Positions 1 to 64,000 of a stretch of 64,000 bases of DNA are shown one piece after another (the stretch's first letter is position 1; every line of letters starts with the position of its first letter). The DNA comes from Sphingomonas sp. LY54. Its GTDB lineage: Bacteria; Pseudomonadota; Alphaproteobacteria; Sphingomonadales; Sphingomonadaceae. The stretch is taken from assembly GCF_035594035.1 (NCBI RefSeq), contig NZ_CP141588.1, forward strand, positions 2,191,501-2,255,500. Direction: 5' to 3'. Below the pieces are notes generated by a model that was given only the letters and a program-made list of their open reading frames with translations, searched no databases and was not told the origin of the DNA. The position numbers were made by a program, and so were the translations under genes.

Positions 1-462
1 CTTCTCGCGCCGCAGCGCCAGCGGCTGGACGATCTCGCCGAGCGGCTGCCGCGCGCGCTGCGCGGGTCGATCAGCCATGCGCGGGCCGACCTCGGTCATG
101 CCGGCGGCGCGCTGCGGCCGTCCTTGCTGTCGGCGGCGGTACGGCGGAGCAGCGAGCGGCTGGCCGCGATCCGCCTCGACAAGGCCTTGGTGCAGCGCCG
201 CATCCTCGAGGGGCAGCGGCTGGTCGACGGCCTGTGGCGCATCGCGGCTCAAGCCCATCCGGACAAGCCGCTCGCGAAGGGCTATGTGCGGGTCGAGGAC
301 CGTTCCGGCCACGCTTTGGTCGCGGCGGAGGCGGCACGGAAGGCGGGGAAAATCACGCTGGTCTTCGGCGACGGCCGCGTCGATGCGCAGGTCGACGGGG
401 TTGAGCGCGGGCGCCGCGCGCCTTACGTGGCAGCCAAGCCAGACCAACCCAAATTGCTGTAA
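1..462 (+). CDS. xseA: Exodeoxyribonuclease VII large subunit, C-terminal part (5' end outside window)
   Basis: The frame is open from base 1 and gives about 153 residues before the stop at 460-462. It carries the C-terminal hallmarks of XseA: the long helical basic stretch, then an LAKGYVRV element (usual form L.RGYa.v), and finally a short barrel segment containing FGDGRVDAQV. XseA pairs with XseB to degrade single-stranded DNA to oligonucleotides in the cytoplasm. The next gene, 11 bases downstream, is a DUF2093 protein, a usual neighbour of xseA in alphaproteobacteria, which supports the call. Only the last third of the protein is visible, so the OB-fold and the catalytic core cannot be checked. 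Confidence 0.85.
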   Translation, partial: LLAPQRQRLDDLAERLPRALRGSISHARADLGHAGGALRPSLLSAAVRRSSERLAAIRLDKALVQRRILEGQRLVDGLWRIAAQAHPDKPLAKGYVRVEDRSGHALVAAEAARKAGKITLVFGDGRVDAQVDGVERGRRAPYVAAKPDQPKLL

Positions 463-473
463 CGGAACTGCCC

Positions 474-674
474 ATGCTGATGTCGAACAACGGTCGCCCC
501 GCCAAGCTCCATTATATGGCCGGCACCTTCCGCATGCTGAGCTCGGGTGACCACGTCGTCTGCGCCGTCACCGGCCAGAAGATCCCGCTCGACGAGCTCC
601 GCTACTGGAGCATCGCGCGCCAGGAAGCCTATGCCGACGCCGAGGCGTCGGTGAAGGCGGAGTCGGGCGGCTGA
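474..674 (+). CDS. DUF2093 domain protein
   Basis: This is a 66-residue protein with the compact DUF2093 pattern: an N-terminal YMAGTFRML stretch, then G.HV.CAVTG..IPLDELRYWS, and an acidic/alanine-rich tail. The family is restricted to alphaproteobacteria and its function is unknown; the short cysteine-containing core has been suggested only by family membership to be a small structural or binding module. It starts with ATG 11 bases after xseA and is probably cotranscribed with it. No signal peptide or membrane segment is visible. Confidence 0.8.
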   Translation: MLMSNNGRPAKLHYMAGTFRMLSSGDHVVCAVTGQKIPLDELRYWSIARQEAYADAEASVKAESGG

Positions 675-731
675 GCAGAAAGGATCCCGCCGAGCTTGTC
701 AGCGGGTGATCTCGGTGATTGTATCGCGCGG

Positions 732-1976
732 ATGAGCGACACCAGCATATTAGCCAGGGAACTGACGGCGCGCGCCGCGCGCGCCCGCAAGGAGGGTCGG
801 CCGGCAGACGCGGTGAGCGCCGCGCAGGAGGCTGTTGCGGTGGACCCGCAGTCGGCGCCCGCATGGAACATGCTGGGGCTGCTGCAGATGGAGACCGGCG
901 ATCCGAAGGCCGCGGCTGCGAGCTTCAGGCTTGCCTTGAGCCACGATCCCCAGCCGCCGGCCGTCTGGTATAATCTCGCGTGCAGCCTCGGTATCTGCGG
1001 CGAATTCGCTGCCCAATTGGAAAGCCTCGAAGAGGTGCTCTCGCGGGACAATTTCTTCCTTCCAGCCATTCTCTCCAAGGGCGTGGTGCTGAAGAAACTC
1101 GGCCGCGGAGAAGAGGCCTACCAACTGTGCAAATCGGTTCTGGCCGGGGTCGGAGACGACGCCGCTTTCCCCCCGTCCGTTCGCGCCCAGATCCACGAGG
1201 CTCGGGAGATCGTCCGGACCTTCGGCGGGGCCCGCCACCGTCACTATGATGCGGTCCTTGCCGAGGTCGCCTCTGCATATCCGCAGGTGGACCTTTCCCG
1301 TGTGCGCGGCTTCGCCGAGCAGCGCGCCGGACAACGCAAGGTCTATGTGCAGCAACCCACCGCCGGTCACTTCCCCTATCTGCCGGCGATCGAGTTTTTC
1401 GATCGGGCGCTCTTTCCCTGGTTCGAGAATTTGGAGGCGGGAACGGCGGAGATCCGGGCCGAGCTCTTGTCCCTGCTCGTCGATGAGGATCCGAATTTCC
1501 GGCCCTACGTGACATATGCGCCCGGCACGCCGCTCAACCAGTGGGAGGAACTCAACCATTCGCCGCGCTGGAGCGCCTGGTTCTTGTGGGAGAATGGCCA
1601 AAGGAACCACGCCAATTGCGCCCGTTGCCCCCGAACCGCGGCGATCGTCGAGGCGCTACCGATGCTGGACATGCCGGGCAAGGCGCCCACGGTCATGTTC
1701 TCCATCCTTCGGCCGGAAACCAAAATACCCCCTCACACGGGGTCGACCAACGTCCGGACTACCGTTCACCTGCCGCTGATCGTTCCCGAAGGCTGCGGGT
1801 TCCGGGTGGGAGCCGAAACACGGACATGGCGCGAAGGGGAGGCCTGGGCCTTCGACGACACGATCGAGCACGAGGCGTGGAACGACAGCGCCAAGCCGCG
1901 GGCGATCCTCATCCTCGATGCCTGGAATCCGCTACTGAGCGAGGCCGAGCGCGCGGCCGTAAGATTGGTGGGCTGA
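732..1976 (+). CDS. TPR / aspartyl-asparaginyl beta-hydroxylase family protein
   Basis: The N-terminal ~110 residues form TPR-like helical pairs (A.ARA..EGR..DAV, PAWNMLGLLQMETGD). The C-terminal half has the Asp/Asn hydroxylase (PF05118-like) double-stranded helix: PPHTGSTNVR with metal ligand H335, then FDDTIEHEAWN with H380 and a following arginine near 390 for 2-oxoglutarate. Such enzymes hydroxylate Asp/Asn or other side chains using Fe(II) and 2OG. A paralogue with the same architecture lies at 32737-33915. The ATG at 732 makes the N-terminus match that paralogue; a TTG at 696 has a better-placed AAAGGA and would add 12 residues. It opens the receptor/oxygenase region and is cytoplasmic by sequence. 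The substrate is unknown. Confidence 0.8.
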   Translation: MSDTSILARELTARAARARKEGRPADAVSAAQEAVAVDPQSAPAWNMLGLLQMETGDPKAAAASFRLALSHDPQPPAVWYNLACSLGICGEFAAQLESLEEVLSRDNFFLPAILSKGVVLKKLGRGEEAYQLCKSVLAGVGDDAAFPPSVRAQIHEAREIVRTFGGARHRHYDAVLAEVASAYPQVDLSRVRGFAEQRAGQRKVYVQQPTAGHFPYLPAIEFFDRALFPWFENLEAGTAEIRAELLSLLVDEDPNFRPYVTYAPGTPLNQWEELNHSPRWSAWFLWENGQRNHANCARCPRTAAIVEALPMLDMPGKAPTVMFSILRPETKIPPHTGSTNVRTTVHLPLIVPEGCGFRVGAETRTWREGEAWAFDDTIEHEAWNDSAKPRAILILDAWNPLLSEAERAAVRLVG

Positions 1977-1987
1977 GCCTGCCCTGA

Positions 1988-2515
1988 TCAGTTGATCCTG
2001 CGCACGCGGAGGGCGGTTTGGCCGTTGACGTTGGCGAGATAAGATCCAAGCGCGGCGCGCCGGATCACGATTTTGTGCCCCGGCTTTGGATCGATGGGCA
2101 AATCCCGGCTGTCGATCTGCAGCCACCTTGCGCCATCTGCCAGCGTGATCACCCACTTTCCACTTGGGCCGTTGTTGACGGAGCGCACGGTGCTTTCGAC
2201 CTGCGCGACGGCTGCATCCTCGTCCTTATCCCCGAATATGCCGAGGTCGGGGAGGGCGAAGCCGAACAGTGACGATCTCGTCTTGCGGATCTGCTGCCGA
2301 TCCATGACGACGAGATCTTCCCGTTGCACGGCCGCGTCCATAGCTCCCGTTTCCCGGTCGAAGCAGGCGAGGCGCTCTTCCGCCGAGGCGATGGCGCGGC
2401 AATCCAGCAGCCGCGACAGCGCGGCCGGCTGGTCGCGTGGCGGTTGTTGAGCCGCGGCCGCGGCCGGCGCAGTGCAAAGCATCAGAGTGGCGATAAGGGT
2501 TGAGCGCATGCGCAT
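1988..2515 (-). CDS. Exported hypothetical protein with a DCRAI..EERLACFD motif
   Basis: The 175-residue product has a clear signal peptide (MRMRSTLIATLMLC then alanine-rich, ending AAAAQQ). After it comes LLDCRAIAS.EERLACFDRE, a two-cysteine motif common in exported proteobacterial proteins of unknown function, where the cysteines probably form a disulfide. The C-terminal half is beta-rich (GKWVITLADGARWLQID...). The start at 2515 is preceded by GAGG at good spacing; an upstream ATG at 2566 would add an implausible n-region. It is convergent with the hydroxylase gene and divergent from the sulfotransferase-like gene. Nothing in the sequence ties it to either function. Confidence 0.7.
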   Translation of the reverse strand: MRMRSTLIATLMLCTAPAAAAAQQPPRDQPAALSRLLDCRAIASAEERLACFDRETGAMDAAVQREDLVVMDRQQIRKTRSSLFGFALPDLGIFGDKDEDAAVAQVESTVRSVNNGPSGKWVITLADGARWLQIDSRDLPIDPKPGHKIVIRRAALGSYLANVNGQTALRVRRIN

Positions 2516-2650
2516 AAGGACCTCGCTGGACGGACGGGGGATCGTACGGTTGGTCGGCCTATGCATGCAAGCCTCCGTCCGCGGTGCGCTCTTCGGTTAG
2601 ACGGACGCGAGGCGATTGACCTTCGTCGCAGGTCGCGTCAGGCGCGCCCG

Positions 2651-3682
2651 ATGAGCGACAGTTCCGAATTCGAAGAGCGGGCGATGTGGTTTCTTCATCG
2701 CGTCGATCCCGTAGGTCGCAAGCTCCGTTATGTGCATGCCATACCTTCCGCCCTCCGCGCTGCCACATTTCTGGACGGGCGAACGACCTTCTGGGAGGGT
2801 ACGGAAAGGGTCGTCGATTTCGCCCAGGCTCAGCCGAGCGGTACAGGCGGAGGCTCGATCCGCTACATCTTCCACGTGTCGTTCTGCGGGTCGACCCTGC
2901 TCGCGTCCGTCCTGGACGAAGCTTGCGAGGCGTTCGTGCTTAAGGAACCCCAGTGTCTCGTCGACCTGGCCGACTGGAAAAAGACACTGCGACAACATCA
3001 CGCGACCGATCCGGCCTTCGGAGGAATTCTGGATGTGGTGCAAGAAGCTCTTCTGATTCCCGGTCAGGCCACCGTGGTGAAGCCGAGTAATTGGGCGAAT
3101 AACATCGTAGCCGATCTTTGCAGCTCCCGTCGGTCCGCCGAGCGCCTCTTCCTCACGATGGACGCGGAGTCATTCCTCCGCGCCGTCTTTCGCGGAGGGC
3201 GCGATCGGATCGCGTTCACCGCGCGGGTGGCCGGTCATCTCGCAAGTGCCTTTGGCGGAGGACAGGGGCTGGTTGCGCAGGCCATTTCCGAGACCGCCGA
3301 TCCGCTCGGACGCGCCGCTAATCTGTGTGCTCTGACGCACTATCTTCAACTGTCTCTGTTCGAAGCCGCCTGTCCCGACTGGAAGGACTCGGGAAGTCAC
3401 CTTGATTTTGCCGAGATCAGTGGCGATCTCGAAGGCGCCGTTCGGAAGGCCGCTGCGGCGCTCGGCCTCACCCTCTCCGATGCTTTGCTGTTGCGGGCGC
3501 TTGACCGGTGGCAAGAGCGAAACGCCAAGCAGCATCAAGCCGTCTTTTCGAAAGCGGCCCACGCCGAAGCCGACATGATGATCGGGCGCGTTCACGGCAA
3601 ACATATTGCGGACGCCCTCCGATGGGCCGATGGGCTTCAACTGCCAGCCGCGCAGCCCCCGCTGGACCATTTGCCTGTGTGA
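2651..3682 (+). CDS. Sulfotransferase-like P-loop protein
   Basis: The 343-residue protein has FHVSFCGSTLLAS at residues 74-86, which matches the 5'-phosphosulfate-binding loop of PAPS-dependent sulfotransferases (usual form G..RSGTT.L), here with Phe-Cys in place of Arg-Ser. It is followed by LKEPQCLVDLA, the LREP.VL..L element seen in a divergent alphaproteobacterial group of this superfamily. No signal peptide is seen. It lies 197 bases upstream of the first TonB-dependent receptor and reads toward it. Sulfotransferases and sulfotransferase-TPR proteins occur near TonB receptors and 2OG oxygenases in related bacteria. Because the PSB loop is atypical, it could bind another nucleotide or be non-catalytic. 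Confidence 0.6.
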   Translation: MSDSSEFEERAMWFLHRVDPVGRKLRYVHAIPSALRAATFLDGRTTFWEGTERVVDFAQAQPSGTGGGSIRYIFHVSFCGSTLLASVLDEACEAFVLKEPQCLVDLADWKKTLRQHHATDPAFGGILDVVQEALLIPGQATVVKPSNWANNIVADLCSSRRSAERLFLTMDAESFLRAVFRGGRDRIAFTARVAGHLASAFGGGQGLVAQAISETADPLGRAANLCALTHYLQLSLFEAACPDWKDSGSHLDFAEISGDLEGAVRKAAAALGLTLSDALLLRALDRWQERNAKQHQAVFSKAAHAEADMMIGRVHGKHIADALRWADGLQLPAAQPPLDHLPV

Positions 3683-3686
3683 CCTT

Positions 3687-3716
3687 TTTACTACAGGCGA
3701 GTGATAACCCTATAGT
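3687..3716 (+). promoter_or_regulatory. Candidate sigma-70 promoter for the first receptor
   Basis: TTTACT and TATAGT are separated by 18 bases, directly after the sulfotransferase-like gene and about 165 bases before the receptor start. The match to the -35 box is 4 of 6 and to the -10 box 5 of 6. It is a visual match only. Confidence 0.35.
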
Positions 3717-3879
3717 GATTTCACTGGATCGATTGCGTTGCGCCTTGCTGCTGCCCTACCAACCGAACGAAGGCGGCGCTGAAGCTGCTTTTACCGGCGA
3801 AGCGTCGTCGCTCATGGATGAGAACGGCATTTCGCAAAGGGATCGGGTGGGCAGCCGCCCTTACTTTAGGGGACACGCA

Positions 3880-6800
3880 ATGAGATCAACTTTCCGTCAG
3901 CGCCTTTTGGCGTCGACCCTGATTATCGGGGCGTCCGCGTTCGCGGCGCCTGCCTATGCGCAGGACGACCAGAGCGAAACTCCGGTGCAGAGCCAGACCG
4001 AAGCCGATGCGGCCGGTTCGGGCGAGGGCATCGTCATCACCGGTTCGCGCATTCCGCGGCGCGATCTCACCTCCTCCAGCCCGCTCACGGTCGTGCAGGA
4101 CGAAGAGTTCACGCTCTCCGGCGCCGTCAACGTCGAGCAGGTCATCAACACCCTCCCGCAGGTCGTTCCCGGCGCCACGGCGTTCTCGAACAACCCAGGC
4201 GGCGGCGTGGCGACGCTCAATCTTCGCGGTCTCGGCTCGCAGCGCAACCTCGTCTTGGTCAACGGCCGTCGTTACATCTTCTATGATGCCAACCAGGTCA
4301 CCGATCTCAACACGATTCCGCAGTTCCTGATCGAAAGCATCGACGTCGTGACCGGCGGCGCCTCGGCCGTGTACGGTTCCGACGCACTCGCCGGCGTGAC
4401 CAACTTCCGTCTTCGCGGCGATCTCGATGGCCTGATGGCCGGCGGTCAGTACAGCATCACCGGTGAAGGCGACGGTCGCCGCTACAATGCCTATATGGCG
4501 CTCGGCACGCAGTTTGCCGACGGCCGCGGGCATCTTGCGGTGTACGGCGAATATTATAATCGCGGCGACGTTTTCCAGGGCGCTCGCGACTTCTCGCGCT
4601 TCGCACTGGCTGACGGCGACACCAGCCTCATTCCGGGCGGCTCGGCCGGCGTTCCCCAAGGACGCTTCGTCGCTCCGGGCACGATCACGGTCGGCGCTCC
4701 CGGCTCGATCGGTGGCGCCAACCCGAGCTGCGGCGGCACCGGCAATCCGCCCCGGAACGCGGGCTGCTTCGACATCGGCGCCGGGACGGCGTTCCCGGGT
4801 GGCGGCGCCTTCTTCGGCACGCCGGGCGTGGCTCGGCCCTACAATGGCGCTACCGACGCATTCAACTACGCGCCCGACAACTACCTGATGGTCCCGCAGG
4901 AGCGCTGGACGATCGGCGGCTACGGCGAATATGAAGTGTCCGAAGGCATCACCGCTTATGGTGAGGTCGTCTTCATCAACAACCGCGTCGAGAACGAGCT
5001 TGCCGCGACGCCAATCACGCAGAACGTCAACTTCAACCTCAATGCGGCCTGCGCCAACGTTAACGCCGCGACCTGCACCCAGCTCCGGACGATCGCTGCA
5101 AATCAGCAGGCTGCGATCGCCGCCGCTGCTGCCGGTGGTGTGGCGAACCCGTTCCCTGGCTTCACGGCCGGCGCCGGGACCTTCGGCGCCCTCCAGCCGA
5201 CCGAAGTCCGGTTGCAGCTCAACACCCGCGTGAGCCAGATCTCCAACCGTAACGTCGCCGACGACCGGAATGCTTTCCGGACGCTCATCGGTGTTCGCGG
5301 CGATCTGACCGAGTCGCTGACCTACGATGCTTATTATTCGTATGCTCGCACTCGTAATGCCTCGATCCAGGCGGGCAACGTGTCGCGTTCCAACCTGACC
5401 AGGCTGGCCGCGGACGGTACCTGCAACTTCTTCGGCGCGAACCAGCTGAGCGCCGATTGTATCGACGGCATCTCGATCCTCGCGCAGAATACCGACATTT
5501 CCCAGCTCCAGGTTGCGCAGGCCAGCCTTGCCGGCTCGCTCTTCCAGACCCCTTGGGCGACGGATTCGATCGGCTTCGCGGCCGGCGTCGAGTGGCGCAG
5601 CATGGGCGGCCAGTTCATTCCCGACACCGCTCTGGCCTCGGGCGACGTTGCTGGCTTCAACGCCGGCGATCCGACCGAAGGCAAATATGACGTCAAGGAA
5701 GTGTTCGGCGAGCTTCGTCTTCCGCTCGTCCAGGACAACTTCATCCACCGGCTCGAGTTGAGCGCAGCAGCGCGCTACTCGGACTACTCGCTTGAGAACG
5801 TCGGTGGTGTCTGGGCCTACGCGGCAGGTGCCGAATTCGCTCCGGTCAGCGACATCACGTTCCGCGCTCAGTATCAGCGTGCGGTCCGTGCACCGAACGT
5901 CCAGGAACTGTTCGGCGGTCAGTCGGTCGGCTTCCCGGCGGCGACCGATCCGTGCGCACTGGCGTCGGCGGCAACGAACGCGACTGTTCGCGCTCTCTGC
6001 GTCGCCACGGGCGTTCCGTCCTCGAACGTCGGTCAGTCCTTCCTTCAGCCTAACCCGCAGATCGAAGGCACCTTCGGCGGCAATCCGCTGCTGCAGGAAG
6101 AAGTCTCGGACACCTACACCGCTGGTGTGGTCCTCCGTCCGCGCTTCATTCCGCGCCTCAACATCGCAGTCGATTGGTACGATATCACGGTCGACAACGC
6201 GATCGCGGCGGCCGGCGGCGGCGTCGGCGGCGTCCTGAACCTCTGCTACAACGTCATTCAGGACGCGACGAGCCCGCTCTGTCAGGCGATCACGCGCGAC
6301 CAGCAGGGCTCGATCTCGGGCGGCGGTCAGTTCATCGTCCAGGCGAACAACGCGAACCTCGCGCAGCTCTCCACGGAAGGCGTCGACTTCCAGATCGATT
6401 ACAGCCTCCCGCTGGCCTTCGGCCTCGCCGGAGCCGATGAATCGAAGCTGAGCTTCTACTTCCTCGGCAACTACACCCGGTCGAACAACTTCGTGCCGAC
6501 CGTCGGTGTCGACGAAGTGATCGAGTGTGGCGGCCGCTTCGGCAACCAGTGCGGAAACCCGACGCCGAAGTGGAAGTTCGCGAGCCGCGTGTCCTGGCTC
6601 GACGGCCCAGTCACTTCGACTGTCCGCTGGCGCTATGTCGGCAAGACTCGGGACGACGATGATGATACGGATTACATCGTCGAGAACCTGAAGTCCTACA
6701 ACCTGTTCGACCTGGCGTTCTCGTTCAACGTGGGTGACCACCTGACGCTGAACACCGGCGTGAACAACATCTTCAACAAGAAGCCGCAGCTGATTGGCGA

Positions 6801-6885
6801 CAATCAGGAGCAGGCCAATACCTATCCGAGCGTGTACGACGTGCTTGGGCGTGACTTCTTCGTCTCGGCCTCACTTCGCTTCTAA
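3880..6885 (+). CDS. TonB-dependent receptor, large (1001 residues)
   Basis: Outer-membrane active transporter. A signal peptide (cleavage after AYA, residue 27) is followed by a TonB-box-like GIVITGSR at 50-57. The plug domain contains LNLRGLGSQRNLVLVNGRR and VVTGGASAVYGSDALAGVTNF, and a long 22-strand-type barrel ends in the terminal aromatic signature (FFVSASLRF). It belongs to the large receptor group typical of sphingomonads and Caulobacter. The ATG at 3880 follows AGGGGA; reading further upstream would place 124 residues before the signal peptide. A strong terminator follows at 6900. It is paralogous to the receptor at 11809. No N-terminal signalling (STN) domain is present, so sigma/anti-sigma control is not indicated. 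The ligand is unknown. Confidence 0.93.
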   Translation: MRSTFRQRLLASTLIIGASAFAAPAYAQDDQSETPVQSQTEADAAGSGEGIVITGSRIPRRDLTSSSPLTVVQDEEFTLSGAVNVEQVINTLPQVVPGATAFSNNPGGGVATLNLRGLGSQRNLVLVNGRRYIFYDANQVTDLNTIPQFLIESIDVVTGGASAVYGSDALAGVTNFRLRGDLDGLMAGGQYSITGEGDGRRYNAYMALGTQFADGRGHLAVYGEYYNRGDVFQGARDFSRFALADGDTSLIPGGSAGVPQGRFVAPGTITVGAPGSIGGANPSCGGTGNPPRNAGCFDIGAGTAFPGGGAFFGTPGVARPYNGATDAFNYAPDNYLMVPQERWTIGGYGEYEVSEGITAYGEVVFINNRVENELAATPITQNVNFNLNAACANVNAATCTQLRTIAANQQAAIAAAAAGGVANPFPGFTAGAGTFGALQPTEVRLQLNTRVSQISNRNVADDRNAFRTLIGVRGDLTESLTYDAYYSYARTRNASIQAGNVSRSNLTRLAADGTCNFFGANQLSADCIDGISILAQNTDISQLQVAQASLAGSLFQTPWATDSIGFAAGVEWRSMGGQFIPDTALASGDVAGFNAGDPTEGKYDVKEVFGELRLPLVQDNFIHRLELSAAARYSDYSLENVGGVWAYAAGAEFAPVSDITFRAQYQRAVRAPNVQELFGGQSVGFPAATDPCALASAATNATVRALCVATGVPSSNVGQSFLQPNPQIEGTFGGNPLLQEEVSDTYTAGVVLRPRFIPRLNIAVDWYDITVDNAIAAAGGGVGGVLNLCYNVIQDATSPLCQAITRDQQGSISGGGQFIVQANNANLAQLSTEGVDFQIDYSLPLAFGLAGADESKLSFYFLGNYTRSNNFVPTVGVDEVIECGGRFGNQCGNPTPKWKFASRVSWLDGPVTSTVRWRYVGKTRDDDDDTDYIVENLKSYNLFDLAFSFNVGDHLTLNTGVNNIFNKKPQLIGDNQEQANTYPSVYDVLGRDFFVSASLRF

Positions 6886-6899
6886 CGCGACGACTATCG

Positions 6900-6934
6900 A
6901 AGGGCGGCAGACATTGTCTGCCGCCCTTTTTTTT
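6900..6934 (+). terminator. Rho-independent terminator after receptor 1
   Basis: A 14-bp perfect stem (AAGGGCGGCAGACA with its complement) with a minimal loop is followed by eight thymines, 15 bases after the receptor stop codon. Confidence 0.92.
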
Positions 6935-7004
6935 GTGCGCCGTTCATGGCAGGGCCTCGGGGAGGCACGAGGGCCAGGATCGCGATGGAAGGCGCATTGC
7001 CGAG

Positions 7005-7739
7005 ATGAGTAGTCAGTCGTATCGGCTGAACCCGAAGCTGGATGCCGACGCTCTGCGCACGGCTTTTGCGAGCACTTCGCGGCTTCATGTTCCCGAGTTT
7101 CTCGAAGCCGCCGACGCCGAGCGCCTTTATGCGTTCCTGCGGGGCAGCGCCGCCTGGCGCCTGGTGATCAACCAGGAGAGCAAGCTGTTCGAGCTCGATC
7201 GCGCAGCGCAGGCGGCAATGACGCCCGAAGCCCGCCAGGAGCTCGACCGCGCGATCCATGCGTCGGCCCGGCACAATTTCCAATATTGCTACGAAACGAT
7301 CCGTGTCCCGGACTCGGAGGAGGAGCGCGGCGCGCAGGCAGACGAGTTGAGCCGCTTCGCCTCCTTCATGTCTTCGCCCGAGGTCGCGGGCTTCCTGCGC
7401 CAGGTGACGGGCCGCAACGAGATCGCATTCGCCGACGCGCAGGCGACCGCTTACGGTCTGGGTCATTTCCTGACCGCGCATGACGACGAAGTCGCCGGCA
7501 AGCAGCGTATCGCCGCTTACGTGTTCAACCTCACGCCGAAATGGCGGATTGACTGGGGTGGGCTGCTGGCCTTCCACGATGCGCGCGGTCATGTCGCGGA
7601 GGCGTACACCCCGTCCTTCAACGCGCTGAACCTGTTCAGCGTGCCGCAGCCCCACAGCGTCACCATGGTAGCCCCGTTCGCCGCGTCGCGACGTTATTCG
7701 GTCACCGGGTGGCTCCGTAGCCGGCAGGGACAGGCCTGA
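7005..7739 (+). CDS. 2OG-Fe(II) oxygenase (prolyl-4-hydroxylase-like fold), first copy
   Basis: The 244-residue enzyme shows the HxD...H...R facial triad: H159 and D161 in LTAHDDE, H217 in VPQPHSV, and an arginine near 229-230 for 2-oxoglutarate. Between them lie WRIDWGGLLAFHD and FNALNLFSVP, typical of Ofd1/Tpa1-type oxygenases. Expected chemistry is Fe(II)/2OG-dependent hydroxylation of a protein, peptide or small molecule. It lies just after the receptor terminator, so it needs its own promoter or readthrough. It is a sister of the next gene (similar length and motif spacing), probably an old tandem duplication. No SD is close to the ATG; the start was chosen because it matches the sister protein's N-terminus. 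Confidence 0.85.
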   Translation: MSSQSYRLNPKLDADALRTAFASTSRLHVPEFLEAADAERLYAFLRGSAAWRLVINQESKLFELDRAAQAAMTPEARQELDRAIHASARHNFQYCYETIRVPDSEEERGAQADELSRFASFMSSPEVAGFLRQVTGRNEIAFADAQATAYGLGHFLTAHDDEVAGKQRIAAYVFNLTPKWRIDWGGLLAFHDARGHVAEAYTPSFNALNLFSVPQPHSVTMVAPFAASRRYSVTGWLRSRQGQA

Positions 7740-7826
7740 GCCGCCAAGCGGGATCGCCCTGTCTCTCCCACACCGGCGAATTTGCTGCTAATCCTGCCCA
7801 GACCAAGCCTTGAGGAGCGCATAGCG

Positions 7827-8564
7827 TTGTCGGAAGTCATTCCCCTGTTTGAGCTGAACCCCGCGCTTGATGTCGCGGCGGCGGCGAGCAGGTTCACCCG
7901 CGACGGCCGGACACAATTGCGCGACTTCCTCGATCCGCGCGCCGCGCGAACGATCCAGCATGTCCTCGCTGCGGAAACTCCGTGGGGTCTCGCCTGGCGG
8001 GCAGGAGACGATGGCCCGCACATGCTTCGCCGCCAGGAGCTCGCGCAGACCAGCGCGGAACAGAAAAGCGAATTATGGCGGCGGATTTCCGGAGCCGTGA
8101 GCGGCCAGGACTATGCCTTTCTCTATTCGCAATATCCGATGCTCAACGCCTATCTGGAGCGCTGGGGCGAGCATCCGGCGCTGGATCTGCTGGTCGAGCA
8201 TATTAATGCCGAACCGCTTCTCTCGCTCGTCCGCGAAATCACCGGCATGCCTCAACTCGTGAAGGCCGATGCCCAGGCGACGCTCTACGCGCCGAACCAG
8301 TTCCTGTCCCTGCACGACGACAGTCACGTCGCGGAAGGATGGCAGGTCGCCTATGTGATGAACTTCTGCTCCGAGGACTGGAGGCCGGATTGGGGCGGCT
8401 ATCTGATGTTCTACGACGAGGAGGGCGACGTCATCGGGGGTTTCAAGCCACGCTTTAATTCCCTGAATATGTTCCGCGTGCCGCAGAAACACAACGTAAC
8501 CTACGTGCCGCCCTTCGCTCCGGTCGGGCGCTTTGCGATTACCGGCTGGTTCCGGGACCGCTGA
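7827..8564 (+). CDS. 2OG-Fe(II) oxygenase (prolyl-4-hydroxylase-like fold), second copy
   Basis: The 245-residue paralogue of the preceding oxygenase has ligands H163 and D165 (SLHDDSH), H222 (VPQKHNV) and R235. The core is WRPDWGGYLMFYD and FNSLNMFRVP. A TTG start at 7827 is preferred: GAGGAG lies nine bases upstream and the resulting N-terminus (MSEVIPLFELNPALD) aligns with the first copy (MSSQSYRLNPKLD). An in-frame TTG at 7782 lacks a comparable site. Its 3' end overlaps the convergent methyltransferase by 26 bases. Retention of all active-site residues in both copies suggests two related substrates or sites rather than a dead duplicate. Confidence 0.85.
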   Translation: MSEVIPLFELNPALDVAAAASRFTRDGRTQLRDFLDPRAARTIQHVLAAETPWGLAWRAGDDGPHMLRRQELAQTSAEQKSELWRRISGAVSGQDYAFLYSQYPMLNAYLERWGEHPALDLLVEHINAEPLLSLVREITGMPQLVKADAQATLYAPNQFLSLHDDSHVAEGWQVAYVMNFCSEDWRPDWGGYLMFYDEEGDVIGGFKPRFNSLNMFRVPQKHNVTYVPPFAPVGRFAITGWFRDR

Positions 8565-9480
8565 CCGCGCCGTCGAGAACGCCGCGCAGGAGCCAGGCAA
8601 GCGGCTGTCCCGTCGACCGTTCCGGAACGGTGGATATTACGATCTCGCCAAATCCGGCCTGAACCAGCTGCCGCGCGGTCTCTTCGATGCGGGATCGGTC
8701 GTGCGCTGCGCGGCCGAGCAACGCGATCCGCTCTGCTTCGCCGCGCGCGCTCCGCTCGAGTTGGTCGAGCAAGGCGCCGGCACCGCCCGGCGTCCGTTGG
8801 CCGCTCTCGAGCCGCTGCAGGATGCCCGTCACGATCTCGGCCGCGACGCTCTGGGCCGGATAACGCTGTCGGGCTTCGTCGATGCCGGCACGGAACGAAG
8901 CCGGGATCGGCAGGCCCAGTGCCATTCCGTGGGTCGCGAATGTCTTCGCCCGCTCCAGATACCCGCCCGGCATTAGCGGCCACAGCAATGCCTCTCGCCT
9001 CGCCAGATTGTGCGAGACAATCGGACTTGCGCTGTGGTGAATCAAGAAAAGCAGGTGGCCTCCGGGCTTCACCACCCGGGCAATCTCGATGCTGGTCGCT
9101 TCGGCATCGCCATATTCATATCCGAACTGGCTAACCGCGGCTTCGAAGCGGTGCGCCGGAAAAGGCAGCTTCCGCATGTCGATTCCCGACAGCAATTTCG
9201 TGCCTTTTGGCGACGGAGGCAGGGACGGCGCTGAATCGATGCCGGTCAGCTTCAGGTCGCTGCGCGTCCCCGCCATCCACGCCAATACGATCCCGCCGCC
9301 CGTCCCGACATCGAGCACGCTCGCGCCTGTGGGGAGCTTCCGGGCAAAGCCTTCCCAAACGGCCCGCTGCGCCGCGTCCACCACATCGCTTCGTTGCGGC
9401 AGGCATCCGGCACCTTTCCGTCCGCCGCCGTCGGTCCAAAAATGCTGCCACGCATTAGGCTTCTCTCGCTCGCGGCTCAT
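8539..9480 (-). CDS. Class I SAM-dependent methyltransferase
   Basis: The 313-residue protein has methyltransferase motif I VLDVGTGGGIVLAWMA (about residues 55-70), an acidic strand LTGIDSAP, and VVKPGGHLLFLIHH as the post-motif III element, within a Methyltransf_11/25-like fold. It is translationally coupled to the TPR/2OG oxygenase upstream, sharing ATGA at 9477-9480, so the two are one operon. The acceptor is not predictable; the extended C-terminal helical half (residues ~190-313) is unlike UbiE or other well-known small-molecule methyltransferases that I recognise. Coupling to an oxygenase suggests sequential modification of the same target. Confidence 0.75.
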   Translation of the reverse strand: MSREREKPNAWQHFWTDGGGRKGAGCLPQRSDVVDAAQRAVWEGFARKLPTGASVLDVGTGGGIVLAWMAGTRSDLKLTGIDSAPSLPPSPKGTKLLSGIDMRKLPFPAHRFEAAVSQFGYEYGDAEATSIEIARVVKPGGHLLFLIHHSASPIVSHNLARREALLWPLMPGGYLERAKTFATHGMALGLPIPASFRAGIDEARQRYPAQSVAAEIVTGILQRLESGQRTPGGAGALLDQLERSARGEAERIALLGRAAHDRSRIEETARQLVQAGFGEIVISTVPERSTGQPLAWLLRGVLDGAVSGPGTSR

Positions 9481-11240
9481 AGGGCGATATCGAAGGCTGC
9501 GGTCAGCCGCTCGCCGGCGGCGAACGGCCGCGTGCCGTGGTAGAGATAGCTCGGGAACAGCGCCAAATGACCCGGCACAGGCCGGATACGGGACAGCGGC
9601 TCCAACGTCAGATCAAGATTGGCGGGCGGGCCGCCCACCTCCAGCCAGCCTTCGAGAGGCTGCGCTTCTGCAGGCACCACGAGGTAGCAGGCCGAGGAAA
9701 GCAGACCGTTCGGGTGAAAATGCGAGACGTGGAAGCCGCCGCCAATCAGCCGAACCGACCAGGAGCCGGCGAAACGCGGCGTCTGCCCGCAATGCCGGCG
9801 GAGCGGGTGTAGCGGGTCGCGGGGGGCCAGCCGTTCCCAATATTGCCCCACCGACTCCGTGACAGCCTTTTTCAGCATCAGGATTTCGGGCTCTTCGCGT
9901 GCGAAGAGGCTGCCGCGCGTCTGGGTGCCGCCCCGAACGGACTGGCCGATCGGGTGCGATCGGGTGCGGTGAAGGCTGCGCAAGCGGTCCGCGATCGCAT
10001 CGACTTGCGCCGCGTCGAGCGCGAGAGGCGTCGCGGTCACGAGTTCGCTGGCGTTCAGCCAATCTGCCCGAGAATCGCCGACCAACCGCCACACCAGTCC
10101 GGTCACGGCCCAGGCGCCGATATCAGCGGGATTCTCTTCGCGCGCCTGGTCGGCGAAACGGGCCGCTCCCTCATAGTCGCCGATACGCAGTCGGTGCCGC
10201 GCCTCCAGCGCGCTTCGCCCCGGGAGGGTGTCGGGGAGTCTATCGAAAAGCTGTGTCGCACGCTCGATCTGGCCGGCTTCCGATGCCTGAAACGCCTCCA
10301 GCAACGACAGTTCGTCGTCTGCTGCCAATATGGATCGCGCTTTCAAGGCGGCATCGGCTGCTTCCGCGGGAAGATCCGCCGCTGCAAGCGTGCCGGCAAG
10401 GGTCGTCCACAAGGCGCGATTGTGGGGATTGGAGGCTAAGGCCTGCTCCATATCGCGGGTAAAATCGCGGCCCTCGCCGGCTTCCCAGCGCATGCGCGCC
10501 AGAGTCGAATGGCCTATAGACCACGTCGGATTCGCTCGCACCGCGGCGGCGAGCAGCGCGATCCCCTCCGGATCGCCTTCTGCCTCGAGCGCCTGCGCAA
10601 GACCAAGCAGAATCTCGTCATCTTCCGGGCGCAGCGCCCGGGCCCGGCGGTAGAAGGTGACGGCGTCTTCCTCGCCCCGCTCCAGCGCAACGCGTGCCCG
10701 CCCATGGAGAGCCGAAAGGCGCGCGGGTTCCACCGCCAGCGCCGCGTCATAGGCCGCGGCGGCTTCCGCCCGCCGATCGAGCGCGCGCAAGACGCTCCCC
10801 CGCGCGGCCAGGAATCTAGCTTCGCGCCGACTCGCCAGCAAATGGTCGAGGTCGGCAAGCGCTTCGTCGAGGCGACCGAGCTTCTGAAGCACCAGGGCCC
10901 GGTTGTAGCGCGCCTCCGTGAAATGGGGTTGGGCTGCAAGCGCCCGCTCATAATGCGCGACGGCATCGTCGAGGCGGCCGATATCTCCGAGCAGGTTCGC
11001 CAGGTTGTTGTTGATCTGCGGATCGGCCGGAGCGAGCCGGTGCGCCCGCTCCAGGCTCGCCTTCGCAGCGTCGATCACCCCGCGCTTCTTCTCGACGAGG
11101 CCGAGCAGATGAAGAATGGCCGGATGGTCGCCGGCGAGCCGCTGTACCTGGACGAGGTCGGCTCGAGCCGTTTCTAACTGGCCGGCCGCGAATGCGCGCT
11201 CGGCCCGCGCGAAGAGTGCGTTGATGTCGATTCCGCCCAT
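9477..11240 (-). CDS. TPR-repeat protein with C-terminal 2OG-Fe(II) oxygenase domain
   Basis: 587 residues. Residues ~1-430 are tandem TPRs (LHLLGLVEKKRGVIDAAK, NNNLANLLGDIGRLDDA, ARYNRALVLQKLGRLDEA and others). The last ~110 residues contain SWSVRLIGGGFHVSHFHPNG, GWLEVGGPP and FPSYLYHGTRPF, a pattern of the 2OG-FeII_Oxy_5-type (PF13759-like) domain with the H.H, HGT and basic residues expected for metal and 2OG binding. TPRs usually recruit a protein or peptide partner, so a macromolecular substrate is more likely than a metabolite. The ATG at 11240 removes a basic, non-TPR extension. It is transcribed away from the second receptor and coupled to the methyltransferase. Confidence 0.82.
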   Translation of the reverse strand: MGGIDINALFARAERAFAAGQLETARADLVQVQRLAGDHPAILHLLGLVEKKRGVIDAAKASLERAHRLAPADPQINNNLANLLGDIGRLDDAVAHYERALAAQPHFTEARYNRALVLQKLGRLDEALADLDHLLASRREARFLAARGSVLRALDRRAEAAAAYDAALAVEPARLSALHGRARVALERGEEDAVTFYRRARALRPEDDEILLGLAQALEAEGDPEGIALLAAAVRANPTWSIGHSTLARMRWEAGEGRDFTRDMEQALASNPHNRALWTTLAGTLAAADLPAEAADAALKARSILAADDELSLLEAFQASEAGQIERATQLFDRLPDTLPGRSALEARHRLRIGDYEGAARFADQAREENPADIGAWAVTGLVWRLVGDSRADWLNASELVTATPLALDAAQVDAIADRLRSLHRTRSHPIGQSVRGGTQTRGSLFAREEPEILMLKKAVTESVGQYWERLAPRDPLHPLRRHCGQTPRFAGSWSVRLIGGGFHVSHFHPNGLLSSACYLVVPAEAQPLEGWLEVGGPPANLDLTLEPLSRIRPVPGHLALFPSYLYHGTRPFAAGERLTAAFDIAL

Positions 11241-11808
11241 GCGTCGTGAATGGCCGGTGCCCGGTCGCCTGTCCAGCCGCGGCGCCCGGCGGATCGCTCG
11301 TCGCCTGGCGCACTCTCGGATTTGCAGCATGTCGCCCCCCGCCTTTTCCTTCGCCCGAGCTTGCCGGTCGGCCGCGGACCTTGATGGTCCGTGCGCAGGG
11401 AAGACCGACGGAAAGCTCTGCTCGATCCCGGCGAATCTGCTCCCCGGTCAGCCAATCGGACGATGCTTGGAAGGCGGCGTCCCGGGTGAGCAGCCGCTAC
11501 GCGCCGCGAGCCCCAACGGCACTCCCCAAAAAAGTCACTCTGCTCGGTGCGACGGATGCCCGGCGATTTGAGTCCCATATGGCTGTAAGTATTTGCTTCA
11601 TCGGGGCAATTTCGAGTCAACCTGACGAAACCCACATTATCGAAAACTGTGGCAAAGGGGCCACATGTAACTTTCGTTATATGACATGTCGGTTACCCGC
11701 AGATTGCTGCGGCTCCGCGGCGCGGCCTAGGCCTTGCCCCGTCGCGCGATCATCGAGCCGGCCCGGCTGGGGCGCGCGTGAGCAAGTGTCATAAGGAAAC
11801 TTAAGTAC
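11241..11808. other. 568-base divergent intergenic region between the TPR oxygenase and receptor 2
   Basis: This is the longest non-coding stretch of the window. I see no convincing gene in it. It must hold promoters for both flanking genes. Notable structure is the inverted repeat TGTGGC-N6-GCCACA at 11648-11665 and two ACATGT palindromes at 11663 and 11684, 21 bases apart. A small imperfect palindrome (GGACCTTGATGGTCC) lies near 11379. Confidence 0.6.
11648..11689. promoter_or_regulatory. Candidate operator: nested inverted repeats upstream of receptor 2
   Basis: TGTGGC AAAGGG GCCACA (11648-11665) overlaps the first of two ACATGT palindromes whose starts are 21 bases apart, i.e. two helical turns. 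Between them lies TTATAT, a possible -10 element. The layout fits a dimeric regulator site about 120 bases before the receptor start, but no known consensus was matched. Confidence 0.3.
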
Positions 11809-14697
11809 ATGACTATCCGCGTCCGTCAGCAGTTGCTGGCGTCCACTCTTCTGCTCGGCATGGCCGCCTATGGCGCGCCGGCCTTCGCCCAGGCAGAAAC
11901 CGAAGCCCCCGCCGCCGAGGCGAATGAAGAAATCGTCGTCACGGGTTCGCGCATTGCGCGTCCGGACATCGACTCCAACGTCCCCGTTGCTGTCATCGGC
12001 GCCGCCGAGCTGCAGCAGGACGCCGCAGTCAACATCCAGGACACGCTCAACGAACTGCCTCAGGTCGGCGTCGGCAACAGCCGCACCAACTCGAACTTCC
12101 TCACGTCGGGAACCGGCGTTTCCACGATCAACCTGCGCAACCTGGGTTCGAGCCGCACGCTCACCCTGGTAAACGGCCGCCGCTTCATCGCGGGCTTCGC
12201 GGGCGATTCCGCGGTCGACGTAAACAACATCCCGACCGATTTCATCGAGCGCGTCGAGATCGTCACCGGCGGTGCCTCGGCCGTCTACGGTTCGGAAGCC
12301 ATTGCCGGCGTCGTCAACTTCATCATGAAGGACAAGTTCGAAGGCATCCAGCTCCGCAGCCAGTACAACATCACCGAAAAGGGCGATAACGCGCGCTACT
12401 TCGGGAGCCTGACTGCCGGCACCACCTTCGGCGCCGACGACCGCGGGTCGTTCCTCGGCAACATCTCGTACGACAAGGACGAGGGCCTCTATTCGCGCGA
12501 TCGCGCCATGTCGTCGCAGGATTGCGGCGTCATCAGCGGCCGCGTCACCTGCGGCCCGGCCGCTTACAGCGCATTCTCGCCGCAGGGCCAGTTCATCCTG
12601 ACCCGTCCCGACGGCACGCTCGACGAGGCCGGCGGCACCTACACGTTCGACCGCAATAACAACCTGGTCACCGGCTATCCGGCTGGCTCGGGCTTCAACC
12701 GTAACGCGGTCCGCCGCATCGCGGTGCCGGTCGAGCGCATCCTCGTCAGCACGATCGCCAAGTACGAACTGACGGACAATATCGAACTGTTCGCCGAAGG
12801 CACCTATGCCAACGTCAAGTCGAACGCTGCTCTCGAAGCGTCCGCTCTTGGCTTCGGTCGCGTCTCGAATCCCGACGGTCCGGCCTACAGCCTCGACAAC
12901 CCGTTCGTCCCGGCCGCCCTGCGCGCGGTCATCGACGCTCGCAATAGCGACGCGGACGCGACCAACGATGTCACGAGCATCAGCGCGCGCCGCCGCTTCA
13001 ACGAAGTGTTCGACCGCAGCAACAAGGCCGAGCGCAATACCTACCGTATCGCGACGGGTATCCGCGGCGACATCGCGAACGACTGGGATTACGAGCTCAG
13101 CTACGTCTACGGTTACATGAAGGACTCGAACTCGTCCGAGACCATCGACAAGAACCGGCTCGCCAACGCGATGGACGCGGAAGTCGCCCCGGACGGCACG
13201 ATCCGCTGCCGCAGCGCCGCGGCCCGCGCCGAAGGCTGCGCTCCGATCAACCTGTTCGGCTTCAACACCGCCAGCCCTGAGGCCTCGGCCTACGTTCAGG
13301 CGGTGGTACCGAAGAGCCAGGTCATCACGAACGAGCAGCAGATCCTCTCGGCTTCGGTGTCTAACAGCAGCCTGTTCTCGCTCCCGGGCGGGGATGTCGG
13401 CGTCGCTTTCGGCGCTGAATACCGCAAGGAAAAGAGCGTCGATGACCTCGACATCCTGACCAACACGGGCGGAAATACCGGCAACCTGATTCCGGACACC
13501 CGCGGTCAGTTCGATGTCTGGGAAGTCTTTGCTGAAACCAATGTGCCGCTGCTCAGCGACATGCGTTTCGTCAATTATCTCGGCCTCACCGGTGCGGTCC
13601 GTTATTCGGACTATTCGACCATCGGCAGCGTCGTCAGCTGGAACGCTGGCGCCGAGTATGAGCCGTTCAAGGGCCTTCGCTTCCGCGGTGTCTATGCCCA
13701 GGCCAACCGTGCTCCGAACATCTCCGAGCTCTTCTCGGCGCCGTCGGAGACCTTCGCGTCGGTCAGCGATCCCTGCAACGGCGTGACTGCCGCCAGCACC
13801 GGCGTCTATGACGCAGCTTGCCGGAGCATCCCGCAGGTTGCCGCCGCGATCGCGGCAAACGGTTCGTTCGCTTACACGTTGGGCCAGACTCAGGGCATCA
13901 ACGGCTTTGTGGGCGGCAACCAGAACCTGAAGGAAGAAACCGCGAAGACGCTCACCCTTGGTGCTGTCTTCACGCCTCGCTTCCTGCCGGGCTTCAGCCT
14001 GTCGGCCGACTATTTCGACATCACGGTCGACGACGCGATCAACACTATGGGCCGTCAGCTCTCGATCCAGCAGTGCCTGCTGACTTCCAGTCCGATCTTC
14101 TGCGACCAGATCCTCCGGAATTCGCAGACCGGCCTGATCGAGACGGTGAACGGGCAGCTGATCAACGTCGCTCAGATGAAGACCAAGGGCGTCGACTTCG
14201 CGCTCCGCTACCAGCGTCCGCTGGGGCTGATGGAGGACGATCGTCTCGGTCTGACCCTAAACTACACCTACCTGATCGACCACAAGACGCAGGCTAACCC
14301 GTCGGCTCCTGTGATCGATTACGCCGGTGAAGCCGGCCTGTCGGAGCACAAGGCAACTGGCCGCGTGACCTACAAGACCGGAGCCTTCACCGGCAGCTGG
14401 CAGGTCAACTACATGAGCGATGCGGTTTCGAGCGCGATCTTCACGCACGCAAACCCGGACATCGTGGCGATGAACAAGATCGACTCGTACTTCTACCACG
14501 ATCTCCAGTTCCGCTGGGACGTGGGCGAAGACCGTCGCTTCGGCTTCTATGCCGGCGTCGACAACGTCTTCGACAAGAAGCCGCCGTTCCTGCCGAGCCC
14601 GCCCTTCAACAACTCGGTGACCGGTACGGAAACGCAGGCAGACGTCTACGATCCGTTCGGCCGCCGCTTCTATGCGGGTGTGCAGGTCCGCTTCTAA
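11809..14697 (+). CDS. TonB-dependent receptor, large (962 residues), second copy
   Basis: Outer-membrane transporter with a signal peptide ending GAPAFA (residue 27) and a TonB-box-like EIVVTGSR at 41-48. The plug contains STINLRNLGSSRTLTLVNGRR and VTGGASAVYGSEAIAGVVNF, and the barrel ends FYAGVQVRF. AAGGAAA lies nine bases before the ATG. The signal peptide shares QLLASTLLLG with receptor 1 and the two are clearly paralogous. It is followed by a strong terminator at 14723. It lies directly divergent from the TPR oxygenase/methyltransferase operon, so co-regulation across the 568-base gap is plausible. The ligand is unknown and no STN domain is present. Confidence 0.93.
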   Translation: MTIRVRQQLLASTLLLGMAAYGAPAFAQAETEAPAAEANEEIVVTGSRIARPDIDSNVPVAVIGAAELQQDAAVNIQDTLNELPQVGVGNSRTNSNFLTSGTGVSTINLRNLGSSRTLTLVNGRRFIAGFAGDSAVDVNNIPTDFIERVEIVTGGASAVYGSEAIAGVVNFIMKDKFEGIQLRSQYNITEKGDNARYFGSLTAGTTFGADDRGSFLGNISYDKDEGLYSRDRAMSSQDCGVISGRVTCGPAAYSAFSPQGQFILTRPDGTLDEAGGTYTFDRNNNLVTGYPAGSGFNRNAVRRIAVPVERILVSTIAKYELTDNIELFAEGTYANVKSNAALEASALGFGRVSNPDGPAYSLDNPFVPAALRAVIDARNSDADATNDVTSISARRRFNEVFDRSNKAERNTYRIATGIRGDIANDWDYELSYVYGYMKDSNSSETIDKNRLANAMDAEVAPDGTIRCRSAAARAEGCAPINLFGFNTASPEASAYVQAVVPKSQVITNEQQILSASVSNSSLFSLPGGDVGVAFGAEYRKEKSVDDLDILTNTGGNTGNLIPDTRGQFDVWEVFAETNVPLLSDMRFVNYLGLTGAVRYSDYSTIGSVVSWNAGAEYEPFKGLRFRGVYAQANRAPNISELFSAPSETFASVSDPCNGVTAASTGVYDAACRSIPQVAAAIAANGSFAYTLGQTQGINGFVGGNQNLKEETAKTLTLGAVFTPRFLPGFSLSADYFDITVDDAINTMGRQLSIQQCLLTSSPIFCDQILRNSQTGLIETVNGQLINVAQMKTKGVDFALRYQRPLGLMEDDRLGLTLNYTYLIDHKTQANPSAPVIDYAGEAGLSEHKATGRVTYKTGAFTGSWQVNYMSDAVSSAIFTHANPDIVAMNKIDSYFYHDLQFRWDVGEDRRFGFYAGVDNVFDKKPPFLPSPPFNNSVTGTETQADVYDPFGRRFYAGVQVRF

Positions 14698-14722
14698 GCG
14701 GTCCGGCCACGGCCAAAGAAAG

Positions 14723-14756
14723 AGGGGCAGAGCTTCGGCTCTGCCCCTTTCTTTTT
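14723..14756 (+). terminator. Rho-independent terminator after receptor 2
   Basis: An 11-bp GC-rich stem closes on a TTCG tetraloop (14734-14737) and is followed by TTTCTTTTT. It sits between the receptor and the convergent clpB; the opposite strand is also moderately T-rich after the stem, so it may work in both directions. Confidence 0.9.
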
Positions 14757-14787
14757 GTGCTCGCGATGCGGTCCGCGAGAAGCCGGA

Positions 14788-17364
<2,577 letters not shown>

Positions 17365-17391
17365 AGCTGCCCCTGTTGCTGTTCAGGCACC

Positions 17392-17419
17392 ATGTAGTGT
17401 TGCTGTTGGGCAACACAAG
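17392..17419 (-). promoter_or_regulatory. Candidate heat-shock (sigma-32) promoter of clpB overlapping an inverted repeat
   Basis: On the minus strand CTTG, an 18-base spacer and CTACAT lie about 30 bases before the clpB start, resembling the alphaproteobacterial sigma-32 pattern (CTTG-N17/18-CYTAT). The spacer is an almost perfect hairpin: GTGTTGC and GCAACAC (17397-17403 and 17410-17416) around six bases. The -10 match is imperfect. Confidence 0.35.
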
Positions 17420-17478
17420 ATGGCCTCACATATCGCCCCCCCAGTAACATCGGACGCGTGGGCGATGATCCCTGCGTT

Positions 17479-19686
17479 TCAGCGGCCGGGCCGGTATTTT
17501 CGTTCGGTCCGCCCCTCCAGTTCGTCCGGGTAGAAATAGACTTCGCGCAATCCGCCCTTCGCGTAGATCTCGGCCTGGTCGTTGAAATGGGGCGATTGGG
17601 GATCGCCGCTTTCGCCGCCGGCGGAGACCGCCTTGGCTTTCACCTTGTCGCCGAACTCGACCACCGCGACGAAGCTGTTGCCGAGCGTGCCGTAATAGCG
17701 CTTGGTGCCGGGTTGGCGGCGGGCGCCGAACGAGGCGAGCGAGCCCCATTGCGCCGAGGTGAAGCCGACCGGGAGGCTCGGCGCCTTGTCGTCGAACGGG
17801 TGGACGATGTCGCCGGTCAGGCGCTGGAAGCGGTTAATCTCGCCCCAGGGCGTGCGCCAGCTACCGAAATCCTGCTCCAGCCGGTCGGAAGCGGCGGCGA
17901 GCGCCTGCAGCTTCTGCGCGTCGGTGGTGCGATCCGCGACGTAATCGTAGACGTTGACGCCCAGCCTTTTGGCTTCCGGTCCGGCATCGACCCACATCGC
18001 TTCGCCCCAGAAGACGGCAAGCGAGGTCGGTTCGGACTGGACCGACCAGCGATAGTCCCAGCCGCGCAGCAAAGCGATCCGGTCCCTGAGCTTCGCCTTG
18101 AGCGGGTCGGACGCGGGCGCCCGGTCCCAGGCCTCGATCAGGATCGGGATCAGCCGCGCGAAAGCGGGGAGATAGGGATCGTAGGCCGCGTCGATCAGGC
18201 CCTGGAGGGTGAAGTCCTTCTTGCCCTCGAGCACGCGGATGGCGTGGAGCCCACGCGGATTTTCGCCGAACATGTCCATGTAGCGCGGAAAGGCGGCCTG
18301 CTTCGGGCTGTTGGGCCCGGCCGCCGAATAGGGCCAGTTGTTGGTGTTCATGATCCAACCGGTGCCCGGGTTGAGCAGCCGCGGCGCTTCGTCGAGCGCG
18401 TGGAGGCCTCTCCAGTCGGTGGCCGGGTCGCTGCCGTCGACGGGCTTGGTGTAGTCGAAGCGATTGTCGCGGACGGGGATGAACTGCGGGTGCAAATAGG
18501 CAATGTTGCCGTCCGCGTCCGCGAAGATCGTGTTGTTGGACGAATTGGCTTTGAGCTCGGCGACCTTGAGGAAGGAGCGATAGTCCTTCGCCTTGGTACG
18601 CAGAAAGGATTGGCTCAGCGCCTCGACCGGCTTGTGCATCAGCGCCATGCTGACCCATTTCCCGCCGTCCTCGCGGACGATCGGGCCGCGATGGGTGCGG
18701 TAGACGGTGAAGCTGCGACTCGCCATCGTGCCGTCGGCGGTGTGGTACGGCACCGTCACCGTCGATGTCGTGATTGGGCGCAGCTCCTGGCCGTAACGAT
18801 AATGGGGGCGGCCATCCTTCTCGGCGATCGTCTCGAGGAACTCGTCGACCACGTCGACGCCGCTCGACGTGTGCATCCAGCCGGTGCGCTCGTTGAAGCC
18901 CTGGTAGATGAAGAACTGGCCCCAGGTCGACGCGCCATAGGCGTTCAGGCCTTCGTCGCTGGTCACCTGCTGCTCGGCGCGGAAGAAGAAGCTCGTGTGC
19001 GGATTGATCAGCAGCAGCGCGTTGCCGCCGGTCGTGTTGGACGGCGCAATCGCGAAGCCGTTCGAACCCGAGGGCTCGCGGAAGCGCGCGCCGGTCTCGT
19101 CGGCGGTGAGGGCGACCGGACGCTTGTCGTAAAACGCCTCCAGCTGGCTGAGCGAGACCTTCTCGATGTCGCCGCCGATGCTGCCCTCGCTGAAGCTCAA
19201 AGCCATCCACGGCTCGAAGCGGGTGATGACGCGGGGCTTCACCTCAGGATGCGTCGCCAGATAGTAATTGAGCCCGTCCGCCCAGGCGGTCATCAGCGAC
19301 TTCAGCCAGGCGGGGCTCCTGGCATAGCGCGCCTTCAGGTCGTCGGGCTGGATGAAGAGCTTCATCCGCAGGTCCTGCCAGATCGCCTTCTCGCCCTCGG
19401 CCTCGGCGAGGCGGCCCATGGCGTTTATGAAGTTGGTCTCGACGCGGTTGAAGTCGTCCTCGGCCTGGGCATAGACCATGCCGAACACCGCATCGGCGTC
19501 ACTCTTTCCCTTGATATGGGCGATGCCCCAATTGTCGCGGGTGATCGTCACCCGCTCCGCCTGCCGTTCCCACCGCTGCGTGTCCGCCTTCGAAGGGACG
19601 GCCGCCGCGGCCGGAACCGAGACGAGCAACAGGACGAGCAGGACGAGACGGCGCAGCGACGTCGACGCGACGGGCGGGAAGGGCAT
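17479..19686 (-). CDS. Penicillin acylase family Ntn hydrolase (acyl-homoserine-lactone or amide acylase type)
   Basis: 735 residues with a signal peptide (hydrophobic 12-24, then VPAAAAV), directing it to the periplasm. The alpha-chain motif VTITRDNWGIAHIKGKSDADAVFG is followed by the autocleavage site before Ser208 in GSNGFAIAPS, the new N-terminal nucleophile of the beta chain, and NPHTSFFFR follows. These enzymes hydrolyse amide bonds of beta-lactams, acyl-homoserine lactones or other N-acyl compounds. The substrate cannot be assigned from sequence. AGGAG lies nine bases before the ATG. It is monocistronic by spacing (145 bases to the next minus-strand gene). Confidence 0.85.
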   Translation of the reverse strand: MPFPPVASTSLRRLVLLVLLLVSVPAAAAVPSKADTQRWERQAERVTITRDNWGIAHIKGKSDADAVFGMVYAQAEDDFNRVETNFINAMGRLAEAEGEKAIWQDLRMKLFIQPDDLKARYARSPAWLKSLMTAWADGLNYYLATHPEVKPRVITRFEPWMALSFSEGSIGGDIEKVSLSQLEAFYDKRPVALTADETGARFREPSGSNGFAIAPSNTTGGNALLLINPHTSFFFRAEQQVTSDEGLNAYGASTWGQFFIYQGFNERTGWMHTSSGVDVVDEFLETIAEKDGRPHYRYGQELRPITTSTVTVPYHTADGTMASRSFTVYRTHRGPIVREDGGKWVSMALMHKPVEALSQSFLRTKAKDYRSFLKVAELKANSSNNTIFADADGNIAYLHPQFIPVRDNRFDYTKPVDGSDPATDWRGLHALDEAPRLLNPGTGWIMNTNNWPYSAAGPNSPKQAAFPRYMDMFGENPRGLHAIRVLEGKKDFTLQGLIDAAYDPYLPAFARLIPILIEAWDRAPASDPLKAKLRDRIALLRGWDYRWSVQSEPTSLAVFWGEAMWVDAGPEAKRLGVNVYDYVADRTTDAQKLQALAAASDRLEQDFGSWRTPWGEINRFQRLTGDIVHPFDDKAPSLPVGFTSAQWGSLASFGARRQPGTKRYYGTLGNSFVAVVEFGDKVKAKAVSAGGESGDPQSPHFNDQAEIYAKGGLREVYFYPDELEGRTERKYRPGR

Positions 19687-19831
19687 TGAACAGGGCTCCT
19701 GCAGGACATGGCGCCGGACGGCGGCGCGACGTTGCCATGGCAGGCCCGCCCAAGTCGAGCCTCAGGGTTGCTTCGGCGGGAAACGGGGCAGCCGTGAAGA
19801 GATGAACTCTCCTCACGGCGCTCCGCGTCGC

Positions 19832-22000
19832 TCATTCGGGATGCGGCGGCGAACCGAGGCAGAAGCCGACCGAATCCTTGTTGTAATTGTTGCCCTGGCC
19901 GCTGTTGACGTTGGTGCGGTCCGAGGCGTGCAGCACCAGGGCGTAGCCGCACGGCGACATGCCCGCGGTATCGAGCGCGAAGCCCGTGCTGATGCCCGGA
20001 TCGGGGATCGCCCCGGCCAGGTAGAGGCTGCGTCCCGACGCGGGCGCAGGAAGCACGCCGGCGGCCGGCCCGGGCGGCAGGATTTCGAAGCTGAATGCGC
20101 CGAAATGCGGGTCGGTGACGCTGAACGTGCCGTTGAACACCGTATTCTCGTCGAAATGCGCGCAATCGCCGCCGACCAGCGTGAACGCGAGCGTTACGGC
20201 TGGCGCCTCGTTGTCGATCTCAACGGTGACGACATTGCTCTGGATGTCGACGAACGGGTTGGACGGATCCTTGATGTCGACGCGCAGCTCGTAGACGTTG
20301 CCATGCTCGCCGGCTCCGGTCCGCCACACCGCCAGGATGTTGCTCTCCACATAGTGGTTCGCCGAATAGTCCTGGTAGTCGTAATAGCCGTCCGGCGCGG
20401 CGTGCTGCGTCGTGGACGTGATGACCGGTCCCGGCGTTACGATCGTCATCGGGATGCCGTTGGGTTCCAGGTTGAGCGGCAGGAAGGCGCCTCCGCCTTG
20501 TGGGCGGATCATGACGCGGTATCGCGTGCCGGCATTGCCGTTGACGATCTTGCCGGCCAGATTGATGCGGCCGCCGAATGGCGCCTGGTTGAAATAGGCG
20601 CCGGTCGAAATGGCGACCGCGTCCTGCGCCAGCCCGGCGCTGTCGATCTTGCTGACCGGGATGCTGCCGACCGACGAGAGCAATGGCTCCGCCTTGTCGC
20701 CGACCTCGCGGCCGGGCGCGACATGGATGACCGTTTCCAGCCGGTTGCCCCAGACCGGCGTCTTGTCGGGCGAGCTGCAGGGTATCTTCACCTGCCACGA
20801 CAGGATGGCCCGGATCGGGATCAGTCGCGGGCCCTTTTGACACGGTATTCGGTAGCGGATCAGGTTGACCGGCAGGTGGACCGCGAACTCGAGCCCCGTG
20901 CGGGGGAATCTCGCGATGTCGTAGACGCGGACCTCGGCCGTGCCGAGACAGGTTTCGAAGGTGCCGTTATTGTTGAGGTCGGCCCAGAAGGTGACATATT
21001 CGCGGCTGCCCGATGTGCACGGGCCGCCCGAGAAACCGGTCGGCCGTTTGACGCGGACGACGCCGACCATGCTGTCGTCTTCCGGGTCATAGCCGATGCA
21101 CTCCAGTTCCTCATAGGTCGTGTTGCCATCGCCCGGGTCGAGCAAGGCAACCAGGTCCGGGAGGTTGGCGTCGATCGCCCCGAGCGTGAACGGCTGCTTC
21201 GACAGGGGCGAGCCCGGCGGCAGCCCGGCGGTTATCGCGCCGTGGCTGAGCAGGCTGTGCAGTTGCGGCAGCGCGTAGCGCTTGGGAGGGACGTCGCTCC
21301 CTTTGTAGAGCTTCTGCAGAGCCTCGACCGACAGCGCCTTGGGCTGCACGGCGACCGAGGACTCGAGGTCGAGCGCCTCGATCAGCTCCGGCGCCGGCTG
21401 GACCTTGGTGACCTCGAAGAGATCGTGGATCCGCCACCGCCGCAGCGGCTCGACCAGGATGTTGGTTTCATGGACGTTGCCCCAGAAAGGCGGCCAGTCC
21501 GGCATGTTGGCCGGCGGCGGCACGCTCCAGGAGAGGATCGCGCGGATGATGACGATCTGCGGCCGCAGGCAAATGCGCCGCCGGAAATCGGTGCGCCGCG
21601 TCGCCGCATATTCGAGCCGCGCGCGACCTTCGGTGCCCTCGGGAATGTCCCATACGGTGAAGGCCGAGAGGCCGAGATCGGTCCACGTCCCCCCATCGTC
21701 CCACGACGCGTAGAAACGCACGAACTCCTGGGACCCGTCGGTGCATAGTTGCCCGCCATAGCCGCTCGGCTCGTTGATGTAGACGACCGCTTCGAGCCGC
21801 TCTGTCTGGGGCTGGTAGCCGACGCAGCCGAGCTTTTCGAAGGTGGTGTTGCCTTGCAGAGAGACCCCGCCCTCGAACGCGCGCTTCGACTGGTCGTGCA
21901 GGAAATGCGGGTCGCTCAGGATCTGGGCGCGGAAGCGGCGGCGCAGGTCGATCAACCGCTTGATGTCCGACGGTCCGGCGGAGGGTGTCTTGGTAGCCAT
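19832..22000 (-). CDS. Orphan 722-residue protein with an internally duplicated cysteine-containing domain
   Basis: I do not recognise this protein. Residues ~50-184 and ~292-428 are a tandem duplication sharing NTT(F/Y)E.L.C.GY, G..CT.GS.E(F/Y)V.F.A, IRAILSW and WGN..ET. Three cysteines sit at equivalent places (59/301, 86/328, 144/387). The C-terminal ~290 residues look beta-rich (RYRVMIRPQGGG, NVYELRVDIKDPSNPFVDIQ) and could be immunoglobulin-like. No signal peptide or membrane segment is visible, although the cysteines and beta-sandwich look extracellular. GGGAG seven bases before the ATG at 22000 fixes the start. It is isolated from its neighbours by more than 140 bases on each side. Confidence 0.8.
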   Translation of the reverse strand: MATKTPSAGPSDIKRLIDLRRRFRAQILSDPHFLHDQSKRAFEGGVSLQGNTTFEKLGCVGYQPQTERLEAVVYINEPSGYGGQLCTDGSQEFVRFYASWDDGGTWTDLGLSAFTVWDIPEGTEGRARLEYAATRRTDFRRRICLRPQIVIIRAILSWSVPPPANMPDWPPFWGNVHETNILVEPLRRWRIHDLFEVTKVQPAPELIEALDLESSVAVQPKALSVEALQKLYKGSDVPPKRYALPQLHSLLSHGAITAGLPPGSPLSKQPFTLGAIDANLPDLVALLDPGDGNTTYEELECIGYDPEDDSMVGVVRVKRPTGFSGGPCTSGSREYVTFWADLNNNGTFETCLGTAEVRVYDIARFPRTGLEFAVHLPVNLIRYRIPCQKGPRLIPIRAILSWQVKIPCSSPDKTPVWGNRLETVIHVAPGREVGDKAEPLLSSVGSIPVSKIDSAGLAQDAVAISTGAYFNQAPFGGRINLAGKIVNGNAGTRYRVMIRPQGGGAFLPLNLEPNGIPMTIVTPGPVITSTTQHAAPDGYYDYQDYSANHYVESNILAVWRTGAGEHGNVYELRVDIKDPSNPFVDIQSNVVTVEIDNEAPAVTLAFTLVGGDCAHFDENTVFNGTFSVTDPHFGAFSFEILPPGPAAGVLPAPASGRSLYLAGAIPDPGISTGFALDTAGMSPCGYALVLHASDRTNVNSGQGNNYNKDSVGFCLGSPPHPE

Positions 22001-22069
22001 GGCGATCTCCCGTCGTGCCGAAGCACGGCTCATGACGAGTGGAGTAATCGCCCCCTAAGGCCCCAAATT

Positions 22070-22160
22070 TTACGCCTCGGCCGGAATCGAGTCGAGGAAC
22101 AAGAACATCCGATTTAGTCGGTTCTTGGCGCGAGAGAGCGCGGCATAAACGCACCGGCCG
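22070..22160 (-). pseudogene. Possible remnant of an SF1 helicase C-terminus (motif VI)
   Basis: In the gap between the M28 peptidase and the orphan gene, the minus strand reads CVYAALSRAKNRLNRMFLFL followed by a few residues and a stop at 22070. The segment resembles helicase motif VI of UvrD/RecD-like enzymes (usual form lYvAlSRAk.rL). No start codon or upstream helicase domain is present; the frame runs into the end of the peptidase gene. It may be a decayed fragment or coincidence. Confidence 0.2.
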
Positions 22161-22205
22161 CGCCCGGCCCCTGCACGTTCGGGCAAGGGCGGGGCGTCGC
22201 CGGGC

Positions 22206-23819
22206 TTAGCGCCCAGCCTTGGGCTGGCCGGCGGCGAAGGTGTCGCCGAAGAAGTTCTTGGCATACCAACGCGGCGCCTCGTCGGCGTCGGCGATCTCGC
22301 GGGCGATCAGATAGTTGATGCGCGCGAATTTGGCGCCGGCCTGCCAGTCGATCGGCTGCTTCAGATCGTCGCTGACCTTGTGATAGTTGGTCGACAGGAA
22401 GCCGGTGAACTGCTTGTCGCCGCCATTGCCGAAGCCGGTCATCAGGAACACCGACGGCACGCCCTCCTGGACGAAGCGGTAATGATCGGAGCGGACGAAC
22501 AGATTCTCCTGCGGCAGCGGATCGGCGGCGAGCGCCACGTTCATCTGCGCGCCGGCGCGCTTCACGATCGGGCCCAGCGTCGAATGTTCGGCGCCGAAGG
22601 CGATCACGTCGGTGAAGTCGTAGAGCAAGACCGGCATGTCGAGATTGACGACGCCGACCAGCTTGCCGTCGCCGATCACCGGATGCTTGGCGAGATATTG
22701 CGAGCCGAGCAGCCCCTTCTCCTCGGCGGTGACGGCGGCGAACAGGATCGAGCGGCGCGGCCGCTCGCCGGTCTCGGCCATGGCGCGGGCGACCTCGAGC
22801 ATGGTCGAAATGCCCGTCGCATTGTCCATCGCGCCATTATAGATCTTGTCCGCGCCCTCGCGCTTCGGATTGACGCCCTCATGGTCGAGGTGGGCCATCA
22901 GCAGCACATATTCGCCGGCGAGCGCCGGGTCCGCCCCGGGCAGGATGGCGACGACGTTCGGGCTGGTCGCCTTGGCGACCACGCTCTGGCGGTCGACCTT
23001 GATCGAGCGCTTCAGCGCGAACCCCTTGGGCTTGGCGCCGTCCTTGTCGGCCTTGGCCAGCACGGCCGCGAGCGGCGTCTTGGCCCCGGCGAACAGGGCC
23101 TCGGCGGCGGGCGTGTCGAGCGTGAGCGTGGCGCGGATGCCGGGGGCGCTGCTGAACGGCTGGCCGTCGGTGCCGACCCAGGTCATGCTCGCCTCGCGCG
23201 ACGACTGGGCCATTTCCGTCCAGGGCCGCCGCTTCTGGTCGGCGAGCGTGCGCAGATAGACGACGCCGATCGCGCCGCGCTCCTGCGCCATCCTGGTCTT
23301 CTGCGAATTGAGGTGGGCGGCCAGCTCGCTCGGGGTGCCCTTGGGGAAGCCGCTCAGCAGGGCGACGACCTTGCCCCTGACGTCGAGGCCCGCATAATCG
23401 TTGAAGCCCTGGGCCGGGGCGTCGATGCCGTAGCCGGCGAAGACCACCGGCGCTTCGAGGCTCTGGCTCGGCTCGCGCGCACTGGCGCCGATCGACAGAT
23501 GCTTGCCATTCTCGAAGGTCTGGCCGCCGATCGTCACGGTCGCGGGCGTCTCGCCGAGCTTGTAGGTGACGAACGGCACCGGCTGATACCAGCCGTCCGC
23601 GCCGGCGGGCTTGAGTCCCAGGCCCTCGAACTGCGTCGCGACGTACCGGGCGGCGATGTCATAGCCGCGCGTGCCGGTCTCGCGGCCTTCGAGCAGATCG
23701 TCGGCCAGGAAGGCGACGTGCGAGCGGAATCCGTCGGCCGTGAATTCGGGAGCGGCCTGGGCGAACGACACGGCCGACATCGATACCGCGGCCATTGCCG
23801 CCATCAGTTTTAAACGCAT
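22206..23819 (-). CDS. Exported M28 family zinc peptidase
   Basis: 537 residues with a signal peptide cleaved after AQA (about residue 23). The M28 di-zinc site is complete: H in LLMAHLDHEG, D in GAMDNATG, E-E in AVTAEEKG, D in VVNLDMP and H in NYHKVSDD. A PA-type insert (about residues 110-260) precedes the second half of the catalytic domain, as in bacterial aminopeptidases of this family. It probably trims peptides in the periplasm. AAGGA lies five bases before the ATG. It is divergent from the M16 peptidase across 125 bases, so the two exported peptidases may share a control region. Confidence 0.9.
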   Translation of the reverse strand: MRLKLMAAMAAVSMSAVSFAQAAPEFTADGFRSHVAFLADDLLEGRETGTRGYDIAARYVATQFEGLGLKPAGADGWYQPVPFVTYKLGETPATVTIGGQTFENGKHLSIGASAREPSQSLEAPVVFAGYGIDAPAQGFNDYAGLDVRGKVVALLSGFPKGTPSELAAHLNSQKTRMAQERGAIGVVYLRTLADQKRRPWTEMAQSSREASMTWVGTDGQPFSSAPGIRATLTLDTPAAEALFAGAKTPLAAVLAKADKDGAKPKGFALKRSIKVDRQSVVAKATSPNVVAILPGADPALAGEYVLLMAHLDHEGVNPKREGADKIYNGAMDNATGISTMLEVARAMAETGERPRRSILFAAVTAEEKGLLGSQYLAKHPVIGDGKLVGVVNLDMPVLLYDFTDVIAFGAEHSTLGPIVKRAGAQMNVALAADPLPQENLFVRSDHYRFVQEGVPSVFLMTGFGNGGDKQFTGFLSTNYHKVSDDLKQPIDWQAGAKFARINYLIAREIADADEAPRWYAKNFFGDTFAAGQPKAGR

Positions 23820-23944
23820 GGGATCCTTCGAATAGGGTTCGGGGCGAAACCTATATCTCCAAGGCCCCTTGTCCAGCCCCTTGGCGTATTGCGCCGCTAA
23901 AACGGTGGGTTATGGTGGGCGCCGAAGAATCGAAGGGGACCAAC

Positions 23945-26845
23945 ATGCGCCATAAGCTGCTGACAATCATCCTGCTTTCGTCGCTGGCGCTTCCCGCCTG
24001 CACGACCACGCCCGCCGAACGGACCGCGGCGGTATCGACGGCAGGCAGTTCGGCGCCCGCGCCGGTGGCCGATCTCGTCCGCGCGGTCGACATCCCCTAT
24101 CAGGAGTTCACGCTCGACAACGGCCTGCGGGTCATCGTCCACGAGGACCGCAAGGCCCCGGTGGTCGCGGCCTCCATCTGGTACAATGTCGGATCGAAGG
24201 ACGAGCCCAAGGGCAAGACCGGCTTCGCCCATTTGTTCGAGCATCTGATGTTCAACGGATCGGAGAATGCCCCGGGCGACTTCTTCGAACCGCTGCAGCA
24301 GATCGGCGCCACCGATTTGAACGGTACCACCTGGTTCGACCGCACCAATTATTTCCAGACGGTGCCCAAGGCGGCGCTGGAAACGATCCTGTTCCTCGAG
24401 AGCGACCGCATGGGCCACCTGCTCGGCGCGGTCACCCAGGAGAAGCTCGATAACCAGCGCGGCGTCGTCCAGAACGAGAAGCGGCAGGGCGACAACCAGC
24501 CCTACGGCCTGGTCGAATATGCCGAGCTGGAGGCGCTGTTTCCGGAAGGCCACCCCTATCGCCATTCGACGATCGGCTCGATGGCCGACCTCGATTCGGC
24601 CAGCCTCGCCGACGTGAAGCAGTGGTTCCGCGACAATTACGGCCCCAACAACGCGGTGCTCGTGCTGGCCGGCGACGTCGATGTCGCGACGGCGAAGACG
24701 CTCGTCACCAAATATTTCGGCGACATTCCGCGCGGACCGGTCAACGAGCCGGCCGCGGCCGACGTGTCGACGCTCAAGGCGCCGCTCACGCAGGTGATGA
24801 AGGATCGTGTCGCCACGACGCGCATCTACAGGAAATGGGCCGTCCCCGGCATGCTCGATCCGGAAGTCGTGCCGCTCGAAGTCGGCGCCTCGGTGCTCGG
24901 CGGCCTCGCCAGCTCGCGGCTCGACAACGAGCTGGTGCGCAAGGACCAGACCGCTGTCCGCGTATCGGCCGATCTTCAGGACTTCCACCGCGTCGGGATC
25001 TTCGACGTCCAGGTCGACGTGAAGCCGGGCGCTGACGCCAATGCGGTGGCGCAACGGCTCGATGCGATCATCGCCGATCTCATCCAGAACGGGCCAACCC
25101 AGGACGAGGTGCAGCGCGTCGCGATGACGGTCGTCTCGGACCGCATCCGCGGGCTCGAGCAGGTCGGCGGGTTCGGCGGCAAGGCGGTCGCGCTGGCCGA
25201 AGGCGAGCTCTACGCCAACGATCCGGAATTCTACCAGAAGCAGCTTCTCGCCGTTTCCCAGCAGACGCCGGCCACCGTCCGCGCCGCGCTGCAGAAGTGG
25301 CTGACACGTCCGGTCTATGCGCTGACCGTTATTCCCGGCGAGCGCGATCCCTATGTCGAGGCGGGCGCAAAGAAGGGCGCCGTCGCGTCGCAGCGCCCGC
25401 GTTACTATCGCACGCCCGGTGCGGACGAGCAGCCGCTGGCGCCCAAGCCGCAGGCGCATGAGCCGCGCAGCTTCTTCCAGGTCGACCGCTCGAAGCTCCC
25501 CGAAGTCGGCCCGATCGCCGACCTCGACTTCCCCGACGTCGAGCGCGCCACTCTGTCCAACGGCATCAAGGTCGCGTTCGCGCGCCGCGCAGCCGTGCCG
25601 GTCGTACTCGTGTCGATGCAGTTCGACGCCGGCTATGCTTCGGACCCGAAGACCAAGCTCGGCCTGCAAAGCCTGATGGCGACATTGATGGACGAGGGAA
25701 CTGCTACCCTCGATTCCCGCGAGCTGGCGGAGGCGCGCGAGCGGCTCGGCGCAGAACTCTCGATCGCGCCGTCGCTCGACCGCACGACCGTGACCTTGTC
25801 GGCGCTGAAGCCCAACCTCGCGGCCTCGCTCGATCTGATGGCGGACGTGGTCAAGAATCCCGCCTTCGAGCCGAGCGAGTTCGAACGGCTCCGCTCGCAG
25901 CAGCTGACGCGCATCGCCAGCGAGCTCACCCAGCCGACCGGCATCGCGCTGCGGACGCTGCCGCCCCTGCTCTACGGCGACCAGCATCCCTACGGGACGC
26001 CGTTCACCGGCTCGGGCCGCGCCGAGACGGTCACCGCGCTCACGCGCGATGACGTCGTCGCAGCCCACCGGAGCTGGATCCGCCCCGAAAATGCTGAAGT
26101 GTTTGTCGTGGGCGACACCAGCCTAGCCGAGATCACCCCGATGCTGGAGGCCCGCTTCGGCCATTGGGCACCTCCGGCGGCGCCGCGCGTCGAGAAGAAT
26201 TTCGACGTGGCCATCGTTGCGCCGAAGCCGCGCATCGTGCTGGTCGATCGGCCGCAATCGCCGCAATCGATGATTCTCGCCGGCGAGATCCTGCCGGGCA
26301 AGGGCACCGACGATCTCACGACCCTGCTGGCCGCCAATGACGTGCTCGGCGGGAGCTTCCTGTCGCGCCTCAACATGGACCTGCGCGAGACCAAGGGCTG
26401 GGCCTATGGCGTGTCGGGCTTCGTCAACCGAACCGAGCACCAGTCGCCCTATATCGTCTTCGCCCCGGTCCAGGCCGATCGCACCGGCGATTCGATCAAG
26501 GCGCTTCAGGAGCAGATGCAGGCGTTCCTGGGCAGCAAGGGCGTTACCCCGGCCGAGCTGACCCGGACGATGAACGGCAATATCCGCGAACTGCCGGGCA
26601 GCTTCGAGACTTCGGGCGCGGTGCTCTCTGCGATGCAGGGCAATGCGCTGTTCGACCGGCCCGACAATTACCAGGAGACGCTGGCCAGCCGCTATCGCGC
26701 GATGACGGCGGCCGACCTCGACAAGGCGGCGCGGGCGGCCGTCGACCCGGCCAAGTTGGTCTGGGTCGTGGTCGGCGACGCCGCCAAGATCCGCAGCCAG
26801 CTCGACAAGCTCGGCATGCCGGTCGAGGTCGCGACTCTGAAGTGA
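23945..26845 (+). CDS. M16 family zinc peptidase, lipoprotein
   Basis: 966 residues. The lipobox LPAC (Cys19) indicates a lipid-anchored envelope protein. The N-terminal M16 domain has the inverted zinc motif HLFEH (H96, E99, H100) in GFAHLFEHLMFNGSENAP, with downstream acidic ligands. The second half (from about residue 520) is a second M16 domain pair without the HxxEH motif, the usual non-catalytic half that closes the chamber. AGGGGA lies just before the ATG at 23945; earlier in-frame starts would put extra residues before the lipoprotein signal. Expected role is degradation of small peptides in the periplasm. It ends at a GC-rich hairpin shared with purK. Confidence 0.9.
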   Translation: MRHKLLTIILLSSLALPACTTTPAERTAAVSTAGSSAPAPVADLVRAVDIPYQEFTLDNGLRVIVHEDRKAPVVAASIWYNVGSKDEPKGKTGFAHLFEHLMFNGSENAPGDFFEPLQQIGATDLNGTTWFDRTNYFQTVPKAALETILFLESDRMGHLLGAVTQEKLDNQRGVVQNEKRQGDNQPYGLVEYAELEALFPEGHPYRHSTIGSMADLDSASLADVKQWFRDNYGPNNAVLVLAGDVDVATAKTLVTKYFGDIPRGPVNEPAAADVSTLKAPLTQVMKDRVATTRIYRKWAVPGMLDPEVVPLEVGASVLGGLASSRLDNELVRKDQTAVRVSADLQDFHRVGIFDVQVDVKPGADANAVAQRLDAIIADLIQNGPTQDEVQRVAMTVVSDRIRGLEQVGGFGGKAVALAEGELYANDPEFYQKQLLAVSQQTPATVRAALQKWLTRPVYALTVIPGERDPYVEAGAKKGAVASQRPRYYRTPGADEQPLAPKPQAHEPRSFFQVDRSKLPEVGPIADLDFPDVERATLSNGIKVAFARRAAVPVVLVSMQFDAGYASDPKTKLGLQSLMATLMDEGTATLDSRELAEARERLGAELSIAPSLDRTTVTLSALKPNLAASLDLMADVVKNPAFEPSEFERLRSQQLTRIASELTQPTGIALRTLPPLLYGDQHPYGTPFTGSGRAETVTALTRDDVVAAHRSWIRPENAEVFVVGDTSLAEITPMLEARFGHWAPPAAPRVEKNFDVAIVAPKPRIVLVDRPQSPQSMILAGEILPGKGTDDLTTLLAANDVLGGSFLSRLNMDLRETKGWAYGVSGFVNRTEHQSPYIVFAPVQADRTGDSIKALQEQMQAFLGSKGVTPAELTRTMNGNIRELPGSFETSGAVLSAMQGNALFDRPDNYQETLASRYRAMTAADLDKAARAAVDPAKLVWVVVGDAAKIRSQLDKLGMPVEVATLK

Positions 26846-26855
26846 GGGTGCAAGC

Positions 26856-26881
26856 GATCCGCCCTCCCCGGAGGGCGGATC
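26856..26881. terminator. GC-rich hairpin between convergent M16 and purK genes
   Basis: A 12-bp perfect inverted repeat (GATCCGCCCTCC and its complement) with a 2-base gap lies in the 45-base gap between the two stop codons. No T-tract follows, so it may act as a bidirectional roadblock or RNA 3' end protector rather than a classical terminator. Confidence 0.55.
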
Positions 26882-26890
26882 GGGCTGCGC

Positions 26891-27961
26891 TCAGGGTTTG
26901 CCGACGAGCCGGGTGACGTGGCCCATCTTGCGGCCGGGGCGGGTCGTGCCCTTGCCGTACAGGTGCAGATGGACGGTGCGGTCGGACAATATCTGCGCCC
27001 AGTCGCGCACGTCCTCGCCGATCAGGTTCTGCATCTCGACCCGCGGCACAACCAGATCGGGCGCGCCGAGCGGGAGGCCGCAGACGGCGCGGATATGGTT
27101 CTCGAACTGCGACGTGAGCGCACCCTCGATCGTCCAGTGGCCGCTATTGTGGACGCGCGGCGCCATCTCGTTGAACACCGCACCCTCGGCTCCGTCGAAG
27201 AACTCGAGCGTCAGCAGCCCGACATAATCGAGCGCGTCGGCGACCTTGCGGGCGAGCGCCTCGGCCTCCTTTATGGCCGGGCGCAGGGCCGGGGAGGCGG
27301 GCACGGTCGAGCGATCGAGGATGCCGCTTTCGTGCACATTCTCCGGCGCGTCCCAGATCACGATCTCGCCGGAGGGGGTGCGGCACAAAAGGATCGAGAA
27401 TTCCGCATCGAACGGGACGAAGCCCTCGAGCACGCAGGGCGCGCCCTTCACTGCGTCCCAGGCAGCGTCGGCATCAGCCGGATTCATGATGCGCGCCTGG
27501 CCCTTGCCGTCATAACCGAAGCGCCGTGTCTTCAGGATCGCGGGCGTGCCGATTTCGGCAAGCGCCCGGCCGAGCTCCTCGCGGCTGGAGACGGCGGCGA
27601 ACGGCGCCGGACGCCCGCCGAGGCCGGCGACGAATTCCTTTTCGGAGAGCCGGTCCTGCGCCACTTCGAGCGCGGCCCGGGGCGGATAAACCGGCACCTT
27701 CTCGGCGAGCGCCTTCAGGGGGCCCGCGGCGATATTCTCGAATTCGTAGGTGGCGACGTCGACGCTGGCGCCGAAGCGCGCGAGCGCTACCTCGTCGTCA
27801 TAGGCGCCGCGCGTGAACAAAGCCGCGACCTCGGCCGCCGGCGGCGCCTCGTCGGGCGCGTAGATATGGATCTTGTAGCCGAGCTGGGCCGCCGCCATGG
27901 CGAGCATGCGCCCGAGCTGGCCGCCGCCGACGATGCCGATCGTGGAGCCCGGTGCGATCAT
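26891..27961 (-). CDS. purK: 5-(carboxyamino)imidazole ribonucleotide synthase
   Basis: The 356-residue ATP-grasp enzyme converts AIR, ATP and bicarbonate to N5-CAIR in purine synthesis. It begins with the nucleotide-binding [13 protein letters not shown], and has [14 protein letters not shown] (ATP-grasp lid), EFSILLCR and [15 protein letters not shown] with the metal-binding Glu/Asn. The ATG at 27961 overlaps the purE stop by four bases, so translation is coupled; a further upstream in-frame start would add only residues inside purE. Confidence 0.97.
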
Positions 27962-28446
27962 TCGGGGCGCTCGGCGATTCCGTCGGTCTGGCGCTGGCGC
28001 CACGCGTCGAGCCGGCCGGCGAGGGCTTCGTCGTGCGTGGCAAGGATCGCGGCGGCGAGCAGGCCGGCATTGGTCGCTCCGGCCTTGCCGATCGCGAGCG
28101 TGCCGACCGGGATGCCGCCGGGCATCTGGACAATGGAGAGGAGGCTGTCCATGCCGGACAGGGCCTTGGATTCCACCGGCACGCCGAGCACGGGAAGGCG
28201 GGTCATCGACGCCGCCATGCCGGGAAGGTGGGCGGCGCCGCCAGCGCCCGCGATGATGGCCTTGAGGCCGCGGCCGACGGCGCTCTTGGCATATTCGACG
28301 AGCCGGTCGGGGGTGCGGTGCGCCGAGACGATGCGCGTCTCATAGGGCACTTCGAGCACGTCCAGGACGTCGGCGGCGTGGCGCATCGTCTCCCAGTCGG
28401 ACTGGCTGCCCATGATGATCCCGATCTGCGGAGCTTCGTCTGCCAA
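27958..28446 (-). CDS. purE: N5-carboxyaminoimidazole ribonucleotide mutase
   Basis: The 162-residue class I PurE turns N5-CAIR into CAIR, the step after Pur[13 protein letters not shown] carries the phosphate-binding GS.SD, followed by [10 protein letters not shown] and [12 protein letters not shown] with the catalytic histidine. The start is a TTG at 28446 giving [13 protein letters not shown], preceded by AAGGG seven bases upstream; no ATG or GTG is suitably placed, and the next ATG downstream would delete the first strand. It forms a coupled operon with purK. Confidence 0.95.
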
Positions 28447-28581
28447 TTTTCTACCCTTTTGCCCGGCGAAGCGGCACTTCTTAACCACCGACCCCCCGCT
28501 AGGCAATTGGGGGCGCCGCCTCTTTTGGCGATGCGTTAACGGATGGCGCGTAGGATCGGGCGTCGAAAGGCGGACGGTCGC

Positions 28582-29163
28582 ATGGCGGAAGACGAAAAAG
28601 CACAGGTGCATCTGATCGAGCAGCTGAGCGACGAAAATGCCTTGCTGCGCGCCTCGCTCGCCGAGATGCGCGAGCGCGTGGCGGAGCTGGAGCAGATCGC
28701 CGACAGCGACACGCTGACGCCGTTACCCAATCGCCGCCGCTTCCTGCGCGAGCTCGAACGCGTCGTCAGCCATGCCAATCGCCACGGCACGCCAGCGGCG
28801 CTGCTCCACATCGATCTCGGTGGGTTGAAGGCGATCAACGACCGCTATGGCCATGTCGCGGGCGACGCCGCGCTGATCCATGTCGCGCGCCTGCTCGCCG
28901 AGCTCATCCGCTCGACCGACGTGCTGGCGCGCATCGGCGGCGACGAGTTCGGCCTGATCGTCGACCATCTCGACCATAACAGCGCGATCGAGACCGCAGA
29001 GCGGCTCGAACGCTGCATCGCCGCCGATCCGCTCGACGTCGGTGGGGCCTCGGTGTCGCTCGAAGCGGCGATCGGCGTGGCCACCATCCTTCCCGGCGAC
29101 AGCGCCGACGACGTCATGCTGCGCGCCGACCGCAATCTGCACCGCGCGAAGAGCGGCGACTAG
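28582..29163 (+). CDS. Diguanylate cyclase (GGDEF domain)
   Basis: 193 residues from the ATG at 28582 (an ATG at 28543 would add 13 residues but has no ribosome-binding site). A short coiled coil (residues ~5-40, [20 protein letters not shown]) precedes one GGDEF domain with the intact IGGDEF active site. An RxxD inhibitory site (RSTD) lies five residues before it, so product feedback by cyclic di-GMP is expected. There is no sensor or membrane segment, so the coiled coil probably drives the dimerisation needed for activity. It is convergent with gpmA, overlapping by four bases. Confidence 0.9.
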
Positions 29164-29846
29164 CGGTCCTTCAAATAGTAACGCTCCAGGGCGTTGAGCT
29201 GGTCGTCTAGCTCGTAGACGATCGGCTGGCCGGTCGGGATTTCGAGGCCGGTAATCTCATCGTCCGGGATGTTGGAGAGATGCTTGACCAGAGCGCGCAG
29301 CGAATTGCCGTGCGCCGAGATGAGCACGCGCTCGCCCCGCTTCAGCGCCGGCGCGATCCGCTCTTCCCAGTAGGGCAGGACGCGCTCGATCGTATCCTTC
29401 AGGCTCTCGGTGCGCGGAATGGCGATCCCGGCATAGCGGCGGTCGCCGGCGAGGTCATATTCGCTGTCGGCCTCGAGCTCCGGCGGCGGGATGTCGAACG
29501 ACCGGCGCCAGATCTTGACCTGCTCCTCGCCGACCTTGGCCGTCATCTCGGCCTTATTGAGGCCGGTAAGGCCGCCATAATGGCGCTCGTTCAGCTGCCA
29601 GCTCTTCTCGACCGGAAGCCACAGGCGCAGCATCGGCTCCAACGCCAGGTGCAGCGTCTTAATGGCGCGGGTCTGCAGGCTGGTGAAGCAAATGTCGAAG
29701 TCGAGCCCCTTCGACCCCATCAGCTCGCCGGCGAGCCGCGCTTCCTCCACGCCCTTCGGCGTCAGGTCGACGTCCCACCAGCCGGTGAAGCGATTTTCCA
29801 GGTTCCACGACGACTGGCCGTGGCGGATCAGCACGAGACGGGGCAT
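29160..29846 (-). CDS. gpmA: 2,3-bisphosphoglycerate-dependent phosphoglycerate mutase
   Basis: The 228-residue enzyme interconverts 3- and 2-phosphoglycerate in glycolysis. [20 protein letters not shown] holds the phospho-accepting His9; [11 protein letters not shown] and [10 protein letters not shown] (second catalytic His) complete the site. It lies one base after the M14 carboxypeptidase gene on the same strand, forming the end of a DUF4136-M14-gpmA operon; this pairing has no obvious metabolic reason. Confidence 0.96.
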
Positions 29847-29847
29847 T

Positions 29848-30981
29848 TTAACGGCTCTTCTTCGGCAAGGCGTCGACCATGGCGTAGAGCGCGTCGAGGC
29901 ACGAGCGACCGAGCATTTGACTGCGCTCGGGCGACCAGCCATGATCGGGATCGGGCAGGTCGTCATTGTCCTTGAACGGCATTTCGAGCGTCATGCTGAC
30001 GGCGCCGAAACGCTCGGCGAGCTGGGCGGTCGACATGGACAGGTTGGCCTTGCCCGGCGCCGAAACCTCATAGCCCTTGGCAGTCTGGAAATCGGGCGAG
30101 ATGCGGACCAGCTCCTGGCTGAAGCGATCGTACAAATCCTGCTGCGCCTGGGTCCAGTTCGGGATGCCTTCGAAGCCGGCGAGGAAGTTGGCTGCGATCG
30201 CCTCGTCGCCGTGAATGTCCATCGCGAAATCGACGCCGGTGCGGTCCATCGCGTTGCGTACCCACAAAACTTCGGGGCTGCGCTCGGCGGTCGGCTCATG
30301 CCACTCGCGGTTGAGGTTGACGCCGGCGGCGTTGGTGCGGAGGTGGCCGCGACGCGAGCCGTCCGGGTTCATGTTCGGGACGACGTGGAAGGTCGCCTTC
30401 TCGCGCAGGCGGCGCGAAACCGGGTCGGCGTCGTCGAGCAGTTTCTCGAGCGCGCCTTCCATCCACCATTCGGCCATCGTCTCGCCGGGATGCTGGCGGG
30501 CGTAGAGCCAGACCTGCAAGGGGCCGTCGCCGATACGGAAATAGTCGATTTCCTGGCCGTCGAGCGTCTGGCCGAGCGAGCGATATTCGACGTCGGGATA
30601 GGCTGCGACCTGGGCGACGAAATCGTGGTGCCGCTCCATCGTGTAGGGCGCGAAATAGGCGAACCAGACGCTGTCCGAAGCCGGCGTGACGCTGATCGTC
30701 AGGACGCCATCGTCATAACCGGTCTCGACCTGCTCCCAATATTCGCGGTCGTACGACATGCGGGCGCGATAGCCGGGCCACCCATTGGGATAGGCGGAGC
30801 CGGCGCTGTTCAGGATGCGAAGCTGCAGCGGCCTGCCGCCGGCGCCGGTTACCCGGAAGAAAAACCACTGGTAGAAATCGGACTGGTGATCCTTGACGAT
30901 TTCAAGGTCGACCCGGTTTTCCTCGATGCCGACCAGACGAATATTGCCGCCATCAAAGGCGCTCGTAACGGAGAGATTCAT
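29848..30981 (-). CDS. M14-type cytosolic carboxypeptidase (CCP-like)
   Basis: 377 residues. An N-terminal beta-sandwich domain (~1-120; [24 protein letters not shown]) is followed by the M14 zinc carboxypeptidase domain with HPGE (H and E ligands in [14 protein letters not shown]), [23 protein letters not shown], the third histidine in MDIHGDE and a C-terminal EMPF catalytic glutamate. No signal peptide is present, as in the cytosolic CCP group (tubulin deglutamylase relatives in eukaryotes). The natural bacterial substrate is unknown. Its start overlaps the DUF4136 stop by four bases. Confidence 0.88.
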
Positions 30982-31586
30982 TTGACCCTGATAGTGCGCC
31001 CCGACTCTCCGGGGAAGTCCCGAAACAGCGCATCTGCGAGCTTTTCGACCGCCACCGTGCGCTGCGCGGCCTCGCTCGTCGCGGGGGCTTCGGTGGTTGC
31101 CCGGCCCTCCCAGAAAACGGTGCCGTCGGAACGGCGCTTGATGCGCACCTCCAGCAATGTGCCGACGATCTCGCCCGATCGGCCACCGCCGAGGCCGAAG
31201 CTCACGCCGCCGCCGACGCCGCTGCGCCAGCCGCCGGTGCTGCCGCCGACGCCGATCGTGACCGGCGAGCGCTCGCGCAGCGCCTCGCGGCTGCCTTGCT
31301 CGACATCAACCGTGGCGACCTGCTCGGAGCGGCCGACGGTGTTGACGACGGTCCAGCCGAGGCGGCTCAACTGGCGCGCGACCGCATCTTGGTAGGCGCG
31401 GAACTCGAGGCTGTTCGCGTCGGCCGGATTGGCCGGCTCGACGGCGATCGGCGCGCGGGCGATCGGCTGGTTCAAATGGAAGCGGGTGACATCGCTCCCC
31501 GCGCTGCCATAGCCGCCGCCGGTCGTGCAGGCCGCGAGCGAAGCTGCGAGAAGAAGGGCGCCCGTACGGAGAAAAACAGCTTTCAT
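30978..31586 (-). CDS. DUF4136 lipoprotein
   Basis: 202 residues with a lipoprotein signal (LAASLAAC, lipid Cys at 20) and a DUF4136-like domain: DVTRFHLNQPIARAPIAVEP, then QLSRLGWTVV, a glycine-rich GGGVSFGLGGG.SGE and a C-terminal WEGRA. The family is exported and of unknown function. It is first in the DUF4136-M14-gpmA operon and divergent from galE. Confidence 0.8.
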   Translation of the reverse strand: MKAVFLRTGALLLAASLAACTTGGGYGSAGSDVTRFHLNQPIARAPIAVEPANPADANSLEFRAYQDAVARQLSRLGWTVVNTVGRSEQVATVDVEQGSREALRERSPVTIGVGGSTGGWRSGVGGGVSFGLGGGRSGEIVGTLLEVRIKRRSDGTVFWEGRATTEAPATSEAAQRTVAVEKLADALFRDFPGESGRTIRVK

Positions 31587-31676
31587 TCCGGAACCTCGTG
31601 CTAAGCGGCAGACTTATACGGACCTGCAACGATCCTGACGCCGTTTTGCTGCAATCCGAAACTGGGGAAAATCGAA

Positions 31677-32699
31677 ATGACGAGTCCAGGCACCAAACCT
31701 CCCGTGCTGGTCACCGGCGGTGCTGGCTATATCGGCAGCCACGCCGTGCTGGCGCTGGTCGATGCGGACTGGCCGGTTGTGGTCCTCGACAACCTCACGA
31801 CCGGCTTCGAATGGGCCGTCGCGAAAGAGGCGACCTTCGTCAAGGGGGACATCGCGGACCAGCCGCTGCTGGCGCGGATCATCGCCGAGCACGGCATCCA
31901 GGCGATCATTCATTTCGCCGGATCGATCGTGGTCCCGGAATCGGTCGAGAATCCGCTCAAATATTATGAGAACAATACGGCGAAGAGCCGCTCCCTGATC
32001 GAGAGCGCGGTGAACGGCGGCGTCCGCCACTTCATCTTCTCCTCGACCGCGGCGACCTACGGCATTCCGGAGCGCGTGCCGGTGACCGAGGACGCGCGCA
32101 CCCAGCCGATCAATCCCTATGGCTGGTCGAAGCTGATGACCGAGCGCATGCTGGCCGACACGGCGGCGGCGCACCCGATCAATTTCTGCGCGCTGCGCTA
32201 TTTCAACGTCGCCGGGGCCGATCCGAAGGGGCGCTCCGGCCAGTCGACCGCGGGGGCGACCCACCTCATCAAGGTCGCGGTCGAGGCGGCGACCGGCAAG
32301 CGCAGCCATGTCTCGGTCTACGGCACCGACTATGCCACGCCCGACGGCACCGGTGTGCGCGATTACATCCACGTCAGCGACCTCGCCGCGGCGCATGTCC
32401 ACGCGCTCGAGAAATTGATCGAGGATCCGGCGTCCAGCCACATCATGAATTGCGGCTACGGCCGCGGCTTTTCGGTGCTCGAAGTGCTCGACGCCGTGGA
32501 CCGCGTGACCAACATGACGATCGAGCGTCGGATGGAGACGCGCCGCCTCGGCGATCCCGATTCGCTGGTCGCGGACAACGGCCGAATCCTGGCGACGCTC
32601 CCCTGGCGCCCCGCGCGCGACGACCTCGACACGATCGTGGCCGATGCGCTGGCGTGGGAGCGCAAGCTCGCCGAGCGCTCCCAGACCTTGCCAAGCTGA
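31677..32699 (+). CDS. galE: UDP-glucose 4-epimerase
   Basis: 340-residue extended SDR enzyme interconverting UDP-glucose and UDP-galactose for surface polysaccharides. The NAD-binding GGAGYIGS lies at residues ~14-21, the catalytic S-Y-K triad is in SSTAA and YGWSKLM, and NVAGADPKGRSGQ is the epimerase signature. GGGGAAAA precedes the ATG. The next gene, 37 bases downstream, is a TPR/Asp hydroxylase, an unrelated function. Confidence 0.93.
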   Translation: MTSPGTKPPVLVTGGAGYIGSHAVLALVDADWPVVVLDNLTTGFEWAVAKEATFVKGDIADQPLLARIIAEHGIQAIIHFAGSIVVPESVENPLKYYENNTAKSRSLIESAVNGGVRHFIFSSTAATYGIPERVPVTEDARTQPINPYGWSKLMTERMLADTAAAHPINFCALRYFNVAGADPKGRSGQSTAGATHLIKVAVEAATGKRSHVSVYGTDYATPDGTGVRDYIHVSDLAAAHVHALEKLIEDPASSHIMNCGYGRGFSVLEVLDAVDRVTNMTIERRMETRRLGDPDSLVADNGRILATLPWRPARDDLDTIVADALAWERKLAERSQTLPS

Positions 32700-32736
32700 T
32701 CCGAATCGCCTTCTGTCCCCGAACAGCGAGACAGGG

Positions 32737-33915
32737 ATGCAGGGTTCGTCGGTCGAGGAATTGGGACGCGCTGGCATGGAAGCGCTCGAGCGGGGCGATG
32801 CGGCCGCGGCGCGTCGCTCGTTCGAGCAGATCGTCGCGTCCGGACAGGCGCCGGCCCCGGCCTGGATCCTACTCGCCCAGGCCTGCCGGCAGGCGGGCGA
32901 CGCGGAAGCCGAGCGCGAGGCGATCGACCAGGCGCTGGCTGTAGACCCGCGCAATCTGCGCGCCATGATCATGAAGGGCGACTGGTTCAGCCGCCGCGAC
33001 GACATCCGCGCCGCGACCTCCTTCTATCAGTTCGCGCTGAAGCTCGTCCCTGCCGGCGCGGCGCTGCCGCCGGGGCTCGCCGCCGATCTTGCGCGTGCCG
33101 AAGCGGCCGTCGCAGACTTCAGCCGCCGCTACGAAAATCACCTGACCGACCGGCTCGCCGAGGCCGGCTTCTCCGGGGACAGCGTCGCCCCGCGCGTCCA
33201 GGAATCGATCGATATCCTGCTCGGCAACAAGCAGCTCTATTTCCAGCAGCCGACCAGTTATTTCTTCCCCGGCCTCCCGCAGATCCAGTTCTACGAACGC
33301 GACCAGTTCCCGTGGGTCGAAACCGTCGAGCAAGCGGTCCCCGCGATGCAGGCCGAACTCGCCGCGCTGATCGAAGAGCGGGAGGCGGCGTTCAAGCCTT
33401 ATGTCGAGGTGCCGACCGACCGCGCCTTCAACCAGTCGCATGCGATGCTGAACAACCCCGACTGGTCGGCGCTCTATCTGTGGAAAAACGGGGCGCTGGT
33501 CGAGGAGAATGCGTCGCGCTGCCCGCGCACGATGGAAGCATTGGCCGCGGCGCCGATCCCGCACATCCGGACGCGCTCGCCGATGGTGCTCTTCTCCAGG
33601 CTTAGGCCGGGCACGCACATTCCCCCGCATAACGGCATGCTCAATACCCGGCTGATCTGCCATATCCCGCTCGTCGTCCCGCCTGTCTGCCGGCTGCGCG
33701 TCGGCAACGAGATCCGGCCGGTCGAGGAGGGGAAGGCGATGATCTTCGACGACAGCATCGAGCATGAGGCCTGGAACGACAGCGACCAGACGCGAATCGT
33801 CTTGCTGTTCGAGGTCTGGCGTCCGGAGATCAGCGAGGAGGAGCGGCGGGCCCTCATCGCCCTGTTCGAAGCGATCAACGATTATGGCGGGGCGGCCGAG
33901 ACGCCATCTATCTGA
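32737..33915 (+). CDS. TPR / aspartyl-asparaginyl beta-hydroxylase family protein, second copy
   Basis: The 392-residue protein has the same architecture as the gene at 732: N-terminal TPR-like helices (residues ~5-75), then a central segment with KQLYFQQPTSYFFPGLPQIQ, matching KVYVQQPTAGHFPYLPAIE in the first copy, and the hydroxylase core with H298 in PPHNGMLNTR, H343 in FDDSIEHEAWN and R353. It is therefore an Fe(II)/2OG enzyme with probable macromolecular recognition through the TPRs. It lies far from the receptors, in a housekeeping setting after galE, so this subfamily does not require a receptor neighbour. The ATG follows ACAGGG. Confidence 0.82.
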   Translation: MQGSSVEELGRAGMEALERGDAAAARRSFEQIVASGQAPAPAWILLAQACRQAGDAEAEREAIDQALAVDPRNLRAMIMKGDWFSRRDDIRAATSFYQFALKLVPAGAALPPGLAADLARAEAAVADFSRRYENHLTDRLAEAGFSGDSVAPRVQESIDILLGNKQLYFQQPTSYFFPGLPQIQFYERDQFPWVETVEQAVPAMQAELAALIEEREAAFKPYVEVPTDRAFNQSHAMLNNPDWSALYLWKNGALVEENASRCPRTMEALAAAPIPHIRTRSPMVLFSRLRPGTHIPPHNGMLNTRLICHIPLVVPPVCRLRVGNEIRPVEEGKAMIFDDSIEHEAWNDSDQTRIVLLFEVWRPEISEEERRALIALFEAINDYGGAAETPSI

Positions 33916-33959
33916 CTCGCGCAGGCCGCGTTTTTCCCCGCGCAGCGCCGCCGGAAAGC

Positions 33960-33988
33960 TTGACTTGCACCGGCGCCGCCCGTAGGGG
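33960..33988 (+). promoter_or_regulatory. Candidate promoter of rpmJ
   Basis: TTGACT and TAGGGG are separated by exactly 17 bases, about 57 bases before the rpmJ start. The -35 box is near consensus; the GC-rich -10 box is of a kind often seen in alphaproteobacterial growth-related genes. Confidence 0.45.
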
Positions 33989-34044
33989 AGCGCCTTCATT
34001 TTCTCACCAGAAACCATTCGAAAGAACAGGCAGGCGTACCGGCC

Positions 34045-34170
34045 ATGAAGATCCGCAACTCCCTGAAGTCCCTCAAGTCGCGCCACCGCGACTGCCGCGT
34101 GATCCGTCGCCGGGGCCGCACCTACGTCATCAACAAGACGAATCGCCGCTTCAAGGCGCGCCAGGGCTAA
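34045..34170 (+). CDS. rpmJ: 50S ribosomal protein L36
   Basis: A 41-residue, strongly basic protein: [19 protein letters not shown], then [22 protein letters not shown]. This is the longer L36 form that keeps only one of the zinc-binding cysteines of the classical form, as is usual in alphaproteobacteria. It is too short for routine gene calling but unmistakable. It has its own promoter and is followed six bases later by a HAD hydrolase gene. Confidence 0.96.
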
Positions 34171-34176
34171 GCCGCC

Positions 34177-34785
34177 TTGGCTGTGACCGCCGTCGTCTTC
34201 GACGTCGGCAACGTCCTCTACGGTTGGGACCCTGAAAGCTTCCTCGTCCGCCAGATCGCGGACGATGAAGCGCGTCTGCAGTTCATCGAGGATACCGACC
34301 TTTACGGTTGGCACGAGACATTGGATGGCGGCCGCCCGTTCGACGAGGCCGCCGCCGAACTGTCCGAAACCTTTCCCGCTTATGCCGATCTGATCTCCGC
34401 CTGGGGCGAGCGATTCGGCGAGACGATCACGGACCCGGTTCCCGGCGTCCACGCGATCGTCGAAGAACTCGACGGGCGCGGCGTGCCCTTGTTCGCGATC
34501 ACCAATTTCTCGGCCGATTTCTGGCGGCCGTTCCGGGCGCGCGAAGACGCATTCTTCCGCCGCTTCCGCGACATCGTCGTCTCCGGCGAGGAGAAATTGC
34601 TGAAGCCGGACCCGGCCATCTATTTCCGCGCGCTCGACCGATTCGGGCTGAAGCCGGCCGAGGCCCTGTTCGTCGACGATCGTGCGATCAACGTCGAGGG
34701 CGCCCGCGCCGTCGGCATGCCGGCGCACCTGTTCACGACCGCCGAGAATCTCCGCACGCGGCTCCAGGCCGACGGCCTGCTCTGA
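34177..34785 (+). CDS. HAD family hydrolase (haloacid dehalogenase-like phosphatase)
   Basis: 202 residues. HAD motif I is FDVGNVLYGWD (nucleophile Asp, but with DxG rather than the usual DxD), motif II ITNFS, motif III LLKPDPAIY with the lysine, and motif IV LFVDDRAINVEGA. A helical cap lies between motifs I and II (residues ~20-90). The DVGNVL motif is typical of the YihX/alpha-D-glucose-1-phosphatase-like or epoxide-hydrolase-N-like subgroup. Start is TTG at 34177, with GTG at 34183 as alternative. It is close to rpmJ and followed by a histidine phosphatase. Confidence 0.85.
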   Translation: MAVTAVVFDVGNVLYGWDPESFLVRQIADDEARLQFIEDTDLYGWHETLDGGRPFDEAAAELSETFPAYADLISAWGERFGETITDPVPGVHAIVEELDGRGVPLFAITNFSADFWRPFRAREDAFFRRFRDIVVSGEEKLLKPDPAIYFRALDRFGLKPAEALFVDDRAINVEGARAVGMPAHLFTTAENLRTRLQADGLL

Positions 34786-34816
34786 ACTTTAGCGCGGCTC
34801 GCGCTTTGTTTGGGCC

Positions 34817-35581
34817 ATGCGACAAAGATGGCCCGAAAAGCTCTGGATCGTCCGCCACGGCCAAAGCGCGGGGAACGTCGCCCGCGATGCGGCCGATTCG
34901 GCGGGACTGAGCGTGATCGATATTCCGATGCGCGACGTCGACGTGCCGCTGAGCGCGCTCGGCGAGCAGCAGGCGCGCGCGCTCGGCCATTGGTTCGCCG
35001 CTCTGCCCGAATCGCAACGGCCGGAGATCGTCCTGGCCTCGCCTTATGTCCGCGCCCGCCAGACCGCGCGCGCGATCTGCGCGGCGGGCGGCGTGGTCGG
35101 CGACGCGCGACCGCCGATCGTCGACGAGCGCCTGCGCGAGCGCGAATTCGGTATCTTCGACCGGCTCACCATGGCGGGTATCCAGGAGAAATTTCCCGAC
35201 CACGCCGAGCATCGCGCATTGCTCGGCAAATTCTACCATCGCGCGCCGGGCGGCGAGAGCTGGGCGGATGTGATCCTGCGGCTGCGCGGCGCGCTCGACA
35301 CGATCAGCCTGCACCATGCCGACCGGCGCGTCCTTGTCGTCTGCCACCAGGTCGTGGTGCTGTGCCTGCGCTACATCCTCGAGGAGATGGACGAGGCGCA
35401 GATCCTGACCATCGATAAGGAAGGCGATGTCCTCAATTGCGGCGTGTGCGAATATGATTTCGAGCCCGACGACGCCAGGCTCTGCGTGCCCAAGTTGATC
35501 CGCTACAATTTCGCCGCGCCGCTGATCGAGGAGGCCGCGCCGATCACGTCCGAGCCCGACGCCATGGTGGCCGCGCGATGA
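34817..35581 (+). CDS. Histidine phosphatase family protein
   Basis: 254-residue member of the phosphoglycerate-mutase-like superfamily. LWIVRHGQSAGN holds the phospho-accepting His, LASPYVRARQTA and RLREREFGIFDRL give the phosphate pocket, and VVCHQVVVLCLRY has the second His. It is not a glycolytic mutase: the mutase-specific [10 protein letters not shown] stretch is absent. It is likely a phosphatase for a small phosphorylated molecule. It overlaps the next gene (NAD(P)HX dehydratase) by four bases. Confidence 0.85.
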   Translation: MRQRWPEKLWIVRHGQSAGNVARDAADSAGLSVIDIPMRDVDVPLSALGEQQARALGHWFAALPESQRPEIVLASPYVRARQTARAICAAGGVVGDARPPIVDERLREREFGIFDRLTMAGIQEKFPDHAEHRALLGKFYHRAPGGESWADVILRLRGALDTISLHHADRRVLVVCHQVVVLCLRYILEEMDEAQILTIDKEGDVLNCGVCEYDFEPDDARLCVPKLIRYNFAAPLIEEAAPITSEPDAMVAAR

Positions 35582-36459
35582 GCGAACCGGAGACGCTGGA
35601 CGTGGCGTTGCTGCGCCGCTTCCCGCTCCCCCACCATGCCGAGGACGGCGACAAGGAGGAACGCGGGGTCGCCCAGTTCATCGCCGGCAGCCGCGAGCTT
35701 TCGGGCGCGGCGCAGCTGGCCGGTATCGCCGCGCTCCGCGCCGGCGCGGGCAAGCTTCGCGTCGCCACGTCCGAAAGTATCGCGCTCGGACTTGGCATCG
35801 CCCTGCCCGAGGCGCGGATCATGGCCTTCGCCGAGGATAAGGACGGCTGCATCGCCCCGGGGTCGATCGCGCGCCTCGTGGAGCAATGCGGCGACGTCGA
35901 TTCGCTGACGATCGGCCCCGGCATGCAGGCCGGTGCCCCGCTCACCGACCTGATTGCGGCGGTGCTGGACGATGGCGGCGCTTATCCGCTGGTGCTGGAC
36001 GCCGCGGCGCTTGGGCTGCTGCCGCCGCTGGCCGCGAAGCTGCGGGCGTGGACGGGCGGCGCCGTCCTGCTGCCGCATGCGGGCGAGATGGCACGATTGC
36101 TCGAATGCGAGCGCGAGACCGTCGCCGCCGATCCGCTGGCGGCCGCGCGAAAGGCCGCCGAGGCGTTCGGCGCGGTCGCCGTGGTCAAGGGGCAATGGAG
36201 CTTCGTGGTGGCGCCGGACGGACGCAGCTTCCGCTTCCTCGGCGGCGGCATCGGCCTCGCCACTTCGGGCTCGGGCGACACGCTGGCGGGCATCGTCGGT
36301 GGCCTCGCCGCGCGCGGTGCCGACCCGCTCACCGCCGCCTTATGGGGCGTCTATCTCCACGGCGAGGCGGGCCGAACCCTGACCCGCGACGTCGGCCGCG
36401 TCGGCTTCCTTGCGCGGGAGATTCCCGATCTTGTCCCTGGCCTGATGCAGGCGGTCTAG
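35578..36459 (+). CDS. nnrD: ADP-dependent (S)-NAD(P)H-hydrate dehydratase
   Basis: 293 residues in the ribokinase-like fold. It repairs hydrated NAD(P)H by ADP- or ATP-dependent dehydration. The characteristic ATSGSGDTLAGIVGGLAARG (nucleotide-binding anion hole with catalytic Asp) lies near residue 225, and AGIAALRAGAGKLRVAT, GPGM and LLPHAGEMARL are also family features. It lacks the NnrE epimerase domain often fused at the N-terminus. It is coupled to the histidine phosphatase upstream. Confidence 0.9.
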   Translation: MSEPETLDVALLRRFPLPHHAEDGDKEERGVAQFIAGSRELSGAAQLAGIAALRAGAGKLRVATSESIALGLGIALPEARIMAFAEDKDGCIAPGSIARLVEQCGDVDSLTIGPGMQAGAPLTDLIAAVLDDGGAYPLVLDAAALGLLPPLAAKLRAWTGGAVLLPHAGEMARLLECERETVAADPLAAARKAAEAFGAVAVVKGQWSFVVAPDGRSFRFLGGGIGLATSGSGDTLAGIVGGLAARGADPLTAALWGVYLHGEAGRTLTRDVGRVGFLAREIPDLVPGLMQAV

Positions 36460-36477
36460 AGGGTTCCGCCCCCTGCT

Positions 36478-36540
36478 GTTCCCCGGCGAAAGCCGGGGTC
36501 CAGCGATGTCCCATCTGGGCCCCGACTTTCGCCGGGGAAC
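36478..36540. repeat. REP/BIME-like dispersed inverted repeat, copy 1
   Basis: Two palindromes, CCCCGGCGAAAGCCGGGG and CCCCGACTTTCGCCGGGG, face each other, and the outer arms GTTCCCCGGCGAAAG and CTTTCGCCGGGGAAC are a perfect 15-bp inverted repeat. It fills the gap between the convergent nnrD and pyk genes and may end both transcripts. Related copies occur at 38445, 49655 and 62437. Confidence 0.8.
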
Positions 36541-36570
36541 ACCAATTTCGTCGAAATGCGGGCCGCTAGC

Positions 36571-38055
36571 TCAAGTTCGCTTGAACTGCGCCGACTGCGT
36601 TGCCTTGTGCCGGTCGAGCTCGTCGCCGACCAGCCGCGCCACCTGCACGACATTGGTCGAACCCGGCGTCCCGAACGGCACGCCGGCGGTGATGATGATG
36701 CGGTCGCCGCCCTTGGCGAGGCCGTGGCGCAGCGCCATGCGTTTGGCCTTGGCGATCATTTCCTCGAAGCTCTCGACGTCACGCGTGCGCACCGCGTGCG
36801 CGCCCCACAGGAGGCCCATCCGCCGCGCGGTGTTGACCGACGGCGTCAGCACCATGACTGGAGCGGCCGGCCGCTCGCGCGCGACGCGGCGCGCGGTCGA
36901 GCCCGAGGTGGTGAAGCAAACGATGGCGGCGCCACCGATGGTGGTCAGGATGTTGGTCGCGGCCTGCGCGATCGCGTCATTGGTGGTCGGATCGGGCAGG
37001 GTCTCGGTGAAGTGGACGCGCGGCAGATAGCTCGGATCGGCTTCGACCGTGGTGGCGATGCGGTTCATGATCGACACCGCCTCGACCGGCCACTGGCCTG
37101 AGGCGCTTTCCGCCGACAGCATGATCGCGTCGGCGCCGTCATAGACGGCGGTGGCGACGTCCGACACCTCGGCGCGGGTGGGCGAGGGCGAGGTGATCAT
37201 CGATTCGAGCATCTGGGTCGCGACGACGACCGGGCGGCCCATGCGGCGGGCGGCTTCCACGATCTTCTTCTGCAGCGGCGGCACGTCTTCGGGCGGCAGC
37301 TCGACGCCGAGATCGCCGCGCGCGACCATGACGGCGTCGGCAAGCTCGAGAATGCCGTCGAGCCGCTCGACCGCGGCCGGCTTCTCGATCTTGGCGAGCA
37401 AGGAGGCGCGGCCGGCGATCAGGCGGCGGGCCTCGGCGACGTCTTCGGAACGCTGGACGAAGCTCAGGGCGATCCAGTCGACATGGTGCGACAGGGCGAA
37501 ATCGAGGTCGCGCCGGTCCTTCTCGGTGAGCGCCGCCACCGGCAGGACCACATCGGGGACGTTGAGGCCCTTGTTGTTGGAGATCGTGCCGGGCACCTCG
37601 ACCATCGTCTCGAGCCGGTCGGGTTCGGCCTTCAGCACGCGCAGCACGATCTTGCCGTCGTCGACGAGCAGGCGCGTGCCGGCCTCGACCGCCTCGAAAA
37701 TCTCGCGATGGGGGAGCTGGACGCGGGTCGCGTCGCCGAGCGCCTCGTCGCGGTCGAGCAAGAACGTCTGCCCGGCCTTCAGCTCCGCCTTGTCTCCTTC
37801 GAAACGGCCGACGCGAAGCTTGGGCCCCTGCAGGTCGACGAGGATCGTGGTCGGGCGATCCAGCTCCTTCTCGAGCCCGCGGATCATCGCGATCAGCTTG
37901 GCATGATCCTCGTGGCTGCCGTGGCTCATATTGACGCGGAACGCGTCGGCGCCGGCTTCCGCAAGCTTGCGGATCATTTCCGGCGTATTGCTGGCCGGCC
38001 CCAGCGTCGCGAGGATGCGGACCTTGCGGCTGCGGGGCACGAACTGGCTCTGCAT
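36571..38055 (-). CDS. pyk: Pyruvate kinase
   Basis: The 494-residue enzyme makes pyruvate and ATP from phosphoenolpyruvate. It has RKVRILATLGPASNTPE at the start, DAFRVNMSHG, a B-domain (residues ~75-170), LLAKIEKPAAVERLDGI with the catalytic lysine, MVARGDLGVELPPEDVP for metal binding, and MLESMI. AGGAG lies five bases before the ATG at 38055; the upstream in-frame ATGs add a non-homologous extension. It is monocistronic. Confidence 0.97.
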   Translation of the reverse strand: MQSQFVPRSRKVRILATLGPASNTPEMIRKLAEAGADAFRVNMSHGSHEDHAKLIAMIRGLEKELDRPTTILVDLQGPKLRVGRFEGDKAELKAGQTFLLDRDEALGDATRVQLPHREIFEAVEAGTRLLVDDGKIVLRVLKAEPDRLETMVEVPGTISNNKGLNVPDVVLPVAALTEKDRRDLDFALSHHVDWIALSFVQRSEDVAEARRLIAGRASLLAKIEKPAAVERLDGILELADAVMVARGDLGVELPPEDVPPLQKKIVEAARRMGRPVVVATQMLESMITSPSPTRAEVSDVATAVYDGADAIMLSAESASGQWPVEAVSIMNRIATTVEADPSYLPRVHFTETLPDPTTNDAIAQAATNILTTIGGAAIVCFTTSGSTARRVARERPAAPVMVLTPSVNTARRMGLLWGAHAVRTRDVESFEEMIAKAKRMALRHGLAKGGDRIIITAGVPFGTPGSTNVVQVARLVGDELDRHKATQSAQFKRT

Positions 38056-38128
38056 GATGTCTCCTTGAGCGTGAGGTGGCGGAATAGCCACTATCGGTGA
38101 CAGTTCAAGCATCCGTGTTCGCCCGGGC

Positions 38129-38157
38129 TTGAGCGCCATGCCCCCGTTGGCCTAGAC
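38129..38157 (+). promoter_or_regulatory. Weak candidate promoter for the gapR-like gene
   Basis: TTGAGC and CTAGAC are spaced by 17 bases about 40 bases upstream of the start codon, in the pyk/gapR divergent region. The -10 match is poor. Confidence 0.25.
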
Positions 38158-38194
38158 GCGCCCCTTCAATTTCAGAATCGGGTGGGAAACAAGA

Positions 38195-38437
38195 ATGTCC
38201 GAAGGAAACGTCGCGGCCGACGAGCTGCGCTTGCTGATCGAGCGCATCGAGCGCCTGGAAGAAGAGAAGAAGGCGATCGCCGACGACGTGAAGGACGTCT
38301 ATCTCGAGGCGAAGTCGCGCGGCTACGACGTCAAGACGATGCGCACCATCATCCGCCTGCGCAAGATGGAGGCCCATCACCGCCAGGAAGCCGAGATGCT
38401 GCTCGAGACCTACAAAGCGGCGCTGGGCATCGATTGA
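38195..38437 (+). CDS. DUF2312 / GapR-like nucleoid-associated protein
   Basis: The 80-residue, highly helical, charged protein has the DUF2312 (UPF0335) pattern: [48 protein letters not shown]. In Caulobacter the member GapR forms a clamp on overtwisted DNA ahead of forks and RNA polymerase and stimulates topoisomerases. The central coiled coil and the basic [10 protein letters not shown] segment needed for DNA contact are both visible. The start is ATG with no strong SD. It is followed by a dispersed repeat and is probably monocistronic. Confidence 0.9.
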
Positions 38438-38444
38438 TCCTGCG

Positions 38445-38524
38445 CACCCCGTGAAAGCGGGGTGCCGCCCTGCTTCGGCCCGTGTACGGATGGCGCAGGA
38501 ATTTCCGCTTTCGCGGGAATGACG
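38445..38524. repeat. REP-like dispersed inverted repeat, copy 2
   Basis: CCCCGTGAAAGCGGGGT at 38447-38463 and TTCCGCTTTCGCGGGAATGAC near 38502-38522 form the two heads of an element of the same family as the one at 36478, with a 38-base middle. It fills the gap between the gapR-like and ybjQ-like genes. Confidence 0.7.
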
Positions 38525-38541
38525 AAGAGGGGAGAACGGAC

Positions 38542-38859
38542 ATGATCGTTACGACCACCACCAGCGTCGAGGGCCGGCCGGTCCAGCAATATCTGGGCGT
38601 CGTCACCGGCGAGGTCATCGTCGGCGCGAACATCTTCAAGGACCTGTTCGCCGGCATCCGCGACATCGTCGGCGGCCGCGCCGGCGCCTATGAAGGCACG
38701 CTCCGCGACGCGCGGACGACCGCCTTCGAGGAACTGGAAGCCGAAGCCGTGCGGCTCGGCGCCAACGCCGTCGTCGGCGTCGATATCGACTATGAAGTGA
38801 TCGGCAAGGAAGGCTCGATGCTGATGGTCAGCGTCTCGGGCACGGCGGTCCGGCTCTAG
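38542..38859 (+). CDS. YbjQ / UPF0145 family protein
   Basis: The 105-residue protein matches the YbjQ family along its whole length: [64 protein letters not shown]. Structures of the family are pentameric alpha/beta rings, and function is unproven. The ATG at 38542 follows GGGGAGAA; an in-frame earlier start would read through the dispersed repeat and is rejected. It is a single gene. Confidence 0.88.
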
Positions 38860-38913
38860 GGACTGTTTCGACGGTTTTCGGTGCGATAGGCTCTCACGGC
38901 AAGGGGGCTGATA

Positions 38914-39633
38914 ATGCGCGACGCCGCTGCCACTCTGGACGATCCAGCTCGGGGAGGATGGTTTGGCTTTCTCTCCCATGCCTGCAAATCGCTCGTCGAT
39001 CCCAGGCTGCGGCTGCCGGCCGGCTTGCTCCTCGTCGTCCTCACTTTCAGCAACATCATCATCCTCTTCAACGTTCCCCAAGAGGGCGCGACTCCATCTT
39101 TCGCCTTCCTTGCTGCGGCGTTCGCTCGGGTCGGCGGGCTATTGGTCTTGGCGGTCGCCATCCTTCGCATCCTGGCGGCGAGCGAACGTCATCCCTGGCG
39201 ACCCGACGGTGCCTTCTTTCTCTATGCTGCGTCGCTGATCGTCAGCTTCGGCGTTGCGGCGCTGATCACGGGCCTGGCTGGCGAGCCGGACGCTTTTTCG
39301 ACGATCTTGTTGCGGAACGTGCTTCTGACCGCTTTCCTTGCGCCGTTAGCGCCTTGGGTCGTCGGGATCGCCGCTGCGACTCCGCTCGGCTGGAATCCCG
39401 CGCGCTTCCTCCGCGGCTTCGGCCGCTGGCTGCCGCCCCTGCTGGCGTGGACGCTGCTCCTCGTGACCCCGATGGGCATTCTTCACGCGGTTATCGACCT
39501 GCATCTCGTCAAGGGCGCAGGCGAATGGTTCTGGCCGCTGTCGCTATTCGACGGCGCCCTCAGCGCGGTCATGGCGCTGCTCGGCCTCGGTCTGAACGTC
39601 GAGGCCTACAGGCGCGTTGCGCGAGGGCGATAG
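38914..39633 (+). CDS. Hypothetical membrane protein, six predicted membrane segments
   Basis: The 239-residue protein is not recognised. Hydrophobic stretches lie around residues 33-52, 65-85, 100-123, 135-155, 170-190 and 212-230. There are no charged motifs suggesting transport or catalysis. The ATG is preceded by GGGG at nine bases. It stands alone between ybjQ-like and yebC, 54 and 56 bases from them. Codon usage and GC are slightly more relaxed than its neighbours (more T-ending codons), hinting at weaker selection or a more recent arrival. Confidence 0.6.
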   Translation: MRDAAATLDDPARGGWFGFLSHACKSLVDPRLRLPAGLLLVVLTFSNIIILFNVPQEGATPSFAFLAAAFARVGGLLVLAVAILRILAASERHPWRPDGAFFLYAASLIVSFGVAALITGLAGEPDAFSTILLRNVLLTAFLAPLAPWVVGIAAATPLGWNPARFLRGFGRWLPPLLAWTLLLVTPMGILHAVIDLHLVKGAGEWFWPLSLFDGALSAVMALLGLGLNVEAYRRVARGR

Positions 39634-39689
39634 TCTCGGCTATCGCGGTGCCACCACATCCTTTTTCATGAAGAGGCGAACCCGGATCC

Positions 39690-40433
39690 ATGGCCGGCCA
39701 TAGCAAGTTCAAGAACATCATGCATCGCAAGGGCGCGCAGGACAAAAAGCGCTCGGCCATGTTCTCCAAGCTCTCCCGCGAAATCACCGTCGCGGCGAAG
39801 ATGGGCACGCCCGATCCGGACATGAACCCGCGCCTGCGCGCCGCCGTGATGGCGGCCAAGGCCCAGTCCATGCCCAAGGACAATATCGAGCGCGCGATCA
39901 ACAAGGCCGCGGTCGGCGAAGGCGAGAATTACGAGGACGTGCGCTACGAGGGTTTCGGTCCCGGCGGCGTGTCGCTGATCGTCGAGGCGCTCACCGATAA
40001 CCGCAACCGCACTGCCACCAACGTGCGCACCGCCTTCGCCAAGAATGGCGGCAATCTCGGCGCGTCCGGCTCGGTCAGCCACGGCTTCGACCGGCTCGGC
40101 CTGATCTCCTATCCGGCCGCGGCCGGCAGCCACGATGCCGTCTTCGAAGCGGCGATCGAGGCGGGCGCGGAGGATCTCGAATCGAACGACGAGAGCCACG
40201 AAATCTGGACTGCGCAGGAAAATCTGCACGAGGTCGCCAAGGCGCTCGAAAAGGTGCTGGGCGAACCGGAGAGCACGAAGCTCGCCTGGCGTCCGCAGAC
40301 TCCTGTCGAGGTCGGCGAGGGCGACGCCGCGTCGCTCCTCAAGCTGATCGACGCGCTCGACGACGACGACGACGTCCAGACGGTCTGGGGCAATTACGAA
40401 GTCTCCGACGAAGTGATGGAGAAATTGGGCTGA
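39690..40433 (+). CDS. YebC/PmpR family protein
   Basis: The 247-residue protein begins [20 protein letters not shown] and contains [23 protein letters not shown], both signature segments of YebC. The family has been described as a DNA-binding transcriptional regulator and more recently as a ribosome-associated translation factor that relieves stalling. It heads the yebC-ruvC-ruvA-ruvB cluster, a widespread order, and its TGA is overlapped by the start of ruvC. Confidence 0.95.
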
Positions 40434-40927
40434 TCCTGATCGGGCTCGATCCCGGGCTGACCTGCACCGGCTGGGGCGTGATCGTCGCCGACGGCAATCG
40501 CCTCAGCCATGTCGCCAACGGCCAGATCCGGCCGGACGCCAAGGCCGACATGCCGGCGCGGCTGGTCGAACTGCACGACCGGCTGCACGATTTGTTCGAA
40601 CAGTACCGGCCGGCCGGCGCGGGCGTCGAGGAGGTATTCGTCAACGTGAACCCGCAATCGACGCTCAAGCTTGGGCAGGCGCGCGGCGTCGTCTTGCTCT
40701 GCGCGGCCAAGAGCGGCCTGATCGTCGGCGAATATTCGCCCAAGGTGGTGAAGAAGGCCGTCGTCGGCACCGGCAATGCCGAGAAGGCCCAGGTCCATGC
40801 GATGGTGACGCGCCTTCTCCCGGGCGTGAAGATCGTCGGTGCGGACGCGGCCGACGCGCTCGCGGTGGCGATCACGCACGCCCACCATATCGCCAGCGCC
40901 CGCGCGCTGAGGGGGCACGCCGCATGA
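40430..40927 (+). CDS. ruvC: Holliday junction resolvase RuvC, apparent CTG start
   Basis: 165 residues. It resolves Holliday junctions with RuvAB. The catalytic acids are present: Asp in [13 protein letters not shown] near residue 6, Glu in [12 protein letters not shown], and two Asp in [10 protein letters not shown]. There is no ATG, GTG or TTG before the first catalytic Asp; the first such codon (GTG 40478) would remove it. CTG at 40430 overlaps the yebC stop as CTGA, the same geometry as the ATGA overlaps of ruvA and ruvB, and GGAG lies eight bases upstream. ATT at 40424 is a second option. Confidence 0.88.
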
Positions 40928-41520
40928 TCGCCAAGCTGCGCGGCCTGCTCGACAGCTTCTCCGCCGATCATGCCGTGATCGACGTCCAGGGGGTCGGCTA
41001 TCTCGTTTCCGCTTCGGCGCGCACCCTATCCGCGCTCGGTGCGATCGGTGACGAAATCACGCTCCATACCGAGATGCAGGTGTCGGACGACGCCATCCGC
41101 CTCGTCGGCTTCGCCAGCATCGAGGAGCGCGACTGGTTTCGCCTGCTGACCTCAGTCCAGGGCGTCGGCTCGCGCGTCGCTTTGGCCATCCTGTCGGCGC
41201 TCAATTCGGACGAATTGCACCGCGCCGTCGCCAGCGGCGACAAGGCGATGGTCGCGCGCGCCAACGGAGTCGGCCCCAAGCTCGCCCAGCGCATCGTCAA
41301 CGAACTGAAGGACAAGGCCGGCGGCATCATCCTCGGCACCGGCGCCGCGCCGATCGTCGCGGCGGGCGGCTTCGCGGCGGACGCTGTATCGGCGCTCCAG
41401 AATCTGGGCTTCCGCCCCGCCGAGGCCGCCGCTGCCGTCACCAAGGCCGAAGCCGACTTGGGCCCCGAGGCGAGCCTCGACGCCCTCGTCCGGCTGGCGC
41501 TCAAGAAGGCGTCGCGATGA
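40924..41520 (+). CDS. ruvA: Holliday junction branch migration complex subunit RuvA
   Basis: The 198-residue protein has the OB-fold domain I ([11 protein letters not shown]...[11 protein letters not shown]), two helix-hairpin-helix motifs ([33 protein letters not shown]) that bind the junction, an alanine-rich linker and the C-terminal RuvB-binding domain ([20 protein letters not shown]). It overlaps ruvC and ruvB by four bases each, so the three proteins are produced together. Confidence 0.97.
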
Positions 41521-42545
41521 CCGACGTCGACCGCCTCACCACGCCCGAGCGCCGGCCCGAGGACGTCGACGCCGCTCTGCGGCCGAAGTCACTCGACGAT
41601 TTCGTCGGCCAGCGCGCGGCGCGCGAGAATCTGCGCGTGTTCATCGATGCGGCCAAGGCGCGCGGCGACGCGCTCGACCACGTCCTCTTCTTCGGCCCGC
41701 CGGGGTTAGGCAAGACCACGTTGGCGCAGATCATCGCGCGCGAGTTGGGGGTCGGCTTCCGCGCCACGTCCGGGCCGGTCATCGCGAAATCGGGCGACCT
41801 TGCCGCTCTGCTCACCAACCTCGAGGACGGCGACGTGCTGTTCATCGACGAGATCCACCGCCTCGCGCCGGCGGTCGAGGAGGTGCTCTACCCGGCGATG
41901 GAGGATCGCGCGCTCGACCTCATGATCGGCGAGGGTCCCTCGGCGCGCTCGGTCCGGATCGATCTGCCGCGCTTCACTTTGGTCGGCGCGACCACCCGTC
42001 AGGGGTTGCTGACGACGCCGTTGCGCGACCGCTTCGGCATTCCGGTGCGGCTCAATTTCTATACGGTCGAGGAGCTGGAGCGGGTCGTCCGCCGCGCGGC
42101 CGGACTGCTTGGGCTACCGCTCACCGAAGATGGCGCGACCGAGATTGCGCGGCGCTCGCGGGGCACGCCGCGCATCGCCGGGCGCCTGCTTCGCCGCGTC
42201 CGTGACTTTGCCGAGGCGGCCCGCGCGCCGCAGGTCGACGCCCAGGTGGCGGACGGCGCGCTCACCCGCATGGAGGTCGACGCGCTCGGCCTCGATGCGA
42301 TGGACCGCCGCTATCTGCACATGATCGCCGACATCTATCGCGGCGGCCCCGTCGGGGTCGAGACGCTCGCCGCCGGCCTGTCCGAGCCGCGCGACACGAT
42401 CGAGGAGGTGATCGAGCCCTATCTGATCCAGCTCGGCCTGATCGCCCGCACCGCGCGGGGCCGCTGCCTCAACGGGCGCGGCTGGACCCATCTCGGGCTC
42501 AATCCGCCCCAAGGCGCGCAGGACGGGCTGTTCGACGCGAAATAG
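41517..42545 (+). CDS. ruvB: Holliday junction branch migration ATPase RuvB
   Basis: The 342-residue AAA+ motor has an N-terminal RP.....D....[12 protein letters not shown], Walker [14 protein letters not shown], Walker [11 protein letters not shown], sensor 1 [11 protein letters not shown] and a C-terminal winged-helix domain ([12 protein letters not shown]). It drives branch migration with RuvA. The ATG overlaps the ruvA stop by four bases. Confidence 0.98.
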
Positions 42546-42624
42546 ACGCGGCTCGCCTCAATGCCCCACTAAGGGGTCACCGGGGGTTCCTTCAAAGGTT
42601 AATGCCCCCTAGAGACCTTGAAGC

Positions 42625-43078
42625 ATGACCATGCCCATCCACGACCGTCCCTATCGCGGCGGTTTCCATGGAAAGACCCATCGCTTCGCGCTCCGCGTCT
42701 ATTTCGAGGACACGGATGTCGCGGGCATTGTCTATTACGCCAATTATCTGCGCTTCATGGAGCGCGCCCGTTCGGACATGCTGCGCGCGGTCGATATCGA
42801 TCAGCGCGCGGCGCTGGAGAGCGGCGAGGGCGTCTATGCCGTCGCCGAAGTGGCGATCAAATATCGCATGCCGGCCAAGCTCGACGACGACCTCGTCGTG
42901 CTAAGCGGCGTACGCGAAGTGCGGGCGGCAAGCTGCGTCATTCATCAACGAGTCATGCGCGACGATGAAATCCTGACCGACGCCGAGGTGACCGCCGCCT
43001 TCCTGACGCCGGATGGCCGCCCGCAGCGGCAGCCGCGCGCCTGGAGGGATATTTTCGAGCGGCTGAAAGGGGAAGAAT

Positions 43079-43086
<8 letters not shown>
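42625..43086 (+). CDS. ybgC: Tol-Pal associated acyl-CoA thioesterase YbgC
   Basis: 153-residue hot-dog fold enzyme. RVYFEDTDVAGIVYYANYLRF contains the catalytic Asp of the 4-hydroxybenzoyl-CoA thioesterase group, and ERARSDMLR is also conserved. It heads the tol-pal operon, as in many proteobacteria, and overlaps tolQ by eight bases. It probably acts on acyl-CoA or acyl-ACP in the cytoplasm near the envelope-division machinery. Confidence 0.93.
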
Positions 43087-43770
<684 letters not shown>

Positions 43771-43771
<1 letters not shown>

Positions 43772-44211
43772 TGGCGATGGGGCCGATCCTTGGGCAGGGG
43801 CGCCGCGGGCGCCGGTCGCCGATGGCGGAGATCAACGTCACGCCGATGGTTGACGTGATGCTGGTGCTGCTCATCATCTTCATGGTGACGGCCCCGTTGC
43901 TCGTCGCCGGCGTGCCGGTCGACCTGCCCGACAGCAAGGCCGGCGCGCTCGACCAGGAGCAGGAGCCGATCCAGATCGGCCTCGACGCCAATGGCGCCAT
44001 CTTCATCGGCGAAGCGCAGGTGGCCGAGGGTGAGCTCGGCCAGCGACTGCGCCAGATCGCCGCCGCCAGCCGCGAGGAAGGCGGCCCGCGCATCTTCCTG
44101 CGCGCCGACAAGGGCCTCGATTACGGCAACGTCATGCGCGTGATGGGCGAGATCAACGTCGCCGGCCTGCGCAAGGTCGCTTTGGTCAGCACGCAGCAAG
44201 GCGCGCGCTGA
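43771..44211 (+). CDS. tolR: Tol-Pal protein TolR
   Basis: 146 residues, one membrane segment (~28-46) carrying NVTPMVDVMLVLLIIFMVTAPLL, in which the proton-accepting Asp of ExbD/TolR lies. The periplasmic domain follows. Its start shares one base with the tolQ stop and its stop shares one base with the tolA start. Confidence 0.96.
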
Positions 44212-45062
44212 TGGACCGGGCGGAGGCAACCGGCTTCGGCGTTGCGCTGGCGGGGCATCTTGCCCTGCTGGCGGCGCTGTCGCTCGGCTTCGCCTCCGTG
44301 ACCAAGATGCCGGTCACCAATCCCCCGATCGAGGTTTCCTTCGTCGACGAGGTCGGGCTGGAAAGCGCCGCACCGGTGATCTCGCGCGAGGAGCCGGCCG
44401 CCAAGCTCGGCGAGGTCGAAGGCCCCGTCGACACCACGCCGCCGCTTCCCCAGCCCGAACCGCTGCCGTCTCCGACCCCGACGCCGCAGCCCAAGGCGTC
44501 CCTTCCCGAACCGGCGCCCGCCCCGCGGCCGCAGCCGAAGGCACCTCGTCCCGAGCCAGCGCCCGCCGCCAAGCCGAAGCCGACGGAGTCATCGAAGCCG
44601 GCGCCGGCCAAATCCGCCGAGAAGGCCAAGCCCGCGCCGCCGACCGAAAAGGCCCAGCGTCCCACCGGCCGGCTGAGCGGCCTGCTCAGCGGCGTCAGCG
44701 ATCGCGAGACGGACAGTCGCTCCACCGCGCCGCCCGCCGCCAATATCAGCGCCGCGGCGCGCAGTTCGCTCGCCGCCGAAATCCGGCGCCAGCTCAAGCC
44801 GCATTGGAAGGCCCCGACCGGCGCCGACGCCGAAATGCTGCGCACCGAGCTCCAGATCAGCCTCGCCCGCAACGGCGCGGTGACCGATATCGAGGTGCTG
44901 CGCACCACAGGCCAGACCGCCAGCAACCGCCCTCAGGTGAAGCTTCACCAGGAGCAGGCGGTGAAGGCCGTGCGGCTCGCTGCCCCCTTCCGCCTCCCGG
45001 CCGAATATTACGACGCCTGGAAACAGCTCACGACAACGTTCGACAAGAGGCTCTCTCAATGA
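44211..45062 (+). CDS. tolA: Cell envelope integrity protein TolA
   Basis: The 283-residue protein has an N-terminal membrane anchor (residues ~8-27), a long proline/lysine/alanine-rich periplasmic linker (about 75-165) and a C-terminal TonB/TolA-like domain (IRRQLKPHWKAPTG, LQISLARNGAVTDIEVLRTTG). It bridges the inner membrane TolQR motor to TolB-Pal. It overlaps tolB by four bases. The linker is proline-rich rather than the alanine/lysine helix of the E. coli protein. Confidence 0.92.
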   Translation: MDRAEATGFGVALAGHLALLAALSLGFASVTKMPVTNPPIEVSFVDEVGLESAAPVISREEPAAKLGEVEGPVDTTPPLPQPEPLPSPTPTPQPKASLPEPAPAPRPQPKAPRPEPAPAAKPKPTESSKPAPAKSAEKAKPAPPTEKAQRPTGRLSGLLSGVSDRETDSRSTAPPAANISAAARSSLAAEIRRQLKPHWKAPTGADAEMLRTELQISLARNGAVTDIEVLRTTGQTASNRPQVKLHQEQAVKAVRLAAPFRLPAEYYDAWKQLTTTFDKRLSQ

Positions 45063-46378
45063 CCCGACTGAAGCTCATACTCGCCGGCGCCGCCGCGATC
45101 GTCGCCATGCCGGCCCAGGCCCAGCTCGCCGTCGACGTGACCGACGAAAGCGCCGCCGACATGGTGATCGCGGTGCCGGCCATGCCGACCCCGGAAAGCG
45201 CTTCGACCCCGGCCGGAACGACCGATGCGCTCGGTCGCCAGGTCGCCGAGGTAATCGCCGGCGATCTCACCCGCAGCGGCCTGTTCCGGCCGCTCGGCCC
45301 GGGCGCCGTGCGCGCCATCACCTTTCCGGAAGTGACCGCCCCTGCGTTCGATTACTGGCCCGGGACCGGCGCAGTCGCGCTCGTCCAGGGCTTCGTCCGC
45401 GCCAATAGCGACGGCAAGCTCACCGTTGGCTGCTACCTTTACGACGTCGCGCTGAAGTCCGAGCTCACCCGCCAGGGCTATGTCGTCGAACCGCGCGACT
45501 GGCGCCGCGCGGCGCACAAATGCGCCGACGCAATCTACGCCCGTCTTTCGGGCGAGAGCCCGTTCTTCGACAGCCGCATCGCCTATATCGCCGAATCCGG
45601 CCCCAAGGATAAGCGCGTGAAGCGCCTCGCGATCATGGATTCGGACGGCGCCAACCACCGCTTCCTGACCAACGGTCAATCGGTCGTGCTGACTCCGCGC
45701 TTCTCGCCGGACTACAAGCAGATCGTCTATCTGAGCTATCTCGAGAACAAGCCGCGCATCTACATTTACGACATCGGCACCGGCCGGCAGCGGCTGGTGA
45801 CGGAGAGCGTCAACCAGACCTTCGCGCCGCGCTTCTCGCCGGACGGCCGCTTCATCCTCTATTCGATGTCGGTCAACGGCAACATGGACATCTATCGCAT
45901 CTCGGCGAGCGGCGGCACGCCCCAGCGCCTGACCAACAGCCCGGGCATCGACATCGGCGGCAGCTATTCGCCGGATGGTTCGCGCATCGTCTTCGAGAGC
46001 GATCGCTCGGGCAGCCAGCAGCTCTATGTGATGAATGCCGACGGTTCGAACCAGCGCCGCATCAGCTTTGGCGGCGGCAGCTATGCGACGCCGGAATGGA
46101 GCCCACGGGGCGATCTTATCGCCTTCACGCGCGTCGGCAGCTTCCGCATCGGCGTGATGACTCCGGACGGCTCGGGCGAACGCCTGCTCACCAACAGCTG
46201 GCAGGACGAATCGCCGAGTTGGTCGCCCAACGGCCGCGTCATCCAGTTCTTCCGCACCAGCCAGGGCCGCGGCGGCAAATCGAGCGTGTGGCAGGTCGAC
46301 CTGACCGGCACCAACGAGCGCCGCATCCCGACGCCGCTCGACGGCTCGGACCCCGCTTGGGGCCCGCTGCTTCCGTAA
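45059..46378 (+). CDS. tolB: Tol-Pal system beta-propeller protein TolB
   Basis: 439 residues with a signal peptide (cleaved after AQA near residue 21), an N-terminal alpha/beta domain (DLTRSGLFRPLG) and a six-bladed propeller seen as repeated PRFSPDGR/GSYSPDGSRIVFESDRSG.QQLYVM motifs. It acts in the periplasm, linking TolA and Pal. The ATG at 45059 overlaps tolA. Confidence 0.97.
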   Translation: MTRLKLILAGAAAIVAMPAQAQLAVDVTDESAADMVIAVPAMPTPESASTPAGTTDALGRQVAEVIAGDLTRSGLFRPLGPGAVRAITFPEVTAPAFDYWPGTGAVALVQGFVRANSDGKLTVGCYLYDVALKSELTRQGYVVEPRDWRRAAHKCADAIYARLSGESPFFDSRIAYIAESGPKDKRVKRLAIMDSDGANHRFLTNGQSVVLTPRFSPDYKQIVYLSYLENKPRIYIYDIGTGRQRLVTESVNQTFAPRFSPDGRFILYSMSVNGNMDIYRISASGGTPQRLTNSPGIDIGGSYSPDGSRIVFESDRSGSQQLYVMNADGSNQRRISFGGGSYATPEWSPRGDLIAFTRVGSFRIGVMTPDGSGERLLTNSWQDESPSWSPNGRVIQFFRTSQGRGGKSSVWQVDLTGTNERRIPTPLDGSDPAWGPLLP

Positions 46379-46408
46379 CACCCACGATAACGACCGAAGG
46401 AGAATGCA

Positions 46409-46930
46409 ATGACGAGAACGAGCCTGAAGATCGCCGCAATGGCGGCGGCGCTCGCCCTCACCGCCGGCTGCGGCAAGAAGACCCCCGAGCAGTTGCCGCC
46501 CCCGCCGGCCTCGGAAACCGGCACCGACGTCAGCGGCGACCAGACGGGCGTCGGCCAGACCGTGGTCCCGGGCTCGCGCGCCGACTTCGTCCAGAACGTG
46601 ACGTCGGACCGCGTATTCTTCGACACCGAGATGCACACGCTCGACGACCGCGCCCGCGCGACGCTCGACACGCAGGCGGCCTGGCTGCAGCGCAACCCGA
46701 GTGTCAGCGTCACTATCGAGGGCCATGCCGACGAACGCGGCACCCGCGAATACAACCTGGCGCTTGGCGACCGCCGCGCCAATTCCGCGAAGAACTATCT
46801 GGTCGCCAAGGGTATTGCCGCCTCGCGCCTGAACGTGATCAGCTGGGGCAAGGAGCGTCCCGAAGCGATCGGCTCTGATTCGGCCGCCTGGGCGCAGAAC
46901 CGGCGCGCTGTGACCGTCGTCCCGCAATAA
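46409..46930 (+). CDS. pal: Peptidoglycan-associated lipoprotein Pal
   Basis: 173-residue OmpA-like lipoprotein. The lipobox LTAGC (Cys21) anchors it in the outer membrane; the OmpA domain has VTIEGHADERGTREYNLALGDRRA, which binds meso-diaminopimelate of peptidoglycan. AAGGAG precedes the ATG 30 bases after tolB, completing the operon ybgC-tolQRAB-pal. Confidence 0.97.
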   Translation: MTRTSLKIAAMAAALALTAGCGKKTPEQLPPPPASETGTDVSGDQTGVGQTVVPGSRADFVQNVTSDRVFFDTEMHTLDDRARATLDTQAAWLQRNPSVSVTIEGHADERGTREYNLALGDRRANSAKNYLVAKGIAASRLNVISWGKERPEAIGSDSAAWAQNRRAVTVVPQ

Positions 46931-46940
46931 GAAATGGCAG

Positions 46941-46966
46941 CCCTCTCCCCCGCGTGGGGGAGAGGG
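46941..46966. terminator. Hairpin ending the tol-pal operon
   Basis: An 11-bp perfect stem (CCCTCTCCCCC with its complement) with a GCGT loop lies 10 bases after the pal stop and just before the end of the convergent iaaA. There is no T-tract. The sequence resembles short C/G-rich hairpins that recur in intergenic DNA of many proteobacteria. Confidence 0.55.
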
Positions 46967-46968
46967 CG

Positions 46969-47907
46969 TCAGCCTTCGTCGCCGAAGATGGCGACGATTT
47001 TCCCCGCGGCGGACGCCTTGCCGCGATACATTCCGGCCGAATTGAACGACCAGTCCGCGTCGCCCTGCGGCGACACGACGATGACGCCGCCGGTCCCGCC
47101 CAGCGCGGTCAGCTCCCCGATTACATGGTCGGCCGCCTGCTTCGCATCCTCGCCTGCGAAGCGCATCCGGGCGCAGATCTCGTGCGCGACCCCCAGCCGA
47201 ATGAAATATTCGCCCGAGCCGGTAGCCGAGACCGCGCAGGCGCGATCGTCCGCATAGGTGCCGGCGCCGATCACCGGCGAATCGCCGATCCGCGCCCAAC
47301 GCTTGCCGGTGATGCCGCCGGTCGAGGTTGCCGCCGCGACATGGCCGTGCACGTCCAGTGCGACCGCGCCGACCGTGCCGTATTTCATGTCCGCATCGAA
47401 CCAGTCGGCCTTCGATTTCATCTCCTCGAGCTGCCGCCGCCGCTCCGCCGTGGCGAACCATTCGGGGCCGACCTGCTCCAGGTCGCGCTCGCGTGAGAAC
47501 TGGTCGGCGCCCTCGCGGCTGAGCATGACGTGCGGGCTATGCTCCATCACGGCGCGGGCGAGGCTGACCGGGTTGCGCGTCGCGGTGACGCCCGTGACCG
47601 CGCCGGCGTCGCGCGTGGCCCCGTTCATGATCGCCGCATCGAGTTCATTGGTGCCCTGATAGGTGAAGACCGAGCCGCGGCCGGCGTTGAAATGGGGATT
47701 GTCCTCCAGCTCGCGCACCGCTGCCTCGACCGCATCGAGCGCGCTGCCGCCGGCTTCGAGTACGGCCGATCCCGTATCCAGAGCATGTTCGAGCGCGGCG
47801 CGGATTTCCCGTTCGTCCGCTTGCGATAGCATGGCCCGCTCGATGATCCCGGCGCCGCCGTGGATGACGAGCTTCCACTCGCTCTTCTGCTGGTTGGGGG
47901 AGGTCAT
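46969..47907 (-). CDS. iaaA: Isoaspartyl peptidase / L-asparaginase (plant-type Ntn hydrolase)
   Basis: The 312-residue precursor is cleaved before Thr178 in [14 protein letters not shown], the active N-terminal nucleophile of the beta chain. [20 protein letters not shown], and [24 protein letters not shown] also match the family. It removes isoaspartyl dipeptides and can hydrolyse asparagine. No signal peptide, so cytoplasmic. It is divergent from the SPFH remnant. Confidence 0.92.
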
Positions 47908-47949
47908 CAGTCAGGCTCCGGTTCGCGACGCGCCCGCGGAATAGCAGAA

Positions 47950-48258
47950 ACCCACTGTCCCGCCACTCTCGCCGGAATCACGATCGACGAATGCCGCCTG
48001 ACCCATCTCGCTTATGCCCAGGAAATCGCCCAGGCGATGCTCCGACGCCAACAGGCCGAGGCGGTGATCGCGGCGCGGCAGAAGCTGGTGACCGGCGCCG
48101 TCACCATGGTGGAGACCGCGCTGCAGATGCTGTCGGAGAAGCAGGTCGTGGAGCTGGACGACGAGCGCAAGGCGGCGATGGTCTCCAATCTGATGGTGGT
48201 GCTCTGCTCCGAGCGCGACACCCAGCCGGTCGTGAACGCCGGTACGTTGTACCAGTAA
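47950..48258 (+). pseudogene. C-terminal remnant of an SPFH/Band 7 protein (5'-truncated)
   Basis: From about 47971 the frame reads [20 protein letters not shown] and then [21 protein letters not shown], ending [25 protein letters not shown]. This is the conserved C-terminal third of SPFH (stomatin-like) membrane-scaffold proteins, about 95 of the usual ~300 residues. The SPFH domain and membrane anchor are missing: upstream DNA is the divergent iaaA start. No good start codon or SD lies in front. The following ribbon-helix-helix gene is the normal partner of such SPFH genes, so a full gene once stood here and its 5' part was deleted. Confidence 0.7.
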
Positions 48259-48262
48259 TCTG

Positions 48263-48463
48263 ATGGCCGAGAGTCCGAAAAAGGCCTTCCCGCTGCGCAT
48301 CGAGCCGGCGCTCTGGGCCGCGCTCGAACGTGCTGCGGCGGCCGATTTCCGGAGCGTGAATGCCGAGATCGAATGGCTCCTCAGGGAGGCGCTGGCGCGG
48401 CGGGGCGTGAAGGTCCCGCCGCCCGAGGCGCGGCGCAGGGGCCGGCCGCCCAGGGAAGGGTGA
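48263..48463 (+). CDS. Small ribbon-helix-helix (Arc-like) protein
   Basis: 66 residues: [20 protein letters not shown], then [21 protein letters not shown], the Arc/MetJ-type strand-helix-helix pattern, and a basic proline/arginine tail. Such proteins are dimeric DNA binders. Here it follows the truncated SPFH gene by four bases, as in related bacteria where it trails an intact SPFH gene. It looks intact, but its partner is lost, so its role may be residual or it may control itself. Confidence 0.75.
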
Positions 48464-48516
48464 GGGCCGGCCCGCTTCGCCTTGGTCTTGTCACTTCAAT
48501 CGCTTATATGGCGGCC

Positions 48517-49644
48517 ATGTCCATTCGACCCTGGCGCGACATAGCGCGCCGTCCCTCGCGCCAGATCATGGTCGGCAATGTCGCCGTCGGCGGCGACGCG
48601 CCGGTCACCGTCCAGACGATGACCAACACCAACACTGCCGACGTCAAAGGCACGATCGACCAGATTCGCCGCTGCGAGGAAGCGGGCGCCGACATCATCC
48701 GCGTCTCGTGCCCCGACGAGGAATCGACCGCGGCGCTCCGCCAAATCGTCCGCGCGGCGCGCGTGCCGATCGTCGCCGACATCCATTTTCACTATAAGCG
48801 CGCGCTCGAGGCGGCCGATGCCGGGGCCGCGTGCCTGCGCATCAATCCGGGCAATATCGGATCGGACGCGCGCGTCGCCGAGGTCGTGCGCGCGGCCAAG
48901 GCGAACGGCTGCTCGATGCGGATCGGCGTCAATGCCGGCAGCCTGGAACGCGACCTGCTCGAAAAATATGGCGAGCCCTGTCCGGAGGCTTTGGTCGAGA
49001 GCGCGCTCGACCATATCAGGCTGCTCGAGGACCAGGATTTCCGCGAATACAAAGTCGCGGTGAAGGCGTCCGACGTATTCCTCGCCGTGGCCGCCTACCA
49101 GCAGCTTGCCGAGGCGGTGGATTGCCCGCTCCATCTCGGCATCACCGAGGCCGGGGGCGCGCGGGGCGGCACCGTCAAGTCGGCGATCGGCATCGGCTCG
49201 CTGCTCTGGTTCGGGATCGGCGACACGATCCGCGTCTCGCTCTCGGCCGAGCCCGAGGAGGAAGTGCGGGTCGGTTACGAGATCCTGAAGAGCCTCGGCA
49301 TCCGCAACCGCGGCGTGCGCGTCGTCTCCTGCCCGTCCTGTGCGCGCCAGGGGTTCGATGTGATCCGCACCGTGCAGACGCTCGAGGAGCGGCTGAGCCA
49401 CATCCGCACGCCGCTTTCGCTCTCGGTGCTGGGCTGCGTCGTCAACGGGCCCGGCGAGGCGCGCGAGACCGATATCGGCCTCACCGGCGGCGGCAACGGC
49501 AAGCATATGGTCTATCTGTCGGGCGTCACCGACCATCATGTCCAGGACGCCGACATGGTCGACCATATCGTCAGCCTCGTGGAGGCCAAGGCGGCCGAGA
49601 TCGAAGCCGCGACCACCGACGCCTTTCCAACCGCGGCCGAATGA
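48517..49644 (+). CDS. ispG: 4-hydroxy-3-methylbut-2-en-1-yl diphosphate synthase
   Basis: The 375-residue [4Fe-4S] enzyme converts MEcPP to HMBPP in the non-mevalonate isoprenoid pathway. The N-terminal TIM barrel has [15 protein letters not shown] and [11 protein letters not shown]. The cluster cysteines are in [13 protein letters not shown] and [11 protein letters not shown]. The start at 48517 (MSIRPWRDI) is chosen from family N-termini; an ATG at 48508 adds three residues. Neither has a strong SD. Confidence 0.96.
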
Positions 49645-49654
49645 CCGACCGAGC

Positions 49655-49747
49655 GTCACCCCGGCGAAAGCCGGGGGCCAGGAACGCTGCCTCCGCCCTG
49701 CTGAATGCAAACCCGGCCTTGGGTTCCCGCTCGCGCCGGGATGACGG
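49655..49747. repeat. REP-like dispersed inverted repeat, copy 3
   Basis: Heads CACCCCGGCGAAAGCCGGGG and CCCGCTCGCGCCGGGATGACG face each other with outer arms CGTCA...TGACG, as in the other copies. It fills the gap between ispG and the EamA transporter and ends directly at that gene's GTG start. Confidence 0.75.
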
Positions 49748-50650
49748 GTGGAGCGTGTGAGGCAGGCAAGCACCGCCAGCGCCTTCGCCGTCGCCTCGCT
49801 CGGCATCGCCGCCTTCTCGACGATGGACGCGGTGATGAAGGACCTGTCGATCGGGATCGGCGCCTACAACGCCTTGCTGTGGCGGACGCTGGCCGGCGCG
49901 GTGATCGGCGGCGCGTTCTTCCTCGCCCGCCGCAGCCGCTGGCCGGGGCGCCAGGCGACGCGCCTCCATCTCATGCGCGGGATATTGTCGGCGGGGATGG
50001 CGATGCTGTTCTTCTGGGGGCTCGCCCGTGTGCCGCTCGCGCAAGGCGTGGCTTTGTCGTTCGTCGCACCGTTGATTGCGCTCCATCTCGCCGCCTGGCT
50101 CTTAAAGGAGAAGATCGAGCGCCAGGCGATCCTCGCTTCCGTGCTCGGCTTTGCCGGCGTGCTGGTCATCCTCGCCGGCCAGGCCGAGGCCGATCTCGGG
50201 CCCGAAGCCTTCCAGGGCGCGCTCGCGATCCTCGCCTCGGCCGGCCTCTACGCCTACAACATCATCCTGATGCGGCGGCAGGCGCTGGTGGCGCGGCCGC
50301 TCGAGGTCGCCTTCTTCATGAGCCTGATCATGACGGCCTGCTTCCTGCTTGCCGCGCCGGTCCTCGCCGTCGTGCCCGCGCCGGCGGAATGGCCGGCCAT
50401 TCTCGGCGCGGCGCTTCTCGCCTTCGTCTCGCTGATGCTGCTCTCCTGGGCCTATGCCCGCGCCGAGGCCCAGCATCTCGCGCCGGTCGAATATACGGCG
50501 TTCGTCTGGGCGGCCTTCTTAGGCTATCTCGTGTTCGGCGAGCCGGTGCGCCCGCTCACTCTCGCGGGCGCGGCGATGATCGTCGCCGCCTGCATCATCG
50601 CGGCGCGCCGGCGCCCTGTCTCGATCGCGGAAATGGAAGCGGCTTTATGA
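49748..50650 (+). CDS. EamA/DMT family transporter
   Basis: 300 residues with ten hydrophobic segments in two EamA repeats (first ending LLKEKIERQAILASVLGFAGV, second with EYTAFVWAAFLGYLVFGEPV). It is an inner-membrane exporter of the drug/metabolite superfamily, substrate unknown. The start is GTG 49748 (or GTG 49757) because the repeat element abuts it. It overlaps the SMR gene by four bases. Confidence 0.88.
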   Translation: MERVRQASTASAFAVASLGIAAFSTMDAVMKDLSIGIGAYNALLWRTLAGAVIGGAFFLARRSRWPGRQATRLHLMRGILSAGMAMLFFWGLARVPLAQGVALSFVAPLIALHLAAWLLKEKIERQAILASVLGFAGVLVILAGQAEADLGPEAFQGALAILASAGLYAYNIILMRRQALVARPLEVAFFMSLIMTACFLLAAPVLAVVPAPAEWPAILGAALLAFVSLMLLSWAYARAEAQHLAPVEYTAFVWAAFLGYLVFGEPVRPLTLAGAAMIVAACIIAARRRPVSIAEMEAAL

Positions 50651-50964
50651 TGGCGTGGTTTTGGCTTGTTCTGGGTGGGCTCTTCGAAGTCGGCTTCACG
50701 ACCTCGTTGCGCTTCGTCGACGGGTTCAAGAATCTCCCCTGGACGCTCACCTTCTTGGTCTCCGTGACGCTTTCGATGGGCCTGCTGGAAAAGGCCTCGC
50801 GCAGCATCCCGATGGGCACCGCCTACGCCGTCTGGGGCGGGATCGGCGCGGTCGGCACGGTGCTGGTCGGCATCTTCTTCTTCGAAGAAGCGGCCGGCGC
50901 GCTGCGCATCGCCCTCATCTTCGGCATCGTCGCCTGCATCGCCGGCCTGAAGCTCATCCACTGA
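50647..50964 (+). CDS. Small multidrug resistance family transporter (SugE/Gdx-like)
   Basis: 105 residues, four membrane segments. The essential Glu is in WLVLGGLFEVGFTTSLRF near residue 15; SIPMGTAYAVWGGIGAVG matches the SugE/Gdx branch better than EmrE. Members of that branch export guanidinium or quaternary amines as dual-topology dimers. No guanidine riboswitch is visible upstream. It is coupled to the EamA gene through an ATGA overlap, a plausible export pair. Confidence 0.88.
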   Translation: MMAWFWLVLGGLFEVGFTTSLRFVDGFKNLPWTLTFLVSVTLSMGLLEKASRSIPMGTAYAVWGGIGAVGTVLVGIFFFEEAAGALRIALIFGIVACIAGLKLIH

Positions 50965-50973
50965 CGTGCGAGG

Positions 50974-52494
50974 TCAGCGGGCGGGCTCGAGCAAGGGCGC
51001 GACCGCGGGCATTGTCTCGACCGACTCCGCGAACGTGGGCGTAACCCGCTTCCTCGACGCCTGCTCATAGGCATAGCCCAGCGACAGGATCGCCGCGTCC
51101 GACCATTTGGGGCCGATGAAGCTGAGGCCGACCGGCAGTCCCTTAACCTCGCCCATCGGCACGGTGAGATGGGGATAACCGGCGACCGCGGCGAGGCTGC
51201 CCGCGCCGCCGCCGCCGATCTGATCGCCGTTGACCGCGTCGATCAGCCAAGCCGGCGGCATGGTAGGGCCGACGAGGGCGACGACGTCATGCTCCTTGAG
51301 CAGCCGATCGATGCCCTCGGGGCCCGACTTCGTGAAGGAGAAGTCGCGCGCCTTTTTATATTCGGGGTCGTCGAGGCCCTTGGTCTTTTCCGCCTTCTCG
51401 AAAATATCCTGGCCGAACAGCGCCATTTCGACCGGCTCGTTGGCCTTATTGAACGCGATTAGGTCGGCGAGCGTCCGCGTCTTTACCGCCGCTGGTGTCG
51501 TCGCGAGATAGGCGTTCATGTCGGTCTTGAGCTCGGCCAGAAGGACGGTGAACTCGTTCTTGCCGATCTCGCCGCGGCCCTCGAACGTCTCGATGTCGAC
51601 GAGCGTCGCGCCCTGGGCCTTCAGCGTTGCGAGCGCTTCCTCGAACGCTTCGTCAGTGCGGAAGCCGGTGGCGAAGCGCATCACGCCGATCCTTTTGCCG
51701 CGCAGCGCATCGGGCGAGAGCGCAGCGGCATAATCTGCGCGGCGCCTGTCCGCCTCCGCCGTGATCGGATCGGCCGGGTCGCTGCCGGCCATCGCGGCCA
51801 GCACCAGCGCCGCTTCGCGGACCGTGCGGGTCATCGGCCCGGCCGTGTCCTGGCTGTGGCTGATCGGCACGATATAGGTGCGGCTGACGAGGCCGACGGT
51901 GGGCTTGAAGCCGACGACACCGTTAATCGCGGCCGGGCAGGTGATCGAGCCGTCCGTCTCCGATCCGATCGCCGCCGGCACCATTCCCGCGGCCACTGCC
52001 GCGCCGCTGCCCGAGCTCGATCCGCAGGTGTTGCGGTTGAGCGCGTGCGGATTGCGGGTCTGGCCGCCGACCGCGCTCCAGCCGGAGATCGAATCGCTCG
52101 ATCGGATATTGGCCCATTCGGATAGATTGGCCTTGCCGACGATCACCGCGCCCGCCGCGCGCAGTCGCGCGACCAGAGGCGCATCGCGGTTCGTGACATT
52201 GTCCTTGAGCGCAAGGCTGCCGGCGGTGGTGGGCAACGGGCCCTTGGTCTCGATATTGTCCTTGATCAGGATGGGCATGCCGAACAAGGGCCCGCGCGCA
52301 CGGCGCTGGCGATCGAGCGCTCGCGCCTGATCTCGCGCCGTCGGATCGACCGCGATCACGGCGTTGAGCCTGGGGTTCAGCGCCTCGATCCGCTGCAGCG
52401 CCGCCTCGGTCTGCGCCGTGGCGGTCGCCGGCGCCGCTACCGCCGGCGCGCCGAGCAGGAGGCAGACGCCGGCAAGGAGGCTGGAGCGGATCAT
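50974..52494 (-). CDS. Exported amidase (amidase signature family)
   Basis: 506 residues with a signal peptide (residues 1-20). The Ser-cisSer-Lys triad is seen as Lys78 in [13 protein letters not shown], Ser159 in [10 protein letters not shown] and Ser183 in [12 protein letters not shown]. It hydrolyses amide bonds of unknown substrates in the periplasm. AGGAG precedes the ATG. It lies 10 bases after the M61 peptidase gene, so the two exported hydrolases form an operon. Confidence 0.9.
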
Positions 52495-52504
52495 TCTGGT
52501 CTCC

Positions 52505-54415
52505 TTAAGGGAGCGGCGCGAGCAGGGCGTCGAGCGAAGAGGGGCCGGTCCCCACCTTCTCCAGCACCGGATATTTCAGGCCGTCGTGATAATCGAGGTC
52601 GATCGTGCGGAAGAGGTCGCCCCTCTTCACGAGCAGCTTGATGGGCGCCTTGGTGCCCTTGGCGGCGGTGATGGCGCCCTTGAAATCGTCGTTCGAATAT
52701 TCGCGGCCGTTGATCGCGACGATCTTGGTGCCGGTCGTCACGCCCTCATTGAAGAGGGGCGAATCCCAGGCGACGCCGTTGATCACGCCGTCCTTCCCGA
52801 CGGTGATTCCGATCGCGTAGGTGAGATCGAGGATCTCGCGGTCGAGCTCGCGCGACTTGAAGTAGGCCGGCGGCGTCTCGCTATAGGCGAGGCGGTATCC
52901 GCCGCGCTTGATCCAATCGAGCGGCGCCTCCCCGACCCGCTCCACGCGCTGATGGAGATAGCCGGCCCAGTCGTAGGGCGTGACCGCGTTCAGCGTGCGA
53001 ACGACGTCGTCGACCGTGTAGGTGGAGATGCCCTGGTCGCCGGGATTGATGCCGAAGAAGGCGCGGGCGAAATCGTCGATCGACTTCTGGCCGCCGGTCC
53101 GCTCGCGGATGATGCTGTCGACGTCGAGCCAGATCAGCATGCCCTCGCTGTAATAATCTTCCGAGCGCTGCCAGCTCGGCGACGGCTTGGGCAGGCGGGC
53201 ACTGATGACGGGATCGTTGGTCGTGTCGATCAGCGGCCGCCAGTTCCGGCCCGGCATCGTCGCATAATAAGCGGCGGTGCGCGCGAGCTCGGCCTTGACG
53301 TCCTCGACCGGCATCATGCCCGAGCGTGCCGACAGGATGTTGCCCCAGAATTGCGTCTGGCCCTCATAGACCCACAGCAGGCTGTTCTGCATCGGCATGC
53401 GGTAGTCGGGCGTGAACAGGTCCGCGCCGCGCCGATACTTGCCGTCCCAGCTGTGGTTGAACTCGTGCGCAAGCAGGTCGCGCCCGGCCGAGCGCTTGTC
53501 CCACTCGGTGAAATATTCCCGCGGGTGGCTGTTCTCGGACGAGCGCAGATGCTCGAGGCCGATGCCGCCCATCTTGTCGGTCAAGGCGAGCAGGAATTCA
53601 TATTCGTCATAATGCTTGGCGCCGTAGAGCTTGAGCGTCTGATCCACGAGGCGGCGGTGGGCCGCGATCTGCTCGGGCGTGGCGGCGAGATCGCTCGGCC
53701 GGTCGGCGAAGAGGTTGAGCCAGACGTCCTGGCCCAAATTCTCTCGGCGGAAATAGCGGCCGGCAAACATCGGCGAATCGACCAAAGTCTCGTAGGACAC
53801 CGTCTTGTAGGTGATGCGGTCGCCCTGCTTTTTCGCGACGTCCAGCGAGGTCGCGCCCTGCCATCCCGCCGGGAGCGTGACGGAGGCGGTGATTGGGATC
53901 TTCCGGACGAAGGTGCCGGCCGGGTAGAGCGACATCTTCTCCCACTGAACGTTGAGCATGTCCGGGGTCATCGTGACGCGGCCCTGATTGGGCTCGGTCG
54001 GCGAGAGATGCTGGAACTCGACGTCGAGGCTCTTCACGCCGGCGGGCACGTCGACATGGAAGGCGTAGACGTCGGCCGGGTCGCGGCGCCAGGCGATCGG
54101 CTTGCCGTTGCCGCTGATCTTGAGACCGGCGATCGTGGCGATCGGCCCACGCGGCCCGTGATTGCCGGGCAGCCATTGCGGGTAGAGGAGGGTGAGCGGG
54201 CCGGCGCCGGCCACGGGTACCGTCTGCTTGACGCGGAAGATCGCGCGGGCGGTGTCGCGGGCGTCGACGTCGATCGTCAGGGTGCCGGGATAGGCGACGT
54301 CGCGGGCGGCCGGGATGCGATCGGTGCGGGACAGGGGCTGCGGCGCGCTGTCGGTCTGCGCGAAGGCCGGAGCGGAAAAAGCGAGGGCGAGGGAAAAGAT
54401 CAGGCAGTGACGCAA
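52505..54415 (-). CDS. M61 family (glycyl) aminopeptidase with PDZ domain
   Basis: 636 residues with a signal peptide ending APAFAQ. The zinc site is HEFNH (317-321) in LLAHEFNHSWDGKYRRG with the third ligand Glu in WVYEGQTQFWG. A PDZ domain follows near the C-terminus (VAWDSPLFNEGVTTGTKIVAING). It is an exported cold-active-type aminopeptidase relative. The start is TTG 54415 with GGAGAG seven bases upstream; no ATG is present before the signal peptide. It is first in the operon with the amidase. Confidence 0.9.
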   Translation of the reverse strand: MRHCLIFSLALAFSAPAFAQTDSAPQPLSRTDRIPAARDVAYPGTLTIDVDARDTARAIFRVKQTVPVAGAGPLTLLYPQWLPGNHGPRGPIATIAGLKISGNGKPIAWRRDPADVYAFHVDVPAGVKSLDVEFQHLSPTEPNQGRVTMTPDMLNVQWEKMSLYPAGTFVRKIPITASVTLPAGWQGATSLDVAKKQGDRITYKTVSYETLVDSPMFAGRYFRRENLGQDVWLNLFADRPSDLAATPEQIAAHRRLVDQTLKLYGAKHYDEYEFLLALTDKMGGIGLEHLRSSENSHPREYFTEWDKRSAGRDLLAHEFNHSWDGKYRRGADLFTPDYRMPMQNSLLWVYEGQTQFWGNILSARSGMMPVEDVKAELARTAAYYATMPGRNWRPLIDTTNDPVISARLPKPSPSWQRSEDYYSEGMLIWLDVDSIIRERTGGQKSIDDFARAFFGINPGDQGISTYTVDDVVRTLNAVTPYDWAGYLHQRVERVGEAPLDWIKRGGYRLAYSETPPAYFKSRELDREILDLTYAIGITVGKDGVINGVAWDSPLFNEGVTTGTKIVAINGREYSNDDFKGAITAAKGTKAPIKLLVKRGDLFRTIDLDYHDGLKYPVLEKVGTGPSSLDALLAPLP

Positions 54416-54486
54416 GGGAGACTCTCCAGGACGAAAGCTTTGCGCTTTCGTGGCGGATCGTCTCCCCTGCGTCCAGTATCGTTGCG

Positions 54487-55035
54487 TCAGGCTGCGGCTT
54501 CGGCCTTCGCCTGGGTTGCGCGTTCGATTGCCTCGACGATGATGCGCTCGGCGTCGGCGCGGCCAAGCCAATGGCCGACACGCACCCACTTCTCGCTCTC
54601 GAGATCCTTATAGTGGGTGAAGAAATGCTCGATCTGCTGCTTGACGATCTGCGGCAGGTCGTCGGCTTCCTCGACATTCTGGTAATAAGGGAAGGTGGTG
54701 TCGACGGGCACGGCGAGGATCTTCTCGTCGCCGCCGGCTTCGTCCTCGAGCAGCAGCACCGCGATCGGGCGCACGCGCACGACGCAGCCCGGGATGAAGG
54801 GCGAGCGCGCCACGACCATCACGTCCAGCGGATCGCCGTCGGGCGACAGCGTGTGCGGGATGAAGCCGTAATTGGTCGGATAGCGCATCGGCGTGTGGAG
54901 GATTCGGTCCACGAATATCGCGCCCGACTTTTTGTCGAACTCGTATTTGACCGGCTCGCCGCCGACCGGGACTTCGATGATGGCGTTGATGCTGCGGGGC
55001 GGATCTTCGCCGATGGGGATGAGGTCGATGTTCAT
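54487..55035 (-). CDS. ppa: Inorganic pyrophosphatase
   Basis: The 182-residue family I enzyme hydrolyses pyrophosphate, pulling biosynthetic reactions forward. KYEFDKKSGAIFVDRI, YPTNYGFIPHTLSPDGDPLDV with the three metal-binding Asp and YKDLE..KW are conserved. Start ATG at 55035 with AGGTGG upstream; GTG at 55047 would add four residues. It is divergent from hisS. Confidence 0.97.
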   Translation of the reverse strand: MNIDLIPIGEDPPRSINAIIEVPVGGEPVKYEFDKKSGAIFVDRILHTPMRYPTNYGFIPHTLSPDGDPLDVMVVARSPFIPGCVVRVRPIAVLLLEDEAGGDEKILAVPVDTTFPYYQNVEEADDLPQIVKQQIEHFFTHYKDLESEKWVRVGHWLGRADAERIIVEAIERATQAKAEAAA

Positions 55036-55096
55036 AGTGGCGCCCACCTAGGGCGGAAGCGCTTTCCACGCCACGCAAAAATGCTAAGGGCGCAAC

Positions 55097-56341
55097 ATGA
55101 GCAAGGGCCCCCAGCGTATCCGAGGCACCCAGGACATCTGGGGCGAGGAAGCAGACCGCTTCCAGACCGTCGTCGAAACGTTCGACCGCGTGCGGCGACT
55201 GTTCGCCTTTCAGCGTATCGAGATTCCGGTGTTCGAGGCGACCCAGGTCTTCTCGCGGTCGCTGGGCGAGACGACCGACGTCGTCTCCAAGGAGATGTAC
55301 ACGTTCGAGGATCGCGGCGGCGATTCGATCACGCTTCGTCCCGAATTCACGGCCGGCATCTGCCGCGCTTATCTGGGCGAGGGCTGGCAGCAGCTGGCGC
55401 CGCTCAAGGTCGCGACGCACGGTCCCGTCTTCCGTTACGAGCGCCCTCAAAAGGGCCGCTTCCGCCAGTTCCACCAGTTGGACGCCGAGATTATCGGTTC
55501 CGATTCGCCGGCGGCGGACGTGGAATTGCTGGTCTTTGCCGACCAGCTGTTGCGCGAGCTCGGCATCGCCGACGGGGTGACGCTGCAGCTCAACACGTTG
55601 GGCGATGCCGAGACCCGCGAGGCGTGGCGCACGGCCCTGGTCGCCCATTTCGAGGCGCATCGCGACCAATTGTCCGAGGACAGCCTCGCGCGGCTCGAGA
55701 AGAATCCGCTGCGCATCCTCGACAGCAAGGACCCCAAGGATCGGCCGGTCGCCGATGTCGCGCCGGAGATTGATGCCTTCCTGACGCCCGAAGCGGCCGA
55801 CTTCTTCGCCAAGGTCACGGCCGGCCTCGACGCCGCCGGCGTCGCCTGGACGCGCAATGCGCGGCTGGTCCGCGGCCTCGATTATTACCGCCACACCGCG
55901 TTCGAATTCGTCACCGACCGCCTCGGCGCGCAGGGCACCGTGCTCGCCGGCGGACGCTATGACGGCCTGGTCGAGGCGCTCGGCGGCCCGCACACGCCCG
56001 CCGTCGGATGGGCCGCCGGCATCGAGCGGCTGGCGATGCTGCTCGACACGCCGGCGCCGCCTTCGGTCGACGTAGCGGTCGTGCCGCTCGGCGAACAGGC
56101 CGAGGCCGCCGCCCAGCGCGTGCTCGCCGATTTGCGCCGCGCCGGGGTGTCGGGCGACATGGCCTATAGGGGCAATATGAAGAAGCGGATGCAGAAGGCC
56201 GACGCCAGCGGCGCCCGGTTCGCGGTTATCCTCGGCGAGGACGAACTCGCGCGCGGCGAGGCAGCGCTGAAGGATCTGCGCAGCGGCGAACAGCGCAACG
56301 TCGGATTGGACCAGCTCGCGCAGGTTTTGAAACAATCATGA
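55097..56341 (+). CDS. hisS: Histidyl-tRNA synthetase
   Basis: 414-residue class II synthetase. Motif 2-like [15 protein letters not shown] and [15 protein letters not shown] are present, as are the histidine-specific [15 protein letters not shown] and [15 protein letters not shown]. The C-terminal anticodon domain starts near residue 320. AAGGG precedes the ATG. It is followed 25 bases later by prfA. Confidence 0.97.
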
Positions 56342-56366
56342 GCCTTTGCCGTCGCGCGGGGGTGTC

Positions 56367-57440
56367 ATGACCTCGATCTCCGACCAGCGCATCGCGCAGA
56401 TCGAGGCGCGCAAGGACGAATTGCAGAATGCGATGTCGGCGCCCAACCTGGCGCCCGACGCGTTCGTGCGCCTGTCCAAGGATTATGCCGAGATTGAGCC
56501 GGTCGCCGCGGCGGCGGCCGAGGTGCGGCGGCTGCGCGACGAACTGGAATCGCTCGCCGCGATGGCCGAGGATCCCGAGCTCAAGGAGATGGCGGCCGAG
56601 GAGGCCGAGGCGATCCGGCATCGGCTGCCCGAGGCGGAGCACGCGCTGGCGCTGAAATTGCTGCCGCGCGACGCCGCCGACGACCGGCCGGCGATGCTCG
56701 AAATCCGCGCCGGCACCGGCGGCGACGAGGCCGCCCTGTTCGCGGGCGACCTGTTCCGCATGTACCAGCGCTATGCCGAGGAGCAGGGCTGGCGGGTCGA
56801 GATGATCTCGGCCAACGCATCGGACGTCGGCGGCTTCAAGGAGGTCGTGGCCTCGGTCACCGGCCAGGGCGTGTTCGCCAAATTGAAGTTCGAAAGCGGC
56901 GTGCACCGCGTCCAGCGTGTGCCCGCGACCGAGAGCGGCGGCCGCATCCACACGTCCGCCGCCACCGTCGCCGTGCTGCCGGAGGCCGAGGAGGTCGACG
57001 TCCAGATCGACGACAAGGATCTGCGCATCGACGTCTACCGCTCGTCGGGCCCGGGCGGGCAGTCGGTCAACACGACCGACAGCGCGGTCCGCATCACCCA
57101 CCTTCCCAGCGGCCTCGTCGTCATCCAGCAGGACGAGAAATCGCAGCACAAGAACAAGGCCAAGGCGCTGAAGGTTCTGCGCACCCGGCTCTACGAGCTG
57201 GAGCGCGAGCGCCTCGCCAGCGAGCGCGCCGGCGCGCGCAAGTCGATGGTCGGATCGGGCGACCGGTCCGAGCGCATCCGTACCTACAATTTTCCGCAGG
57301 GCCGCGTGACGGACCACCGCATCAATCTGACGCTGCACCGGCTGCCCGAGATTCTCGCCGGGCCGGGGCTCGGCGAGCTCGTCTCGGCGCTGATCGCCGA
57401 GGACCAGTCCGAGCGCCTCGCCGCGGTCGCCGAAGGCTGA
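56367..57440 (+). CDS. prfA: Peptide chain release factor 1
   Basis: 357 residues. The stop-codon reading motif region [20 protein letters not shown] and the peptidyl-hydrolysis motif GGQ in [21 protein letters not shown] identify RF1 (UAA/UAG). The ATG at 56367 is preceded by a GGGGG run; an ATG-less upstream TTG/ATG extension at 56346 is less likely. Its stop overlaps prmC, whose product methylates the GGQ glutamine. Confidence 0.97.
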
Positions 57441-58258
57441 TGAAGGTACGGGCCGCCCTCGCGGCCGCGGCCGAGCGGCTGGCCGACACCAGCGAGACCG
57501 CGCGGCTCGACGCCGAATTGCTGATGGCGCACGCGCTGGGCGTCGAGCGCGATGGGCTTTTGCTCTCCGGTCTCGACCGGGACGCGCCCGAGGCGTTCGA
57601 AACGCTCGTGCGGCGACGCGAAGCCGGCGAGCCGGTCGCCTACATTACCGGCCGCCGCGCCTTCTGGACGATCGAACTGGAGGTCGGCCCCGGCGTGCTG
57701 GTGCCGCGGCCGGACAGCGAAACCCTGATCGACGCCGCGCTCGCTCATTTCGGCAAGACGGGGCCGAAGACGATTCTCGACCTCGGCACTGGGCCGGGCA
57801 GCCTGTTGCTGGCCGCGCTCGACCAGTGGCCCGAGGCGCGCGGCTGCGGCGTCGACCGTTCGGAGGCGGCGCTGGCGATCGCAATCCGCAACGCCGAACG
57901 GCTCGGCCTCGCCGATCGCGCAAATTTCGTGCGCGGCGACTGGGGGGAGGGGCTGGACGCGCGGTTCGACCTCATCCTGTGCAACCCGCCTTATATCGAG
58001 GCTTCGGCCAGCCTGCCGCGCGACGTCGCCGAGTGGGAGCCGCACGAGGCCTTGTTCGCAGGGCCCGACGGTCTCGCCGATTATCGGCGGCTCGCGCCCC
58101 AGATCGGCGCTTTGCTGGCGCCGGGCGGGATCGCCTGCTTCGAAATCGGCGCAGGACAGGAAGCGGATGCGGGCGCGCTTTTCCGCGCTGCGGGCTTCAA
58201 TGTTGCAGCGCGAAAGGATCTTGCCGGCCACGCCCGCTGCCTAGTCTTAAGGCCTTGA
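57440..58258 (+). CDS. prmC: Release factor glutamine methyltransferase
   Basis: 272 residues. The SAM site is ILDLGTGPGSLLLAALDQ and the catalytic NPPYIEASA motif (NPPY) is seen near residue 177; an N-terminal helical domain binds the release factor. It N5-methylates Gln of GGQ in RF1/RF2. One-base overlap with prfA (TGATG) makes the operon functionally natural. Confidence 0.96.
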   Translation: MKVRAALAAAAERLADTSETARLDAELLMAHALGVERDGLLLSGLDRDAPEAFETLVRRREAGEPVAYITGRRAFWTIELEVGPGVLVPRPDSETLIDAALAHFGKTGPKTILDLGTGPGSLLLAALDQWPEARGCGVDRSEAALAIAIRNAERLGLADRANFVRGDWGEGLDARFDLILCNPPYIEASASLPRDVAEWEPHEALFAGPDGLADYRRLAPQIGALLAPGGIACFEIGAGQEADAGALFRAAGFNVAARKDLAGHARCLVLRP

Positions 58259-58458
58259 TCCAGCTCAATCATCTTTCCGCTTGGAAATCTTCGTCCGAAT
58301 AGTTACATAGGCGACAGGGACGGGGCCAATCACAGCGTTGAATGCGTGAGGCTTTCCGTCGCCGACCCCCGATTGCTCTGGCGTCTTCGGACGATCCTGG
58401 CGTGAGGAGGCGGGAGCCGCAATGCGGCCAGCCGCCGTGGGAGTCGCGCAAACCTGAC

Positions 58459-58477
58459 GGCCGGGAAGGGCCCGGCC
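58459..58477 (+). other. Small hairpin in the leader of the DUF4167 gene
   Basis: GGCCGGG-AAGGG-CCCGGCC is a perfect 7-bp stem about 40 bases before the TTG start. The 260-base leader between prmC and this gene holds no other gene; the hairpin may be a leader element or prmC 3' end. Confidence 0.3.
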
Positions 58478-58519
58478 GATGGAGTGGCAAAAGAAGACCA
58501 CCAGACGAGGGCTTACAGC

Positions 58520-59251
58520 TTGATCAATAATCGTCAGAACGGCCGTCGTCGCGGCCGCGGCGGCGGGCCCCGCTCGCCGGGGAGCGTTCCCAGCCAGGGC
58601 AACCGCCAAGACAATCGCTCGCGCGGCAATGCCGCCCAGCTTCACGAGAAGTACAAGGCGCTTGCGCGGGATACCCAACTCGCCGGCGACCGCGTCCAGA
58701 CCGAATATTATCTCCAGTTCGCGGACCATTATTTTCGCGTACTCAATGAGACCCGCGCGCGCTTCGAAGAGCAGCGCCCCCGCCGCGACGACTTCAACTC
58801 CTATGAGGATGAAGACCAGGACGAGGCGGTGAACGCCGATTCCGGCGACGAGCAGGACGAGCAGCAGGAAGAGCGCGGCGATCGCGAGCAGCGGCAGGAC
58901 CGCAACCGCGGGCGCGCCCGCGAGCAGCGTGCCGAGCGCCAGGACCGCGAGCCGCGGCCCGAGCGCCAGGATCGCGAGCCGCCGCGCAGCGACCGCGAGG
59001 ACCGGCCCGAGCGCGCCGCGCGCGACGAAGCCGAGCCGCGCAGCATCGGCGAACTCCGTCCCCGCCGCGCGCGCCGCACCCGCGACGACAATGCTGAGCA
59101 GGGCGACGAGCGCATCTCGCTCGACGTGCTGCCCCCGGCCATCGCCCCGGTGCCGATCAACGACGATGCCGACGAGGCGCCGAAGCCCCGCCGCCGCACG
59201 CGCCGTCCGCGCGCGGATGAGGGCGATGCGGAGATCGCTCCCGCCGCCTAA
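58520..59251 (+). CDS. DUF4167 domain protein with long charged repeat tail
   Basis: 243 residues. The N-terminus is Arg/Gly-rich (NRQNGRRRGRGGG), then the DUF4167 core AAQLHEKYKALARDTQLAGDRV and TEYYLQFADHYFRVLNE (residues ~35-80), followed by ~130 residues of degenerate Asp/Glu/Arg/Gln repeats (REPRPERQDREP and variants) and a basic RRRTRRPR end. The RGG-like start and charged disorder suggest RNA binding. The TTG at 58520 follows GAGGG and gives the usual N-terminus MINNRQNG; a GTG at 58484 adds 12 residues. A strong terminator follows. Confidence 0.82.
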   Translation: MINNRQNGRRRGRGGGPRSPGSVPSQGNRQDNRSRGNAAQLHEKYKALARDTQLAGDRVQTEYYLQFADHYFRVLNETRARFEEQRPRRDDFNSYEDEDQDEAVNADSGDEQDEQQEERGDREQRQDRNRGRAREQRAERQDREPRPERQDREPPRSDREDRPERAARDEAEPRSIGELRPRRARRTRDDNAEQGDERISLDVLPPAIAPVPINDDADEAPKPRRRTRRPRADEGDAEIAPAA

Positions 59252-59274
59252 TCGCTCGGGCATGACAAAAAATG

Positions 59275-59305
59275 GGGCGGTGGCCGTAGGGCCGCCGCCC
59301 TTTTT
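59275..59305 (+). terminator. Rho-independent terminator after DUF4167 gene
   Basis: An 11-bp stem (one G-T pair) GGGCGGTGGCC/GGCCGCCGCCC with GTAG loop is followed by five thymines. Confidence 0.9.
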
Positions 59306-59461
59306 GTTGTCAAGAAACAGCCATGCCATTGTCACGCATTCGACGCGCGACTGCCGCGTCTTTTACCTCCTCGGCGCCCCTTCTTTCGCGATTGCGGTAG
59401 TCGGAGCCGGGCCAGGCCCTTGTAATTGCGTCCTGCTGTTGCCGATGGGCTCCACCGAGCG

Positions 59462-59501
59462 TTGTCACAAAAGTGCAATGCACGAGTCATCAAACAATCA
59501 T
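59462..59501 (+). promoter_or_regulatory. Putative tandem PHO box (PhoB binding) upstream of the porin
   Basis: Four 7-base half-sites in 11-base register: TTGTCAC aaaa GTGCAAT gcac GAGTCAT caaa CAATCAT. The 7+4 periodicity is that of PhoB half-sites (consensus CTGTCAT with an A/T-rich 4-base spacer); units 1, 3 and 4 match 5 of 7, unit 2 poorly. It ends 55 bases before the start of a phosphate-selective-porin family gene. Confidence 0.5.
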
Positions 59502-59556
59502 GTGAACGTCTTACCTCCGCCCCGGGCCCAAGCCCGTCACTGGGGAATCACGTACC

Positions 59557-60912
59557 ATGAACACCAAGTTATTCCTGCTGGCCCTGCTGGGAAGCAGTTC
59601 GATCGCGGCGCCGGCTCTGGCGCAGGACAATGCGGCCGAAGCGGCGCTGTCGCCGGAGCAGGAGGCTGCCAGGACCGCGGCGCTCGAAGCGCAGGTCGCG
59701 GCGCTGCAGCAGCAGCTCGACGCGATCAAGAAGGCGCTGCCCGCCTCGAAGCCGAGCTGGAAGGGCGCGCCACAGTTCGAAGACAAGGAAAGCGGCTGGT
59801 CGTTCAAGCCGCGCGGGCGCCTGCAATATGACGCCGCCTGGGTGGGCCGCCCCGAAGGCGTCACCGATCCGGGCCTCGGCTTTTCCAACGAAGCCCGCCG
59901 CCTGCGCCTCGGCGCCGAGGGTTCGATCCCGGGCGGCTTCGGCTACAAGTTCGAAGTCGATTTCGCCGACAACGAGGTCGACGTCACCGACGCGATCCTG
60001 ACCTACAGCCCGGCCAAGGGCGTCGGCCTCAATTTCGGCCAGCACAACAATTACCAGTCGCTGGAAGAGCTCACCAGCTCGCGCTTCTCGTCCTTCATCG
60101 AGCGCGCCGCCTTTACCGACGCGTTCAACTTCGAACGCCGCGTCGGCCTCTCGGCGACCTATGCGACCGGAGACCTGCTGCTCGCCGGCGGCGTCTTCAC
60201 CGACAATATCTCCGACCTCGCCAATAGCGGCGATGCGGATCACCTCGGCGACGAGAATAATGCGCTGAGCTTCGACGGCCGCGTCGTCTATGCGCCGAAG
60301 CTGGGCAAGACCCAGCTCCACCTCGGCGCCTCCGCCCACATGCGCGACAATGGCGACACCGACGAGGCGGGCGTCACCACCCGCTATCGCCAGCGTCCGC
60401 TCGTCCACACGACCAACAGCCGCTTCCTCTCCACCCCGGCGCTCGCCGTCGAGAAGGAGACCAGCTACGGCCTCGAGGCGGCGGTGATCCACGGCCCGTT
60501 CCACGCCGCCGGCGAGGTGCACTGGCTCGATGCCGACCGGATGGACCCGGCCCCGACCGCCAACTTCTTCGGCGGCTATGCCGAGGTCGGCTATTATCTC
60601 ACCGGCGAGACCCGCGGCTACAAGGGCGGCCAGTTCGACCGCACCAAGGTGCTGAGGCCGGTCGGCGACGGCGGCATCGGCGCCTTCCAGATCAACCTGC
60701 GCTACGACATGGTCGACTTGAACGACGACCTGATCCGCGGCGGCAAGCAGGACGGCTTCCAGGCCTCCCTGATCTGGATCCCGCAGGATCACGTCCGCTT
60801 CATGCTGAACTATGCCCGTTTGAACTATAAGGATGCGGCAATCGTCGCGGCGGGCGGCGACCGCGACTACGGCATCGACGTGATCGGCGCCCGCGCCCAG
60901 ATCGACTTCTAA
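59557..60912 (+). CDS. OprO/OprP-type (phosphate-selective family) porin
   Basis: 451 residues. Signal peptide ends APALAQ (residue 23). A short coiled coil (ALEAQVAALQQQLDAIKKAL, ~45-64) precedes the barrel, as in trimeric OprO/P porins. The barrel starts SFKPRGRLQYDAAWV and contains RRLRLGAEGSIPGGFGYKFE and FGQHNNYQSLEELTSSRF, and ends with DVIGARAQIDF (terminal Phe for BAM insertion). The family takes up phosphate or polyphosphate; some members are less selective. The PHO-box-like region upstream supports phosphate-starvation control. Confidence 0.88.
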   Translation: MNTKLFLLALLGSSSIAAPALAQDNAAEAALSPEQEAARTAALEAQVAALQQQLDAIKKALPASKPSWKGAPQFEDKESGWSFKPRGRLQYDAAWVGRPEGVTDPGLGFSNEARRLRLGAEGSIPGGFGYKFEVDFADNEVDVTDAILTYSPAKGVGLNFGQHNNYQSLEELTSSRFSSFIERAAFTDAFNFERRVGLSATYATGDLLLAGGVFTDNISDLANSGDADHLGDENNALSFDGRVVYAPKLGKTQLHLGASAHMRDNGDTDEAGVTTRYRQRPLVHTTNSRFLSTPALAVEKETSYGLEAAVIHGPFHAAGEVHWLDADRMDPAPTANFFGGYAEVGYYLTGETRGYKGGQFDRTKVLRPVGDGGIGAFQINLRYDMVDLNDDLIRGGKQDGFQASLIWIPQDHVRFMLNYARLNYKDAAIVAAGGDRDYGIDVIGARAQIDF

Positions 60913-60932
60913 GCCGCTCTCATCCTTCGGGA

Positions 60933-60959
60933 TTGACAGCTAAGGTAACAATGTAACAT
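60933..60959 (+). promoter_or_regulatory. Candidate promoter of the first DUF4139 gene
   Basis: A perfect TTGACA (60933-60938) is followed after 15 bases by TAACAT (60954-60959), directly in front of the inverted repeat at 60958. The spacing is short. Confidence 0.4.
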
Positions 60960-60988
60960 GCTCCTGTCGGCGACCCCGACAGGAGCAT
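60958..60988 (+). promoter_or_regulatory. 13-bp inverted repeat covering the ribosome-binding site of the DUF4139 gene
   Basis: ATGCTCCTGTCGG (60958-60970) and CCGACAGGAGCAT (60976-60988) are perfect complements around CGACC. The AGGAG at 60981-60985, nine bases before the ATG at 60995, lies inside the right arm. It can be an RNA hairpin hiding the SD, or a repressor operator overlapping the transcription start. Confidence 0.6.
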
Positions 60989-60994
60989 TTGCTT

Positions 60995-62413
60995 ATGCGT
61001 CACCTTGTGCTGCTTACCGGGGCCCTAGCCGCCTCGGCCATTGCCGGTCCCGCTTCCGCTCAGAAGGCCCAGGGCGACGTCGCGATCACGATCTACAATA
61101 ACGATCTCGCGCTGGTGCAGGACACCCGCCAGATCGCCTTTCCCGCGGGGCGCTCGCGCCAGGAATTTCCCGATGTCTCCGCCCGCATCCGTCCCGAGAC
61201 GGTGACGCTGTCGGGCCAGGGCCTCGAGATCGTCGAGCAGAATTTCGACTTCGATCTCCTCTCGCCCCAGGCGCTCATGCAGAAGGCGGTCGGCGAAACC
61301 ATCACCCTCGTGCGCACCAATCCCGCCAACGGGCAGGAGGTGCGCGAGCGCGCCACCGTGCTGGCGGCGAATGGCGGTGTCGTCCTCCGCATCGGCGATC
61401 GGATCGAGGTGCTGCGCGACGACGGCCTGCCGGTGCGCGTGATCTTCGACAAGGTGCCCGAAAATCTTCGCGCGCGCCCGACCCTGTCGGTGACGCTCGA
61501 GAGCCGCGGCGGCGGCACGCGGCCGGCGACCCTGAGCTATCTGACGCCCGGGCTCGGCTGGAAGGCCGATTACGTCACCATGTTCGACGAGAAGGCCGGC
61601 CGGATCGACGTGCAGGGCTGGATCACGCTCAGCAATACCAGCGGCACCACCTACACCAATGCCGACACATTGCTGGTCGCCGGACAGGCGCAGCAACTGA
61701 ATGGGCAGTCTTATTACGATCCGCGTCGCGGCTATCGTCCGCCGCCGCCGCCGCCGCCGCCGCCGATGCGCCAGCCCGGAACGGAAACCTCCGGGCGAGA
61801 GCGGCTCGGCGACTTCTACCTCTATCCGCTGCCGGAGCGGACCACGATCGCCAACCAGCAGACCAAGCAGGTGAGCTTTCTCGACGTGGTCGGGGCCCCG
61901 GGCCGCCGCGCCTACGAATATCGCAACCCCTGGCTCGGCACGCTGGAGGAAGCGCGCAGCGCCGACACCGTCCTCAAATTCTCGACCTCGCGCGAACAGG
62001 GCCTGGGCGACGCGCTCCCGGCTGGCATCGTCCGCGTCTACATGAAGGACCGCCGGGGCAACGCCCAGTTCATCGGCGAAAACGCGATCGGCCACACGCC
62101 GATGGGCTCCGAGCTCGGCCTCAAGACCGGCGAGGCCTTCGACGTGAAGTTGCAGCCGGTGGTGGAAAAGCGCGAGCGGATCGGCGAGGCGCGCTGGCGG
62201 ACCGCGATGCGCTACACGCTCACCAACGCGCGGCCCGAGCCGGTGACGGTCGATCTCTTCCAAAGCGGCCTCGACGCCTGGTGGAACGACACCCGCATCG
62301 TCGAGGAAAGCCAGAAGAGCGAGCGGCTGTCGTCCAACCAGGCGGTGTGGCGCGTCTCCGTCCCCGCCAACGGCTCCGCGACCGTCACCGCCATCTTCGA
62401 CACACGTTACTAA
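60995..62413 (+). CDS. Exported DUF4139 domain protein, first copy
   Basis: 472 residues with a signal peptide ending GPASAQ (~residue 23). The DUF4139 module contains VAITIYNNDLALVQDTRQI, LSYLTPGLGWKADYVTMFDE and, after a proline run (PPPPPPPPPM near 250), GDFYLYPLPERTTIANQQTKQVSF. The domain is of unknown function and beta-rich. The ATG at 60995 with AGGAG in an inverted repeat sets the start. It is followed ten bases later by a second DUF4139 gene of the same design, an apparent tandem duplication. Confidence 0.85.
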   Translation: MRHLVLLTGALAASAIAGPASAQKAQGDVAITIYNNDLALVQDTRQIAFPAGRSRQEFPDVSARIRPETVTLSGQGLEIVEQNFDFDLLSPQALMQKAVGETITLVRTNPANGQEVRERATVLAANGGVVLRIGDRIEVLRDDGLPVRVIFDKVPENLRARPTLSVTLESRGGGTRPATLSYLTPGLGWKADYVTMFDEKAGRIDVQGWITLSNTSGTTYTNADTLLVAGQAQQLNGQSYYDPRRGYRPPPPPPPPPMRQPGTETSGRERLGDFYLYPLPERTTIANQQTKQVSFLDVVGAPGRRAYEYRNPWLGTLEEARSADTVLKFSTSREQGLGDALPAGIVRVYMKDRRGNAQFIGENAIGHTPMGSELGLKTGEAFDVKLQPVVEKRERIGEARWRTAMRYTLTNARPEPVTVDLFQSGLDAWWNDTRIVEESQKSERLSSNQAVWRVSVPANGSATVTAIFDTRY

Positions 62414-62422
62414 GGGCCCGAC

Positions 62423-64000
62423 GTGCGCCTGCCCTTCCGTCATTCCCGCGAACGCGGGAATCCCGATTTCCTCCTTAAGCCGGGAAGCGGGGAGAAGCGG
62501 GATTCCCGCTTTCACGGGAAAGACGGGTTGGCGATCGCCCTGCTGCTGGCCTCCGCTCCGCTCCAGGCGCAACAGATCGCCACCTCGCCAGCGCCCGATG
62601 CGGTAGCGGTCACCGTCTATCGCGACCCCAGCCGTGCGACCGGCCAGGCCATGCAGCTGGACTGGCTGAACGGTTTTGCCCTGATCAGCGAGACCCGCAC
62701 GATCACCATCCCGGCCGGCGATGCTGAAATCCGCTTCGAGGGCGTGGCTGGCGGCATCCTTCCCGAAAGCGCGATCGTGACCGGCCTGCCGCAACGCGTC
62801 GCCGAGAAGAACCAGGACGCCTGGCTGCTGTCGCCCGCCAGCCTGCTGGACCGCTCGCTCGGGCGTCGGGTCCATCTGCGCCGCACGTCGCGCGCGACCG
62901 GGGAAGTGCGCGAGCAGGAGGCCGTGATCCGATCGGGCGCGGACGGCGCGGTCGTGCTCCAGACCGAAGACGGGTTCGAGGCCCTGCGCTGCACGGGCCT
63001 CAATGAGACGATCGTCTATCCGTCGGTGCCGGAAGGGCTTTCCGCCAAACCCACGCTTTCGGTGCGCACGACCAGCGACCGCGCGGTCGCCGCGACCTTG
63101 ACCTTGTCCTATCTCGCCAGCGGCTTCGACTGGCAGGCGAATTATATCGGGACATTGTCGCCCGCCGGCGACCGGCTCGACTTGTTTGCCTGGGTAACCC
63201 TGGCCAGTGGCGACGAGACCAGCTTCGTTCGCGCCGAGACCCAGGCCGTCGCCGGGAGGCTCAACCGCGACCAGAATGTTCGTCCGCCGCCGCCGCGCAG
63301 CGAGCCGCTCAACCTGCAATGCTGGCCGGCCGGTACGACCAGCGACATCCCACACGAGGAGCAAGGCGGCTATCCGCCGCCTCCGCCGCCACCGCCTCCT
63401 CCGCCACCGCCGCCGATGATGGCGGCGGAGAATATCGTCGTCACCGGCTCCCGCGTCGCGATGAAGGCGGAGCAGGAGGACCTCGGCGACCTCAAGCTCT
63501 ATCGAATCCCCGAACCGGTCACCGTGGCGGCGAACAGCCAGAAACAGGTGGCGATGCTCGAGAAGAACGGCGTGAAGGTCGACCGCGTCTACCGGGCGCA
63601 AGTGTTTGGCAGCGCCGCGCAACAGCAGGCGCGCACGATGATGATCCTGCGGACCAAGAATCGCACGGCCGAAGGGCTCGGCCTCCCGCTCCCGGCCGGC
63701 GGCGTCGCCCTGTTCAGCGCCGGGCAGGCGCGCCCGATCCTGCTCGGCCAAGGCTCGATCGCCGACAAGGCGGTCGGCGAGGATGTCGAGATCGAGGTGG
63801 CGGAATCGACCGGCGTCATCGCCCGAGTGGTGAAGACGGGCGGCGACGACGCCACAGGCGACTTCCTGCTCACCGTCACCAACGATCAGGCGCGGCCGGT
63901 GCGTTTCGAAGCCGATTTCGCCGAGGTCGACCTGGTCGCCGAGGGCCGGATCGGCCGCCGCAACGGCCGGCCTTTATGGAGCGCGACGGTGCCGGCGAAC
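62423..64000 (+). CDS. Exported DUF4139 domain protein, second copy (3' end outside window)
   Basis: The frame is open from the GTG at 62423 (AAGGG seven bases upstream) to the window end. Codons ~6-35 are the fourth dispersed repeat; then comes a signal-peptide core LAIALLLASAPLQAQQ. The mature part has AVTVYRDPSRATG, LTLSYLASGFDWQANYIG, a long proline run (~14 Pro), IVVTGSR, and LGDLKLYRIPEPVTVAANSQKQV, matching the first copy. An alternative TTG start at 62528 would exclude the repeat but leave a signal peptide with no positive N-region. Confidence 0.82.
   Translation, partial: MRLPFRHSRERGNPDFLLKPGSGEKRDSRFHGKDGLAIALLLASAPLQAQQIATSPAPDAVAVTVYRDPSRATGQAMQLDWLNGFALISETRTITIPAGDAEIRFEGVAGGILPESAIVTGLPQRVAEKNQDAWLLSPASLLDRSLGRRVHLRRTSRATGEVREQEAVIRSGADGAVVLQTEDGFEALRCTGLNETIVYPSVPEGLSAKPTLSVRTTSDRAVAATLTLSYLASGFDWQANYIGTLSPAGDRLDLFAWVTLASGDETSFVRAETQAVAGRLNRDQNVRPPPPRSEPLNLQCWPAGTTSDIPHEEQGGYPPPPPPPPPPPPPPMMAAENIVVTGSRVAMKAEQEDLGDLKLYRIPEPVTVAANSQKQVAMLEKNGVKVDRVYRAQVFGSAAQQQARTMMILRTKNRTAEGLGLPLPAGGVALFSAGQARPILLGQGSIADKAVGEDVEIEVAESTGVIARVVKTGGDDATGDFLLTVTNDQARPVRFEADFAEVDLVAEGRIGRRNGRPLWSATVPAN
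62437..62526. repeat. REP-like dispersed inverted repeat, copy 4, inside a coding region
   Basis: Heads CGTCATTCCCGCGAACGCGG and GATTCCCGCTTTCACGGG with outer CCGTC...GACGG arms, same family as 36478, 38445 and 49655. It is read in frame at the start of the second DUF4139 gene, encoding a charged RHSRERGNP...RDSRFHGKDG segment. Confidence 0.75.

Follow-up and report, generated by a model that had tools for sequence, protein, structure and literature searches.

A recurrent receptor-plus-oxygenase locus in Sphingomonas and other Proteobacteria links TonB-dependent receptors to candidate polypeptide-modifying enzymes

The pairing of TonB-dependent receptors (TBDRs) with modifying enzymes found in a Sphingomonas chromosome is real and not due to chance, and it recurs in many relatives. 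The pairing lies in an island of the window, by which we mean the whole stretch of 64,000 nucleotides that was analysed. The island genes, the ClpB gene that follows them and a more distant relative of gene A are as follows, in window coordinates.

Gene A: 732..1976, plus strand; TPR and Asp_Arg_Hydrox domain (PF05118, 162 bits), ASPH-like
Gene B: 1988..2566, minus strand; small secreted protein with a signal peptide (by eye), a VasI-like N-terminus and a pair of conserved Cys
Gene C: about 2651..3682, start uncertain, plus strand; P-loop protein with no Pfam match, divergent sulfotransferase fold predicted
R1: about 3880..6885, plus strand; TonB-dependent receptor of ~1000 aa, PF07715 and PF00593, signal peptide by eye
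Gene E: 6933..7739, likely start 7005, plus strand; 2OG-Fe(II) oxygenase, PF13661/PF13640 (PF13661 77.5 bits)
Gene F: 7782..8564, plus strand; 2OG-Fe(II) oxygenase, PF13661/PF13640 (PF13661 65.5 bits), paralogue of E
Gene G: 8539..9480, minus strand; methyltransferase, PF08241
Gene H: 9477 to 11240 (likely start) or 11330, minus strand; TPR and PF13759 2OG-Fe(II) oxygenase (PF13759 57 bits)
R2: 11809..14697, plus strand; second TonB-dependent receptor, PF07715 and PF00593
ClpB: 14788..17364, minus strand; next after R2, a frequent neighbour of the slot in Sphingomonadales, context rather than a proposed member
Gene K: 32776..33915, plus strand; second TPR-AspH, ~18 kb past R2

The H and G reading frames overlap by 4 bases, and gene F is 33% identical to gene E. 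In the Pfam profile search both the plug (PF07715) and the beta-barrel (PF00593) of R1 and R2 scored above cut-off; neither receptor reached the cut-off of a named NCBIfam receptor in the profile comparison. Gene K, 36% identical to gene A and the third PF05118 place, lies inside the island in some other genomes, where it adjoins R and C (L074, L093 and L098). Gene B and the recurring slot between xseA and clpB were absent from the first reading of the sequence and are added here.

The linkage extends well beyond the source genome. From the A loci, the best 80 of at least 586, we dropped four in which the gene caller had missed A and then 27 of the remaining 76 with a flank shorter than 8 kb, leaving 49; a 100-base piece (L099) was left out. 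In 42 of these 49 loci an R-type TBDR lay no more than 8 kb from A, and in seven there was none at that distance. With H, which was followed by a separate query, an R-type TBDR lay within 3.4 kb in 16 of 20 pieces. For C, six of 39 pieces in which C was unlabelled were dropped, and 19 of the remaining 33 had an R-type TBDR within 8 kb; just three of the ten closest homologues of the window's gene C (>130 bits) were near a receptor. None of 20 control pieces, hand-chosen at round coordinates and scored with the R-type queries, contained an R-type receptor, but since TBDR places number 30 in 3.28 Mb, about one control piece in six is expected to contain some TBDR and this zero may be luckily low. 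Of the 16 receptor-containing pieces for H, the gene caller labelled H in just 10, and counts that depend on this caller are lower bounds because it missed real genes. The first-pass annotation had proposed a linked receptor-plus-oxygenase locus and had named scattered, receptor-unlinked homologues as the refuting outcome; the counts for A, H and the controls bear out the linkage, and the scattered outcome was not obtained.

The enzyme families, although unrelated, were also paired with one another. Among the matches listed (150 rows for A, 150 rows for H and all 148 rows for C), A–C pairing was found in 44 of 65 genomes, A–H pairing in 23 of 49 and C–H pairing in 9 of 60, with 0.3–0.5 expected in each case. 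At E 1e-30 or better, gene H was matched in at least 149 of 298 genomes of the family; a class-wide sample of 190 genomes gave H (E 1e-20) in six and family S in two, both too few for statistics. Islands are also present in named Sphingobium and Sphingomonas isolates, among them Sphingobium indicum BiD32 (L172), which has a compact set in the order B-R-C-A.

One explanation is that these genes are neighbours by ancestry alone, sharing a conserved slot between xseA and clpB. The slot is indeed conserved in Sphingomonadales: of the 80 A loci, 27 have a member of the ClpB cluster as neighbour and about 20 have genes of the xseA/purD side (names from the L103 annotation). Already disfavoured, this hitch-hiking is in our judgement very improbable, because the families stay linked elsewhere and the linkage of H to receptors emerged from a separate query. 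A receptor was present in 16 of 18 pieces titled Gammaproteobacteria, Steroidobacteraceae or Rheinheimera, and in two Pseudoalteromonas plasmid records (NZ_CP022523 and NZ_CP074588) the places matching H and R1 are ~1.3 kb apart. A congener (L013) retains the families in a different gene order, and G is kept together with H and R both there and in L121, L221 and L222. The distances of A and R were correlated beyond the effect of ClpB (partial r 0.37, p 0.007). Plasmid records searched with A, H, R1 and E yielded twelve stretches (L104 and L105 without gene calls), and C had no match in such records. Exceptions to the linkage were also seen: A was without a receptor nearby in L101, and no island enzyme was found by the R1-related receptors of L106–L110 and L112, those of L106 and L107 being 39–41% identical to R1.

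The catalytic residues of the oxygenases are well conserved. In gene A the PF05118 domain is preceded by TPR and carries a His pair (H335 and H380) invariant in all 20 aligned rows, and it aligns with human ASPH chains (E 2.8e-33), so that catalytic domain, preceding TPR part and His pair are all shared; gene A differs in being bacterial and in that no signal peptide was seen by eye. Enzymes of the ASPH type use two His and no Asp as metal ligands, and ASPH itself has EGF-like substrates. PF05118 includes lipid hydroxylases too; gene A scores 101 bits against OlsC, far under the OlsC cut-off of 450. In E and F, H183-x-D185, H241 and R254 were each kept in 33 or 34 of 34 rows. In gene H, H507, H509, H568 and R578 were kept in 24 or 25 of 26 rows, and a classical HxD is not seen. 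The earlier statement that all four oxygenases have intact metal ligands is upheld as to the conserved catalytic residues and amended in that A, being of the ASPH type, and H deviate from the classical HxD.

Gene C is predicted to have a sulfotransferase fold resembling tyrosylprotein sulfotransferases such as TPST1/2. Its structure model (pLDDT 88.7) was matched in the fold search by sulfotransferases or their domains in 49 of the 50 listed matches, including the Teg12/Teg14 rows, which we take to be sulfotransferases; the remaining match was an adenylate kinase. The canonical 5'-phosphosulfate-binding loop reads R/K-S-G-T, and the loop of gene C is a variant of it, with H75 preceding. S81, T82, E99 and K144 are invariant in 27 rows, an alignment from which the L113 row was omitted because its coordinates contained a stop. 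PF13469 was matched by four of 27 members of the C family (best E 6.7e-5), the window's own gene C having no Pfam match. Thus the label of sulfotransferase-like protein holds by fold and is weakly backed by sequence.

Our tentative reading, to which we give somewhat less than an even chance, is that the island consists of one or more R-type TBDRs and dedicated cytosolic enzymes that modify the newly made receptor before export. The A-type AspH and the other 2OG enzymes would hydroxylate the nascent receptor in the cytosol, C (TPR-sulfotransferases in other loci) would sulfate it and G might methylate it. The TPR repeats, seen in A, H and the TPR-sulfotransferases, could grip the polypeptide. 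The modified receptor would then leave the cytosol for insertion into the outer membrane, and the modification would tune how it binds its ligand, how it is gated or how far it is exposed; a less likely target would be B, its small secreted partner. We infer the cytosolic location, the protein substrate, the receptor as target and the effect on its function. Repeat-bearing enzymes and the TPST-like fold of C suggest polypeptide substrates, and as judged from sequence the repeat domains, the enzymes without evident signal peptides and the recurring neighbours, with no conspicuous importer or catabolic set by eye, make us lean towards a protein target between the two options of the first reading, an imported ligand that is modified or a modified protein or peptide such as the receptor. 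This last point refers to the 40 most frequent clusters of A-locus neighbours, among which no such set stood out by eye; membrane-protein clusters occur near some A loci, an ABC permease in three and another inner-membrane protein in five.

The receptors themselves provide points against the receptor as target, namely the lack of a receptor signature, the polyphyly of the linked receptors and the enzyme-free relatives of R1. R2 is not sister to R1, and a single clade of linked receptors was ruled out by 19 changes on the receptor tree. We also looked for a sequence signature of linkage, but 76 linked and 15 unlinked receptors had the same conserved columns and nine weak differences. The R1 clade differs from four sister receptors at no fewer than 25 specific columns, scattered and without an obvious target motif. 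In favour of the receptor as target, the presence of A, C, TPR-sulfotransferases, E, G, B and K was more clustered over the receptor tree than in any of 200 shuffles, near-copies contributing to this; H and S showed no clear clustering on it.

It is also conceivable, though we consider it unlikely, that the enzymes produce or change a small molecule for uptake by the receptor, such as a self-made metallophore or peptide bearing hydroxyl or sulfate groups; this has been suggested for CciT-CciO and PiuA-PiuC. CciT-CciO, PiuA-PiuC and Fiu-YbiX likewise have a TBDR gene adjoining a gene for a cytosolic 2OG-Fe(II) oxygenase. In excerpts of the CciT-CciO papers, synthesis or oxidation of the receptor substrate or removal of an inhibitor is proposed (PMC12004947, PMC12004943); the function of Caulobacter CciT needs CciO, CciT is still produced without CciO, and the models listed by the authors concern a ligand or an inhibitor (PMC12004947). 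A CciO-like enzyme cluster of the PKHD/YbiX type occurs in six A loci, two of them confirmed by profile (L116 and L160), and the lipid hydroxylases of PF05118 count on the same side, gene A staying far under the OlsC cut-off. The window differs from CciT-CciO, as no PRK05467/YbiX-type (PKHD) match was found in the nine island proteins by profile search, and combines TPR-AspH, TPR-PF13759, PF13661-type enzymes, a TPST-like protein and a methyltransferase instead. Moreover, no assembly-line family was evident, by eye and from the starts, among the same 40 neighbour clusters, nor did an importer emerge there, and the TPR enzymes and the TPST-like fold indicate polypeptides.

Less probable still is that the enzymes act on a small peptide or protein that is secreted and that the receptor retrieves or senses this molecule. 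Gene B is secreted and recurs with the receptor (in 23 of the 49 A loci); C56 and C68 are invariant in its 27-sequence alignment, and its VasI match is weak and below cut-off. Elsewhere, E-type oxygenases directly adjoin double-glycine-leader peptides at three places (L016, L111 and L233), one of which also has a C39-type peptidase ABC exporter, and a family of small secreted Cys proteins is encoded close to A or R in 19 loci. That family is not among the short ORFs listed for the window, and no leader-type peptide was found in the window, in agreement with the earlier remark that no precursor peptide was visible. Among the 25 largest between-locus clusters of short ORFs, each listed with at most six of its members, none of precursor type fell in the island; of these conserved ORFs the window shares only 474–674 beside xseA, the overlapping 547–654, and 17361–17450 beyond clpB.

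Tryptophan halogenases of the BrvH type have a TBDR gene context. In a Catenovulum plasmid record, amid sugar genes, a TBDR precedes a TPR-PF13759 enzyme and then a tryptophan halogenase, whereas profile search found no halogenase in the window's island. An imported sugar is unlikely to be the substrate of a halogenase, and we count this locus in favour of the receptor as target. The words TonB and receptor were not found in the text of the BrvH paper (PMC5945002), and in titles and abstract openings we found no island of TPR-AspH or TPR-sulfotransferase at TonB receptors described.

Returning to modification of the receptor itself, it is possible, if rather doubtful, that families of outer-membrane import receptors are decorated in the cytoplasm by dedicated bacterial relatives of the animal enzymes ASPH and TPST, each receptor lineage having an interchangeable set of modifiers that alters ligand binding or recognition by phages and bacteriocins. 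Such an arrangement bears on the puzzle, raised in the excerpted text of PMC12004947, of a cytosolic oxygenase adjoining the TonB receptors CciT, PiuA and Fiu. Several enzyme chemistries at one receptor class narrow the possible answers, and they make the idea of the receptor as substrate testable by mass spectrometry. If true, hydroxylation, sulfation or methylation of such receptors by the enzymes linked to them would add a new level to the control of nutrient uptake in widespread Proteobacteria, and the entry of phages and bacteriocins might be controlled as well.

The gene set that the first-pass annotation had placed at 732-14697, namely two TonB-dependent receptors (TBDRs), four 2OG-type oxygenases, a sulfotransferase-like protein and a methyltransferase, is present there, and a small secreted protein is added to it. 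The genes of the island, all within 732-14697, and the gene beyond it are:

A, TPR and AspH (PF05118) protein
B, small secreted protein
C, P-loop protein of predicted sulfotransferase fold without a Pfam match
R1, TBDR
E and F, 2OG-Fe(II) oxygenases
G, methyltransferase
H, TPR and PF13759 oxygenase
R2, TBDR
ClpB gene, after R2, beyond 14697

Genes H and G share a 4-base overlap. The source genome is complete (3.28 Mb), and the closest named relative of the island is in Sphingosinicella sp. YJ22 (L113). Gene calling gave lower per-residue codon scores for A, E, F, G and H than for R1, R2 and ClpB and missed C altogether, which may reflect low expression or a foreign origin of these genes. A second TPR-AspH gene, K (32776-33915, + strand, 36% to A), lies ~18 kb from the nearest receptor in this strain and adjoins a receptor in several relatives.

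An alignment of A, run against 84,980 species genomes, matched at least 586 relatives, and the 80 best were retained. Gene calling recovered A in 76 of these 80 loci, and the 49 with at least 8 kb on both flanks were used for counting. A receptor like R1 or R2 (R-type) was located within 8 kb of A in 42 of the 49 loci and within 3 kb in 37, and was missing within 8 kb in seven. Other partners were B (23 loci), C (23), a TPR-sulfotransferase, TS (19), and H (10). With H as a separate query, sampled at 20 places by even steps through the matches listed for 298 family genomes, an R-type receptor was present in 16 pieces, always within 3.4 kb of H and within 1.5 kb in 15; two of the four pieces lacking it are contigs of only 3.7 and 12 kb. 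When 39 pieces were examined with C as the query, C was labelled in 33, and a receptor lay within 8 kb in 19 of these. The closest C relatives (>130 bits) are receptor-adjacent in only 3 of 10 and lie mostly elsewhere, and R1 relatives without linked enzymes exist.

As a control, one arbitrary piece of 17.2 kb was taken from each of 20 genomes; tblastn found an R-type receptor in none of the 20, and profiles gave a single weak partial receptor match at a piece edge (L209); the TBDR density of the own genome predicts some TBDR in about 1 in 6 such pieces, so that 0/20 may be luckily low. The A-locus count is far above both control figures (Fisher test against 0/20, 8e-12, without correction for relatedness). 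By coordinates, among the matches listed, pairs within 5 kb were found in 44 of 65 genomes having both A and C, 23 of 49 having A and H, and 9 of 60 having C and H, with 0.3-0.5 expected in each case. This neighbourhood check of homologues carries the proposed receptor-oxygenase locus beyond the window, and the receptor-enzyme linkage is real and general.

The linkage is partly a common slot, because in Sphingomonadales the island is frequently found between the xseA side and clpB. In a congener (L013), the set is kept and its order changed to ClpB-C-E-F-H-G-S-R1-B-A, where S is a Sel1-P4H oxygenase. Of 18 loci with Gammaproteobacteria, Steroidobacteraceae or Rheinheimera in the title, 16 have A and a receptor together in the fetched piece, and two Pseudoalteromonas plasmid records have 1.3 kb between H-like and R1-like places; the linkage is more than synteny. 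Multiple TS genes are common in those 16 loci, and some have plain PF13469 sulfotransferases or paired oxygenases resembling TIGR02466 (clustering places such pairs in 10 A loci; the three proteins profile-tested were all under that family's cut-off). A PKHD/YbiX-type cluster, resembling CciO of the Caulobacter receptor-oxygenase pair CciT-CciO, occurs in six A loci (L116, L141, L151, L160, L170 and L187) and is profile-confirmed in two of them.

On a Catenovulum plasmid (L105, 6006-11684), a TonB receptor, a TPR-PF13759 oxygenase and a tryptophan halogenase are consecutive within a sugar-utilisation locus. In L062, L063, L064 and L068, C and/or E homologues are near a ~650-aa membrane protein, not beside a receptor; judged by its start, this protein looks like FtsH. 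A family of small secreted Cys-containing proteins has members at 19 loci, close to A or R (e.g., L074, 8032-8298, + strand), and is not among the short ORFs listed for the window.

On the receptor tree, the presence of A, C, TS, E, G, B and K is clustered, with values lower than in all 200 shuffles, a clustering to which near-copies contribute; that of H and S is not clearly clustered. Distances of A and R are correlated once ClpB is allowed for (partial r 0.37, p 0.007, 26 loci). E or H occurs at all 12 distinct loci of the R1 clade with at least 45% identity to R1 (13 rows, L113 and L013 being one locus), mostly within the fetched piece; for L066 and L067, H lies shortly beyond the piece, 1.4 kb off; six of the 12 were drawn from the H query and hence have H by selection. 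A private sequence signature of linked receptors was looked for and none was found.

The own genome has 30 TBDR places (29 above cut-off), 2 PF13759 places and 3 PF05118 places. Among nine 19-kb pieces around its other receptors (L022-L030), three lack the R-type label and five with an R-type receptor lack the island families. In L027 (630-649 kb piece; 6799-11020), a receptor is followed 79 bases on by a Sel1-repeat P4H-type oxygenase, two more relatives of which in this genome are at least 20 kb away from any TBDR place. The sister of the L027 receptor in Blastomonas natatoria (L156) is likewise adjoined by such an oxygenase.

At three places in other genomes, an E-type oxygenase is directly adjoined by a small double-glycine-leader peptide (class II microcin-like) with a common start:

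L016, 6765-6986, + strand, leader peptide
L111, 3516-3698, + strand, leader peptide
L233 (G298 C1:80802-80963), leader peptide

L111 also carries genes for a peptidase-domain ABC transporter, HlyD and outer-membrane efflux. The adjacency of peptide and oxygenase suggests that E-type enzymes could act on peptides, the three peptides being a candidate family of oxygenase-modified microcins. No double-glycine-leader peptide was found in the window.

No signal peptide is evident by eye in the island enzymes, so that their substrate must traverse the cytosol. TPRs are present in A, H and TS, and S has a weak Sel1 match. Judged by eye, the 40 commonest neighbour clusters include no prominent importer, assembly line or catabolic set; membrane-protein neighbours do occur (an ABC permease cluster in 3 loci, another membrane protein in 5). 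Because the recurring elements of the loci are the receptor and, in many, B, and the substrate would pass the cytosol, we propose that the receptor, or B, is covalently altered by the presumably cytosolic enzymes ahead of export, and we lean, tentatively, to the receptor as the possible target. The enzymes may instead act on a small molecule taken up by the receptor, and this explanation remains strong because of the functional study of CciT-CciO and its authors' models. There, receptor function requires the cytosolic oxygenase, though CciT is still made without it (PMC12004947), and the models in the available parts of that paper and its companion (PMC12004943) invoke a ligand or an inhibitor; those parts do not raise the receptor itself as modified. 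Compared with known systems, the island is a new variation on receptor-oxygenase pairing, and it would be categorically new if the receptor were proven to be modified.
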